Positions 1 to 49,374 of a stretch of 49,374 nucleotides of DNA are shown here, in pieces. The stretch is from Rhizobium sp. Q54 (GTDB lineage Bacteria > Pseudomonadota > Alphaproteobacteria > SMXS01). The position numbers and the translations under genes are program-made. Numbering within the stretch: the stretch's first letter is position 1; each line of letters opens with the position of its first letter. The stretch is taken from positions 1 to 49,374 of the forward strand of contig CAMDTB010000020.1 in the NCBI GenBank assembly GCA_945907245.1. The letters are read 5' to 3'. The notes beneath the pieces are model-generated. The model did no database searches, was not told the origin of the DNA, and saw only the letters and a program-made list of their open reading frames with translations.

Positions 1-2
1 TG

Positions 3-215
3 TTCCTGCTGTCCTATCTGGGCCTCGCCGTCAGCCTGTGGCCCTACATGGTGCCGCGCGCCATCACCATCTGGGACGCCGCCGCGCCGGAGAAGACCCA
101 GTCGTTCCTGCTGGTCGGCGTCGTGCTGTTCATTCCGCTGATCCTGACCTACACCGTCATCGTCTACCGGGTGTTCCGCGGCAAGGTGCGCCATGGCGAG
201 GGATACCACCACTGA
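3..215 (+). CDS. cydB: Cytochrome bd / cyanide-insensitive quinol oxidase subunit II, C-terminal part
   Basis: Partial gene entering from the left edge in the frame that starts at base 3; about 70 C-terminal residues remain. It shows a transmembrane segment, the sequence LWPYMVPRAITIWDAAAP, a second strongly hydrophobic helix and a short basic tail. The LWP-YMVP-ITIWDAA pattern is typical of subunit II of bd-type quinol oxidases, especially the cyanide-insensitive CioB branch (family knowledge). The enzyme oxidises quinol and reduces oxygen at the inner membrane without using copper. Its stop codon overlaps the start of the next small gene (TGATG), which indicates translational coupling. The DUF2474 neighbour supports the Cio type over the classical CydAB-CydX type. 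The N-terminal part and subunit I lie outside the window. Confidence 0.88.
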   Translation, partial: FLLSYLGLAVSLWPYMVPRAITIWDAAAPEKTQSFLLVGVVLFIPLILTYTVIVYRVFRGKVRHGEGYHH

Positions 216-337
216 TGCGCGAGACGCCCCGCCGCCTGCTGTGGTTCACCGCCCTGTGGCTGGGCTCGCTGGCCGCGTTCGCCGCGCTGGCCTATGGGGC
301 GCGGTGGCTGTTCGTAGTGCTGGGGAAGTTACTGTAA
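215..337 (+). CDS. DUF2474 small membrane subunit of the bd-type oxidase operon
   Basis: A 40-residue protein with a basic start (MRETPRRLLWF) followed by one transmembrane helix at about residues 10-36 and a lysine near the end. Its ATG shares one base with the cydB/cioB stop, so it is probably translated by coupling. Proteins of this size and pattern, with an RRLLWF-like head, are DUF2474 family members that sit directly after subunit II in cyanide-insensitive oxidase operons. They play a part analogous to CydX or CydH, as a third small subunit that stabilises the complex (family knowledge; role partly inferred). The gene is easily missed because of its length. Confidence 0.8.
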   Translation: MRETPRRLLWFTALWLGSLAAFAALAYGARWLFVVLGKLL

Positions 338-351
338 TTCCATCCCCTTAT

Positions 352-435
352 TGTCATCCCGGCGAAAGCCGGGACCCAGAACGGGGAAGGACACAGTTCT
401 AGAATCACTGGGTCCCGGCTTTCGCCGGGATGACA
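352..435. repeat. REP-like inverted repeat, perfect 28-bp arms
   Basis: The arms at 352-379 and 408-435 are perfect reverse complements, separated by 28 bases. Each arm reads TGTCATCCCGGCGAAAGCC and ends GGGACCCAG, and is itself a small palindrome (CCGGCGAAAGCCGG). It lies between the convergent oxidase operon and the lipoprotein gene, so it may also act as a bidirectional transcript end. A diverged member of the same family lies at 39028-39159. Confidence 0.88.
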
Positions 436-445
436 GTGATGTTTG

Positions 446-1090
446 TTATCTATCCGTCCGCGTCTTGAATTTCTCCGGCTCCCAACCCGCCAGCCACGCT
501 TCCGCCGTGACCACGTCGGCGGGCTCGCCATTGGCGCCGAACCAGGAGTCGATCACCCACTGCATGCCCGTCGCCGTGTCGGTCGCGGTCGCGGTGTTGT
601 GGAACCATCTGTCGATGACGTGGCCGCGGATGATCGGCTGGCCGACCGTGTGAAACTTCAGCAGCCCGTCGCGCGCCATCAGGTGCAGGTAGACCGACGT
701 GTTGTGGGACTCGTCGATGCAGTCCATCTGGCCGATGGTGCGGGTGGTGATGATGGTGGCGCCGGGCCGGTCCCGCACCGTGCTGGTCTTGGGCCCGACG
801 ATGCGTTCGATCTGGCCGATAGCGAGGGCGATTCGCTGGCGCTCGGCGGCGGCGTCGGCGGCGGGCGGATCGAACACCGCACGCACCTGCGCCCATTCGG
901 CATCGGTCATGGCCACGTTGTAGCGCGCGGTGCACCGGTAATGGGCGCAGACGACGAAGTTGCCGCGGGTGGACGTGTCCACATGGTCCTCGAGCAGCCC
1001 GATCGTCGGCGACGGGCCACAGCCGGCCAGCGCCAGCGGCGCCAGCAGCAACATGCTCAGGAGTTTCACGAATCCCTCGGCCCCGATCAT
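446..1090 (-). CDS. Hypothetical lipoprotein
   Basis: A 214-residue protein with a signal peptide and a lipobox ending LAGC (Cys24), so it should be lipid-anchored in the envelope. The mature part has several cysteines, with CAHYRC shortly after the anchor and one in a QMDCIDESHN segment that looks conserved. It also has a mixed alpha/beta composition and a Trp-rich end (WVIDSWFGANGE, WLAGWEPEKF). I do not recognise a functional family; it resembles uncharacterised lipoproteins of Rhodospirillales-type genomes. Met13 is an alternative start that would still leave a signal peptide. It is divergent from pabBC, with 76 bases between the two start codons. Confidence 0.75.
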   Translation of the reverse strand: MIGAEGFVKLLSMLLLAPLALAGCGPSPTIGLLEDHVDTSTRGNFVVCAHYRCTARYNVAMTDAEWAQVRAVFDPPAADAAAERQRIALAIGQIERIVGPKTSTVRDRPGATIITTRTIGQMDCIDESHNTSVYLHLMARDGLLKFHTVGQPIIRGHVIDRWFHNTATATDTATGMQWVIDSWFGANGEPADVVTAEAWLAGWEPEKFKTRTDR

Positions 1091-1166
1091 GCGTCCAGCA
1101 TACGGAACGTCCCCTGCCGGGTCGAGGCGTCTTCCCGGCGCGGACGCGATGGGCTAGACACGCGGC

Positions 1167-2993
1167 ATGACCACGCTGATGCCCAACGACCCGTTCGTGC
1201 TGCTCGAGAACAGCCGCGACCCGCGCGCGGCCTCGCTGCTGTTCGAGAAGCCCGAGCGCATCGTCCGCTGCGACGATCTGGCTGGAATCGACGCCGCGCT
1301 GGCAGCGATTCAGCAGGGGCTGGACGATGGGCTGCACGCCGCCGGCTGGCTGTCCTACGAGGTCGGCTACGCGCTGGAGCCGAGGTTGGCGCCGCTTACG
1401 CCGGCCGATCGCCGCGAACCGCTGGTCTGGTTCGGCCTGTTCAGCCGCCGCCGGCGGCTTGAGCAGACGGACGTGGACATTTTCTGGCGCGAGCGGACTC
1501 AAGGCTCGTCCTATGCCCTGTCGCCGTTGCGCCCGGCCATCACCCGCGACGACTATCTCGCGGCGTTCGCCCAGGTGCAGGATTTGCTGGCGGCGGGCGA
1601 CGTCTACCAGATCAACCTGACCATGGACGCGGTCGCCGATTTCTCCGGCGATCCGTTGAAGCTGCACGCGGCGCTGCGCCAGGCCCAGCCGGTCGCCCAT
1701 GGCGGCTTCATCGCGGCGGGCGACTGGTGCGTGTCGTCGCATTCGCCCGAGTTGTTCCTCGAGCGGCGCGGCAACCGCCTGACGGTGAAGCCGATGAAGG
1801 GCACCGCGCGGCGCGGCCGTTCCTTCGCCGAGGACGAGGCGGCGGCCCGCGCGCTCAGGGACGACCCCAAGTCCCGCGCCGAGAACCTGATGATCGTCGA
1901 CCTGGAGCGCAACGACCTGTCGCGGCTCGCACGGCCCGGTTCGGTGACCGTCGACAGTCTGTTCGAGGTGGAGGCCTATCCGACGGTGCTGCAGCTGGTC
2001 TCGACGGTCCGCGCCGAGGTGGCGGACGGCGTTCGCACCCTGGATGTGTTGAAGTCCATCTTCCCCTGCGGCTCGGTGACCGGCGCGCCGAAGATCCGCG
2101 CCATGGAGATCATCGCCGCGCTGGAGCGCCGGGCGCGCGGCGTCTACACCGGCGCGATCGGCCACATCGCGCCGGACGGCGACGCCGCGTTCAGCGTGCC
2201 GATCCGCACCCTCGTCATCGCTGACGGCATCGCCCACATGGGCATCGGCAGCGGCGTGGTCGCGGATTCCGATGGGCCCGGTGAATGGGACGAATCCCTG
2301 CTGAAGGCGGCTTTCCTCTCGGACCCGAAGGATCGCCCGAGCCTGATCGAGACATTGCTGTGGGAACGCGCCGGCGGCCACTGGCTGCTGGATCAGCATC
2401 TCGACCGCCTGCGGGGGTCGGCGGCCTATTTCGTCTATCCGTTCGACGATGCCGCGATCCGCGACGCCCTCGCTCTCGCCGCCGAAAGCTATTCCGCCGA
2501 TACGGACCAGCGGGTGCGCCTGCTGCTGGCGCCGTCCGGCGAGGTCTCGGTCACCGCCGTGGCGGTCGATGTGGAAGGCGGCCGCGCGGCGCTGCGCGAC
2601 CAGCCGCCGACGGTCGCCTGGGCAGCCGGTGGGGTGAATGCGGCCGACCCGTTCCTCGCCCACAAGACCACGCGGCGCGGCGCCTATGACCGGGCGCTGA
2701 AGGCGGCGGCCGCCGCGGGCTACTGGGACCTGCTGTTCGTCAATGAACGCGGCGAGGTGACCGAAGGCGCGCGCAGCACGCTGTTCCTGCAAAAGGACGG
2801 CCACTGGCTGACGCCGCCGGTGTCGAGCGGCGTGCTCCCCGGCGTGTTCCGGCGGCACTTCATGGCCGGCACGCCTGTCCAGGTCCGGCCGCTCACGCCG
2901 GAAGACGTCCGGGCAGCCGACAGGGTCTGCCTCGCCAACGCGGTCTGGGGCATGGTCGACGTGCGCCTGGTCGAGTCCGAATTCGACTTTTAG
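1167..2993 (+). CDS. pabB: Aminodeoxychorismate synthase component I fused to aminodeoxychorismate lyase (PabB-PabC)
   Basis: A 608-residue bifunctional protein for p-aminobenzoate synthesis in the folate pathway. Residues 1-390 are the chorismate-utilising PabB domain, with DVYQINLT near 143, PMKGTARRG near 208, ENLMIVDLERNDLSR near 238 and GSVTGAPKIRAMEII near 301. The lysine in the KGTARRG motif is the one that marks PabB rather than anthranilate synthase (family knowledge). Residues 400-608 form a PLP-dependent fold-type IV lyase with the likely catalytic lysine in AHKTTRRG near 498 and EVTEGARSTLF near 530. Such fusions are common in alphaproteobacteria. The glutamine amidotransferase partner PabA is not in the window. 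Met5 is a possible alternative start. Confidence 0.93.
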   Translation: MTTLMPNDPFVLLENSRDPRAASLLFEKPERIVRCDDLAGIDAALAAIQQGLDDGLHAAGWLSYEVGYALEPRLAPLTPADRREPLVWFGLFSRRRRLEQTDVDIFWRERTQGSSYALSPLRPAITRDDYLAAFAQVQDLLAAGDVYQINLTMDAVADFSGDPLKLHAALRQAQPVAHGGFIAAGDWCVSSHSPELFLERRGNRLTVKPMKGTARRGRSFAEDEAAARALRDDPKSRAENLMIVDLERNDLSRLARPGSVTVDSLFEVEAYPTVLQLVSTVRAEVADGVRTLDVLKSIFPCGSVTGAPKIRAMEIIAALERRARGVYTGAIGHIAPDGDAAFSVPIRTLVIADGIAHMGIGSGVVADSDGPGEWDESLLKAAFLSDPKDRPSLIETLLWERAGGHWLLDQHLDRLRGSAAYFVYPFDDAAIRDALALAAESYSADTDQRVRLLLAPSGEVSVTAVAVDVEGGRAALRDQPPTVAWAAGGVNAADPFLAHKTTRRGAYDRALKAAAAAGYWDLLFVNERGEVTEGARSTLFLQKDGHWLTPPVSSGVLPGVFRRHFMAGTPVQVRPLTPEDVRAADRVCLANAVWGMVDVRLVESEFDF

Positions 2994-3065
2994 CGACGTA
3001 GACCTGCGCAAATCGGGTCACGGGGCGTCTGGACGGCCGGTCGTTTCGGCGGTAGAGAACCCACC

Positions 3066-3485
3066 ATGGCTTTCGCATCGTCGACCAGGGGCTGGGTGTC
3101 GCGCGTCTTTGTGACGCTGACCGTGCTCGCGCTCGCGGTGCGCTTCGCCATCCCGGCCGGCATCATGCTGGAAAAGCCGGCGGAAGACGGCGACCTGCCG
3201 GCGCTGGTGCTTTGCACCTCGGCCGGCATGATCACCGTGAAGGCCGACGGCTACGGCATCCCCGGCAAGACCGATCCGGCCAAGCACGACGACAGCGGCA
3301 AGTCCGGCGAGCCCTGCGTGTTCGCCGCCATTGCCGTCAACGCCGCGCCGCCCGCGCCCGCTGTTCTCGATCTGCCCGCGCCGGTCGCCGTGCCCGTGCC
3401 ATTCTGGGCCGCCGTACAGCAACGCCCCGGCGAAGGCCTCGCCGCCCCGCCGCCTCCCGCCACCGGACCACCCTCCCTCGCCTGA
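3066..3485 (+). CDS. DUF2946 family protein, copy 1
   Basis: A 139-residue protein with a hydrophobic N-terminal segment (about residues 12-33), then LCTSAGMI containing Cys50, a polar stretch with KHDD, and GEPC containing Cys84. The Pro/Ala-rich tail is probably disordered. The LCT-G and later Cys pattern is that of DUF2946, a family often found beside TonB receptors and copper proteins (family knowledge); no reaction is known. I infer a membrane-anchored periplasmic metal-handling helper. It opens the plus-strand metal locus and lies 65 bases before the first receptor. A nearly identical copy at 9242-9661 differs at only 14 of 139 residues, and the DNA similarity begins about 30 bases before the start codon. 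Confidence 0.8.
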   Translation: MAFASSTRGWVSRVFVTLTVLALAVRFAIPAGIMLEKPAEDGDLPALVLCTSAGMITVKADGYGIPGKTDPAKHDDSGKSGEPCVFAAIAVNAAPPAPAVLDLPAPVAVPVPFWAAVQQRPGEGLAAPPPPATGPPSLA

Positions 3486-3550
3486 CGCGACCTTGTCGCC
3501 GGCCGCTCCCGCGCGCCGGCTCGCCTTCGTCAGATTAGGGAGTCCGTTTC

Positions 3551-5629
3551 GTGATCTCGTCCCCGACCGCCGCCTCCGCGCGCGCACTGCTCTGCCTGCT
3601 TGCCTTCTCCACGCCCGCCTTCGCCGATGACGTTCGGGACGCCTCTGAAGCGGCCGAGATGGACAGCGTCATCGTCAGCGCCAATCCCATCCCTGGCGAG
3701 CCGCCCATCGTCGCCGACGCGCGCAAGCGCCTGTCGCGCACGCCGGGCGCCGTGGCGGCCGTGTCCGCCGAGAGCTACGACAACCGGCTCGCCACCGGCT
3801 TCGCCGACATCCTGCGCGACGTGCCGGGCGTACTTGCCCAGAAGCGCTATGGCGAGGAGTCGCGGCTGTCGATCCGCGGTTCCGGCATCGACCAGTCCTA
3901 CCACCAGCGGGGCGTGCTGATCGCCCAGGACGGCGTGCCTTTCGCCGATGCCGATGGTTTTTCGGACTTCCAGAAGGTCGATGCCCTCGGCGCCCGCTAT
4001 GTCGAAGTCTACAAGGGCGGCAATGCGTTGCGTTTCGGCGGCGCCCAGCTCGGCGGCGCGGTCAACCTGGTCACGCCGAACGGCAAGACCGCCGAGGCCG
4101 AGAACGAACTCCGCCTGGAAGGCGGTTCGTTCGGCAGCTTTCGAGGCCGTGCCGCCTTCGCCCGGCAACTCGGCAACTGGGACATCTACGCCGCCGGCAG
4201 CGGCCTGACCGCCGACGGCTGGCGCGACCACAGCGCGCAGAGCCAGGGCCGCGGCACGCTCAACGTCGGCTACAGCTTCGGCGAGGACCGGGAGATCCGC
4301 GCCATCGGCTCCTACGCCGATATCAAGCAGGAGGTGCCGGGCACGCTGACGCTCGCCGACGCGCTGACCGTGCCGCGCAACGCCGGCGCCGGCATCATCG
4401 CTAACGACTGGGCCCGCGACCAGACCGTGGCGAGGGGCTCGCTGCAAACCCGCTGGCGGTTCAACGAGGAACTGGTGTTCGAGGGCGGCTTCTATGCCAC
4501 GGCCACGAAAATCCATCACCCCATCGTCATTGTCATCGATCAGGACATCGAGACCCAGGGCGCCTTCGGCCGTTTCGACTGGGCCGGCGACATCGCCGGG
4601 ATGAAGGCCGACCTGTTCTGGGGCGTGTCGTACCGCCAGGGCACCAACAAGCAGCAGCTCTATGTCAACATGGGCGGCAGCAGCGGCTTCCAGTTCGGCG
4701 ATTCCCGGCAGAAGGCCACCGGTTTGGACGTGTTCGCCGAAGGCCGCCTGTTCGTCATCGAACCGCTCGCGATCGTTGTCGGCGGCTCCTACGGCCGCGC
4801 GACGCGCGATTACACCGACTACCTCAACCCGGGGAACGCCGCCTCGAAGAACTTCGACTGGTTCTCGCCCCGCGTCGGCCTGCTGTGGGAGTTCGCGGGC
4901 GGCGCCCAGGTCTACGCCAACGTCACGCGTTCGGTGGAACCGCCGCATTACGGCGCGCTGGTGCAGGCACCCAATCCCGGCTTCGTGCCCGTCGACGCGC
5001 AGCGCGCCTGGACCGGCGAGGTCGGCGCCCGCGGCCGCACCGGCGACCTGGCGTGGGACGTCACCTTCTACCGCGCTTGGGTCAAGGGCGAGCTGCTCAG
5101 CTTCCGGCTCGTCACCGGCGTGCCCGCCAGCTTCTTCAACGCCGACAAGACCATCCACCAGGGCATCGAGGCCGCGCTGGACTGGACCATCCTGCGCGAC
5201 GCGCCGGGCGGGGGCAGCCTGTCGCTCAAGCAGAGCTACACCTTCAGCGACTTCACCTTCGACGGCGACCCGATCTACGGCGACAACCGCCTTCCGGTCG
5301 CGCCCAGGCACCAGTACCGCGCCGAGCTGACCTACCGGCATCCGGCCGGCTGGTACATCGCCCCGGCGGTCGACTGGCGCCCCGAAGCGGTCTGGGCGGA
5401 CTACGCCAACACCATGAAGGTGCCGGGCTATGCGCTGCTGTCCATCGGCGCCGGCATCGACATCGGCGAGCACGTCACCCTCTATCTCGACGGACGCAAC
5501 CTCACCGGCAAGCGCTATGTGGGCGAGTTCGGCGCGATGACCAACGCCGCCGATCCGGCGGTCGCCAAGGACGTGTTCTTTCCCGGCGAGGGCCGTTCGG
5601 TGTTCGCCGGTCTGACCGTCAGGCTCTAG
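3551..5629 (+). CDS. TonB-dependent outer-membrane receptor 1
   Basis: A 692-residue receptor starting at GTG. It has a signal peptide ending near AFADD, a TonB-box-like DSVIVSA around residues 38-44, a plug domain (IRGSG, RGVLIAQDGVPF, YVEVYKGGNALRFG, LGGAVNLVTP) and a 22-strand-type barrel ending in an aromatic/leucine C-terminus (TVRL). It should import a metal chelate across the outer membrane, powered by TonB-ExbBD. Its closest relative here is receptor 3 at 9720-11969, which shares many plug and barrel motifs (DKTIHQG, DNRLP, APRH/VPRH). Position after DUF2946 and 38 bases before a PCu(A)C copper chaperone suggests a copper-chelate substrate, but iron cannot be excluded. Confidence 0.9.
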   Translation: MISSPTAASARALLCLLAFSTPAFADDVRDASEAAEMDSVIVSANPIPGEPPIVADARKRLSRTPGAVAAVSAESYDNRLATGFADILRDVPGVLAQKRYGEESRLSIRGSGIDQSYHQRGVLIAQDGVPFADADGFSDFQKVDALGARYVEVYKGGNALRFGGAQLGGAVNLVTPNGKTAEAENELRLEGGSFGSFRGRAAFARQLGNWDIYAAGSGLTADGWRDHSAQSQGRGTLNVGYSFGEDREIRAIGSYADIKQEVPGTLTLADALTVPRNAGAGIIANDWARDQTVARGSLQTRWRFNEELVFEGGFYATATKIHHPIVIVIDQDIETQGAFGRFDWAGDIAGMKADLFWGVSYRQGTNKQQLYVNMGGSSGFQFGDSRQKATGLDVFAEGRLFVIEPLAIVVGGSYGRATRDYTDYLNPGNAASKNFDWFSPRVGLLWEFAGGAQVYANVTRSVEPPHYGALVQAPNPGFVPVDAQRAWTGEVGARGRTGDLAWDVTFYRAWVKGELLSFRLVTGVPASFFNADKTIHQGIEAALDWTILRDAPGGGSLSLKQSYTFSDFTFDGDPIYGDNRLPVAPRHQYRAELTYRHPAGWYIAPAVDWRPEAVWADYANTMKVPGYALLSIGAGIDIGEHVTLYLDGRNLTGKRYVGEFGAMTNAADPAVAKDVFFPGEGRSVFAGLTVRL

Positions 5630-5667
5630 CCAGAATCCGTCGTCCAACCATCGCAAGGGAAACAACC

Positions 5668-6171
5668 ATGTTCCGTACCGCCACCGCCGCGCTGTTCCTG
5701 CTCGCCTGTGCCCTGCCGGGCACCGCCGCCGCCGCTGAATACAAGGCTGGACCGCTCACCATCCAGGACCCCTGGTCGCGCGCCACGCCCGATGGCGCCA
5801 AGGTCGGCGCCGGCTACCTGACCGTCGTCAACACCGCCGCCGAGGATCGCCTGGTTGCCGCCGAAGCGCCGGCGGTTGCCGGCAGGGTCGAGCTGCACGA
5901 AGGCGGGATGAAGGACGGGGTGATGACCATGCGGCACCTGCCCGAGGGCATGGCGGTGCCCGCCAACGGCACGCTGACCCTGAAGCCCCGCTCGTTCCAC
6001 ATCATGTTCTTGGACCTCAAGCGGCCGCTGAAGCAGGGCGAGTCCTTCGCGGGCACGCTGCGCTTCGAGAAGGCCGGGAAGGTCGAGGTCCGGTTCGAGG
6101 TGCAGCCGGTCGGCGCCATGGCGCCGGCAGCGGGCCATGACGCGCACGATCATTCGAACATGGCGCACTGA
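5668..6171 (+). CDS. PCu(A)C-type periplasmic copper chaperone
   Basis: A 167-residue protein with a signal peptide ending ...GTAAAAEY. The mature cupredoxin-like domain carries the family copper motif: His in VELHEGG, ten residues, Met, 22 residues, then HIM. The tail HDAHDHSNMAH is His/Met-rich and may give a second copper site. PCu(A)C proteins (PccA/PcuC) hold Cu(I)/Cu(II) in the periplasm and deliver it to cytochrome oxidase assembly or other acceptors (family knowledge). The start at 5668 is chosen because of the AAGGGA ribosome site eight bases upstream and the clean signal peptide. It lies between receptors 1 and 2, the strongest indication that this locus handles copper. Confidence 0.93.
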   Translation: MFRTATAALFLLACALPGTAAAAEYKAGPLTIQDPWSRATPDGAKVGAGYLTVVNTAAEDRLVAAEAPAVAGRVELHEGGMKDGVMTMRHLPEGMAVPANGTLTLKPRSFHIMFLDLKRPLKQGESFAGTLRFEKAGKVEVRFEVQPVGAMAPAAGHDAHDHSNMAH

Positions 6172-6190
6172 CATGCGAAAGGGGGGAGCC

Positions 6191-8275
6191 ATGTTGAAGT
6201 CAATGCTCGGCGCGGCGGCGATCGTTGCCGCGCTGCCTGCCGCGGCCGGCGCCGAGGAGCCGGCCGAAAGGCAGGGGTGGACGGCGGAGTCCGTCACCGT
6301 GACGGCGGTTCGCGACACATATGCCGAGCCGCAGGCCGCCACCGCGACGCGGACCGCGACGCCGGTGGAGAAGATCCCGCAGTCGATCCAGACCCTGACG
6401 CGCACGCTGATCGAGGAGCAGGATCTCCAGACCCTGTCGGCCGCGCTGGTCAACGTCTCGGGCGTCACGCCGACGAGCACCGACCAGACGCTGCTCCAGC
6501 CCGCCCTCATCCGGGGCTTCGGCGTCAGCTACTATATCGACGGGATGCCGACCTACCAGTTGCCGGCCAGCGTCGCCGACCCGGGCACGCTGGTCAATGT
6601 GGAGCGCATCGAGGTCGCCAAGGGGCCGACCGCCACGCTCTATGGCGGCGGCAGCGGTGCGCCCCTGTCGGGCATCATCAACCTTGTGTCGCGCGATCCC
6701 TACGACCGGTTCGGCGCCAGCTTCGCCGCGCGGGGCGGCAGCTTCAGCACCTTCGGCGGCGAGGGTGATGTGAACGTGCCGATCGCCGAAGGGATCGCCT
6801 TCCGCATCAACGGCATGATCGAGAGCGCCGACAGTCATGTCGATTTCGTCAGCCGCGACCGGTACGCGCTGTTCCCGACGCTGTCCGTCGACCTGGGAAC
6901 GGAGACGCGCCTGGTCATCCGCGGGCGCTACAATCGCCTGGAGCAGACCGAGTATGCCGGACTGCCGTTCGAGTTGTTGAAGCCCGACCTGCTGATCGAC
7001 CGGAAGGTCTATGCCGGTGCGCGCGACATGCCGCGCACGACCGTCGAAAACAAGTCGATCAACGCCAAGCTGACCCACAATTTTTCCGACCGGATTTCCG
7101 CCGAAGTGGCGGTCAATCACGCCGTCAGCGCTTTCGACGAATGGGGAACCTTCCCCTACGGCCAGCTCGGCGGCACGGTCTACAATTTCGGCAGCGCGTT
7201 CCTGCCGTCGAAAAGCAAGGAAACCTTCGTTACCGGCTCGGTCACCGCCCGCTTCGGCGATGACGGGTTCCGGCAGCAGATCCTGGCCGGTGTCGACTAT
7301 GACAGCACCCACTATTTCGGAGCGATGTACTTCGACCCGGCCTGGGGCGTGGTCGACTATGCGGCGCCGCTGCCGGCCCAGTCCTTCGTCGTCCCGCCGT
7401 TCTATTTCGACCAGACCGACCGCCTCGAAAGCATCGCCGGATTCCTGCAGGACCAGATCAGCATCGGCGACAGGCTGGACCTGACGCTCGGCGTGCGGTG
7501 GACGCAGATCAAGATCAACAGCGCGATCTCCGGCTTCCCCACGGTCACCTCGGACGAGAAGGTGACTCCCCGGGCTGGCGCCACGTTCAGGATCGCCGAT
7601 GGCCTGTCGCTGTTCGCCGGCTATTCGGAAGGATTCCGCGGCGTCGTGGCCGGCGGCTTCTACGGCGTCACCCCGAAGCCCGAAACCTCGCAGAACTGGG
7701 AGGCGGGCTTCAAGTTCACCGCGCCGATCAAGGGCCTGACCGGCACGGCCTCGCTCTATCAGATCACCCGGCAGAACGTCATCACGCCCGATCCGGCAAA
7801 CCCGTTCTTCTACCTGCAGACCGGCGAACAGCGGGCGCGCGGGGCGGAGCTCGACCTGATCTACGAGCCGGATCCGGCCTTCTCCATGCTGTTCAACTAT
7901 GCCTACACCGACGCCGAGGTGACCAAGGACAATGCCCTGCCGGTCGGTGACCGGCTGCGCGCCGTGCCGACGCATGCGGGACGTCTTGCCGTGCGCTACC
8001 GCTTCCTCGACGGCGACCTGAAGGGTCTCGCCGTCGGTGCGGGCGTGACGGCCGTGTCGAGCCGTGAACTGACCCTGCCGAACACGGCCTCGGTGAAAGG
8101 CAACGCACTGGTGGACCTGCAGGTCTCCTATGACCTGGGGCCGGTCACCATCGCCGTGTCCGCCGTCAACCTGCTGGGCTCCAAGGCCTACGAGCCCTAC
8201 CAGTATTTTGGCGGCGCCTACGTCATCCCCACCCAGTCTCGTTCAGCATTCGTCACGTTGCGGGGAGGCTTCTGA
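6191..8275 (+). CDS. TonB-dependent siderophore-type receptor 2
   Basis: A 694-residue outer-membrane receptor. The start at 6191 is preferred over ATG 6173 because a strong AAAGGGGGGAG site precedes it and a signal peptide (MLKSMLGAAAIVAALPAAAG) follows. It has a TonB-box-like ESVTVTA near residue 31 and a plug with IPQSIQTLT, SGVTP, IRGFGVSYYIDG and VERIEVAKGPTATLYG. It ends with a barrel closing in VTLRGGF. The VEKIPQSIQ plug opening is characteristic of the ferric-siderophore receptor group (FhuA/FpvA-like, TIGR01783; family knowledge). It is a different subfamily from receptors 1 and 3. It overlaps the next gene by one base (TGATG), so the receptor and the isonitrile-hydratase homologue are translationally coupled. 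Confidence 0.92.
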   Translation: MLKSMLGAAAIVAALPAAAGAEEPAERQGWTAESVTVTAVRDTYAEPQAATATRTATPVEKIPQSIQTLTRTLIEEQDLQTLSAALVNVSGVTPTSTDQTLLQPALIRGFGVSYYIDGMPTYQLPASVADPGTLVNVERIEVAKGPTATLYGGGSGAPLSGIINLVSRDPYDRFGASFAARGGSFSTFGGEGDVNVPIAEGIAFRINGMIESADSHVDFVSRDRYALFPTLSVDLGTETRLVIRGRYNRLEQTEYAGLPFELLKPDLLIDRKVYAGARDMPRTTVENKSINAKLTHNFSDRISAEVAVNHAVSAFDEWGTFPYGQLGGTVYNFGSAFLPSKSKETFVTGSVTARFGDDGFRQQILAGVDYDSTHYFGAMYFDPAWGVVDYAAPLPAQSFVVPPFYFDQTDRLESIAGFLQDQISIGDRLDLTLGVRWTQIKINSAISGFPTVTSDEKVTPRAGATFRIADGLSLFAGYSEGFRGVVAGGFYGVTPKPETSQNWEAGFKFTAPIKGLTGTASLYQITRQNVITPDPANPFFYLQTGEQRARGAELDLIYEPDPAFSMLFNYAYTDAEVTKDNALPVGDRLRAVPTHAGRLAVRYRFLDGDLKGLAVGAGVTAVSSRELTLPNTASVKGNALVDLQVSYDLGPVTIAVSAVNLLGSKAYEPYQYFGGAYVIPTQSRSAFVTLRGGF

Positions 8276-9102
8276 TGGCACAGTTGTCGGTCGACCGCCG
8301 CACGGCGCTGCTGATGGCCGTGCTGGCGCCGCTCGCGGCGTCGCGAGGACTGAGGGCGGAGCCATCGGCGACCGTCACCCCCGGACACGACATGAGCGGC
8401 ATGCCCGCGTCATGGACCCGCCCGGACAGCATCGCCATGCTCTGCTATCCCAGGATGACGATCCTCGACCTGATCGGCCCGCAATACATGTTCGCGAGCC
8501 TGATGGGCGCGAGCGTCCACCTGGTCGGCAGGACCCGCGACCCCATTACCAGCGACACTGGCGTCACCATCGTCCCGAGCGCCACCTTCGACGAGTGCCC
8601 GCGCGATCTGACCGTGCTGTTCGTTCCCGGCGGCACCGACGGGACGCTGGCGGCGATGCGTGACGACGCGACGCGGGAATTCGTCGCCGATCGCGGCAGC
8701 CGCGCGCGCTACGTGACCTCGGTTTGCACCGGGGCGCTGGTGCTCGGCGCCGCCGGGCTCCTCGAAGGCTACCGCGCGACGACGCACTGGGCGGCGCTCG
8801 AGACCCTGCCGGATTTCGGGGCGATCCCCATTGCCGAACGAGTGGTGCGGGATCGTAACCGGATCACCGGCGCCGGCGTCACGGCGGGTCTCGACTTCGG
8901 CCTCACCATGGTCGCGGAAATGCGCGACGAGGCCTACGCCCAGGGCGTCCAGCTGATCTGCGAATACGATCCGGCGCCGCCGTTCAACGCCGGCTCCACC
9001 CGGACCGCCCCGCCCGAGGTCAAGGCCATGATGCAACAGATGTTCGTGTCATTCCCCGGTCAGGTGCGCGACACGCTGCGGCAGATCGGCGGCGTCTCGT
9101 GA
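8275..9102 (+). CDS. Exported DJ-1/PfpI-family protein, isonitrile hydratase homologue
   Basis: A 275-residue protein. Residues 1-29 look like a Tat or Sec signal (VDRRTALLMAVLAPLAA, cleavage near GLRA). A short Met-rich GHDMSGM linker precedes the DJ-1/PfpI domain. The nucleophile elbow is ARYVTSVCTGALVLGAAG with Cys151-Thr152, and the active-site Asp is likely Asp65 in TILDLIGP. The stretches RATTHWA, ERVVRD, ITGAGVTAG and EYDPAPPFNAG match Pseudomonas isonitrile hydratase (InhA/ICH) closely, as recalled from the family. That enzyme hydrates isonitriles to N-substituted formamides. Known members are cytoplasmic, so the export signal is unusual. Coupling to receptor 2 suggests it acts on the imported ligand. 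AraC-like regulators share this fold, but no helix-turn-helix domain is present. Confidence 0.82.
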   Translation: MAQLSVDRRTALLMAVLAPLAASRGLRAEPSATVTPGHDMSGMPASWTRPDSIAMLCYPRMTILDLIGPQYMFASLMGASVHLVGRTRDPITSDTGVTIVPSATFDECPRDLTVLFVPGGTDGTLAAMRDDATREFVADRGSRARYVTSVCTGALVLGAAGLLEGYRATTHWAALETLPDFGAIPIAERVVRDRNRITGAGVTAGLDFGLTMVAEMRDEAYAQGVQLICEYDPAPPFNAGSTRTAPPEVKAMMQQMFVSFPGQVRDTLRQIGGVS

Positions 9103-9241
9103 GTGGCGGGGCACCATGATGCGTCGGCGCGAATGCCGGGACGAGATTGACGGTGTGATCCCGTTATCGCGGCGTAGGCATGCGCCGTCATCAAGCCTCG
9201 GCTGCTGGACGGGGTGCCGTTTCGGCGGTACAGAACCGGCC

Positions 9242-9661
9242 ATGGCTTTCGCATCGTCGACCAGGGGCTGGATGTCGCGCGTCTTTGTGACGCTGACCGT
9301 GCTCGCGCTCGCGGTGCGCTTCGCCATCCCGGCCGGCATCATGCTGGAAAAGCCCTCGGAAGACGGCGACCTGCCGGCGCTGGTGCTCTGTACCTCGGCC
9401 GGCATGATCACCGTGAAGGCCGACGCCTACGGCATCCCCGGCAAGACCGATCCGAACAGGCACGACGACAGCGGCAAGTCTGGCGAGCCCTGCGTGTTCG
9501 CCGCCGTCGCCGCCCACGTCGCGCCGCCCGCGCCCGCGGTGCTCGAGCTTCCCGCGCCGGTCGCCACACCCGCGCCGTTCTGGGCCGCCGCCCAGCAACG
9601 CCCCGGCGAAGGCCTCGCCGCCCCGCCGCCTCCCGCCACCGGACCACCCTCCCTCGTCTGA
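9242..9661 (+). CDS. DUF2946 family protein, copy 2
   Basis: A 139-residue paralogue of the protein at 3066-3485, identical at 125 of 139 positions, with the same N-terminal hydrophobic helix, Cys50 and Cys84. The start at 9242 is set by alignment with copy 1. The open frame continues upstream to 9116 but without similarity. Differences cluster in the Ala/Pro-rich tail, while the Cys-containing core is unchanged. It lies 58 bases before receptor 3, repeating the DUF2946-receptor order of the first module. The function is unknown; a metal-handling role is inferred from context. Confidence 0.8.
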   Translation: MAFASSTRGWMSRVFVTLTVLALAVRFAIPAGIMLEKPSEDGDLPALVLCTSAGMITVKADAYGIPGKTDPNRHDDSGKSGEPCVFAAVAAHVAPPAPAVLELPAPVATPAPFWAAAQQRPGEGLAAPPPPATGPPSLV

Positions 9662-9719
9662 CGACAGACCGCCGGCGGCTGCCGCCGCCGGATTCATTCG
9701 TTGGGACTGGGGAGTTAAC

Positions 9720-11969
9720 ATGTCCAAGAAGAATACTTATGTCGCGCCTTGTCCGCCTGTCCGGGAAGGTCGCTCACGCCATGTCGTCGCAAAGCGCCAC
9801 GCGCCGCTTGGCGACCGGACGCAAGCAGCTGCCTCGATCGGGGCAGCCTGCCGGCTTGCAAAGCCATCCATCATCGCGGTCGCCGCGATGCTCATTGCCC
9901 AGCCAGCGTTGGCTCAGGGCATCGGTCAGAGACAGGACATCGACGCGGTTTTCGTCACCGCCGCCGCCCAGGGGACCGCGACGGCGCCCAGTGTCGAGGA
10001 GGCCCGTGCGGCACTCGAACGGGTGCCCGGCGGCATCGGCTTCGTCGAGGACCGCGTCTTCGAAGACGACTTCACGCAAAGCATCGGTGACGCCCTGTCG
10101 CTGACACCCGGCGTTTTCGCCGACACCAGCGCCCAGCGCGAAAGCCGCATCTCGATTCGCGGTTCGGGCCTCAATTCCAGTTTCGAGCGACGCGGGATCA
10201 CCGTGTTGCGGGACGGCGTTCCGATCAGCCGGGCAAGCGGCGCCACCGAGTTCCAGGAAGTCGATCCGCTGACCATCCGGTATCTGGAAGTGTTCAAGGG
10301 CGCCAATGGCCTCCGCTTCGGCGCCGCGTCGCTGGGCGGCGCGGTCAATGTGGTCAGCCCCACCGGCCGCACGGCGAGGGATCCGATCAGCGCGCGCATC
10401 GAAGGCGGCAGTTTCTCGACCCTGCGAGGCAACGTCTCGCTGGCTGGAAGCAACGAAGACCTGGACTACTATGTCGGCCTCACCGGCCTGCGCACGAACG
10501 GCTTCAGGGACCACAGCGACGTCCGCAGCTTCTACGGTCATGGAAACCTCGGCTGGCGGATCAACGACACGGTCGAGACCCGCTTCTATCTCACCGCGCT
10601 CAGCGACAACTTCGAGCTTGCAGGATCGTTGCGGCTCGCCGATGCGCTGGCCAATCCCCGCGCGGCGGGACGGCCGGTGCAGATCGGGCCGTTCTTTCCT
10701 GGCGGCCCCGTGACGGTGCTCGATCCCGGCCCCGTCGCGGACGACTGGGACCGGAATCTGGACGTCTACCGCATCGCCAACCTGACATCGGTCGATCTTG
10801 GCGGCGCGACGCTCGAGATCGGCGGCTGGTATGCCAAGCGCAAGCTCGACCACGCCATTACCCGGTTCGCCGGCATCATCGCGCAGGACGAGGACGAAGT
10901 CGGCACCTCGGCCCGGGTCACCGGCGAGTTCGAGCTGTTCGGCGGGCAGAGCCGCTGGGTCGTCGGCGGCAGCTACGCCTTTGGCACCAACGATGCGCGG
11001 ACCTACGTCAACGACTTTGGCGCGCGGGGTCCGCTGCGGACCCAGGCGGACCAGGACTCGTCGATGCTGATCGTCTTCGGCGAGCTCGACCTGTCCATTG
11101 TCGGCGGCCTCCGTGCGGTCATTGGCGGGCAGTACGCCCGTGCGGTCCGCGATGTGGAGGCGCAGGTCAACGCCGTCTCCGGACGGGGCGTCTACGACCA
11201 GTTCAACCCGCGCTTCGGCCTGATCGCGGATATCGGCGAAAGCACGCAGGTCTACGGCAATGTGAGCCGCAGCTTCGAGCCGCCCAGCCTGGCCGACCTC
11301 ACATCGGGCGGCGCGGCGCCGTTCGCGCCGCTGGTGCCGCAGAAGGCGACGACCTACGAAATCGGCACCCGGGGACAGCTTGGCCCGTTCGCCTGGGACA
11401 TCTCCGTCTACCGTGCCGACGTCGCCAACGAGTTTCTCGACGTGGCGATCAACAATGGCGCCAGTTCCGTGACCAGCAACGGCGACAAGACGATCCATCA
11501 GGGCGTCGAGTTGGGTGTCGACGTGTTCATCGCCCGCGAAACACTGGAGGCGCGCGGGCAGGCGCTGCGGCTGAGCACGGCCTACACGCTCAACGACTTC
11601 CATTTTGACGGGGACGCGGCCTATGGCGACAACCGGCTTCCAGGTGTTCCGCGTCACATGGTCGTCACCGAGATCCGCTTCGACCAGAAGGATCGCTTCT
11701 ATCTGTCGGCCAATCTGCGCTGGGCCCCCGAAGGCACCTGGGCCGATTACGCCAACACCGAGCGGGCACCGGGCTACGAGATCGTCGGCCTCACCGCCGG
11801 CGTCAGTCTCACCGATGGGATCACCCTGTTCGGGTCCATCGAGAACCTGTTCAACGTCCGGTACATTTCCAATGTGGGTACGGTCGCCAATCAGTCGCGT
11901 GAGCGGGCGGCGATATACACTCCTGGCCAGGGCCGGGCATTCTATGTCGGCCTGAAGGCCGGATTCTGA
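9720..11969 (+). CDS. TonB-dependent outer-membrane receptor 3
   Basis: A 749-residue receptor related to receptor 1. ATG 9720 has a GGGGAG site seven bases upstream, but the first 48 residues are basic and not hydrophobic. The hydrophobic part of the signal is residues 49-65 (PSIIAVAAMLIAQPALA), so an internal start is possible. A TonB-box-like DAVFVTA lies near residue 76. The plug has ESRISIRGSGLNSSFERRG and LEVFKGANGLRFGAAS, and the barrel ends FYVGLKAGF. Receptor 1 shares the order FQ-VD, GNALRFG/GANGLRFG, LGGAVN, GDKTIHQG and DNRLP. Iron or copper chelate uptake is likely. Nineteen bases separate it from the PepSY gene. Confidence 0.9.
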   Translation: MSKKNTYVAPCPPVREGRSRHVVAKRHAPLGDRTQAAASIGAACRLAKPSIIAVAAMLIAQPALAQGIGQRQDIDAVFVTAAAQGTATAPSVEEARAALERVPGGIGFVEDRVFEDDFTQSIGDALSLTPGVFADTSAQRESRISIRGSGLNSSFERRGITVLRDGVPISRASGATEFQEVDPLTIRYLEVFKGANGLRFGAASLGGAVNVVSPTGRTARDPISARIEGGSFSTLRGNVSLAGSNEDLDYYVGLTGLRTNGFRDHSDVRSFYGHGNLGWRINDTVETRFYLTALSDNFELAGSLRLADALANPRAAGRPVQIGPFFPGGPVTVLDPGPVADDWDRNLDVYRIANLTSVDLGGATLEIGGWYAKRKLDHAITRFAGIIAQDEDEVGTSARVTGEFELFGGQSRWVVGGSYAFGTNDARTYVNDFGARGPLRTQADQDSSMLIVFGELDLSIVGGLRAVIGGQYARAVRDVEAQVNAVSGRGVYDQFNPRFGLIADIGESTQVYGNVSRSFEPPSLADLTSGGAAPFAPLVPQKATTYEIGTRGQLGPFAWDISVYRADVANEFLDVAINNGASSVTSNGDKTIHQGVELGVDVFIARETLEARGQALRLSTAYTLNDFHFDGDAAYGDNRLPGVPRHMVVTEIRFDQKDRFYLSANLRWAPEGTWADYANTERAPGYEIVGLTAGVSLTDGITLFGSIENLFNVRYISNVGTVANQSRERAAIYTPGQGRAFYVGLKAGF

Positions 11970-11988
11970 GATCGGGAGGGGCAACGTC

Positions 11989-13545
11989 ATGGTCAGCAAA
12001 TCCGGCATCGCGCGCTGGACATTCAGCAAGCACAGGTGGCTGGCGCTCATCGGCGGGATCAGCCTGCTGATCTGGGGCGTCTCCGGTTTCACGCATATCG
12101 CGATGGTGCTCTTCGGCCCGCAGCAGGCCCAGTTCATGCCGCCGACCAGCACCCTCCAACTCCAGGGTGCGCGGCCGCTGGCCGACATCCTGGCCGGCGC
12201 CGGGATCGAGCGGGCGGTCGCCGTCAGGACGGTCGCCAGCCGCGACGGCAGCCTGCTGCAGGTCACGGCCGATCCGATGCAGCCGCGCCGCTATTTCAAT
12301 CCCGCAAGCGGCGCGGAACTGCCGGACCACGACCGGGTGCAGGCGGAATTCCTGGCACGGCACTTCCTCGACGAGGACCGTCCCGTCGCGGCGATCGACC
12401 TGCAGGGCCAATTCGATGCCGAATATCCCTGGGTCAACCGGCTGCTTCCGGTCTGGCGGGTGCGGTTCTCCGGGGATGACCAGCTGACGGCCTATGTCCA
12501 CACGGAAACCACCAGCCTGGCGGCGGTGAACAATCTGTCGAAGACGCGCCTTCAGGCCGTGTTCCGCTACCTGCACACCTGGGAATGGGTCCCGCAGTCC
12601 ATGGAATGGCTGCGGGTCCTTGTCATCGCCGTGATGGTCGGCAGCCTGGTCGCGCTGGCGATCACCGGGACGCTGATGCTGGTCACCATCCGCCGCAAGA
12701 AGCGGCTGCAGGGCTCGAAGGGCTGGCACAGGATCGCCGGCTATGTTCTCGCCCTGCCGTTGCTGATGTTCTCGGTCAGCGGGATCTATCACCTGATCCA
12801 GAGCGCCATCGAACGCCCGACCAGCCATCTGCGCATGGCCAGCCCCCTCGACCTGGGCGGCCAGCGGTTCCCTGTCACCGAGCATTGGGACGAGGTGACG
12901 CAGGGGCTTGATGTCGTCAGCCTCTCGCTGCTCGAAGGGGCGGGCGGCCGGCCCTTGTACAGGCTCGGGCTGGCGGCCGCCGGCGCACGGCCGCCGATGC
13001 ACGAGCATGACCACGCGGACCAGGGCGAACACGCCGCGCCGTCGACGCCGACGACGGACCGGGAGATCCGCAACGCCCGGTTCGACGGGGTTCAGCCCAC
13101 CGGACCCGCTCTCTACATCGATGCCGAAACCGGGGACGTCGCCCCGCAGGGGGATCGTGAACTCGCGCGGATCATCGCCAATCGATTCATGGGCGCCAGC
13201 GACGAGAGCATTGCCGGCATGGGCTTGGTGACCCGCTTCGGTCCGGACTACGACTTCCGCAACAAGCGCCTGCCGGTCTGGCGCGTGGACTATGGCGCGC
13301 CCTACGACACGACCGTGTTCGTCGACACCGCCACGGGCACCATGGTCGACCGGCTGGAAAATTGGCAGAAGGCCGAACGCTATGTGTTCAGCTTCGTCCA
13401 CAAGTGGAACTTCCTGTTCCCGATCGGGCGGCTGGGCCTCAACGCGGTGGTCGGGGCCTTTGTCGTCGCGCTGATCGTCCTGATGGCGGGTCTGGGCCTG
13501 CAGCTCTATTGGAGAGGGAGGGCCAGGCCGAAACCCTCTTCCTGA
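11989..13545 (+). CDS. PepSY-domain membrane protein with His-rich insert, putative chelate reductase
   Basis: A 518-residue inner-membrane protein of the PepSY_TM family. Transmembrane helices are at about residues 17-42, 203-228, 245-268 and 485-506. A periplasmic PepSY-like region lies between the first two (SLAAVNNLSKTRLQAVFRYL) and another before the last. Histidines in or near helices (SGFTHIA, WHRIAG, SGIYHLIQ, FVHKWNF) are the kind that bind haem in relatives such as FoxB, a siderophore reductase (family knowledge). An insert near residue 340 contains MHEHDHADQGEHA, a probable metal-binding stretch. As last gene of the locus, it may reduce the imported metal chelate to release metal (inference). 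An AGGGG site precedes the ATG. Confidence 0.85.
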   Translation: MVSKSGIARWTFSKHRWLALIGGISLLIWGVSGFTHIAMVLFGPQQAQFMPPTSTLQLQGARPLADILAGAGIERAVAVRTVASRDGSLLQVTADPMQPRRYFNPASGAELPDHDRVQAEFLARHFLDEDRPVAAIDLQGQFDAEYPWVNRLLPVWRVRFSGDDQLTAYVHTETTSLAAVNNLSKTRLQAVFRYLHTWEWVPQSMEWLRVLVIAVMVGSLVALAITGTLMLVTIRRKKRLQGSKGWHRIAGYVLALPLLMFSVSGIYHLIQSAIERPTSHLRMASPLDLGGQRFPVTEHWDEVTQGLDVVSLSLLEGAGGRPLYRLGLAAAGARPPMHEHDHADQGEHAAPSTPTTDREIRNARFDGVQPTGPALYIDAETGDVAPQGDRELARIIANRFMGASDESIAGMGLVTRFGPDYDFRNKRLPVWRVDYGAPYDTTVFVDTATGTMVDRLENWQKAERYVFSFVHKWNFLFPIGRLGLNAVVGAFVVALIVLMAGLGLQLYWRGRARPKPSS

Positions 13546-13626
13546 GTATCCCGGCGGATTGCGGGCGCGGCGCCCCCCGATCCCGGGGACGCCCGCGCGC
13601 CGAACCCGACGACCGGGCCGCGCCGC

Positions 13627-14766
13627 TCAGATCGACCGGCTGATCAGTTCCTTCATGATCTCCGAGGTGCCGCCGAAGATGCGCTGCACGCGGGAATCGG
13701 TGTACAGCCGGGTGATCGGGTACTCGTTCATGAAGCCATAGCCGCCGTGGAGCTGCACGCCCTCGTCGACCACGCGGCCCAGCATCTCGGTGACCCACAG
13801 CTTGGCCATGGCCGCGTCGGTGGCGGTCAGCTCGTGGCGCAGATGATGCTCGATGCACTTGTCGCAGAACGCCCAGCCGACCTCGACCTGGGTCTTCAGC
13901 TCGGCCAGCTTGAAGCGGGTGTTCTGGAAGTCGAACACGGTCTTGCCGAACGCCTTGCGCTCCTTCACATAGGCGACCGTCAGGTCATAAGCGTACTGCG
14001 CCACGGCCTGGGCGTTGAGCGCGATGCCGAGCCGCTCCTGCGGCAGCTCGCTCATCAGCTGGATGAAGCCCTTGCCCTCTTCCGGGCCGAGCAGGTTCGA
14101 CGTCGGCACCCGCACCTCGTCGAAGAACAGCTCGGACGTGTCAGCGGCGTGCATGCCCATCTTGTCCAGGTTCCGCCCCCGCGAGAAGCCCTCGCGCGTC
14201 GCCTCGACCAGGATCAGGCTGATGCCTTTCGCGCCCAGGCTCGGGTCGGTCTTGGCGACGACGATGATCAGGTCGGCGTTCTGGCCGTTGGAGATGAAGG
14301 TCTTGTTGCCGTTCACCACATAGTGGTTGCCGTCGAGCAGCGCCGTGGTCTTGACGCCCTGCAGGTCGCTGCCGGTGCCCGGCTCGGTCATGGCGATGGC
14401 GGTCACCACCTCGCCAGTGACCATCTTCGGCAGCCACTCGCGCTTCTGGTCCTCGCTGGCGTATTTCAGCATGTAGCCGCAGACGATGTCGCTGTGCACG
14501 GCGAAGCCCGGCCCGGACGCGCCGGCCAGTCCCAGTTCCTCGTCGACGATGGCCAGGTAGCGGTAATCGCCGCCTGCGCCGCCATACTCCTCCGGAACCT
14601 GCGGGCACAGCAGGCCCTGCTCGCCGGCCTTGCGCCAGAACTCGCGCGGCACCTTGCCCGCCTTCTCCCACTCGCCGTGGAACGGCTTCATCTCCTTGTC
14701 GAAGAACTTGCGGACGGCGTCGCGGAACATCTCGTGTTCCGGCTCATAGATGCTGCGGGTGAGCAT
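13627..14766 (-). CDS. Acyl-CoA dehydrogenase
   Basis: A 379-residue flavoprotein of standard family length. It has the FAD/substrate segments AIAMTEPGTGSDLQGVKT and NGNKTFISNGQNADL near the middle, and the C-terminal helical domain with QLHGGYGFMNEYPI and RIFGGTSEIMKELI. The position that is Glu in short/medium-chain enzymes (YEGTS) is Gly here. The catalytic base is therefore probably the Glu of LPQERLGIALNAQ, as in isovaleryl-CoA and long-chain dehydrogenases (family knowledge; assignment inferred). It oxidises an acyl-CoA to the enoyl-CoA and passes electrons to ETF. No other beta-oxidation genes adjoin it. It is convergent with the PepSY gene and divergent from the glutaminase gene. Confidence 0.93.
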   Translation of the reverse strand: MLTRSIYEPEHEMFRDAVRKFFDKEMKPFHGEWEKAGKVPREFWRKAGEQGLLCPQVPEEYGGAGGDYRYLAIVDEELGLAGASGPGFAVHSDIVCGYMLKYASEDQKREWLPKMVTGEVVTAIAMTEPGTGSDLQGVKTTALLDGNHYVVNGNKTFISNGQNADLIIVVAKTDPSLGAKGISLILVEATREGFSRGRNLDKMGMHAADTSELFFDEVRVPTSNLLGPEEGKGFIQLMSELPQERLGIALNAQAVAQYAYDLTVAYVKERKAFGKTVFDFQNTRFKLAELKTQVEVGWAFCDKCIEHHLRHELTATDAAMAKLWVTEMLGRVVDEGVQLHGGYGFMNEYPITRLYTDSRVQRIFGGTSEIMKELISRSI

Positions 14767-15035
14767 GGTCGGTTCCTGAAAAACTGCGGTTGCCGTTTAT
14801 AGACGGCAGGAGGCGGGTGCGCGCAAGGCCGAAGCGAAAAGCGGCGGCACAATCCGTGCGCTGGTGCCTCGAATCGCCGGATGGCCGGCCTGCGTCATGC
14901 GTCGGCCGCGAATGTAGTATGTCACCACCGCGGCTTGCGCCGCCCTGTCTTCGCCACTTAGGCTCGGCATGGCAGGCGAGGTCCGGCGCCCGGCGAGGTG
15001 CGGTCCTCGATCCCAAACTCTGGAACGGGGTCGTG

Positions 15036-16772
15036 ATGGTGGTTGATGCCGATCAGGATTATGGGATCGATGCCCGCATGGGCGTGTTGTTCGATGCGGT
15101 GGCCTCGCACGGCTTCACCTCCCGGCAGACGATCATGGCGAGGATCGCCGAAGGCGGAATCGACCCGGACGACTACCGGATAGCCGGGAGCCGGGCGAAG
15201 CTTGACGCATGGGGCGATGCGCCGATCGGGCCAAGGGACTTCGAGTCTCTGCTCGCGGACGAGATCCTGACGATCAGCCGGATTTTCCGGCGCCAGCTGA
15301 TCGTGCCCGATTGGCAGGATTTCTGCCGGGCGATAACCCTCATCTACGAAGGCGTCGCCGCTGACCGGTCAGGCGCCAACGCGGACTACATTCCGATCCT
15401 GCGGGACGCCGACCCCGAGAAGTGGGGTGTCGCCATTTGCAGCGTCGACGGCCAGCGGTTCTGTCTCGGCGACGTCGACGTCTATCATTCCATCCAGTCG
15501 GTCTCGAAACCGCTCACCTATGCCTTTGCCCTGCTGCGCGAGGGCGAGGCGTACACCAGCAGGTTCGTCGGAACGGAGCCGTCCGGCCGGCCGTTCAATG
15601 CCCTGGACCTGTTGCCAGACATGCGGCCGTTCAATCCGTGCGTGAACGCCGGCGCGATCATGACGGCGGGCATCGTGGCGTCGGGAAGCCCCGAGAAATC
15701 CGCCTTCGACATCACCCACGACCTCATGGCCCTGTGGCAAGGTCTGAGCGGATCCATTGCCGAGGTCCGCTACAGCCACGAAACCATGCTGTCCGAGAAG
15801 GCGACCGCGCATAACAATTACGCGATCTCCTATCTGCTCCAGGGCCGCAAGGGGCTACCGAGAGACGTCGACCTTCACAAGATGATCGAGCTCTATCTGT
15901 CGTGCTGCAGCATCGAGATGACCTGTTCGATGCTGTCGGTGGCCGCCGCGACGCTGGCGAATGGCGGTGTCTGTCCGTTGACCGGGCAGCAGGTCCTGCC
16001 GACCGAAATCGTCAAGAAGACGCTGTCGGTCATGCAGGTCGCCGGCATGTACGACAATGCCGGCGTGTTTACCCTGCAAGTCGGATTGCCGGCGAAATCG
16101 GGGGTGGCCGGCGCCATCCTGGTTGTCGTGCCCAACCTGATGGGATTTGCGACCTTTTCTCCCCGGCTGGATGACTACGGCAATTCCGTGCGCGGGGTGT
16201 CGTTCTTCCGGGACCTGGTGGAGCGCTTCACCTTCCACGTCTATGACAGCCTTTCGGGTGGCCGCACCGGGTGCAAGCTGGACCCGCGCGAGTCCCAGCA
16301 CAATCGCAAGCAGCGCGATCTCTCCGACCTGAAGTGGGCGCTGTCCCACGGAGACCGCCATGCCCGGAATGTTTGCGAGTTGCTCCTGCAGGTCATGATG
16401 GATATCAGCCTGGCGGATGGAGACGTCGAGGATCCCGAGCTTCGGGTCATTTCGCAAAACCTAGACGAGATGATCGGGGCGCAGGTTTCAGTGCAGCAAT
16501 TGCAGTCCCTGTCCCTTGAGCGTCAGGCGGAAGGGGCGAATTCGTTCGACGCGCTCCTGCGCCGGCTGGCGGATGACTGCCCCAACCTCGACGACAATGT
16601 GCGCGGGCTGGTTCTGGACGCCGCATTCCGGGTCGCCTGCGCGGACGGCATGGTCGAGCCGGAGGAATATGAGCGCCTGGCCGCGATCGCCGGCACGCTG
16701 GGCATTCACCGGGGTATCCTCGATATCCAGGTGGACCGGTTTCGCCGGCTGCACGCGGTAAAGGCGACCTGA
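15036..16772 (+). CDS. glsA: Glutaminase with C-terminal TerB-like domain
   Basis: A 578-residue protein. The start at 15036 follows an ACGGGG site; GTG 15033 is equally possible, and upstream in-frame sequence does not look coding. Residues 1-100 are a helical N-terminal region as in long (animal-type) glutaminases. Residues 100-410 are the serine-dependent glutaminase domain, with the SxxK motif SVSK (Ser155, Lys158), PFNPCVNAGAI and NNYAISYLLQ. It hydrolyses glutamine to glutamate and ammonia. Residues about 440-575 contain two helical TerB-like units, each with a D-G acidic turn (SLADGDVEDPE and ACADGMVEPEEYE) as in TerB metal-binding domains. Bacterial glutaminases usually end after the catalytic domain or carry STAS/cNMP domains, so this fusion is unusual. 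Confidence 0.87.
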   Translation: MVVDADQDYGIDARMGVLFDAVASHGFTSRQTIMARIAEGGIDPDDYRIAGSRAKLDAWGDAPIGPRDFESLLADEILTISRIFRRQLIVPDWQDFCRAITLIYEGVAADRSGANADYIPILRDADPEKWGVAICSVDGQRFCLGDVDVYHSIQSVSKPLTYAFALLREGEAYTSRFVGTEPSGRPFNALDLLPDMRPFNPCVNAGAIMTAGIVASGSPEKSAFDITHDLMALWQGLSGSIAEVRYSHETMLSEKATAHNNYAISYLLQGRKGLPRDVDLHKMIELYLSCCSIEMTCSMLSVAAATLANGGVCPLTGQQVLPTEIVKKTLSVMQVAGMYDNAGVFTLQVGLPAKSGVAGAILVVVPNLMGFATFSPRLDDYGNSVRGVSFFRDLVERFTFHVYDSLSGGRTGCKLDPRESQHNRKQRDLSDLKWALSHGDRHARNVCELLLQVMMDISLADGDVEDPELRVISQNLDEMIGAQVSVQQLQSLSLERQAEGANSFDALLRRLADDCPNLDDNVRGLVLDAAFRVACADGMVEPEEYERLAAIAGTLGIHRGILDIQVDRFRRLHAVKAT

Positions 16773-16776
16773 GCGC

Positions 16777-17178
16777 CTATTGCGGCGGGTAGCGCTCGAA
16801 CGCCGGCAGGTCGTGCGCGTGCTCCATCCAACGGATGCGTTCGGCGACCTGGATGTGGGCCTGGGCCGGCACCGCGTCAGGATCGTCATAGGTCGCGCTC
16901 TGCACGTCGATGATGCCGGGCAGGATGGTGTCGTTGGTATAGAACAGTCCGGTGCCGCACTCGGGGCAAAAGTGCCGCCGCCCATTGGCCGAGGATTCGT
17001 AGATCCTCGGGCTGCCACGCGTGACCGTTACCGCGTCGATGGGATACATGGTCCAGCCGACCATCGGCGCGCCGGCGTGACGCCGGCAGTCCGTGCAATG
17101 GCACAGCGCATGATTGAGCGGCTCTCCCTCCGCCCGGTAGCGGACCGCTCCGCAGTGACAGCCGCCGGTAATCGACAT
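16777..17178 (-). CDS. GFA family zinc protein (CENP-V/GFA-like)
   Basis: A 133-residue protein of the GFA (glutathione-dependent formaldehyde-activating enzyme-like) fold. Zinc ligands are visible: GGCHCGAVRY near the start, CHCTDCRRH around residues 26-31, and CPECGTGLFY. A GGGAGG site lies just upstream of the ATG. Founding members bind glutathione and help form S-hydroxymethylglutathione, but most short members like this one have no proven reaction (family knowledge). No formaldehyde oxidation genes lie nearby. It is convergent with the glutaminase gene, with four bases between the two ends. Confidence 0.87.
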   Translation of the reverse strand: MSITGGCHCGAVRYRAEGEPLNHALCHCTDCRRHAGAPMVGWTMYPIDAVTVTRGSPRIYESSANGRRHFCPECGTGLFYTNDTILPGIIDVQSATYDDPDAVPAQAHIQVAERIRWMEHAHDLPAFERYPPQ

Positions 17179-17222
17179 GGGTCCCTCCCGATCTCTGTGG
17201 GCGACATTGGAGGCGAGCCGAC

Positions 17223-17266
17223 CTACCGCCCCATCGCCTGCTTCACCAGCGTCACCGCCTCCGCGG
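17223..17266 (-). pseudogene. Remnant copy of the tlpA 3' end
   Basis: Read on the minus strand, this stretch encodes PAEAVTLVKQAMGR and a TAG stop. It matches the end of the TlpA-like gene at 18137 ([13 protein letters not shown], stop) at 11 of 14 residues, and 35 of 44 bases align without gaps. No further thioredoxin sequence is visible upstream of it. It forms a direct repeat bracketing the toxin-antitoxin genes. Confidence 0.68.
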
Positions 17267-17391
17267 GAGTTTTGCCTGGAGTTTTGGTGACGCCTTACTA
17301 AAGTCCTGCACGTCCGATCGGCCCCGCCAACGACTGTCAGAACACTTTATCCAGTCGACGGATTTGGCCGCTTTCCCGCCGCTCGGCGGCT

Positions 17392-17724
17392 CTAACGCGG
17401 CGACTTCTCACTATCCACAACGTCGAGTCCGCTCAGCGACACCGGCGGCCGGTCGGGAAAACTGACGACCAGATCGAGCGTTCCACCCATCGCCGCGACA
17501 TAGCTCCGAAGGGTGGACAGAAGGAGATCGGTTCGTTTCTCAAGCCGGGAGACGCTGTCCTGCCCGATGTTGAGTAACTCTGCCATGCGATCCTGAGTGA
17601 GCGCGCGCGCCTTGCGCAGGTCGCGCAGGGTCAGCTCCTCGGCGATGATCCCGGCCGCGCGCTTCTCGATGCGTTCGCGCCGCTCCGGAGGGAGCCGGTC
17701 CATCATGGTCTTGAGCGAAGCCAT
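17392..17724 (-). CDS. XRE-family antitoxin (HigA-like)
   Basis: A 110-residue DNA-binding protein. The N-terminal half is helical and charged (LPPERRERIEKRAAG). Residues 35-75 form a Cro/C1 helix-turn-helix (LRDLRKARALTQDRMAEL, then IGQDSVSRLEKRTD), followed by a short C-terminal domain (GTLDLVVSFPDRPPV). I chose ATG 17724 because GGAGG lies five bases upstream. ATG 17736 overlaps that site and would overlap the toxin gene. It is the second gene of a toxin-first pair, one base after the toxin stop. It should neutralise the toxin and repress the shared promoter. Toxin-first order is typical of HigBA systems. Confidence 0.87.
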   Translation of the reverse strand: MASLKTMMDRLPPERRERIEKRAAGIIAEELTLRDLRKARALTQDRMAELLNIGQDSVSRLEKRTDLLLSTLRSYVAAMGGTLDLVVSFPDRPPVSLSGLDVVDSEKSPR

Positions 17725-17725
17725 C

Positions 17726-18085
17726 TCAGCCTCCATTCTTCAGTTCCGCCAAATAGTCGTCATAGCGACGGTCGGCGGTCGTGATCAGCCTGCGATAGAA
17801 TATCCTGCTCGATACGCCGGATTTGTCACCCGCGACCAACAGGATACCTCTGCGCTTCGGATCGAACGCAAAGGCAACGCGCCAGACGCCATCGTCCGCA
17901 TCGAAGCGAAGTTCTGTCATGTTGGCGTACTTCGAGCCATTCAGCGTATCCACTCTCGGCCGTCCCATCGTCGGCCCAAGGGCACTCAAGGTATGGCCGA
18001 GGGCCAGAAGTTCATCCTGTACGGACTCGGAGAGAGTGGTGAACTCTGTCTCGAATTCAGGATGAAAATCAATTTCCCAAGCCAC
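17726..18085 (-). CDS. RelE/HigB-type toxin (phage Gp49-like family)
   Basis: A 119-residue protein starting at GTG 18085. It has the Gp49-like/HigB signature of an aromatic-rich core: a helix with SVQDELLALGHTLSALGP, KYANMTELRF, VWRVAFAFDPKRRGILLVAG and RIFYRRLITTADRRYDDYL. Such proteins are ribosome-dependent mRNA interferases (family knowledge). The catalytic residues are not certain from sequence alone. The adjacent XRE gene confirms a type II toxin-antitoxin pair. The pair lies between two copies of the tlpA 3' end, suggesting that it arrived as a small islet. Confidence 0.87.
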   Translation of the reverse strand: MAWEIDFHPEFETEFTTLSESVQDELLALGHTLSALGPTMGRPRVDTLNGSKYANMTELRFDADDGVWRVAFAFDPKRRGILLVAGDKSGVSSRIFYRRLITTADRRYDDYLAELKNGG

Positions 18086-18090
18086 GACAT

Positions 18091-18119
18091 ATTATGGTTC
18101 TTAATACATATGTATTCAA
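18091..18119 (-). promoter_or_regulatory. Sigma-70-like promoter of the toxin-antitoxin pair
   Basis: On the minus strand, TTGAAT (18119-18114) and CATAAT (18096-18091) are separated by exactly 17 bases. The expected transcription start falls within a few bases of the GTG start at 18085, so the mRNA may be leaderless. The spacer is AT-rich, unlike its surroundings. Confidence 0.6.
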
Positions 18120-18123
18120 GAAC
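18097..18123. promoter_or_regulatory. Palindromic operator in the toxin-antitoxin promoter
   Basis: A perfect 14-base palindrome, AATACATATGTATT (18103-18116), is flanked by GTTCTT and, one base offset, AAGAAC. It lies in the spacer between the -35 and -10 hexamers, so a bound XRE antitoxin would block RNA polymerase. This is the usual autoregulation layout for HigA-type proteins (inferred). Confidence 0.58.
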
Positions 18124-18136
18124 ATATTGCGGCGAA

Positions 18137-18706
18137 CTACTCGCCCATCGCCTGCTTAACCAGCGCGACCGCCTCGGGGCTGTCCCATTCGGCGTCGCCC
18201 AGCATGCGGCCCAGTTCGCGGCCCTGGGCGTCGAGCAGGATCGTCGTTGGCAGGCCGGTGACGCCGAGGCCCATGCCGACGGCGTTCTTGGGATCGTAGT
18301 AGCGCGCCAGCTTGATGCCAGCCTCGTCGAAATACGGATCGACCGCGCGCTTGCCGGCGCGGTCGCTGGAGATGGCGACGACGGCGAACTTGTCGCCGCC
18401 CAGCTGCGCCTGCAGCCGGTCCAGCGACGGCATCTCCACCTTGCACGGCGCGCACCAGGTGGCCCAGAAGTTGAGCAGCACGGTCTTGCCCTTGAAGTCG
18501 CTCAGCTTTACTTCCTTGTCGTCCACCGTCTTGAAGACCAGCTCCGGCATGGGCTTCGGTTCGGCGGCGACCTTGAAATCCGCGACCTGCCCCACAGGTT
18601 TCAGCACTGGGATCGCACCGGTTTCCGGGTTGCCTGTCTCGCCGCAGCCGACATATAAGGCGGCGCTCAGGATAATGGCGGTGCGCAGCAGGCGCTTCAG
18701 GGTCAT
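18137..18706 (-). CDS. TlpA/ResA-like thiol-disulfide oxidoreductase
   Basis: A 189-residue thioredoxin-fold protein. The start at 18706 gives an N-terminal hydrophobic segment and a weak lipobox (LYVGC, Cys21), so it is either a lipoprotein or membrane-anchored. The active site WCAPC is at residues 84-88, and the cis-proline segment is GLPTTILLD. The order [18 protein letters not shown] is typical of TlpA/ResA, which act as periplasmic reductants in cytochrome c or CuA oxidase maturation or general disulfide reduction (family knowledge). It is divergent from argH with only 34 bases between start codons. Its last 44 bases are duplicated at 17223-17266. Confidence 0.88.
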
Positions 18707-18740
18707 GATGGGCTCCGGTTCAGGGGCGGCGGCGGACAAG

Positions 18741-20135
18741 ATGGCAGACGATAACGGGTCCAACAAGCTCTGGGGCGGGCGCTTCGCCGGCGGCCCGGCC
18801 GCGATCATGGAGCGCATCAACGCCTCCATCGGCTTCGACCGCAAGCTCCATGCCCAGGACATCGCCGCGTCGAAGGCGCACTGCGCCATGCTGGCCGCCA
18901 CCGGGATCATCTCGCGGGCCGACGCCGACGCCATTCTCGCCGGCCTGGACCAGATCAGCGGCGAGATCGCGGCGGGGAACTTTACCATCGACCCGGCGCT
19001 CGAGGACATCCACATGCATGTGGAATCCCGGCTGGCGAAAATCATCGGCGACGCGGCCGGAAGGCTGCACACCGCCCGCTCGCGCAACGACCAGGTGGCG
19101 ACCGACTTCCGCCTCTGGGTGCGCGACGCCATCGACAATCTGGACGGGGACTTGGGTGACCTGCAGCGGGCATTGCTTGCGCGGGCCGAGGAGCACGCCG
19201 CGACCCTGATGCCGGGCTTTACCCATCTGCAGGTGGCGCAGCCGGTGACCTTCGGCCACCATTTGATGGCCTATGTGGAGATGTTCGGCCGCGACCGGGG
19301 CCGGCTGGCGGATGCGCGCCGGCGGCTCAACGAGAACCCGCTGGGCTCGGCGGCGCTGGCCGGCACGTCGTTCCCCATCGACCGGCACATGACGGCCGCG
19401 GCGCTCGGCTTCGACCGGCCCACCGCCAATTCGCTCGACGCGGTGTCCGACCGGGATTTCGCGCTGGAGTTCCTGTCGGTCGCCTCGATCTGCGCCGTGC
19501 ACCTGTCGCGGCTCGCCGAGGAGCTGGTGATCTGGTCCAGTGCCCAGTTCCGCTTCGCCAGCCTGAGCGATTCGTTCTCCACCGGCTCGTCGATCATGCC
19601 GCAAAAGCGCAACCCCGACGCCGCCGAGCTGATCCGCGCCAAGACCGGCCGCATCGTCGGCTCGCTGAACACCTTGCTGATCGTCATGAAGGGCCTGCCG
19701 CTGGCCTATTCCAAGGACATGCAGGAGGACAAGGAGCCGACCTTCGACGCCGCCGAGTCGATTTCGCTGTGCGTCGCCGCCATGACCGGCATGATCGCTG
19801 ACCTGAAGGTCAACGAGACGGTGCTGCTGGCGTCGGCCTCGACCGGTTTCGCCACCGCGACCGACCTGGCCGACTGGCTGGTGCAGAATTTGGACATGCC
19901 GTTCCGGCGCGCCCATCACGTCACCGGATCGCTGGTCAAGCTGGCGGAAGGCAAGGGCTGCGACCTGTCGGACCTCAGCCTCGACGACATGCGGTCGGTC
20001 GAGCCCGGCATCACCGACGCGGTGTTCTGCGTGCTGACCGTCGAGCAGTCCGTCGCCAGCCGCCGGTCCTATGGCGGCACCGCGCCCGACCGGGTGCGCG
20101 AAGCCATCGCCGCGTGGAAGGAGCGCCTCGCATGA
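18741..20135 (+). CDS. argH: Argininosuccinate lyase
   Basis: A 464-residue enzyme for the last step of arginine synthesis, splitting argininosuccinate into arginine and fumarate. Diagnostic segments are KLWGGRF at the start, [13 protein letters not shown], the superfamily signature [12 protein letters not shown] and TAL-type lyase helices around them. Length is normal for the family. ATG 18741 is chosen because KLWGGRF should lie near the N-terminus; the frame is open further upstream but without similarity. It is first in a tightly packed operon: the next gene starts inside its last codons (ATGA overlap), then lysA follows. Confidence 0.96.
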
Positions 20136-20314
20136 AGCCGATCAAGATCGCGGTCCTCGTCGCGGTTTGCGCGCTCGCCGCCGCCTGCGGCCGCAAGGGT
20201 CCGCTCGAGGCGCCGCCCGACGCGACCGCGACGCCGCAGGTCAAGGAGGTCTCGCCCCAGTCGCCCGGCAGCAAGCCGACCATGAACGTGCCGCCCCAGA
20301 CAAATACGCCCTGA
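20132..20314 (+). CDS. lptM: LptM-like small lipoprotein
   Basis: A 60-residue lipoprotein with a signal peptide, the lipobox [14 protein letters not shown] (Cys at residue 19) and a Pro/Thr-rich flexible tail. The CG(R/Q)KGPL motif right after the lipobox defines the LptM (formerly YifL) family. In Escherichia coli this protein helps mature the LptD-LptE LPS translocon (family knowledge). It overlaps argH by four bases and lysA by one base, so it is translated as part of this operon. The location just before lysA is conserved in many proteobacteria, which supports the call despite its small size. Confidence 0.88.
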
Positions 20315-21585
20315 TGAACCACTTCGAGTACAGGAACGGCGTCCTGCACGCCGAGGATGTGCCGCTGCCCGAGATCGCGGCGGCGGTCGGCACGCCGTTC
20401 TACTGCTACTCGACCGCGACACTGACCCGGCACTTCACCGTGTTCTCGAACGCCTTCGCGCGGATGGACGCGCTGGTGTGCTACGCGGTGAAGGCCAATT
20501 CGAACATCGCGGTGCTGAAGACGCTGGGCCAGCTGGGCGCGGGCGCCGACATCGTCTCGGAAGGCGAGTTGCGGCGGGCGCTGGCGGCGGGCATCCCGGC
20601 CAGCAAGATCGTGTTCGCGGGCGTCGGCAAGACCTATGACGAGATGGCCTTCGCGCTCGACCAGGGCATCCTGCAGTTCAACGTGGAGTCCGAGCCCGAG
20701 CTGCTGGTGCTCAACGCCGTCGCCGTCGAGAAGGGCGTGAAGGCGCCGGTGGCGCTGCGGATCAACCCGGACGTTGACGCCAGGACCCACGAGAAAATCT
20801 CGACCGGCAAGGGCGAGAACAAGTTCGGCCTGCCGCTTGTGCGGGCGCGCGAGATCTACCGGCTGGCCGCCGACCTGCCCGGCATCGACCCGGTCGGCGT
20901 CGACGTCCATATCGGCTCCCAGCTCACCTCGCTGGAGCCCTACGAAGAGGCATTCGGCCACATCGCCACCCTGGTGATGGAGCTGCGCGCCGAGGGCCAC
21001 GACATCCGCCGTGTCGACGTGGGCGGCGGCCTCGGCATCCCCTATCATCCGGACGATCCCGAGCCGCCCCATCCCGACGCCTATGCCGAACTGATCGAGC
21101 GGCTGATCGGGCCGCTGGGCTGCCAGGTCGTGCTGGAGCCGGGCCGGCTGATCGTCGGCAACGCAGGCATCATGGTGTCCAAGGTGGTCTACGTGAAGCC
21201 CACGGCAAACCGCGGCTTCGTGATCATCGACGGCGCCATGAACGACCTGGTCCGGCCCAGCATGTACGGCGCCTACCACCACATCCTGCCGGTCGCCGAG
21301 CCCGCGCCCGGCGCCGAGGCATCGCCGGTCGACTTCGTCGGGCCGATCTGCGAGACCGGCGATACCTTCGCCAAGGAGCGGATGTCCACGCCACTCTCGT
21401 CGGGCGATCTCGTCGCCATCATGTCCGCCGGCGCCTATGGCGCGGTGATGGCTTCCAGCTATAATACCAGGCCACTGGTGCCGGAAGTGCTGGTGGACGG
21501 CGACCGATTCGCCGTCACCCGCCGCCGGCCTACATACGAGGAAATGCTGGCCGCGGAAACGCTGCCGGACTGGCTGCTGGGCTGA
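20314..21585 (+). CDS. lysA: Diaminopimelate decarboxylase
   Basis: A 423-residue fold-type III PLP enzyme that decarboxylates meso-diaminopimelate to lysine. The PLP lysine is in CYAVKANSN near residue 60. Other family segments are GAGADIVSEGEL, HIGSQLTSLEPYEEAF, VDVGGGLGIPY, LEPGRLIVGNAG and ICETGDTFAKER, where the Cys completes the active site across the dimer. The start is coupled to the lptM stop (TGATG). Length and order match family norms. Sharing an operon with argH is common in alphaproteobacteria. Confidence 0.96.
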   Translation: MNHFEYRNGVLHAEDVPLPEIAAAVGTPFYCYSTATLTRHFTVFSNAFARMDALVCYAVKANSNIAVLKTLGQLGAGADIVSEGELRRALAAGIPASKIVFAGVGKTYDEMAFALDQGILQFNVESEPELLVLNAVAVEKGVKAPVALRINPDVDARTHEKISTGKGENKFGLPLVRAREIYRLAADLPGIDPVGVDVHIGSQLTSLEPYEEAFGHIATLVMELRAEGHDIRRVDVGGGLGIPYHPDDPEPPHPDAYAELIERLIGPLGCQVVLEPGRLIVGNAGIMVSKVVYVKPTANRGFVIIDGAMNDLVRPSMYGAYHHILPVAEPAPGAEASPVDFVGPICETGDTFAKERMSTPLSSGDLVAIMSAGAYGAVMASSYNTRPLVPEVLVDGDRFAVTRRRPTYEEMLAAETLPDWLLG

Positions 21586-21600
21586 GGACACAAGGGCGGG

Positions 21601-22107
21601 ATGCCTGCTTCCGACGAACAACCTCCGGGCCGCCTCTCGCGGATCCTGACGGTCGCGCGCTGGGCCGCGGTCGGCGTGTTGCTCGCCTTGATCACGGTTC
21701 GATACATCCTGCCGGGTTTTGTCACCGACCCGGCGGTGGTCTCGCTCAAGCCTGAGGATGGCGTCGTCACCGACGACATCAGGGACAAGCTGGTGCCGCC
21801 GACCCAGACCTTCGCCAATCCGGTCGCCCGCCAACTCGTCGACGTGGGCAACAATCTCGTCGCCGACCCGCGCGACCGGCAGGATGCCATCCGCCAGTTG
21901 TTCACCCTCAGCGAGAACCCCGACATGCTCGGCGATGACATGACCACCTATCTGGCCGTGCGCTCGGCTTACTGGCAGCTGCGCCGTGATCCTGAAGTGC
22001 GCGGCAGCTACGAGATCGCGCTGATGCTGTGGGACGCGGCCGAGCGGCTGGAAAGCAACAGTGCCATCGCCTCGGCCACGAGAGACGCCGAGGACAGTCT
22101 CGACTAG
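21601..22107 (+). CDS. Hypothetical membrane-anchored protein after lysA
   Basis: A 168-residue protein with one N-terminal transmembrane helix (about residues 17-39) and a soluble, mostly helical, acidic domain of about 125 residues. This has repeated polar helices (VARQLVDVGNNLVADPRDRQDAIRQL, quoted only in part: DPRDRQDAIRQL; AYWQLRRDPEVRG). I do not recognise a family. A GGGCGGG stretch precedes the ATG, 15 bases after the lysA stop, so it is probably the last gene of the argH-lptM-lysA operon. Many alphaproteobacteria carry a large DUF4175 membrane protein at this place; this one is not that. Confidence 0.72.
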   Translation: MPASDEQPPGRLSRILTVARWAAVGVLLALITVRYILPGFVTDPAVVSLKPEDGVVTDDIRDKLVPPTQTFANPVARQLVDVGNNLVADPRDRQDAIRQLFTLSENPDMLGDDMTTYLAVRSAYWQLRRDPEVRGSYEIALMLWDAAERLESNSAIASATRDAEDSLD

Positions 22108-22238
22108 CTTCCGGAAATAAACTGGAAAACCATCCGCAAACCTTCCGGCCCGCCGGCTGGTAATGCCGTTTACCGGGTTTTGGGCCGGTTTTGGCGCGAA
22201 TAGTGGCCCAAATCACCCCAATTGGGCGAAACGACGCA

Positions 22239-23150
22239 TCATTGCGCCGGCGGATCAAAATCGTAGACCCGGCTGCAGAACTCGCAGGTTACGACGATCT
22301 TGCCGTCGACGACCATATCCGACATGTCGTCGCCGGCGAACTGGGCCAGCACATCCTCGATCCGCTCCCGGCTGCACTGGCAGAACACATCGAGCGGGAT
22401 CGGGTCGAACACCCGCACGCCGCGCTCGTGGAACAGCCGGAACAGCAGCTGAGTCGGCGACACCTCCGGGCTGACCAGCTCGTCGTCGCGGGTGCTGGCC
22501 ATCAGGATGGCGCTCTCGCGCCAGCTGTCGTCGTCCTCGTCGTCGTCATGCTGATGACCGGCCGAGGCCAGATATTGCAGCATGATGCCGCCGGCGCGCC
22601 ATTTGCCGCCGACCTGTGCCGCGCTGAGCTTCACCGCCGAGGGAAGCTGCTCGGAATCCTCGAAGTATTTCTGCGCGCATTCGGCCAGCGTGCCGCCTTC
22701 CAGGCCGACGATGCCCTGGTAGCGCTCGGTGTCCGGTCCCTGGTCGATGGTGAATGCCAGGTAGCCGCCGCCGAGCAGCTGCGGCACCTCGCGGCCGGGA
22801 TCGACGCCCCTGGCCACCGCCTGGTCATACAGTTCCTGGTCGAACGCGACCCAACCCCGCATCTCACCCGGCGTCTTGTAGTCGACGACGATGGTCTTTA
22901 CCGCGCCGTCGCCCTTGGCCTGCATGATCAGCTTGCCCTCGAACTTGATCGAGCTGCCAAGCAGCGCGGTCATGGCCAAGGCGTGCGCCAGCAGGCTGGC
23001 AACGCCGTCCGGATAGGCGTGGCGGTGCAGGATGTCGTCGACCAGCGGACCGAGGCGGACCACGCGGCCACGCACATCCTCACCCTCGATCTGGAACGGC
23101 TGGATCACATCGTCGGCGGCGCCGGCGAGAAGGGTGGTGGTGGTCGGCAT
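22239..23150 (-). CDS. hslO: Hsp33 redox-regulated chaperone
   Basis: A 303-residue holdase chaperone activated by oxidation. The N-terminal domain shows DDVIQPFQIEGEDVRGRVV and RHAYPDGVASLLAHAL. The redox switch at the C-terminus has Cys257-x-Cys259 (FCQCSRERIED), 29 residues, then Cys289-x-x-Cys292 (TCEFC), the zinc-binding CxC-CxxC pattern of Hsp33. An acidic His/Asp insert (GHQHDDDEDDD) lies around residue 200. I use the start at 23150; the longer open frame upstream lacks similarity. It lies seven bases after argF, so argD-argF-hslO form one operon. Confidence 0.94.
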   Translation of the reverse strand: MPTTTTLLAGAADDVIQPFQIEGEDVRGRVVRLGPLVDDILHRHAYPDGVASLLAHALAMTALLGSSIKFEGKLIMQAKGDGAVKTIVVDYKTPGEMRGWVAFDQELYDQAVARGVDPGREVPQLLGGGYLAFTIDQGPDTERYQGIVGLEGGTLAECAQKYFEDSEQLPSAVKLSAAQVGGKWRAGGIMLQYLASAGHQHDDDEDDDSWRESAILMASTRDDELVSPEVSPTQLLFRLFHERGVRVFDPIPLDVFCQCSRERIEDVLAQFAGDDMSDMVVDGKIVVTCEFCSRVYDFDPPAQ

Positions 23151-23157
23151 GAGGCCC

Positions 23158-24093
23158 TTACTTTCCCAGGCACCACAGCAGGATGGCCTTCTGGACGTGC
23201 AGCCGGTTCTCAGCCTCGTCCCAGACAACCGACTGGGGCCCGTCGATTACCGCCTCGTCGACTTCCTCGCCGCGGTGGGCGGGCAGACAGTGCAGGAACA
23301 GGGCGCCGGGCCTGGCCGCCGCCATCAGCGTCTCGCTGACGCTGAACGGCGCCAGCCGCTCCAGCCGCTTCTCGCGGCCGGTCTGGCCCATGGAGACGAA
23401 GGTGTCGGTGAACACGCAGTCTGCGCCTGCGGCGGCGGCCCACGGATCGTCGCCCACCGTGACGCGGCCCTGGTGCGACGCCGCCCAGTCCAGCACGTCC
23501 TGGCGCAGGGCGTATTTCTTCGGCGTGGCGATGCGCAGCTCGAAATCGAACTTCACCGCGGCATGCACCAGGCTGGCGCAGACATTGTTGCCGTCGCCGG
23601 TCCAGGCCACGACCTTGCCGGCGATCGGACCGCTGTGTTCTTCGATGGTCATGACATCGGCCATCAGCTGGCAGGGATGCGTCAGCTGGGTCAAGCCGTT
23701 GATGACCGGGATGGTGGCGTTCTCCGCCAGCTCCAGCAGGTAGTCGTGGCGCAGGGTGCGCAGCATGATGGCGTCGACGAAGCGCGACAGCACGCGGGCG
23801 GTGTCGGCCACCGTCTCGCCGCGGCCGAGCTGGGTCTCGTCGCCGGTCAGGATCATGGTCTGGCCGCCGAGCTGGCGCATGCCGACGTCGAACGACACCC
23901 GGGTCCGGGTGGATTCGCGTTCGAAGATCGCCGCCAGCATGTGGCCGTTCAGCGGCGGCTGCGGGTCCAGGGTGCCCTTCGGCAACCCGGCGCGGGCGGC
24001 CTTGATCGACCGGGCGCGGTCGATGATCCCCCTCAGTTCGCCGGCGTCGATGTCGTCGAGGTCGAGGAAGTGCCGGTACCCGCCATCGCTCAT
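23158..24093 (-). CDS. argF: Ornithine carbamoyltransferase
   Basis: A 311-residue enzyme joining ornithine and carbamoyl phosphate to citrulline. The carbamoyl phosphate site is [15 protein letters not shown], with the S-T-R-T-R core. [15 protein letters not shown] and the ornithine-binding [11 protein letters not shown] motif identify OTC rather than aspartate carbamoyltransferase. The start overlaps the argD stop by four bases (ATGA). In-frame sequence further upstream lies opposite or within argD and is not part of this protein. It catalyses the sixth step of arginine synthesis. argH and argE for neighbouring steps also lie in this window. Confidence 0.96.
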
Positions 24094-25280
24094 GACGCCG
24101 GACTCAACTGGGCGGCCACCGCGCTGCACGCCGCGTCGATGGCGGCGGCGGCTTCGTCGATTTCGTCCTCGGTCACGGTCAGCGGCGGCAGCAGGCGGAC
24201 CTGGTTGTCGCCCGCGCCGACGGTCAGCACATGCTGGTCGCGCAGTGCGTTCACCAGGTCGGTGTTGGTCACTTTGCAACGCAGGCCGCGGATCAGGCCG
24301 ACGCCGTGCACGCCCTCCAGGATGTCCGGGTGCCGGGCGACCACGGCGGCCATCTTCTGGCCCATGTAGCCGCCCAAATCCTGCACCCTGTCGAGGAAAC
24401 CGGGCTCCAGCACCACGTCGAGCACGGCATTGGCCACGGCGCAGGCCATGGGATTGCCGCCGAAGGTCGAGCCGTGGCTTCCGGCTACCATGCCCTTCGC
24501 CGCCTTTTCGGTGGCGAGGCAGGCGCCGATCGGGAATCCGCCGCCCAGCCCCTTGGCGCTCGCCAGGATGTCGGGGGTGATGTCGGACCACTGGTAGGCG
24601 AACAGCTTGCCGGTGCGGCCGATGCCGCACTGGACCTCGTCCAGCACCATCAGGGCGCCGCGCTCGTCGCACAGCCTGCGGATCTTCGCCATCAGTTCGA
24701 CCGGGATGGCGTTGATGCCGCCCTCGCCGCGCACCGGCTCGAACAGCACGCCGGCGGTCTGCGGGCCGATGGCGTTCGCCAGCGCGTCCAGGTCGCCGAA
24801 CGGCACCTGGTCGAAGCCCTCGACCTTGGGTCCGAAGCCTTCAAGATGCTTGGCCTGGCCGCCGGCGGCGATGGTCGCCAGGGTGCGGCCGTGGAAGGCG
24901 CCTTCCATGGTGACGATGCGGAAGCGCTCCGGCGCGCCGTTGACGTAATGGTACTTGCGGGTGGTCTTGATGGCGCATTCGAGCGCCTCGGCGCCCGAGT
25001 TGCACACGAACACGGTGTCCGCGAACGTCGCCTCGACAAGGCGCGCGGCCAGCTTTTCCTGTTGCGGGATTCGGTAGAGGTTCGACGTGTGCCACAGCGC
25101 GTCGGCCTGGGCCTTCAGCGCCGCGACGAGATGCGGGTGGGCGTGACCGAGGCTGGTGACGGCGATGCCGCCGCAGAAGTCCAGGAACTTCTCGCCATCG
25201 GTGGTGTAGAGGTACGACCCCTTGCCCTTTTCAAAGGCGAGGTCGGCCCGCGCATAGGTCGGCATCACAGCCGTGATCAT
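24090..25280 (-). CDS. argD: Acetylornithine aminotransferase
   Basis: A 396-residue class III PLP aminotransferase. Motifs are [36 protein letters not shown], the Asp of [15 protein letters not shown] that contacts the pyridine nitrogen, and the PLP lysine in [13 protein letters not shown]. It converts N-acetylglutamate semialdehyde to N-acetylornithine and may also serve as succinyl-diaminopimelate aminotransferase in lysine synthesis (family knowledge). It is first gene of argD-argF-hslO. A terminator-like hairpin at 25312-25343 separates it from the ABC permease gene upstream. Confidence 0.95.
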
Positions 25281-25311
25281 CGAATTTCCCCGTCCGGGTG
25301 TGGGTCTTGGA

Positions 25312-25343
25312 AAAAGCCGTGGAGTATCGGTAGGCCTCCACGG
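25312..25343 (-). terminator. Intrinsic terminator between the ABC permease gene and argD
   Basis: On the minus strand, CCGTGGAG and CTCCACGG-type arms (25343-25336 and 25324-25317) form an 8-bp stem followed by CTTTTT. It would end the permease transcript. Because it lies 32 bases before argD it could also act as an attenuator, but I see no leader peptide. Confidence 0.6.
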
Positions 25344-25410
25344 GGTGTCAACGAAAAAGGCCGGCGCCCGAGGGTGCCTGTTTGCTGCCCGCGGCTTTCT
25401 GACGGCGAGG

Positions 25411-25430
25411 CTTTCAGCCCCGCCTGAAAG
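25411..25430. repeat. Short hairpin just after the ABC permease gene
   Basis: CTTTCAG and CTGAAAG form a 7-bp stem with a 6-base loop, four bases beyond the permease stop codon. No T-run follows on the minus strand, so it may protect the transcript 3' end rather than terminate. Confidence 0.45.
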
Positions 25431-25433
25431 CGC

Positions 25434-26246
25434 TCAGTCCTTCAGCCGGTAGCCTCGTCGGAACACCCAGTAGCAGACGGTATAGAGCGCGATGTTGAGA
25501 GCCAGCATGACGCCCATGCCCAGCGGGATGGAACTGTCCGCATGGCCGATGAACGAATAGCGCAGCCCGTCGATCGCATAGAAGAACGGGTTGAAATGGC
25601 TGACCACCTGCCACACGGCCGGCAGGCGCTCGATCGAGTAGAACGTACCCGACAAGAATGACAGCGGCATGATGACGAAGTTGGTGATCGATGCCATGTG
25701 GTCGAACTTGGTCGCCCAGACGCCGCCCAGCAGGCCGATCAGCGACAGCAGCATGGCCGACGACAGGGCGAAATAGGCGGCGATGAACGGATGGGGCATG
25801 TGCAGTTCGACGAACGGCAGCAGCGGCACCACCACCGAGAACGCCACCAGCACGCCCCGCGTTATGCCGCCCGCGACGAAGGCGAGCACCATTTCGCCCG
25901 GCGACAGCGGCGGCATCAGCAGGTCGACGATGTTGCCCTGCACCTTGGCGATCAGCAGCGAGGACGAGGTGTTGGCGAAACTGTTCTGGACGATGGCCAT
26001 CATCACCAGCCCGGGCACCAGGAATTCGGCGAACGGTTGGCCGTTCACCACGCGGTGATCGCCGCCCAGCGCCAGCATGAAGATGGTGAAGAACAGGATG
26101 GTGGTCACCGCCGGCGCGAACACCGTCTGCATGATCACCTTCATGAACCGCTTCACCTCCTTGCAGTACAGCGTCCACAGCCCGATCCAGTTGACGGCGC
26201 CCATCGGGCGGACGGCATAGGCGGGCGGTTCGATGATCTTGTGCAT
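25434..26246 (-). CDS. ABC-2 type transporter permease
   Basis: A 270-residue inner-membrane protein with about six transmembrane helices in the ABC-2 arrangement. Family segments are NWIGLWTLYCKEVKRFMK at the N-terminal amphipathic elbow, FLVPGLVMMAIVQNSFANTS, and FLSGTFYSIERLPAVWQVV followed by FNPFFYAIDGLRY. The last two are highly typical of the YadH/NodJ-like exporter group. The substrate is unknown (drug, polysaccharide or lipid are family options). No ATPase gene adjoins it, so its partner must be encoded elsewhere. It is divergent from gcrA. Confidence 0.9.
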   Translation of the reverse strand: MHKIIEPPAYAVRPMGAVNWIGLWTLYCKEVKRFMKVIMQTVFAPAVTTILFFTIFMLALGGDHRVVNGQPFAEFLVPGLVMMAIVQNSFANTSSSLLIAKVQGNIVDLLMPPLSPGEMVLAFVAGGITRGVLVAFSVVVPLLPFVELHMPHPFIAAYFALSSAMLLSLIGLLGGVWATKFDHMASITNFVIMPLSFLSGTFYSIERLPAVWQVVSHFNPFFYAIDGLRYSFIGHADSSIPLGMGVMLALNIALYTVCYWVFRRGYRLKD

Positions 26247-26344
26247 GGCGGCTCAGGTTCCTCGGCGCCGCTTCTACCGCGAGGCCCGGAATTCGGCAAG
26301 GCTGCAGGAATGTGCGGCGGCGCACGGACCATGTGCGCCCGGCT

Positions 26345-26372
26345 TTGACAACGCCAATCGCCGTCCTATGTG
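26345..26372 (+). promoter_or_regulatory. Possible promoter of gcrA
   Basis: TTGACA (26345-26350) and TATGTG (26367-26372) are separated by 16 bases, 67 bases before the gcrA start. The -35 is perfect and the -10 weak. I see no GANTC methylation site between 26247 and 26438, unlike the Caulobacter gcrA promoter. Confidence 0.4.
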
Positions 26373-26438
26373 TCGCAATTGACCGAAACGGGCGTTTTCT
26401 GTAGGGTGCGCCCCCGAACTCCGGACAGGATTGTGACG

Positions 26439-26879
26439 ATGACCTTGGGTTGGACCGACGAACGGGTCGAGCTTCTGAAGACTCTGTGGAAGAAGGGCCT
26501 CAGCGCCAGCCAGATCGCCGAGGAGCTCGGCGGCGACGTGACCCGCAACGCGGTGATCGGCAAGGCGCACCGCCTTGGCCTGTCGTCGCGCCCGTCGCCG
26601 GTGAAGAAGCCCGCCGAGGAAGCCGCCGAGCCGGTGGCCAAGCCGGTGAAGAAGGCGCCGAAGGTCGAGAAGCCCGCGCCGAAGGTCGAGCCGGAGATCA
26701 TCACCATCCTCACTCTCACCGACCGCATGTGCAAATGGCCCATGGGCCATCCGGGCGACGCGGATTTCCGCTTCTGCGGCCGCAAGTCGACGCCGGGCCA
26801 GCCCTATTGCCAGCACCATGCGTCGATCGCCTACCAGGCGCCCCAGCCGCGCAAGGACCGCCGCCGCGGCAACCGGTAG
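26439..26879 (+). CDS. gcrA: GcrA cell cycle regulator
   Basis: A 146-residue protein. Residues 1-45 (LGWTDERVELLKTLW, then GLSASQIAEELG, TRNAVIGKAHRLGL) form the GcrA DNA-binding helix-turn-helix. A Lys/Pro/Glu-rich linker follows. The C-terminal part has the sigma-70-binding region RMCKWPMGHPGDADFRFCGR and PYCQHHASIAY, with Cys/His pairs. GcrA binds sigma-70 and activates promoters depending on CcrM GANTC methylation, controlling the alphaproteobacterial cell cycle (family knowledge). It is the best taxonomic marker in the window. A CAGGATTGTGACG leader precedes the ATG, without a strong ribosome site. Confidence 0.94.
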   Translation: MTLGWTDERVELLKTLWKKGLSASQIAEELGGDVTRNAVIGKAHRLGLSSRPSPVKKPAEEAAEPVAKPVKKAPKVEKPAPKVEPEIITILTLTDRMCKWPMGHPGDADFRFCGRKSTPGQPYCQHHASIAYQAPQPRKDRRRGNR

Positions 26880-26910
26880 GTTTCCCTCGCATAATGCTTG
26901 AAGTGACTTC

Positions 26911-26987
26911 GCGAGCGTAGCGACGCGATCCAGCTGCGCCATTGACAGCTGTGTGGCGGCAAGGCTGGATTGCGTCGCTACGCTCGC
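26911..26987. repeat. Inverted repeat, 24-bp arms with one mismatch
   Basis: The arms at 26911-26934 and 26964-26987 (GCGAGCGTAGCGACGC, then ATCCAGC after one variable base) are separated by 29 bases. The sequence type is that of mobile REP-like palindromes dispersed in alphaproteobacterial intergenic regions. It lies between the convergent gcrA and parvulin genes. Confidence 0.82.
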
Positions 26988-26999
26988 AAAAGCACTGAA

Positions 27000-27034
27000 A
27001 GCAAAGCGGCGCCGGAAATCTTTCCCGGCGCCGC
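27000..27034 (-). terminator. Terminator-like hairpin after the parvulin gene
   Basis: GCGGCGCCGG and CCGGCGCCGC (27006-27015, 27025-27034) form a perfect 10-bp stem with a 9-base loop. On the minus strand it is followed by TTTGCTTT. It lies 43 bases after the end of the gene at 27078. Confidence 0.6.
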
Positions 27035-27077
27035 GTCTTCCATCCTGATTGTTGCCGCCCGTGCGGCCCTAGCTGAC

Positions 27078-27980
27078 TTACGGCTTGGCCGGTTCGGCCG
27101 GGGGCGGGGGCGCGTCGTGGCCTTCGTGGCCGGAGCCGGCTTCGGCGGCGGGCTTCGGCTTCTCGATCTTGGCCTTGCCGCGCAGCTCGTCGAGGATTTC
27201 CTGCACGACCTTGTCGCGCTCGGACTCCCTGAGCTGGGCTTCCACGTCGGCCTGTTTGGGCGGCGTGCTCTGGCGGGTGTCGACCACCTTGATCACATGC
27301 CAGCCATACTGGCTCTTCACCGGCGTCTTGGAGACCTCGCCCGGCTTCAGCGTGGTCACCGCCTGGGCGAATTCGGGCACCATCTTGTCCGGGGCGAAGT
27401 AGTCGCCCAGGTTGCCGCCCTCGGCGGCCGAACCCTGGTCCAGCGACTTCGCCTTGGCAAGGGTGGCGAAGTCGCCGCCGCGCGCCAGGTCGGCGATCAC
27501 CTGCTTGCCCTCGTCCTCGGTCTTCACCAGGATGTGGCTGGCCTTGTACTCCGCCGACGGCTTGAAGCCCTTGACCATCTCGTCATAGGACGTCTTGAGC
27601 CGCTCGGGCGACAGGCGCTTGTCGATCTCGCTGGTCAGCCAGACGTCTTCCAGGATCTGATCCTTCGCCGAGGCCAGACGCTCCTTGTATTTGGCGTCCT
27701 TCTCCGTGCCGTCGGCCTTCGCCTTGGCAACCACCAGCTTCTGGTCGACCAGCCGTTCGACCAGCTGGTCCTGCAGGAACTCGATTGGCAGCTGGCGGTA
27801 CTGGCCGGGCAGCGCGTTGTACAGCTGGGCGACGTCGGACTGGCGGATTTTCTGCCCGTTGACCGTCGCGACGACGGCATCCTCGGCCTTGGCCTGCTCG
27901 TCGGGGGCCTTCTTGTCACAACCCGTCAGCGCAAGGCAGGCGAGCACGAGGCCCGTGACAGGTCCGAGAGCGAATTTCAT
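27078..27980 (-). CDS. Parvulin-type peptidyl-prolyl isomerase lipoprotein
   Basis: A 300-residue protein with a lipobox LTGC (Cys21), an N-terminal SurA-like helical region (residues 30-135), and a rotamase domain at about 145-240. That domain carries YKASHILVKTEDEGKQ, ARGGDFATLAK, GGNLGDYF, MVPEFAQAV, and QYGWHVIKVVD, which are the PpiC/parvulin signatures. The tail is Lys/Pro-rich with GHEGHD. It should assist folding of secreted or outer-membrane proteins in the envelope, like PrsA or SurA (family knowledge). The lipid anchor makes it closer to PrsA-like foldases than to soluble SurA. Confidence 0.92.
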   Translation of the reverse strand: MKFALGPVTGLVLACLALTGCDKKAPDEQAKAEDAVVATVNGQKIRQSDVAQLYNALPGQYRQLPIEFLQDQLVERLVDQKLVVAKAKADGTEKDAKYKERLASAKDQILEDVWLTSEIDKRLSPERLKTSYDEMVKGFKPSAEYKASHILVKTEDEGKQVIADLARGGDFATLAKAKSLDQGSAAEGGNLGDYFAPDKMVPEFAQAVTTLKPGEVSKTPVKSQYGWHVIKVVDTRQSTPPKQADVEAQLRESERDKVVQEILDELRGKAKIEKPKPAAEAGSGHEGHDAPPPPAEPAKP

Positions 27981-28123
27981 GGCGGCAGCCTTCTCTGATG
28001 TTTGTGGTCCGGCGGGATTTTTGGTTCAGGCCGGTTGGCGTTTCCATCTCTGCGCATGCTGTAGCAAGCAGGCGCGTCAAAGAAAAGATGTAACTCCGTC
28101 ACACCCGAAGGCAACGGGCCGCG

Positions 28124-28774
28124 TCAATGGCGGTGCCCGGAATCGCCGTGGTCATGGTGCCCGAGACCGTTGCTCGCGTGGCCATTGTGCCCATGGCGCA
28201 GCCGGTGATAGGTCAGGTGCAGCAGCGACCCGGCGACGAAGGCCTGCAGCCAGGCAAACTCGGCCTCGCTGGCGACGCTGGCCACCGCCGACGCGGCGAA
28301 ATAGCCCGCCACGGTCGCCGCCACCAGCAGGCCGAGCACGAAAACCGCGGCGCGGGTGCCCACATTGGTCTGCACAAGCCACCAGATCGCCAGCCCTGCC
28401 GGGACGTTATGCAGCACCACGGCGAGCGACAGCGCCTCGTGATGGCCCAGATGGCCACTGAGCAGCGCCGCGCCGTCGGCGGCGCTGTGCAGCAGCAGGC
28501 CGGCGACGCCTACGACCAGGGTCGCGGCGTGGACGCCGCGTTCCCGGTGCAGCAGCGCTTCGGCCACCAGCGGGCCGGCGAGGCCCACCAGCGCGAACGC
28601 CACGGTCAGCCAGCCACCGGTCTCGCCGGTGTCCCAGAGGATCAGCAGGGCCAGCGCGGTGATCACGCCGGTGACCGCCAGATCGAGCGCACGCCGGATG
28701 CGCGCCAGCCCGTGCAGGAACTGGTAGGCGATGGGCCCGATCAGCAGGGCGGTGATGCCGGCGACGAGATACAT
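28124..28774 (-). CDS. ZIP-like metal permease with His-rich tail
   Basis: A 216-residue membrane protein with about seven helices and a His-rich C-terminus (HGHNGHASNG, GHHDHGDSGHRH). Two helices carry ZIP-like metal motifs: LLHSAADGAALL and VVLHNVPAGLAIWW, the latter the HNxPxG signature. A third, GSLLHLTYHRLRHG, has further His. ZIP proteins import zinc or iron across the inner membrane (family knowledge). The length is close to the bacterial ZupT class. A Zur-like palindrome immediately upstream of the start supports zinc. The longer upstream open frame is not similar to this family, so the start is 28774. Confidence 0.82.
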   Translation of the reverse strand: MYLVAGITALLIGPIAYQFLHGLARIRRALDLAVTGVITALALLILWDTGETGGWLTVAFALVGLAGPLVAEALLHRERGVHAATLVVGVAGLLLHSAADGAALLSGHLGHHEALSLAVVLHNVPAGLAIWWLVQTNVGTRAAVFVLGLLVAATVAGYFAASAVASVASEAEFAWLQAFVAGSLLHLTYHRLRHGHNGHASNGLGHHDHGDSGHRH

Positions 28775-28779
28775 GTCTT

Positions 28780-28789
28780 TGTTATAACA
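28780..28789. promoter_or_regulatory. Zur-like palindrome before the ZIP-like gene
   Basis: TGTTATAACA is a perfect 10-base palindrome ending six bases before the start codon of the minus-strand gene. It matches the core of alphaproteobacterial Zur boxes (ATGTTATAACAT type; from memory). The right side extends with TAAC, the left side does not. It also contains a plausible -10 (TATAAC), so a bound repressor would block transcription. Confidence 0.5.
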
Positions 28790-28909
28790 TAACGCTGGTG
28801 GCGATGGGTCGTTATCCGCGACATGGCGGGCCGATGCAAGAGGCGTCTGACCGACGTCAGGCTTGCAAACCTGACCGGGCCAAGCATTAAGATGCTCGCG
28901 GAGGAATGG

Positions 28910-29821
28910 ATGCTCATCAGACCGCTCATCGCCGTCATCGTGCTGGCCGCCGCGCTGTCGGGCGCGGCGATGGCCGCCGAGGCCGACCTGTCGGATGCGA
29001 GCCCGGCCGAACTGCAGGCGGTGATCGCGAAGATTCCGCCCTCCGGCGCGCCCACCGAGCAGGCGCTGCGGCGGGCCGAGGCCATGTTCCGGCTGGGCGA
29101 CCTCAGCGGCGACGTCGGCATGATCCGCCGCGGCGCCGACGCCGCGTCCGCCGTGCTGGCATCGCTGGAGACCGGCGGCCGCGGCGCATTGTGGGTCACG
29201 GCCAACAAGGACCTCGGCACGGCGCTGGTCATGCTGGCGCGGCGCACCAACGACCGGAGCCGGCTGGACGAGGCCATCGCCGCGTTCGAATCGGCGGCGC
29301 TGTTCGCGCGCGATTCGCAGCCGGACCAGTGGCCGGGCCTGATGAACAGCCTGGCGATCGCCCACTGGACCAAGGGCAGCATGGCCAGGGACGTGGCCGC
29401 CATGAAGGTCGCCAACCAGACCTTCCGGTCGGCGCTGTCCGACCCGACGATCAAGCCCGTCGACCGCGAGCGGGTGCGCATCCAGGTCAACATGGCGAGC
29501 GCGCTGGTCGAGATGGCGATGCTGAGCAAGGACGTGGCGCCGACCGACGAGGCGATAACCCAGCTGCGCGGCGCGTTGTCCATGGTCGAGACGCTCGACC
29601 TGCCGGGCCAGAAGGCGATCATCCAGGGCAATCTGGCCCAGGCGCTGACCGTGCGCGGCGCGCACAACAGGGTGGCCGGCGACGTGGAGGAGGCGGTGGA
29701 ACTGGGCAAGGCTGCCGTCGCCTACTGGGATTCGGTGGGCGCCACCGACGCCCGCAACGACACCGAAGCGAACCTCCGGCAGTCCTACCAGGTGCTGACC
29801 GAGCTCTACAGCGTGCGATAG
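28910..29821 (+). CDS. Secreted tetratricopeptide-like helical repeat protein
   Basis: A 303-residue exported protein. ATG 28910 is chosen because GGAGGA lies five bases upstream and a good signal peptide follows (MLIRPLIAVIVLAAALSG, cleavage near MAAEA). ATG 28892 is an alternative. The mature part is a chain of amphipathic helices with TPR-like spacing and motifs such as LGTALVMLARRTNDRSRLDEAIAAF (key part DEAIAAFESA) and NSLAIAHWTKGS. This suggests a periplasmic protein-interaction scaffold. I cannot assign a pathway. It is divergent from the ZIP-like gene and 26 bases before the aldo/keto reductase gene. Confidence 0.78.
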   Translation: MLIRPLIAVIVLAAALSGAAMAAEADLSDASPAELQAVIAKIPPSGAPTEQALRRAEAMFRLGDLSGDVGMIRRGADAASAVLASLETGGRGALWVTANKDLGTALVMLARRTNDRSRLDEAIAAFESAALFARDSQPDQWPGLMNSLAIAHWTKGSMARDVAAMKVANQTFRSALSDPTIKPVDRERVRIQVNMASALVEMAMLSKDVAPTDEAITQLRGALSMVETLDLPGQKAIIQGNLAQALTVRGAHNRVAGDVEEAVELGKAAVAYWDSVGATDARNDTEANLRQSYQVLTELYSVR

Positions 29822-29847
29822 ATTCAACCCAAGCGGGGAGACGCGAC

Positions 29848-30939
29848 ATGGTTGCCTTGGACGATTACCGCACCTTGGGCCGCAGCGGCCTGAGGGTTTC
29901 ACCGCTCTGCCTGGGGGCGATGACCTTCGGCGAGGACTGGGGCTGGGGCGCCAACGCCCAGGACAGCCGCCGCATGTTCGACATGTATGCCGACCGGGGC
30001 GGCAACTTCGTCGACACCGCAGACGGCTATACCCAGGGCACCAGCGAAACGCTGCTGGGCGAGTTCATGAAGGGCCAGCGCGAGCGCTGGGTAATCGGCA
30101 CCAAGTTCAGCATGAACACCTCGCCGGGCGATCCCAACGCCGGCGGCAACGCGCGCAAGAACATCATGCAGTCGCTGGAGTCCTCGCTGAAGCGGCTGGG
30201 CACCGACTACATCGACCTCTACTGGCTGCATGTCTGGGAGTTCCGCACCCCGGTGCATGAGATCATGCGCGCCCTCGACGACGCGGTCAGCCAGGGCAAG
30301 CTGCTCTATGTGGGCGTGTCGAACGCGCCGGCGTGGAAGATCGCCCAGGCCAACACCTTGGCCGAGCTGAAGGGCTGGAGCCCGTTCATCGCCCTGCAGC
30401 TGGAATACAACCTGCTGCAGCGGACACCAGAGCGCGACCTGCTGCCCATGTGCCGCGAGTTCGGCCTCGGCGTCACGCCGTGGTCGCCGCTCGCCGCCGG
30501 CCTGCTCACCGGCAAATACGGCCGCAAGCACCTCGCCCAGCCGGGCAGCAGCGACAACCGCGTGCTCGGCGGCGGCAACGGCACTCGCGAGGGCATGGTG
30601 GCCTCGTCCGGCCGGGTGACCGAGAAGGCGCTCGAGGTCAACGACGCGCTGATCGACATCGGCAAGCAGATCGGCGCGACGCCGGCGCAGGTGGCGCTTG
30701 CCTGGGTGATGACCCATCAGGGCGTCTCCAGCACCATCCTGGGCGCGCGCACGCCGGCCCAGCTCGAGGACAATCTCGGCGCCATGGAGGTGAAGCTGTC
30801 GCTGGAGCACAAGGCGTGGCTGGACGAACTGACCGAGGTCGAACTGGGTTATCCCCACGACCTGATCCAGAGCCGCTTCATCCAGGATGTAACCGACGGC
30901 GGCTCGAAGATCGACAAGCCGTTCGGGCGTCCTGCTTAG
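29848..30939 (+). CDS. Aldo/keto reductase
   Basis: A 363-residue NADPH-dependent oxidoreductase of the TIM-barrel AKR superfamily. The catalytic tetrad is visible: Asp and Tyr in FVDTADGYTQG, Lys in IGTKFSM, His in DLYWLHVWEF. The cofactor end has GVTPWSPLAAGLLTGKYG and STILGARTPAQLEDNL, as in the MocA/YajO/Tas-like branch. The natural substrate is unknown (sugar, aldehyde or ketone). A GCGGGGAG site precedes the ATG. It is convergent with the esterase gene, with one base between the two stop codons. Confidence 0.93.
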   Translation: MVALDDYRTLGRSGLRVSPLCLGAMTFGEDWGWGANAQDSRRMFDMYADRGGNFVDTADGYTQGTSETLLGEFMKGQRERWVIGTKFSMNTSPGDPNAGGNARKNIMQSLESSLKRLGTDYIDLYWLHVWEFRTPVHEIMRALDDAVSQGKLLYVGVSNAPAWKIAQANTLAELKGWSPFIALQLEYNLLQRTPERDLLPMCREFGLGVTPWSPLAAGLLTGKYGRKHLAQPGSSDNRVLGGGNGTREGMVASSGRVTEKALEVNDALIDIGKQIGATPAQVALAWVMTHQGVSSTILGARTPAQLEDNLGAMEVKLSLEHKAWLDELTEVELGYPHDLIQSRFIQDVTDGGSKIDKPFGRPA

Positions 30940-30940
30940 C

Positions 30941-31858
30941 TCAGAAACGCCCGCGCAGGTACTCGCCGATGCGGTTGATGCCCTGGGTTGCTTCGGGCAC
31001 GCGGTGTCCGAGCGCGTGCCAAACGTGGATCACGTCGGGCCAGCATTCCAGGGTGACGTCGACGCCCGCCGCCTGGGCCTTGTCGGCGGCGACGCGGGAA
31101 TCGTCCAGCAGGGTTTCGTTCTCGCCGACCTGGATCAGCATGGGCGGCAGGCCGGCATAGTCGCCGAACAGCGGTGACACGCGCGGATCGGCAGGGTCGC
31201 CGTCGCCCACCACCATGCCCGCCATCCACGACAGCAGGCCGTAGCCGACCATCGGATCCTTGTCCGCATTGGACCGCATCGACCCGCCCGAGCCGGTCAT
31301 GTCCGTCCAGGGCGAGATCAGCACCGCCGCGTCGGGCGCGCGCAGCCGGGCGTCGCGTATGCCCTGCAGCACGGCGAGCCCCAGGCCGCCGCCCGCCGAA
31401 TCGCCGGCCACGAAGGCATGGCTCGCCTCGTCCTCGCCCAGCGGGCCATTGTCCAGCATCCAGCGATAGGCGAGCAGCGCGTCGTCGAACTGAGCGGGCG
31501 CGGTGTATTCCGGCGCCAGCCGGTAGTCGACATTGAGTACCGACGCGCCCGAGGCGACCGAGATGTCGCCGCACAGCGCGCGGTGGGTATCCAGGTTTCC
31601 GGCCGCGTAGCCGCCGCCATGCAGGTAGAGGATGCGCTTGCCCGGATCGGAGCCGGGGGCGCAGACCCATTCGCAGGGGACGGTGACCGCCCGTACCTTC
31701 GCGGTGCGGATGCCGGCAGGCGCGGGCGCGGTGAACACGGCGGTGGCCATCATCTCGCGCACGCCCTTGACGCTGGGCGCGACCCCGGCCTTGGCCGCGG
31801 CTTCGTTGCCCGCGCGCAGCATGTTGATGGTGTCCTGCAGCTCAGGCGATGCGGCCAT
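30941..31858 (-). CDS. Alpha/beta hydrolase, hormone-sensitive-lipase family
   Basis: A 305-residue esterase. HSL-family oxyanion motif YLHGGGYAAGN near residue 79 and the nucleophile elbow GDSAGGG; the acid is probably in QVGENETLLDDS and the base His in DVIHVWHALG. The preferred substrates are short-chain acyl esters (family knowledge). The true substrate is unknown. The start at 31858 has a strong GGGAGGA site four bases upstream. In-frame sequence further upstream is the shadow of argE and is not used. The next minus-strand gene upstream, argE, is separated by 58 bases. Confidence 0.9.
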   Translation of the reverse strand: MAASPELQDTINMLRAGNEAAAKAGVAPSVKGVREMMATAVFTAPAPAGIRTAKVRAVTVPCEWVCAPGSDPGKRILYLHGGGYAAGNLDTHRALCGDISVASGASVLNVDYRLAPEYTAPAQFDDALLAYRWMLDNGPLGEDEASHAFVAGDSAGGGLGLAVLQGIRDARLRAPDAAVLISPWTDMTGSGGSMRSNADKDPMVGYGLLSWMAGMVVGDGDPADPRVSPLFGDYAGLPPMLIQVGENETLLDDSRVAADKAQAAGVDVTLECWPDVIHVWHALGHRVPEATQGINRIGEYLRGRF

Positions 31859-31916
31859 GGAATCCTCCCGTTGTTTCCGGCTGGTATTCTTAAGGGAAAA
31901 ACGCCCGGAGTCGACC

Positions 31917-33080
31917 TCAGGCCGACAGCGCCGCCACCAGCTTCTCGATGAATTCGGTGCCCGCGTCCATCTGGCTAAGTTCGATGAACTCGTCGGGCCG
32001 GTGGGCCTGGTCGATGGAGCCGGGGCCGCAGACCACGGTCGGGATGTCGGCCTGCTGGAACAGGCCGGCCTCGGTGACATAGGCGGCGGTCAGCGTGTCG
32101 TTCTGGCCGGTCAGCGCCCGCACCAGCTCCTCGGCGGGCGAGTTCTCCCGCCGCAGCAGCGCGGGAGCGCGCGAGATCTGGGTGGTGACGATGGACGCGC
32201 CGCCGTACCGGGCGCGCATCTCGGCCTCGACCTCGCGGGAGAACGCCTCGAACCTTGTGATGATCTCGTCCTCGTCGGCCTGCGGCAGCGGCCGGTACTC
32301 CCACACCATCCGGCAATGGTTCGGCGTGATGTTGACGGCGGTGCCGCCGTCGATCATGCCGACATTGAGCGAGGTATAGGGCGGATCGAAGCGTCCGGTG
32401 TCGTCGCCGCGCGCCTTCATCTCGGCGAGGATGCCGCGCAGGAACTCGATCAGCCGGCTGGCGGCCATGATCGCGCTGACGCCGAATTCGGTGTTGCTGG
32501 AATGGGACTCGCGCCCGGTGATCGCCGTCTCGAACGCACGGATGCCCTTGTGGGCGGTGACTGCGCGCATGGACGTGGGCTCGCCGACGATGCAGGCGCG
32601 CGGCAGCGGCGCGCGGCCGGCGATCTTCTCGATCATGCCGGCGACGCCGCGGCAGCCGACTTCCTCGTCATAGGAAAACGCAAAATGGATCGGCCGCTTC
32701 AGCCCGGCCATGGCGATGGCCGGCGCCATCGCGAGGCAGATGGCGATGAAGCCCTTCATGTCGCATGTGCCGCGCCCGAACAGCTTGCCGTCGCGCTCGG
32801 TCAGGGTGAACGGATCGCTCGACCAGTCCTGTCCCTCGACCGGGACCACGTCCGTATGCCCGGACAGCACGATGCCGGGGACGCCGGCCGGGCCGCCGAC
32901 CGTGGCGAACAGGTTCGCCTTGGCGCCGGTGTCGTCGCGGATGATCTCGCAATGGACGCCGAGGCTCGCCAGGTAGCGGGAGATATAGTCGATCAGCGCC
33001 AGGTTGGAGTTGCGGCTGACCGTGTCGAACGCGATCAGGTCGCGGAGGATGTCGACCGCTTTCCTGGCGTTATCCCTCAT
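31917..33080 (-). CDS. argE: Acetylornithine deacetylase
   Basis: A 387-residue M20-family metallohydrolase. The metal ligands are in SGHTDVVPVEGQDW (His, Asp), GRGTCDMKGFIA (Asp), YDEEVGCRG (the catalytic and metal Glu pair), GEPTSM and a late His. The dimerisation domain has AHKGIRAFET and SHSS. It removes acetate from N-acetylornithine, giving ornithine for argF in the linear arginine route. The related enzyme DapE or a general M20 deacylase is possible, but the TSMRAVTAHKG and IDQAHRPDEFIEL stretches favour ArgE. It starts two bases after the folE stop codon, so both are co-transcribed. Confidence 0.9.
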   Translation of the reverse strand: MRDNARKAVDILRDLIAFDTVSRNSNLALIDYISRYLASLGVHCEIIRDDTGAKANLFATVGGPAGVPGIVLSGHTDVVPVEGQDWSSDPFTLTERDGKLFGRGTCDMKGFIAICLAMAPAIAMAGLKRPIHFAFSYDEEVGCRGVAGMIEKIAGRAPLPRACIVGEPTSMRAVTAHKGIRAFETAITGRESHSSNTEFGVSAIMAASRLIEFLRGILAEMKARGDDTGRFDPPYTSLNVGMIDGGTAVNITPNHCRMVWEYRPLPQADEDEIITRFEAFSREVEAEMRARYGGASIVTTQISRAPALLRRENSPAEELVRALTGQNDTLTAAYVTEAGLFQQADIPTVVCGPGSIDQAHRPDEFIELSQMDAGTEFIEKLVAALSA

Positions 33081-33082
33081 CT

Positions 33083-33688
33083 CTAGCCGTAGACGCGGCT
33101 GGCCGGGCTGCCGATCATGGCCATGAACTCGGCGCGGGTATGGATGTTCTCGCGGAACGCGCCGAGCAGGGTGCTGGTCACCATGGACACGCCGTGCTTG
33201 TGGACGCCGCGCGTGGTCATGCAGTGGTGCACCGCCTCGATCACCACGGCGACGCCGTCCGGCTTCAGCGCGCTGTTGATGCATTCGGCGATCTGGGCGG
33301 TCATCTTCTCCTGCACCTGAAGGCGCTTGGCGAAGGCGTCGACGACGCGGGCCAGCTTGGAGATGCCGACGACCCGGTTGGTCGGCAGATAGGCCACATG
33401 CGCCCTGCCGATGATCGGCGCGAGATGGTGCTCGCAGTGGGATTCGAACGGAATGTCGCGCAGCACGACCATCTCGTCATAGCCGGCCACTTCCTCGAAG
33501 GTCCGCTCCAGGTAATGGTTCGGATCCTCGCGATATCCGGCGAAGAATTCCTCATAGGCGCGGACGACGCGGGCCGGCGTGTCCATCAGGCCTTCGCGCG
33601 CCGGATCGTCGCCCGCCCAGCGCAGCATGGTGCGCACGGCCTCCTCCGCTTCTTCGCGGGTCGGCATCCTCACCACTCTCTTGTCCAC
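33083..33688 (-). CDS. folE: GTP cyclohydrolase I
   Basis: A 201-residue enzyme converting GTP to dihydroneopterin triphosphate, the first step of folate synthesis. The zinc and catalytic residues are in [10 protein letters not shown] and HHCMTTRGV, with [21 protein letters not shown] between. It starts at GTG 33688 with GGGGAG about ten bases upstream; ATG at codon 8 is the alternative. Together with the pabB-pabC fusion at 1167-2993 it covers two branches of folate synthesis in this window. It lies 34 bases after apaG and two bases before argE. Confidence 0.96.
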
Positions 33689-33722
33689 GGTCTTCTCCCC
33701 GGTTCGCCAGCGATCCCTGGCG

Positions 33723-34115
33723 TCAGTTCAGGCTCGTACGCTGGTACGGACTGTCCAGCGAGAAGGCGGGGATCTCGATCTCGAATCCCTCGCCGCCCTT
33801 GGTTTCCATCTGATAGCGCCCGACCATGATCCCCGACGGCGTCGACAGCGGCGTGCCGCTGGTATACTCGAAGCTTTCGCCCGGGCGTAGCACCGGCTGC
33901 TCGCCGACAACGCCGTCGCCGCGCACCTCCTGCACCTGGCCGTTCGCGTCGGTGATATGCCAGTAACGGCTGATCAGCTGAACGGTTTCACTGCCGGCAT
34001 TCTCGATATTGACCTGGTACGCCCAGACATAATGATTGTCCTCGGGGTCCGACTGGTCCTCGATGAAGTGGGGCGTTACGGTCACGCTGATCTGCCGGGT
34101 TACGGCGTTGTACAT
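33723..34115 (-). CDS. apaG: ApaG domain protein
   Basis: A 130-residue protein of the ApaG fold. The pattern of [55 protein letters not shown] and GIMVGRYQM is typical of the family (120-130 residues). It is an immunoglobulin/fibronectin-like beta sandwich with an unclear role; genetic work links it to magnesium/cobalt resistance and DinB-like stress phenotypes in enterobacteria (family knowledge). The start at 34115 is set by family length; the open frame extends upstream without similarity. It lies between metZ and folE on the minus strand. Confidence 0.92.
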
Positions 34116-34161
34116 GGTATGGCCTTGTTCTGGATCGGCCCTGCTGGCGGTCCGAGCGGGC

Positions 34162-34192
34162 GGCAATCCGGGTACTCTAACCCCGGATTGCC
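34162..34192. repeat. Perfect 11-bp hairpin between metZ and apaG
   Basis: GGCAATCCGGG (34162-34172) and CCCGGATTGCC (34182-34192) enclose nine bases. TTTTGT follows on the plus strand, but the neighbouring genes read on the minus strand, where no T-run follows. It may therefore be an RNA-processing or weak terminator structure. Confidence 0.55.
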
Positions 34193-34206
34193 TTTTGTCT
34201 ACAGCC

Positions 34207-35403
34207 CTAAGCCGATATATGCGACATCGCCTGATCCAGATCTTCGATCAGGTCCAGAGGATCCTCCAGGCCGACCGACAACCGCAGCGTGCCCTCGACG
34301 ATGCCCAGCTCCAGCCGGGCCTCCTCGGCGAGCGACCGGTGCGTCGTGCTTGATGGATGGGTCATCAGGCTCTTGGCGTCGCCCAGATTGTTGGAGATGT
34401 CGATGATCCGCAGCGCGTTGAGCAGCCGGAACGCGGCGTCACGCCCGCCCGGCACGTCGACGGTGATGACGCTGCCGCCGGCTTTCATCTGGCGCATGGC
34501 GAGCGCATGCTGCGGATGGTCCTTTCGGCCCGGATAGAGCACCCGCGCCAGCCTGCCGCTGTCGGCGAGGAAATCGGCCACCTTCGCGGCGTTCTCGCAC
34601 ATCCGGGTCACGCGCAGGTCCAGCGTCTCGAGGCCCTTGAGCATGATCCAGGCGTTGAACGGGCTCATGGTCGGGCCGGTGTGGCGCAGATACTGGTTCA
34701 GGTGGTCCTCGAAGAACGTCTCGTCGCACAGGATCACCCCGCCCAGCGCCCGGCCCTGGCCGTCGATGTGCTTGGTGCCGGAATAGACCACGACATCGGC
34801 GCCGTAGTCGGTCGGCCGCTGCAGCAGCGGCGTGGCGAACACGTTGTCGACGATAACCGTGGCGCCGACCGCGTGCGCCGCCTTGCAGACATGCCCCAGG
34901 TCGACCACGTCGAGCGTGGGATTGGCCGGCGTTTCCACGAACACGGTCCTGGTGCCGGGCGTGATCGCGCGGCTCCAGGCGTCGTTGTCCGATCCCGTCA
35001 CCAGCTCGGTGGTGATGCCGAAGCGCGGCAGGATCTGGTCGAGGATGTAGCGACACGAGCCGAACAGCGCCTTGGCGCCCACCACCTTGTCGCCCGCCTT
35101 GAGCTGGCACATCAGCGCGGCATTGACCGCGGCCATGCCGGTCGCCGTCGCCTTGGCCACGGGCAGGCCCTCGAGCAGCGACATGCGTTCCTCGAACATG
35201 GCGATGGTCGGGTTGGACAACCGCGAATAGGTAAAGCCGTCGGCGGTGCCGGCGAAGCGGTCGGCGGCGATCTCGGCCGCGTCATAGCGGAAGCCGGAGG
35301 TCATGAAGATAGCTTCCGACGTCTCGCCGAAATTCGATCGCTTCGTGCCGCCGCGCACCAGCCGGGTCGCCAGCCGCCAGTCGGAGGGTTTCTTCTCGGT
35401 CAT
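34207..35403 (-). CDS. metZ: O-succinylhomoserine sulfhydrylase
   Basis: A 398-residue PLP enzyme of the Cys/Met metabolism family. Key segments are [22 protein letters not shown], the aspartate of [13 protein letters not shown] that binds the pyridine nitrogen, and the PLP lysine in [18 protein letters not shown]. The ending [19 protein letters not shown] is typical. It makes homocysteine from O-succinylhomoserine and sulfide in methionine synthesis. A cystathionine gamma-synthase role is possible within the family, but the [15 protein letters not shown] start and SAM-II control match MetZ. The start at 35403 follows the SAM-II/terminator leader. Confidence 0.93.
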
Positions 35404-35481
35404 GACCTTGCGTCCTTCTCGCTTCTCTCCATCGCGTCGGCGAGGAAATGGTACGGCGCGTACATCGCATCCGCCCAAAAC

Positions 35482-35511
35482 AAAAAACCCCGACCAAAAC
35501 GGGTCAGGGTT
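35482..35511 (-). terminator. Intrinsic terminator downstream of the SAM-II aptamer
   Basis: On the minus strand, AACCCTGACC and GGTCGGGGTT form a 10-bp stem (one G-U pair) with a short loop, and the stem runs into TTTTTT. It follows the aptamer by nine bases and precedes metZ by about 80, the layout of a transcription-attenuation switch. It also ends any transcript from the kinase gene. Confidence 0.85.
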
Positions 35512-35520
35512 CGCGCCCGA

Positions 35521-35572
35521 CCGTTTAGCTGTTTGTTTAACGTGGCCGCAAGCTGGTCGCCAAATCACCACG
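35521..35572 (-). promoter_or_regulatory. SAM-II riboswitch (metA-type) before metZ
   Basis: On the minus strand the conserved SAM-II elements occur in order: CGTGGTGATTTG, then GCTTGCGGCCACG, then TTAAACAAA and GCTAAA. CGTGG pairs with CCACG to form the P1 stem, and the GCTAAA segment is the pseudoknot partner. SAM-II RNAs occur mainly in alphaproteobacteria upstream of metA, metZ and metX genes and lower their expression when S-adenosylmethionine is abundant (family knowledge). The aptamer begins only ten bases beyond the upstream kinase gene's stop codon. Confidence 0.92.
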
Positions 35573-35581
35573 GGCCGAGTG

Positions 35582-38005
35582 TTAGGCGTTTTCCTCCGCC
35601 GGGTCAAGCAGCCGGCGAAGCTGGACGGCCAGCTCCTGGTTGCGGAACGGCTTGCGCAGCACCGGCGCATCGACGCCCAGCTGGCCCAGATGGTCCATGG
35701 CGTTCTTGGGGTAGCCCGACATGAACAGCACCTTCAGGCCGGGCCGCAATTCACGGGCCTGGACCGCCAGCTTGTCGCCGTAGATGCCACCCGGCAGCAC
35801 CACGTCGGTCAGCAGCAGGTCCACGTCGTGCTCGGGCAGGACCTTCAGCGCCTTCACCGCGTCGTCGACCGGCACCACCTCATAGCCCATGCTCCGCAGC
35901 CGGCGCACCAGCAGGTCGCGCACCGCGGCGTCGTCCTCGACCAGCATGATGCGCTCGCCCTTGCCGCTGTGCTGGGCGTCCGGTTTCCTCGCGTTGCTCG
36001 CGGTCCCGGTCGTGTCGCGGTAGCTCGGCAGGTAGAAGATGATTCGCGAGCCCTTGCCGGCCTCGCTCTCGGCCTTGATGGCGCCGCCGGACTGGCGCAC
36101 GAAGCCGTAGGCCATGCTGAGGCCCAGGCCGCTGCCGCGGCCGGTGTCCTTGGTGGTGAAGAACGGCTCGAAGATGCGGTCCAGCACCTCGGGCGACATG
36201 CCCGAGCCGGTGTCGCACACCTCGATCGTCACGTAATCGCCGGCGGACAGCGGATCCTTGCCGGCCACGGTCTCGGCGGCGAAGCGGTCGTTGCGCGTGC
36301 GGATGGTCAGCAGGCCGCCCGACGGCATGGCGTCGCGCGCGTTCAGCGCCAGGTTGAGCATGACGGATTCGAGCTGGGACGGATCGACCCGCACCAGCCA
36401 GGGATCGTCCTCCAGCTCGCGCCTGACCTCGATGCCGTCGCCCAGCGAATGCTCGAGGATCTCGCTCAGCCCGGCGATCAGGATGTTGACGTCGACGATC
36501 TTGGGCGACAGCGCCTGGCGCCGCGAGAATGCCAGCAGCCGCTGGATCAGCAGCGCGCCGCGCTCGGCGGCGTTGAGCGCCTTGCGCAGCAGGTCGCGGC
36601 TGTTCCGCGGGTTTTCGATGATCGTCTCGTCGGCCAGTTCCATGTTGCCGATCATCACCGCCAGAAGGTTGTTGAAATCGTGCGCCAGGCCGCCGGTGAG
36701 CTGGCCGACGCTTTCCATCTTCTGCGCCTGGAACAACGCGTCGGCGGCGTCGATCTGCTCGGTGATGTCGGTGCACGCGCCGCGGTAGCCCAGGAACTCG
36801 CCGCGGTCGCCGAAGATCGGCTTGCCGCTGGCCATCAGCACCTTGCGCTCGCCCGACATGGTGGTCACCGGCACGCGGACGTTGCGGTATGGCTCGCGCC
36901 GCGCGATATGCTCGAGCAGTTGCGGCCAATCGGCCTCGGTGGCGTCGCTCACCTCGTCCCTGAACGCGACGCGGCCCAGCAGCAGCTCGGTCTGGCTGCC
37001 GACGAAGTCGGCGAAGCGCTCGGACACGTATCGCAGGCGTCCGCGCGCGTCGGTCTCGAAAAAGAAGTCGCTGGCGCTGTCGGCGATATCGCGCAGCCGC
37101 CGCTCGCTGTCGATGACCTCGCGCTGCATGCGGCGCATGGCGTCCATGGCGGCATGGAGCAGCAGGGCCGTCAGCGTCGACAGGATGCAGAACGACGTCA
37201 GCGTCGTCCATTGGCCGCCTGCCGAAAAGGCATGCAGCGGACCGGCGCCCTGCGCGGTGCCGAACTGCGCGAACACCAGCGAGAACGCGATCAGGATGCC
37301 GACGCCCAGCAGGTTGAACCGCACCGCCATCCACGCCAGCAGCGGGAACTGGCTGACCACTATGGCGAGCTGCACCGAATTGGGCAGGGTTGGCATGTTG
37401 ACCGCCAGCGCCGACAGGGCCTTGATACCCATGATCGCGCTGAACTCCAGCCAGCGGAGCGGCCGCAGGGCGATCGGCCGGCGCAGCGCGATGCCCATGA
37501 CCAGCGGCACCAAGGCGAAACTGCTGAACAGGCAGCCCAACCCGCGCCCCAGGACGATCGCGCCGGGCCCGACGTCCGGGCGGTCGACGACCGGCGACAT
37601 GAACAGCAGCCCGTCGCCCAGTGCCGCCATCAGGCACGCGCCGGGCACGATGAGGCCCATCAGCAGCCCGACGTCGCGGAACCGGTCCAGCCCCGCGCCC
37701 AGCCCCACCCGGCCTGCCACCCAGGCGCCCGCCAGGGCGGCACCGGTGCCGGTGGCGCCGGTGGCGACAGCGGCCGCGGGGCCCAGGCCGGCAAGCATGG
37801 CGCCGGCCACCCAGCCGATCAGGACGCCCGGCCAGACCACGCGGCCATAGGCGATGACACCGCCGAGGGCGATGCCCATGGGCCACCAGGTGGCCGGCGC
37901 CACGGTGCTGGAAATCGAATAGAGATGGCTGGTGGCGGCGATCGCCGCGCAGACCAGCGCGATGATCGCGGCCCTGGCCGCCTCAGCCGAAGTTCTTGGA
38001 AACAT
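35582..38005 (-). CDS. MASE1-like hybrid histidine kinase with receiver domain
   Basis: An 807-residue membrane sensor from ATG 38005; TTG 38056 or GTG in between would add up to 17 residues. Residues 1-300 contain about eight hydrophobic helices in MASE1 style (ATWWPMGIALG, CLFSSFALVPLVMG). A PAS domain follows at 305-430, then HisKA with the phospho-acceptor His442 in GLAHDFNNLL. The HATPase has NARDAMPSGG, GSGMSPEVLDRIFEPFFTTK and GSGLGLSM. A REC domain carries the phosphorylation Asp734 in LLLTDVVLPGG. It senses an unknown signal at the inner membrane. No separate regulator gene adjoins it. It lies just upstream of the SAM-II-controlled metZ gene. Confidence 0.9.
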   Translation of the reverse strand: MFPRTSAEAARAAIIALVCAAIAATSHLYSISSTVAPATWWPMGIALGGVIAYGRVVWPGVLIGWVAGAMLAGLGPAAAVATGATGTGAALAGAWVAGRVGLGAGLDRFRDVGLLMGLIVPGACLMAALGDGLLFMSPVVDRPDVGPGAIVLGRGLGCLFSSFALVPLVMGIALRRPIALRPLRWLEFSAIMGIKALSALAVNMPTLPNSVQLAIVVSQFPLLAWMAVRFNLLGVGILIAFSLVFAQFGTAQGAGPLHAFSAGGQWTTLTSFCILSTLTALLLHAAMDAMRRMQREVIDSERRLRDIADSASDFFFETDARGRLRYVSERFADFVGSQTELLLGRVAFRDEVSDATEADWPQLLEHIARREPYRNVRVPVTTMSGERKVLMASGKPIFGDRGEFLGYRGACTDITEQIDAADALFQAQKMESVGQLTGGLAHDFNNLLAVMIGNMELADETIIENPRNSRDLLRKALNAAERGALLIQRLLAFSRRQALSPKIVDVNILIAGLSEILEHSLGDGIEVRRELEDDPWLVRVDPSQLESVMLNLALNARDAMPSGGLLTIRTRNDRFAAETVAGKDPLSAGDYVTIEVCDTGSGMSPEVLDRIFEPFFTTKDTGRGSGLGLSMAYGFVRQSGGAIKAESEAGKGSRIIFYLPSYRDTTGTASNARKPDAQHSGKGERIMLVEDDAAVRDLLVRRLRSMGYEVVPVDDAVKALKVLPEHDVDLLLTDVVLPGGIYGDKLAVQARELRPGLKVLFMSGYPKNAMDHLGQLGVDAPVLRKPFRNQELAVQLRRLLDPAEENA

Positions 38006-38112
38006 CGCGCAAACCGCTACCCGGCGCCCATTCACGGTGCTGTTGGCAACCCGCAACCCTCACCCATCATAAGGAAAATCCGCCCGGGTTGGGGAATAAA
38101 TCGCGCACCGGC

Positions 38113-38946
38113 TCAGGGTGGCGGCGGACGCGCCGGCGGCGGATTGTGCAGCGTGTGTTCGGTCAGCGCCAGCTGGACGCCCTCGTCGTCGAACCGCTGC
38201 TTCAGCCGGGCGACCAGATCGTAGCGGAAGCCCAGATAGTCCAGGCTGTTCACCCAGACGCGGATGATCACCTGCACCGCCAGGTCGCCCAGCGCGCCGG
38301 CCACCACCTGCGGTTCGGGCTTCGCCAGCGGGCGCGGGTCGGCGGCGATGGTGTCGCGGATCATCGCCAGCACCGCGTCCAGCCGGTTGCCGTAGCCGAT
38401 GTTGACGATCACTTCGACCCGCCGCGTCCTGTGGGCGCTGAAGTTCTTGATCGCCGCGCCCCAGACCATGCCGTTGGGCAGGAACAGCTGCACGTTGTCG
38501 GCCATCGCCAGCTCGGTGGCGAACAGGGTGATCGCCCGCACCGTGCCGGCATGGGCGCCGACCTCGATGTCGTCGCCCACCCGGAACGGCCGGAACATCA
38601 GCAGCATGACGCCCGAGGCGAAATGGCTCAGCGTTCCCTGCAGCGCCAGGCCGATGGCGATGGACGCGGCGCCCAGGACGGCGATCAGGCTGGTGGTCTC
38701 GACCCCGAACTGGGAGAGCACCGCGATGATGGTGAAGGCCAGGATCGCCCAGCGCACGAAGCTGGCGAGGAAGGTGGTCAGCGTCGGGTCGAGCTTGCTG
38801 GCCCGGCGCGACAGCCGCATCATCGCCCGCCCGGCCCAGGACGACGCTAGCCAGCCGACGATCAGGATCACCACCGCGCCGATCAGCTTCAGGCCGTAGA
38901 CCGTCAGCAGCGTCGTCGTCGATCGGATGATCTCGTGCATGTCCAT
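38113..38946 (-). CDS. mscS: Small-conductance mechanosensitive channel (MscS)
   Basis: A 277-residue channel with three N-terminal transmembrane helices. The pore-lining helix is AVLGAASIAIGLALQGTLSH, with the Gly/Ala packing pattern and the QG kink of MscS. The cytoplasmic domain begins FRPFRVGDDIEVG, then NVQLFLPNGMVW and the lower beta/alpha portion. It opens on membrane tension and protects cells in osmotic downshock. The length is close to Escherichia coli MscS (286). The C-terminus is Pro-rich. It follows no clear operon partner; the kinase gene starts 107 bases downstream on the same strand. Confidence 0.94.
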   Translation of the reverse strand: MDMHEIIRSTTTLLTVYGLKLIGAVVILIVGWLASSWAGRAMMRLSRRASKLDPTLTTFLASFVRWAILAFTIIAVLSQFGVETTSLIAVLGAASIAIGLALQGTLSHFASGVMLLMFRPFRVGDDIEVGAHAGTVRAITLFATELAMADNVQLFLPNGMVWGAAIKNFSAHRTRRVEVIVNIGYGNRLDAVLAMIRDTIAADPRPLAKPEPQVVAGALGDLAVQVIIRVWVNSLDYLGFRYDLVARLKQRFDDEGVQLALTEHTLHNPPPARPPPP

Positions 38947-39027
38947 GGGGCGCTCCGGAAGGCAGGCCTCTTCAATACGGGAAATCCGCCCGGCGCGGGA
39001 GATGTGAAAACAATGGACTGCCCTAAT

Positions 39028-39159
39028 CCAGCCGTCATACCGGCGAAGGCCGGTATCCAGACTGGGCAGTTACTGCGGCACGCAGGGGTTCTTCGTAAGA
39101 GGCAGGGGTTCTTCGTAAGAGAAGGTCTGGATCCCGCTCTTCAGCGGGATGACGGCTGA
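39028..39159. repeat. Compound REP-like element with two hairpin units
   Basis: The outer arms at 39028-39063 and 39124-39159 are imperfect reverse complements (shared ends AGCCGTCAT and ATCCAGAC). Each contains its own hairpin: ACCGGCGAAGGCCGGT and ATCCCGCTCTTCAGCGGGAT. The left unit matches the arm of the repeat at 352-435 at most positions (GTCATxCCGGCGAAxGCCGG). It lies between mscS and the tRNA gene. Confidence 0.75.
39081..39120. repeat. Tandem 20-bp repeat, two copies
   Basis: CGCAGGGGTTCTTCGTAAGA is followed directly by GGCAGGGGTTCTTCGTAAGA (19 of 20 identical), within the loop of the REP-like element. Probably a replication-slippage product. Confidence 0.8.
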
Positions 39160-39226
39160 GGAATGGCGCAGCCGGGATTGAGCTTGCGCGTCTCGGCCCA
39201 TATGCTATCTCAGATCGTCTGGATGC

Positions 39227-39300
39227 GCGGGTGTAGCTCAATGGTAGAGCAGAAGCTTCCCAAGCTTACGACGAGGGTTCGATTCCCTTCACCCGCTCCA
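39227..39300 (+). tRNA. tRNA-Gly (anticodon CCC)
   Basis: A 74-base tRNA with a seven-pair acceptor stem (GCGGGTG with CACCCGC), a D arm GCTC-AATGGTA-GAGC, the anticodon loop TTCCCAA with CCC at 39259-39261, and a T arm GAGGG-TTCGATT-CCCTT. The discriminator is T and CCA is encoded. The bottom pair of the anticodon stem (27-43) is a G-A mismatch. It reads GGG codons. Confidence 0.95.
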
Positions 39301-39305
39301 GTTTC

Positions 39306-39626
39306 CTATTTGATCTCCACCATGATTTCCCGGTAACGGCCGGCGCCGACGTTCTTCGCGTCGTGGGTCGTCGGCGTGCTCAGGCCGCCGGAGGTGGCGA
39401 TGCCGTCCCGGATCTCGAAGAAGAAGGTGTCGTCCGGCTGCAAGGTGATCTCGGCGGCGTTCTCGCCGTTGCCGTCGGTGGCGCGCAGGGTCGAGCCTTC
39501 GATCACATGCACGATGTAGCTGAGCTCGTGGCGGTGCACGCCGGTGCTCTCGCCGGGCTCGAGCAGCAGCTCCCAGACGATGACCTTGTCGTTCTCCAGC
39601 AGCTTCTTGGTCGCGACCTCGGCCAT
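39306..39626 (-). CDS. Cupin domain protein
   Basis: A 106-residue single-domain cupin. The first cupin motif is GESTGVHRHELSYIVHVIEGS, with His-x-His-Glu as probable metal ligands; the second motif is LQPDDTFFFEIRDG. Small cupins bind a metal ion and range from isomerases to signal-binding domains (family knowledge). The reaction cannot be assigned. A GGGAGG site lies upstream of the ATG. It ends six bases from the tRNA-Gly gene, which reads on the other strand. Confidence 0.85.
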   Translation of the reverse strand: MAEVATKKLLENDKVIVWELLLEPGESTGVHRHELSYIVHVIEGSTLRATDGNGENAAEITLQPDDTFFFEIRDGIATSGGLSTPTTHDAKNVGAGRYREIMVEIK

Positions 39627-39816
39627 GAATGCCTCCCTGCCATTGGAAATCCGGCGATCCTCACGACGTCACCGCCCGGCTGCGCCGCTGGGACGGCTGT
39701 CCATCATACCAGCTCCATGCGTGCCCGTCCGCCGTCCTGATATGGGGGATGTGGTAAATTGACACCATCATGCGCCGATCCTAGCCTTGCCCCAGGGCAG
39801 AGCGAGAGTGGGCGAC

Positions 39817-41934
39817 ATGCTTAAAATTGCTGGTAAATTTCCAGGTTCAGTCGTGTCGGGCCTGCGGATGGCCGGTATCGCGGCGGCCGCTCTTGCCGCC
39901 GCGTCCATGGCCTGGGCAGCGTCGGATGACACCGGTGCGGCGGACGGCGTCGGGCCGGATCAGATGGCGTTCAGCACCGCGAACATGGATACATCGGTCT
40001 CCCCGGCCAAGGACTTCTACAGCTATGCCGCAGGCGGGTGGCTGAAGCGGGTCGAGCGGCCGGAGCGCCATGGCGGCTATGGCTTCTTCGAAGTCGTCGC
40101 CGACCGTGTGGAGGACCAGATGCGACAGGTTCTCCAGAAGGCGGGCCGCGATGCCGCGACGGCGCCGAAGGGCAGCCCGGCACAGCAAGTGGGAACCCTC
40201 TACAACGCCTACCTGGACCTGGATGCCCGCAAGGCGGCGGGCATGGCGCCGATCAAGCCGTTCCTCGACCGGGCCGACGCGATCCGCGACATGAACGGGC
40301 TCGCGCGGTTCATGGCGCAGTCGACTCGCGACGGCGGACCGTCGCTGTTCCTCCAGATCGGTCCCGAAGTCGATCTGGCCAACAGCAAGGTCGTCGCCAT
40401 GTATGTGTTGGCCGGCGCACTGGGCCTGCCCGACGACTTCGAGGACGTGTTCGAGGAAGCCGATGGCGATGCCCGCATCACCGGCTATCGCACCTACCTG
40501 ATCGAGACGCTGAAACTGGCCGGAACCTCGCCCGCCGAAGCGGCGCGCATGGCGGATCTCTCGATCCGGATCGACCGGACGCTGCACGCGGCCAAGCTGC
40601 CGCCTGCCGAGTCGAACGATCCCAGCAAGATGTACAACCTGACGACGCTGGCCGAGCTGCAAAGGCAAATTCCCCGGCTCGATCTCGGCCTGCTGCTGCA
40701 GTCGCTGCAGTTCGGATCGCCGGACCGGCTGATCCTGACCGAACCGCGCTACCTGCCGGCGCTGGACTCGCTGCTTGCCGGGCTGTCGCTGCAGGACATC
40801 CGCGATTATGCGCGGACCCGAACGATCCTGGCCTACACGCCCTATCTGAGCCCGGATTTCGACGCGCCGCTGCTGGGGCTGAACCAGGCGCTGCTCGGCG
40901 TCGGGGTCCTGCCGTCGCTGGAGGACCGCGCGTTCGAGACGATCAAGGCGCAGCTGGGCCAGCCGGTCAGCAAGATCTACACCGACAATTTCTTCCCGGA
41001 GGCCACCCGCCAGCAGGCCGCCGAGATGGTCGGGCTGATCAAGGCCGCCTTTGTCGAGCGGATGCCGGGACGCACCTGGCTGTCGGACGCAACCCGCGCC
41101 GCCGCCATCGCCAAGCTGGACGCGCTGACGTTCAAGATCGGCTATCCGGACACCTGGATCGACTATTCCGGGGTTGACGTGACCAGCGATCTCGTCGGCT
41201 CGGTCACCGCGATCGCGCGCTTCAATTACGAGCGGGCGCGCGAGAAGATCGGCAAACCGGTGGTGCATGACTATTTCGAGGATCCGAAGACCCTGCCGAT
41301 GGTGGTCAATGCCGGCTACAACCCGACCGTGAACGGCTTCGAAGTACCGGCCGCGATCATCCAGGCGCCGATGTTCGACGCCGGCATGGACCCGGCGGTG
41401 AACTTCTGCCGCATGGGCGCGGTGCTCGGCCACGAGATGACCCACGGCTTCGACTGGACCGGTAAGCAGTACGACAAGGACGGAAGCCTGGGGAACTGGT
41501 GGACGCCAGCGGATGGCGCGGCTTTCGACGCACTCGCGGGAAGCCTGATCGCGCAGGCCAACAGCTATGAATATCTGCCCGGCCAGATCAATGGCAGCGG
41601 CGCGCAGCAGGTGGGCGAGAACATGGCCGACCTGGGCGGCATCACGCTGGCTCATGTCGCCCTGCGCACCTATCTGGCGCGCCACCCCGAAAAGGATGTG
41701 CCGATCGACGGCCTGACCCAGGACCAGCGCTGCTTCCTCGCCTGGGCGCAGTTGTGGGCGTGGAAAGGCAAGGACGAGGTCCTGCGCTCGCAGGTCGCCC
41801 GCGACGCCCATCCGCCGAACGGCTACCGAGCGGTGGCGCCGCTGCGGCATCTCGACGCCTTCTACGCCGCGTTCGGCATCAAGGAAGGCGACCCGATGTG
41901 GCTTGCCCCCGAAAAGCGCGTACAGGCCTGGTAG
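39817..41934 (+). CDS. M13 family metallopeptidase (neprilysin-like)
   Basis: A 705-residue exported zinc endopeptidase. ATG 39817 gives a signal peptide with a hydrophobic core at residues 18-34 (AGIAAAALAAASMAWA). GTG 39808 is an alternative. The mature start has MDTSVSPAKDFYSYAAGGWL, typical of M13. The zinc site is HEMTH at residues 539-543 with Glu601 in ENMADLGG as third ligand, and the family NAGYNPTVNGFEVPAAIIQ substrate segment. It should cleave peptides in the periplasm. Some bacterial members (PepO-like) act on host or signalling peptides. It is a stand-alone gene. Confidence 0.93.
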   Translation: MLKIAGKFPGSVVSGLRMAGIAAAALAAASMAWAASDDTGAADGVGPDQMAFSTANMDTSVSPAKDFYSYAAGGWLKRVERPERHGGYGFFEVVADRVEDQMRQVLQKAGRDAATAPKGSPAQQVGTLYNAYLDLDARKAAGMAPIKPFLDRADAIRDMNGLARFMAQSTRDGGPSLFLQIGPEVDLANSKVVAMYVLAGALGLPDDFEDVFEEADGDARITGYRTYLIETLKLAGTSPAEAARMADLSIRIDRTLHAAKLPPAESNDPSKMYNLTTLAELQRQIPRLDLGLLLQSLQFGSPDRLILTEPRYLPALDSLLAGLSLQDIRDYARTRTILAYTPYLSPDFDAPLLGLNQALLGVGVLPSLEDRAFETIKAQLGQPVSKIYTDNFFPEATRQQAAEMVGLIKAAFVERMPGRTWLSDATRAAAIAKLDALTFKIGYPDTWIDYSGVDVTSDLVGSVTAIARFNYERAREKIGKPVVHDYFEDPKTLPMVVNAGYNPTVNGFEVPAAIIQAPMFDAGMDPAVNFCRMGAVLGHEMTHGFDWTGKQYDKDGSLGNWWTPADGAAFDALAGSLIAQANSYEYLPGQINGSGAQQVGENMADLGGITLAHVALRTYLARHPEKDVPIDGLTQDQRCFLAWAQLWAWKGKDEVLRSQVARDAHPPNGYRAVAPLRHLDAFYAAFGIKEGDPMWLAPEKRVQAW

Positions 41935-42083
41935 GAGGACGCCACCCGGTTCGCGGCGACGTCAGCGTCGATGGTCAGCCGCCGCCCACGGTTCGTGACT
42001 CGGTGACGGTGTATTCGACCATGCGCGCGATGACCTGACACTGAAGTCGACCGCGCCGTCCCCTCAATGCGCGGCCGTCACTG

Positions 42084-42782
42084 TCACCTGCGGTAGATGG
42101 TCATCCACGAGATCACCGCTCCCTGCAGTTTGCCGTCCACGAGGTATAGCGCCATGGCGTCCGCCAGTTCCTTCTTGAAGCGCGGCAGGTTGCGATGGAT
42201 CAGTTCCGCGGAACGGCCGTAGGACATCGCGTGCTTGGCAAGGCCATCCAGTGACAGCCTGGTCTTGTTTTCGCTGTACATTTCCTTTTGGAACTGGAAG
42301 CCAATTCGCCCGAGTTTGCGATTTCCCTTGTGGTCCTTTTCGCCTTCATCGTGCGAATAGGCTTCTTTCAGGTTTCGAAAGGCCGCAATCCATTTTGTTT
42401 TGTCGCTGAAACCAGACCCACAGATCAGAATGCAGCCCTCGCGCTTGAGATTCTGCTCGGTCACCTGCGCGAGCGCGCCTTCGTCGATCCAGTGTATCGC
42501 CCGGCCTATGGCGAAGCAGTCGAACCGCACTTGTTGCAAAATCTCCGGAACGGGCAGGGTGTTGATGTCGTGCCTGATATAGTCGACCCGTTCGTGCCGC
42601 GGCGCGAGCGCGAGCATCCGCTCCGAGAAGTCCAGGCCAGCGACTCGCCCGACGTGATTGGCGAATCCCACGGCAAGATCACCGGAACCGCAGCAGACGT
42701 CGAGGACCGCGGAGTCACGGTCCAGCTTCAGAAGCCGGCAAGCGCTCTCGAACAGGTTGGCTGGATAGGGGACGCGCCATTT
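42084..42782 (-). pseudogene. Class I SAM-dependent methyltransferase gene with damaged 5' end
   Basis: The frame codes for a methyltransferase from WRVPYPANLFESA through motif I (LDVCCGSGDLAVGF), the acidic loop VAGLDFSERM and the C-terminal domain ending SWMTIYRR. A TAA stop (42785-42783) sits two codons before the Trp, and no ATG, GTG or TTG occurs in frame between it and motif I. The first usable start, GTG 42671, is beyond the SAM-binding glycine loop and would give a 195-residue protein without it. I therefore treat it as a pseudogene or a gene with a non-standard start. Close homologues would have about ten extra N-terminal residues. Confidence 0.6.
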
Positions 42783-42916
42783 TTAGAAGCGGGATGCAAT
42801 GGCGAACGACGTCCTCACATCCCGCCCGGAGACGGGCTCACTCGTGCTTCGGGCTATTGGCTGAGATTCTGGTTCCATAGACTCATCCGGCGGCCGGCGC
42901 CCACCTCGGGAAAGCG

Positions 42917-43657
42917 CTAGAACCCGTAACCGCCCGTTTCCGGCACGGGCAACGCCCGCTGGTTGTAGAGCATCTTCGTCCGGCGCTCGATTTCCTCGGG
43001 CGGCAGGTCGGTGAGGAGCGAGGCGAAGTCGGCGCCGACGGCCATGCCGCGCTGCACCGCCGGGCGCTCGCTCAACTCGTCGAACCAGCGCTTGAAATAC
43101 TTGAACTCGTTGATGTCCTGCTTGTGAAACTTCCAGTTCACCGTCCACGGATAGGCGGCCATGTCGGCGATGGTATACGCGTCGCCCGCCAGATAGCGGC
43201 GGTCGTAGAGCCGCTTGTTCAGCACGCCGTAGAGCCGGTTGGCCTCGTCGGTGAAGCGGCGCAGGGCGAACGACTGGTCGCCATGCTTGTCTCCGGCGCG
43301 GATGAACGTCCCCAGCTCGCCCAGCTTCGGGCCCTGGTTCGCCATCTGCCAGAACACCCACTGCACCACGTCGTATTTGGTGCGCAGATCCTGCGGCCAG
43401 AACCGGCCGAACTTTTCCGCCAGGTAGAGCAGGATGGCGCCGGATTCGAACACGCTGACCGGCGCGCCGCCGCCGTCGGGCGCGTCGTCGACCAGGGTCG
43501 GCATCCGGTGGTTGGGATTGATCGCCAGGAACTCGGGCTTGAACTGGTCGCCCGCGCCGATGTTGCACGGGATGACGGTGTACTCGACCCCGGCCTCCTC
43601 GAGGAAGATGGTGACCTTCTTGCCATTCGGAGTCGGCCAGTAGTGGAGATTGATCAT
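42917..43657 (-). CDS. Glutathione S-transferase (YfcG/Ure2-like)
   Basis: A 246-residue GST. The thioredoxin-like domain has LHYWPTPNGKKVTIFLEEAG, with the TPNGKK segment typical of the Nu/YfcG class, NPNHRMPTLVDD (cis-proline) and VFESGAILLYLAEKFG (glutathione gamma-glutamyl contact). The helical domain has DAYTIADMAAYPW. The Nu class uses the Asn/Thr of TPNG rather than Tyr/Ser and shows disulfide reductase activity with glutathione (family knowledge). The start at 43657 follows GAAGGTGA. The open frame continues upstream to 43795 without similarity. Confidence 0.92.
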   Translation of the reverse strand: MINLHYWPTPNGKKVTIFLEEAGVEYTVIPCNIGAGDQFKPEFLAINPNHRMPTLVDDAPDGGGAPVSVFESGAILLYLAEKFGRFWPQDLRTKYDVVQWVFWQMANQGPKLGELGTFIRAGDKHGDQSFALRRFTDEANRLYGVLNKRLYDRRYLAGDAYTIADMAAYPWTVNWKFHKQDINEFKYFKRWFDELSERPAVQRGMAVGADFASLLTDLPPEEIERRTKMLYNQRALPVPETGGYGF

Positions 43658-43774
43658 CGGGTCACCTTCGCTGTTTTCCATGGCGGCGCGCCAGAGCGTA
43701 ACCCCTGTACACTCGCTCGGCCAGCGCGCGGATCGATACGCGCATGGCGGCGCCAATTGTCCTGACGTCGACTT

Positions 43775-43801
43775 TGTGGCATAAACGAATTTCATGCCAC
43801 A
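43775..43801. promoter_or_regulatory. Inverted repeat upstream of vapBC, candidate operator
   Basis: TGTGGCAT (43775-43782) and ATGCCACA (43794-43801) are perfect 8-bp arms with an 11-base spacer, ending 15 bases before the vapB-like ATG. This suits autoregulation by the AbrB-type antitoxin with its toxin (inferred). Confidence 0.5.
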
Positions 43802-43816
43802 TCGTGATTTTACACC

Positions 43817-44068
43817 ATGAACAAGATAGTTGTCAGAGTCTCTCCGTCTGGCCGAGTCAGCATCCCAGCCGAGGTCCGGCGCGCCATGGGGCTGGACGGC
43901 GGCGGCACCGTGATCATGGAAATGGACGGCAACGATCTGCGCATCCGGACACTGCGCGAGGGTGTCGCACGGGCGCAGGCCATCGCCCGCAAGATCCTGG
44001 GCGATAGCACCGAGTTGCTGTCCGACGAACTGATCGCCGAACGCCGCCGCGAGGCAGCAAGGGAATGA
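43817..44068 (+). CDS. vapB: AbrB/SpoVT-type antitoxin (VapB-like)
   Basis: An 83-residue protein with an N-terminal swapped-hairpin AbrB DNA-binding domain (VRVSPSGRVSIPAEVRRAMG, with LRIRTLREG) and a helical toxin-binding tail. It overlaps the downstream PIN-toxin gene by four bases (ATGA), as is usual for VapBC modules. It should neutralise the toxin and repress the promoter with it. An 8-bp inverted repeat lies just upstream. Confidence 0.9.
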   Translation: MNKIVVRVSPSGRVSIPAEVRRAMGLDGGGTVIMEMDGNDLRIRTLREGVARAQAIARKILGDSTELLSDELIAERRREAARE

Positions 44069-44454
44069 ACGGAATCGTGCTCGACGCTTCGGCCCTGACC
44101 GCGCTGTTGTCGAGAGAGACCGGATGGGAGCAGGTCGACGAAGCGCTCGCCGAGGCCGTGATCTCCGCGGTCAACCTGGCCGAGGTCGCCGGCATTTTTG
44201 CCAGAAGAGGCGCGGAGGAAGCGGACATTCGCGAGATGCTCGGTAACGTGACCATCAAACGCGTGCCGTTCGACGAAGAGCTCGCACTTGACGCGGGAAT
44301 GCTCGAGCCGCTTACCCGCGTGGCCGGACTATCGCTGGGCGATCGCGCCTGCCTCGCTCTCGCGCGGCGGCTGCGCGCGCCGGTGATGACCGCCGATCGC
44401 GCATGGAGCGCTGTCGCGGACGTCGTCGGAGTGACCGTGCGGCACATCCGCTAA
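44065..44454 (+). CDS. vapC: PIN-domain toxin (VapC-like)
   Basis: A 129-residue PIN-domain ribonuclease. The acidic metal-binding residues are Asp7 (LDASAL), Glu40 (SAVNLAEVAG), Asp93 (LSLGDRACLAL) and Asp111 (VMTADRAW). All four expected positions are intact, so the toxin should be active. VapC proteins cleave tRNA or rRNA and slow growth when free of VapB (family knowledge). Location next to a pseudogene and an IS-type remnant farther downstream fits a mobile accessory stretch. Confidence 0.92.
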   Translation: MNGIVLDASALTALLSRETGWEQVDEALAEAVISAVNLAEVAGIFARRGAEEADIREMLGNVTIKRVPFDEELALDAGMLEPLTRVAGLSLGDRACLALARRLRAPVMTADRAWSAVADVVGVTVRHIR

Positions 44455-44496
44455 CCGCGTCTGCGCGAGTTCCCTCCCCCGCTGGCCGGGTTCCGC

Positions 44497-44898
44497 CTAC
44501 GCCCTCATCGGCGGAATCCGCCCGTCGGCGTGCGCCTCGCTGGGACGCTTGACGGCGACAAGGCGGCCGTCGCGCTGCATGCGGCGGCCCACATCCTGCC
44601 AGAACGGCATTCGCGGCGTCTCCTGCTCCCAGTGCAGCACCGAGGCCTCGCTGCACCAGCGCTGCAGGTGCGGCATGACGTTCTTGTGGGCGCCTTACGT
44701 CATGAAGGCGCGCATGGCCGACTCGTCGCGCCAGGCCGACCTGGTCCAGAAGGTCATGCCCGCGTCGCGGAACACCTCGACGCCCAGATTGCCGGGCGCG
44801 GCGCGCGCCTGGCGGGTGATCTTCACCGAATGCAGCAGGAAGTCCGGCAGGAAGCGCCAGGACCTTACGCGCAATCGTGTGATCGAGATGACCGCCAT
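44497..44898 (-). pseudogene. DUF3291/antibiotic-monooxygenase-like gene with an internal stop
   Basis: Read on the minus strand from ATG 44898, the frame codes for MAVISITRLRVRSWRFLPDF and continues to SAMRAFMT. It is then cut by TAA (44697-44695). The same frame goes on without break through GAHKNVMPHLQRWCSEASV to a TAG at 44497. The two halves together have the length (133 codons) and order of the small ABM-like family that has PHR-AMPKL-EWCDEA at that place, so one nonsense change inactivated the gene, or the base call is wrong. No frameshift is needed to join the halves. Confidence 0.72.
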
Positions 44899-44944
44899 TC
44901 GGGAATCCTCGGGGGAAGTGCCGGGAAGATATATGCAGCGCCGC

Positions 44945-45811
44945 TCAGGACACCAGCAATAACGGCAGCGCGCGGCGCGCGGTTTCAAACGTCTGCTGCA
45001 CCTGGCGCGAGGCGGCCGCGTCGCGGCCCATGACGAGGAGGCCGGGTCCCAGTTCGACCAGCTCCGCCGCCAGCGCGGCGCCGTCCGGGTCGGAGAACTG
45101 CAGCAGCCGGGTCGGCAGCCCACGCCGCGACAGCCAGTCGGTGGCGCGGCGGCGCGCGCGGGCGTCCATGCCGTGGGGCAGCACCACCGCCAGTTCCTTG
45201 CCGAACGCCGCCGCCACCTCGCGCGCCGCGCCCAGCACGACCGTGTCGCCTTCGAACAGGGCGATCACCGGCCGGTCGCGGCCCCGACCCTGGCTATCGA
45301 GCCCGTCGCCCAGCAGCAGCAGCGAGCAGGCCATGGCGCCGACCGCCTCGCTGACGTTACGGGCGGTGCGCGAGCAGATCGCCAGCAGGTCGCCCTGCAG
45401 CGCCTCGCTGGCCGCCACCTGCTCGGTATGCCCGGTCGCGGTGCGGAACGACCAGCGCACGCCCGACGCCGCGCGGGCGAGCGCCGCCTCGGCCTGGTGC
45501 GCCAGCCGGTCCAGCCGCTGCTCCAGCATGGTGCGGTCGATCACCCGGGTGACGCCGCCCCGGCTGGTCAGCACCGCGCCGAACGGCAGCGAGACCATGT
45601 TCATCATGTCGCTGGTCTTGACGAACAGCGCGACCAGCTCGGCCTCGTAGGCGCGGGCCAGCCGCACCGCCGTGTCGATGGCCTCGCCGCCAGCCGATTC
45701 CGGCTCGATGGTCAGCACGATGCGGCTGACGACGCGGCGCCTGCGGCCCGGCTTGCGCGCGGCGGCATTTTCACCGCGGGCGCTTTCTGGGGTGATGGGC
45801 GCGCCGGTCAT
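44945..45811 (-). CDS. Universal-stress-like protein coupled to the Lon-family protease
   Basis: A 288-residue soluble protein with two degenerate Rossmann-like halves. The first begins SRIVLTIEPESAGGEAIDTAVRLARAYEAELVALFVK, seen in part as AIDTAVRLARAYEAEL, as in UspA domains. The second has PVIALFEGDTVVLGAAREVA, and ends ARRALPLLLVS. The N-terminal 25 residues are basic and probably disordered. ATP-binding glycines are not clearly conserved. The start overlaps the stop of the protease gene by four bases (ATGA). The upstream continuation of the frame is inside that gene and is excluded. The function is unknown, but coupling suggests an adaptor or stress-linked partner. Confidence 0.75.
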   Translation of the reverse strand: MTGAPITPESARGENAAARKPGRRRRVVSRIVLTIEPESAGGEAIDTAVRLARAYEAELVALFVKTSDMMNMVSLPFGAVLTSRGGVTRVIDRTMLEQRLDRLAHQAEAALARAASGVRWSFRTATGHTEQVAASEALQGDLLAICSRTARNVSEAVGAMACSLLLLGDGLDSQGRGRDRPVIALFEGDTVVLGAAREVAAAFGKELAVVLPHGMDARARRRATDWLSRRGLPTRLLQFSDPDGAALAAELVELGPGLLVMGRDAAASRQVQQTFETARRALPLLLVS

Positions 45812-48255
45812 GCGTCGCCCTCCCAGCGCGGCGGCTGGCCGAAGCGCTGCCTGGCCTGGGCGAAGCCGTGCAGCCGGTCGGCGACGCGGGCGTTGATGGT
45901 GCCCGGCGGGAACACGCCGTTCGCGTCGGCCTTGCCGGCGGCCACGCCGGTCAGGATCTCGATCCCCTGGTCGATGCTGGAGACGGCGTGGATGTGGAAT
46001 TTCTTCGCCTCGACCGCGTCGACCACCCGGTGATGCAGCATCAGGTGCTTGACGTTGGCGGTGGGGACCAGCACGCCCTGCTTGCCGGAGAGCCCCCGTT
46101 TCTCGCACAGGTCGAAGAAGCCCTCGACCTTCTCGTTGACGCCGCCGATGGCCTGCACCTGGCCGCGCTGGTTGACCGAGCCGGTGACCGCGAAATGCTG
46201 GAAGATCGGCGCCTCGGCCAGCGCCGACAGCAGCGCGTAGAGCTCGGCCGACGAGGCGCTGTCGCCGTCGACGCCGCCATAGGACTGCTCGAACACCAGG
46301 CTGGCCGACAGCGACAGCGGCAGGTCCTGGGAATATTGCGCGCCCAGGTAGCCCGTCAGGATCAGCACGCCCTTGGAATGCAGCGGCCCGCCCAGCGCCA
46401 CCGTGCGCTCGATGTCGAGCACGTCGCCGCGCCCCAGCCAGACGCGGGCGGTGATCCGGCTCGGCTTGCCGAACGAGGCCGCGCCGATGGAATAGACCGA
46501 CAGGCCGTTGATCTGGCCGGTGACGGCGCCCGCGGTGTCGATCAGCATGGTCTGGCGGACGATCTCGGCCTGCATCCGCTCGTTGATGCGGCTGACCCGG
46601 CGGCGCCTGGCGTCGATGGCCTCGTCCACGTCGGCCGCCATCACCACGTCGCGGCCGGTCTTGCCAGCGAGGTAGTCGGCCTCGCGCATCACGTCGGTGA
46701 GGTGCTCCACATTGGCCGACAGCCGCTCGGAATCCTCTTCCTGGCGCGACATCTCGTCGATCAGCCGGGCGACGGCGCCGCGGTGGAACGGCTTCAGGGT
46801 GTCGCTGCGCGCCCGCGCCGCGATCAGCCGCGCCATCTTCCGGACGGTCTCGTCGTCGCGCACCACCCGCTCGTCGAAGTCGGCCATCACCTTGAACAGG
46901 CCGGGGAAGTCCGGGTCATAGGCGTGCAGCGGATAGTAGATGTTGCCCTCGCCCAGCAGCACGATCTTCACCTGCAGCGGAATGGCTTCGGGCTCCAGCA
47001 TGGTGGTGACCGGCAGGCCCATGGCGCCGAACACCGGCTCGATGCGGATCTCGTTCGCCCGGACCGCGCGCTTCAGCGCCTCCCAGGCCATCGGCTGCAT
47101 CAGCACCTTGCGCGCATCGAGCAGCAGGTAGCCGCCATTCGCCCGGTGCAGCGCGCCGGCGCGGATCATGCCGAAGTCGGTGACCAGCGTGCCCATCTCC
47201 ACCCGCTGCTCGATCCGGCCGATCAGCCGCTCGTAGGTCGGCTCGTCCTCGTAGACCACCGGCGCCGGCCCGCCCTCCTTGTGCTCTACGATCAAATTGA
47301 CCAGGTAGCGGCGGAAATAGACCTCCGGCCCCGGACCCCGGCCCGGGCCCTTGTCCTCCTCGGCCGGCTTCTGCGCCTTCAGGAACAGGTCGACGCTGTC
47401 CTTCAGGTCGGCGTGGACCCGCTCCAGGTGGCCGGCGACCTCCTCAAGATCGGCATAGCGTTCCTGCACGGCGCGGACCAGGCTGGCGGTGGCGAATTCG
47501 GCGGTCTCCTCGTTCACCGCCTCGATGCGCTCGCGCACCTCCTGCAGCACCGCCGGCATCCCCTGCATGGCGACGCGCAGCCCTTCCTGCAGCGCCCTGA
47601 TGTCCTCCTCGATGCGCTTGCGCTCGTCCTCGGGCAGCTTGTTGAAGTTCTCCGGGTCCATCACCTTGCCGCCATCCAGCGGCGCGAACCCCATGCCCAT
47701 GGGCGTGTTCAGCAGGGTGATTTTCTTTTCGGCCGCCTCGGCGCGCAGCGCCTCCAGCGCGGCGTTCTGGCGGCGCTCGACCTCGTCCTGGATCGCCTGG
47801 ACGGCGTTGCGGTAGTCCTCGCTGGAGAACGCGTTGGTCAGCGCCGCGCGCACGTCGCGCACCAGCTGCTCCATCGCCTCGGCGAACGCCGCGCCCCGCC
47901 CGGCCGGCAGCGACAGCGCGTTGGGCCGGCGCTCGTCCTCGAAATTGTAGACATAGGCCCAGTCGCGCTCGGCGTGCCGCGTCGATGCCGCCTGCTCCAC
48001 CAGCCCGCGCACCAGCCGGTACTTGCCGGTGCCGCGCGGGCCGACGGCGAACAGATTGTAGCCGGGCTTGTCCATGCCCAGCGCGAACTCGATGGCCTCG
48101 ATGGCGCGCTGCTGGCCGATGACGCCGTTGGCCTCGGTGAGCTCGGCGGTGGTCTCGAACCCCAGCGTGCTCGGGTCGCAGTGCCCGCACAGCGCGCTGG
48201 CGGGCAGCGGCAGGTGGACGGGCGCGTCGGTCTCGGCGGCTTTCTTCGTCGGCAT
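45808..48255 (-). CDS. Lon-related AAA+ protease (LonB/YcbZ-like)
   Basis: An 815-residue ATP-dependent protease. The Walker A is GPRGTGK (residues 72-78) near the N-terminus, preceded by CGHC, and an alpha-helical insertion (about 110-330) follows. Walker B-type GYLLLDARKVL and the sensor region come next, and the Lon protease domain has SYGGVDGDSASSAELYALL with Ser666 and GGVNEKVEGFF with Lys709. The 43-residue Ser-Lys distance equals that in Lon. The architecture, with Walker A at the extreme start and no LAN domain, matches YcbZ-like Lon relatives. The start at 48255 has GGGGGAGGAA upstream. It is co-translated with the stress-like gene. Confidence 0.9.
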   Translation of the reverse strand: MPTKKAAETDAPVHLPLPASALCGHCDPSTLGFETTAELTEANGVIGQQRAIEAIEFALGMDKPGYNLFAVGPRGTGKYRLVRGLVEQAASTRHAERDWAYVYNFEDERRPNALSLPAGRGAAFAEAMEQLVRDVRAALTNAFSSEDYRNAVQAIQDEVERRQNAALEALRAEAAEKKITLLNTPMGMGFAPLDGGKVMDPENFNKLPEDERKRIEEDIRALQEGLRVAMQGMPAVLQEVRERIEAVNEETAEFATASLVRAVQERYADLEEVAGHLERVHADLKDSVDLFLKAQKPAEEDKGPGRGPGPEVYFRRYLVNLIVEHKEGGPAPVVYEDEPTYERLIGRIEQRVEMGTLVTDFGMIRAGALHRANGGYLLLDARKVLMQPMAWEALKRAVRANEIRIEPVFGAMGLPVTTMLEPEAIPLQVKIVLLGEGNIYYPLHAYDPDFPGLFKVMADFDERVVRDDETVRKMARLIAARARSDTLKPFHRGAVARLIDEMSRQEEDSERLSANVEHLTDVMREADYLAGKTGRDVVMAADVDEAIDARRRRVSRINERMQAEIVRQTMLIDTAGAVTGQINGLSVYSIGAASFGKPSRITARVWLGRGDVLDIERTVALGGPLHSKGVLILTGYLGAQYSQDLPLSLSASLVFEQSYGGVDGDSASSAELYALLSALAEAPIFQHFAVTGSVNQRGQVQAIGGVNEKVEGFFDLCEKRGLSGKQGVLVPTANVKHLMLHHRVVDAVEAKKFHIHAVSSIDQGIEILTGVAAGKADANGVFPPGTINARVADRLHGFAQARQRFGQPPRWEGDA

Positions 48256-48389
48256 GCGGTTCCTCCCCCGGGGAAAATAGGGTGGATGGCCGACATTAGG
48301 TAGCAAATACACCAACCAGCCCACGCCCTAACCCCGGACTCGAAATTGTAGAATCATGCGGCCAAATAGACCCAACGCATACTCTGTTA

Positions 48390-48413
48390 CGACTCCACAA
48401 CGAGATGGAGTCG
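48390..48413. repeat. Short inverted repeat upstream of the low-GC gene
   Basis: CGACTCCA and TGGAGTCG form 8-bp arms with an 8-base loop, 15 bases before the ATG at 48429. A regulatory site or part of a 5' leader; nothing more can be said. Confidence 0.4.
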
Positions 48414-48428
48414 GGGCATGATCAGTGA

Positions 48429-49052
48429 ATGGAGTGGAGAAAATGGTTTAGGCGCAGTTTGGCGTGGGCTTCATTTCTCAGCCTTCCGGTGATCTACCTT
48501 AACGTTGAACGGCTGGCGGAAGCGTTGGGGTGGGACAGCTTGCTTGTCGATGCAACCGGAGTTTCCGGTTCTTCCGGCATGACGGGAACCCTCATCGATA
48601 TTCTTGTGAGTCCGGCAATGGCCATGGGGTCGATTGCCCTAGTATCTTTTTCATTGGGGGTCTGGGTCGATACGTGGATACGCCAGCGAGAACCTGCCAA
48701 AGTTAAGCGCCCGGAGGCGTTGCGGTTGATTGGCAAGCAATGCGAACTCATGGCCTATCGAATAAAAAGCTCGCTTGACCCTGGTTATTTTGGCCCAGGT
48801 TACAAAAACACACCCCAAGAAACCGTCGCCGCTACCTACTCTCTTCTTTTGACGCTGGATAAGCAGCGGATTCCTGCGCCCACCCAAGCGGCGTTGGTCG
48901 ACCTTAGAGTAATTAATCAAGTAGAGAATTACTTTCGGATGATCGGGAAGCTGTTGATTGCCGGCCACATACGAGAAGCCGAGGTGGAGGCGATACAGAT
49001 GACAGTCGAGATCATGGAGTTATCCGAAAATCGGATGGCCCATAGCGGTTAG
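48429..49052 (+). CDS. Hypothetical two-helix membrane protein
   Basis: A 207-residue protein with a basic N-terminus, two transmembrane helices (about residues 10-28 and 62-82) and a cytoplasmic helical domain (residues 90-200, e.g. ALRLIGKQCELMAYRIKSS and VENYFRMIGKLLIAGH). I do not recognise the family. Base composition drops sharply here (visibly near half GC, against about two-thirds elsewhere), and codon use includes AAA, TTT and ATT, which is rare in neighbours. This suggests recent transfer. The truncated IS1595-type transposase lies 53 bases downstream. Confidence 0.7.
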   Translation: MEWRKWFRRSLAWASFLSLPVIYLNVERLAEALGWDSLLVDATGVSGSSGMTGTLIDILVSPAMAMGSIALVSFSLGVWVDTWIRQREPAKVKRPEALRLIGKQCELMAYRIKSSLDPGYFGPGYKNTPQETVAATYSLLLTLDKQRIPAPTQAALVDLRVINQVENYFRMIGKLLIAGHIREAEVEAIQMTVEIMELSENRMAHSG

Positions 49053-49105
49053 CATTGAATAAGGAAAACGGTGGCAAACCCAGCTTTCACGGAACGAGTG
49101 ATTGA

Positions 49106-49374
49106 CGGCTTACGGTTCATGCCGACGAAGGCACCGCATGGGATCACCTGCAGGCCGTCTATGATACACGCCGTATCAATCATGGCGTGGCCGTCAAAGA
49201 CAAGGGAGCCTGCACCAATCAGGCCGATAGCTACTTCTCACGCATGCGCCGCGCTGAGTTCGGCGCGTATCACCGGGTCAGCGGTGCCTACCTGTACCAC
49301 TACGCGGATGAGATGACGTGGCGCGAGGATATGCGCAGGGAGAGCAACGGGGATCAGTATGTGATGGTCGCGGC
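49106..49374 (+). mobile_element. IS1595-family transposase, C-terminal remnant
   Basis: The frame from 49106 to the window edge codes for RLTVHADEGTAWDHL, RINHGVAVKDKGACTNQADS, YFSRMRRAEFGAYHRVSGAY and EMTWREDMRRESNGDQY. These are hallmarks of the ISXO2-like DDE domain of IS1595 transposases (TVHADE, INH, GACTNQAE-FFSRLRRAE, WRED-RR-SNG). A TGA lies directly before Arg at 49103-49105 and the N-terminal half is missing, so this copy is broken at its 5' side. The right end is outside the window. Confidence 0.85.

Follow-up and report, generated by a model that had tools for sequence, protein, structure and literature searches.

The switch ahead of metZ in Rhizobium sp. Q54 is most probably a standard transcription-terminating SAM-II riboswitch with a housekeeping promoter of its own, and this promoter would overlap the end of the upstream gene. 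The analysis covered a window of 49,374 nucleotides (contig CAMDTB010000020.1, positions 1 to 49,374), whose minus strand carries, in this order, the gene of a hybrid sensor histidine kinase, a SAM-II aptamer, a terminator and metZ. At first sight the switch lacks a promoter. This apparent puzzle is removed if the missing element is written into the last codons and the stop codon of the kinase gene, where the metZ promoter is very probably hidden. The coordinates of all features are listed in Table 1.

Table 1. Features of the metZ switch and its surroundings in the window. Positions are those of the forward strand; paired segments are joined by "with".
Feature	Position	Strand	Evidence
Hybrid sensor histidine kinase	35582-38056	-	ORF list; Pfam; genus orthologues
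-35 element CTTGACC (hexamer TTGACC, 35607-35602)	35602-35608	-	alignment of class loci; family comparison; codon use; trained matrix
-10 element TAACAC	35579-35584	-	family comparison; trained matrix
Predicted metZ transcription start, about 35573 (first bases of P1)	35571-35575	-	deduced from position of -10 element
SAM-II (SAM_alpha, RF00521) match	35505-35581	-	68.9 bits
Aptamer P1	35572-35567 with 35546-35541	-	covariance-model alignment
Aptamer pseudoknot, main part (CGACC/GGUCG)	35559-35555 with 35522-35518	-	read from sequence; family comparison
Aptamer pseudoknot, second part (AGC/GCU)	35554-35552 with 35529-35527	-	read from sequence
Predicted antiterminator GGUCGGG/CCUGACC, one G-U pair (35522-35516 with 35508-35502)	35502-35522	-	hairpin of terminator scan; pairing tests
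Intrinsic terminator, hairpin 35512-35485 plus T-rich tail	35477-35512	-	terminator scan; -17.3 kcal/mol
21-codon ORF, in-frame paiB-like remnant, stop overlapping the metZ start as ATGA	35400-35465	-	comparison with intact relatives
metZ, regulated gene	34207-35403	-	PF01053 (Cys/Met metabolism PLP-dependent enzyme), 398 aa

The Rfam covariance model RF00521 was run over the whole window and matched the switch at full length (model positions 1-79 of 79), scoring 68.9 bits where the gathering score is 36, with an E value of 1.6e-13. This match (35581-35505) was the sole one found in the genome assembly, which is 98.3% complete, and the same search yielded matches in 0 of 14 control genomes. 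Both P1 and an H-type pseudoknot P2 closed by a 3' strand can be read from the sequence, and a GGTCG complementary to the pseudoknot loop occurs in nine of nine family members examined. The aptamer and the methionine gene that follows it have the same orientation. For the switch as a whole, single-strand folding was no better than that of shuffled sequences (z -0.62) under a fold model that does not include pseudoknots. The sequence comparisons confirm that the SAM-II switch before metZ is real and of an ordinary type.

These results bear on most of what the first-pass annotation had stated. The SAM-II riboswitch it proposed was confirmed by the covariance-model scan, which it had itself suggested, and metZ as the target agrees with the PF01053 gene at 34207-35403 on the minus strand. 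The aptamer had been placed at 35521-35572; the upper end is correct, since P1 begins at 35572, whereas 35521 splits the pseudoknot strand and 35518 is the better lower limit. The distance of ten bases from the kinase stop codon was right to a base, nine bases (35581-35573) separating stop and P1. The proposed terminator (35482-35511) coincides within a few bases with the hairpin 35512-35485 and its tail. The name metZ for the PF01053 gene was adopted from the same annotation; like paiB for the PF04299 gene and mscS, folE and argE for neighbouring genes, it serves as a label, whereas the Pfam families were assigned by the scans.

Switches of this kind also occur in relatives. In the order to which this genome belongs, RF00521 matches with E <= 0.001 were found in 10 of 10 genomes, nine of which pass the cut-off, and a class-wide draw gave matches in 155 of 289 genomes (138 above the cut-off). 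From these, a set of 115 loci was compiled that consists of the better-scoring matches, so weak matches are under-represented, and to which some genomes contributed two switches; the locus L040 (genome G009, 26.1 bits, below cut-off) was excluded. A metZ-like gene lies downstream of the switch in 103 of the 115 loci.

Between the aptamer and the start codon of metZ lies an intrinsic terminator, as is expected of a transcription-terminating SAM-II switch. Its hairpin of 11 pairs (35512-35485) is followed by TTTGTTTT. A predicted antiterminator would exclude both the pseudoknot and the terminator, as its CCUGACC strand (35508-35502) is part of the terminator 5' arm. At low SAM, GGUCGGG (35522-35516) would pair with CCUGACC, the terminator would be blocked and metZ would be transcribed. 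Upon SAM binding, the pseudoknot would hold GGUCG with CGACC (35559-35555), which would leave the hairpin free to form; at high SAM, transcription would then stop at about 35480 and yield an RNA of about 90 nt. With -17.3 versus -9.7 kcal/mol, the terminator of the window is far stronger than the antiterminator. Switching must therefore be kinetic, or leakage must be low.

The predicted antiterminator was assessed in those 91 of the 115 loci in which a script detected a terminator hairpin; the other 24 have no T-run or no hairpin by its rule. In some of these, such as L006, L017 and L061, there seems by eye to be a hairpin though the script called none. Pairing of the aptamer 3' strand with the terminator 5' arm had a mean energy of -11.85 kcal/mol, compared to -8.39 kcal/mol for shuffled arms, and the lowest value of 200 shuffles was -9.06 kcal/mol. 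When arms were swapped between loci, the value was -11.02 instead of -11.85 kcal/mol; one of 5000 permutations was as good, with relatedness between loci uncontrolled. The gain of own over swapped partners is significant but small. Within the family, the seven-base pairing of GGTCGGG with the terminator arm is kept in nine of nine members examined, G-U pairs being allowed. Of the 14 loci whose pseudoknot strand is variant, 13 retain five or more pairs in the pseudoknot, whereas five or more contiguous antiterminator pairs are found in eight; the six with fewer count against the antiterminator. The pseudoknot is therefore better backed by covariation than the antiterminator.

The first-pass annotation had seen no room for a separate promoter between the kinase gene and the switch. 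This was wrong: a promoter-like site, CTTGACC-N17-TAACAC (35608-35579, minus strand), overlaps the final eight codons of the kinase gene plus its stop. The promoter seemed to be absent because a gap had been sought. The CTTGAC of the -35 element codes for Leu-Asp near the C-terminus of the kinase, the first three bases of the -10 element are the stop codon TAA (35584-35582), and the spacer between the two elements comprises 17 nt. Of the two alternatives considered in that annotation, the first, which places the metZ promoter within the kinase gene, has good sequence support from its rank in a trained matrix, from conservation and from the usual position of SAM-II promoters. According to the part of Corbino et al. 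(2005, PMC1273637) that treats these elements, near-consensus -35 and -10 sequences a few nucleotides before P1 are usual for SAM-II.

The matrix was trained on 83 SAM-II promoters, all from outside the family of Rhizobium sp. Q54. When both strands of the window were scored (98,666 positions), the site at the kinase end ranked first with 18.1 bits; the next position reached 14.8 bits. In the class, relative to a conserved ATTTG, an exact TTGAC is present between -70 and -31 in 96 of 113 loci (L053 and L113 were omitted from the count, their upstream sequence being short), and 90 of the 113 carry it between -48 and -41; it is absent from the -70 to -31 interval in 17. Two upstream control stretches contained TTGAC in two and one of 113 loci, respectively, and the opposite strand in one of 113. 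Compared with the promoter consensus CTTGAC-N17-CTATAT given for Sinorhizobium in PMC2873474 (S. meliloti), an alphaproteobacterial housekeeping type, CTTGAC is exact and the spacer of 17 nt fits, and the -10 element TAACAC is weak, with three of six matches to TATAAT. A generic sigma-70 scan is stricter, as it requires a T at the sixth -10 base and nine of 12 matches; around the switch it detected no minus-strand promoter, and the class-trained matrix was used in its place.

Comparison with relatives gave further evidence for a promoter at this place. CTTGAC-N17-TAAC is present in all eight family members displayed (G000-G007). Six of them (G000, G001, G003, G004, G005 and G007) end the kinase gene with the TAA of the -10 element; the remaining two (G002 and G006) do so with the TGA inside TTGAC. 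In genome G008, a gene other than the kinase lies upstream (no match), and the promoter reads CTTGACC-N17-TATGAC. Among relatives, the promoter is thus constant while the end of the kinase protein shifts. The kinase homologue of G007 (locus L037) aligns to that of the window over residues 19-679 only and may lack the receiver domain; its end is still CTTGAC-N17-TAAC.

Codon use at the kinase end is less telling. The Leu codon CTT within the -35 element (codon -9) is used for four of the 104 leucines of the kinase and is kept in five of five comparable genomes. This alone is weak evidence, because a second CTT four codons earlier (codon -13) is also kept in four of the five. Over these five genomes, 8 of the last 15 kinase codons are identical, versus 9 of 15 for codons -30 to -16. 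Synonymous constraint was therefore rejected as sole proof of a promoter, since conservation at the kinase end does not exceed that of the codons immediately preceding it.

The kinase itself comprises PAS, HisKA and HATPase_c domains and a receiver domain at residues 703-811 of 824, as judged by Pfam, so its C-terminal tail lies outside the receiver domain; a MASE1-like match stayed below the cut-off. The extent of the gene is that of the longest ORF, with a TTG start assigned by rule. Among the 80 listed of 594 matching stretches, named genomes contributed only distant relatives, whose identity did not exceed 49% and covered part of the protein. Eight of the 115 loci were found to contain kinase-like sequence, all from the own family and as a rule about 1-1.5 kb upstream of the switch.

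Elsewhere in the class, the switches and their promoter sit behind unrelated genes. Ten upstream ORFs that end near the -35 element were selected and checked in Pfam, and eight could be assigned: an epimerase, three radical SAM proteins, a dihydroorotate dehydrogenase, two metallophosphoesterases and an FtsJ. Six of these eight loci (L006, L008, L028, L046, L090 and L099, from six other families) use the TGA within TTGAC to terminate the upstream gene. An ORF whose stop lies inside the -10 element and whose coding score is at least 0.25, by a crude measure of GC content per codon position, was seen in six loci of the own family only. Because other genes precede the switch class-wide and the kinase does so only in this family, promoter and switch are presumably older than their kinase neighbour, and we infer that the kinase gene came to overlap a pre-existing promoter. 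The six loci with TGA in the -35 element suggest that SAM-II promoters may determine where the preceding gene ends, irrespective of its identity, with the -35 element doubling as gene end. A promoter search limited to non-coding gaps would miss such promoters, or would misread the switches as read-through attenuators.

A separate question is whether transcripts of the kinase gene also reach the switch. On the minus strand between 35350 and 38300, a terminator scan detected no terminator-like site besides the terminator and antiterminator hairpins of the switch. By anatomy, the metZ terminator may therefore also end kinase transcripts: polymerase leaving the kinase gene must cross the switch, with no earlier terminator-like site in the scanned stretch. 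It is conceivable, and we hold it tentatively, that both routes operate, the own promoter being dominant and the SAM-gated terminator at the same time ending the kinase mRNA. This is compatible with a promoter-driven metZ switch, and the sensor kinase mRNA end would be tied to SAM if such read-through mattered. Against its importance stands that any effect on the kinase protein would go through the mRNA 3' tail only; a transcript of kinase and metZ that is cut in response to SAM would by itself change nothing but this tail. SAM-gated read-through is possibly a minor route, which is not needed to explain the expression of metZ.

In an elaboration that we regard as unlikely, two RNAs would pass through the switch, the short SAM-gated RNA from the embedded promoter and a read-through RNA from the kinase gene that meets the same terminator. 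On the latter, a ribosome stopping at the kinase TAA would lie against P1 and hinder folding of the aptamer. If this were true, the kinase-derived expression of metZ would be governed by translation of the kinase and would respond less to SAM, and the operon of a membrane sensor kinase would be coupled to methionine synthesis.

Quite improbable is that most metZ expression comes from read-through of a kinase or mscS-kinase transcript, with the switch acting as an operon attenuator that also ends the kinase mRNA, so that SAM sets the degree of co-transcription. Kinase and switch do lie on the same strand with 9 nt between stop and P1, the only terminator-like hairpins in 35350-38300 are those of the switch, and the order mscS-kinase-switch-metZ recurs in the relatives whose contigs extend to mscS (G002, G003, G005, G006 and G007). 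However, the best-scoring promoter site of the whole window sits at the kinase end and persists in relatives in which the kinase ends elsewhere, switches of the class carry a promoter behind unrelated genes, and among the 115 loci kinase-like sequence turned up in only eight, all of one family. Hardly credible, finally, is a switch that acts mainly on translation and whose terminator-like hairpin is incidental: some SAM-II switches are translational (metA of S. meliloti, as stated in a part of PMC9373788), but here more than 100 nt separate the end of the pseudoknot strand (35518) from the metZ ATG (35403), a strong hairpin and a T-run lie between them, and the terminator arm and the pseudoknot strand are complementary.

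The preferred reading is thus a promoter-driven, terminating switch, with transcription predicted to start from the housekeeping promoter at about 35573. The segment between its terminator and metZ differs among the relatives. Five members of the genus (G002-G006) carry a full gene at this place, which we take to be paiB-like; the two copies that were scanned (from G002 and G005) belong to PF04299. Loci L032, L033 and L034 hold intact copies. The copies in G002, G003 and G004 are 204 codons long, their stop and the metZ start overlapping as ATGA. Compared to these three, the window lacks 549 nt, which is exactly 183 codons, and both ends of the gene are kept; the distance from terminator to metZ is 92 in the window versus 641 in the three genomes. 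Because the in-frame loss preserved both ends and the ATGA overlap, the sequence suggests that translational coupling to metZ has been retained after the loss of 183 codons. G001 (L031) is without the paiB-like gene, has a terminator-to-metZ distance of 100, and no corresponding 21-codon ORF was found there; only a fragment similar to the end of the gene (SEKDA) seems to be left, and the difference in length is not divisible by three. In G007, where the distance is 30, no paiB-like match was found.

For the metZ switch of S. meliloti, Scheuer et al. (2022, PMC9373788) describe a SAM-II element whose terminator is predicted to depend on SAM; the RNA, RZ, measures about 100 nt and is more abundant at high SAM. 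The two systems share the aptamer before metZ, the predicted terminating platform and an own promoter, and the terminated RNA predicted for Rhizobium sp. Q54 is of similar length (about 90 nt versus about 100 nt for RZ). In Q54, the putative promoter lies within the kinase end, and a 21-codon ORF precedes and overlaps metZ. Corbino et al. (2005, PMC1273637), in the portion dealing with the SAM-II/metA class, report that many elements have putative terminators located after P2 and ahead of the gene; terminators and the near-consensus promoter a few nucleotides before P1 are shared with Q54, whereas an overlap of the promoter with upstream coding sequence, as seen in Q54, is not mentioned in that portion. 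A metY/metZ-type target is also shared with the SAM_alpha regulons of Rhizobiales and Rhodobacterales in the main text of PMC4239095, which contains neither paiB ("paib", 0 occurrences) nor a sensor kinase as neighbour (the one occurrence of "kinase" is aspartate kinase). A search of a literature library retrieved no paper joining "SAM-II riboswitch" with "histidine kinase", and a search on riboswitch promoters that overlap an upstream stop codon gave none on that subject, as judged by the opening lines of the abstracts; one paper it listed, PMC4824070, deals with terminators near a gene end. On comparison of the sequences, the metZ switch of Q54 appears to be a known kind of system in which the overlap of promoter and gene is unusually tight.

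Elsewhere in the window, a tRNA gene was detected at 39227-39297 on the plus strand (RF00005, 69.3 bits). It adjoins a small ORF with a cupin domain (39306-39626), which is encoded on the opposite, minus strand.
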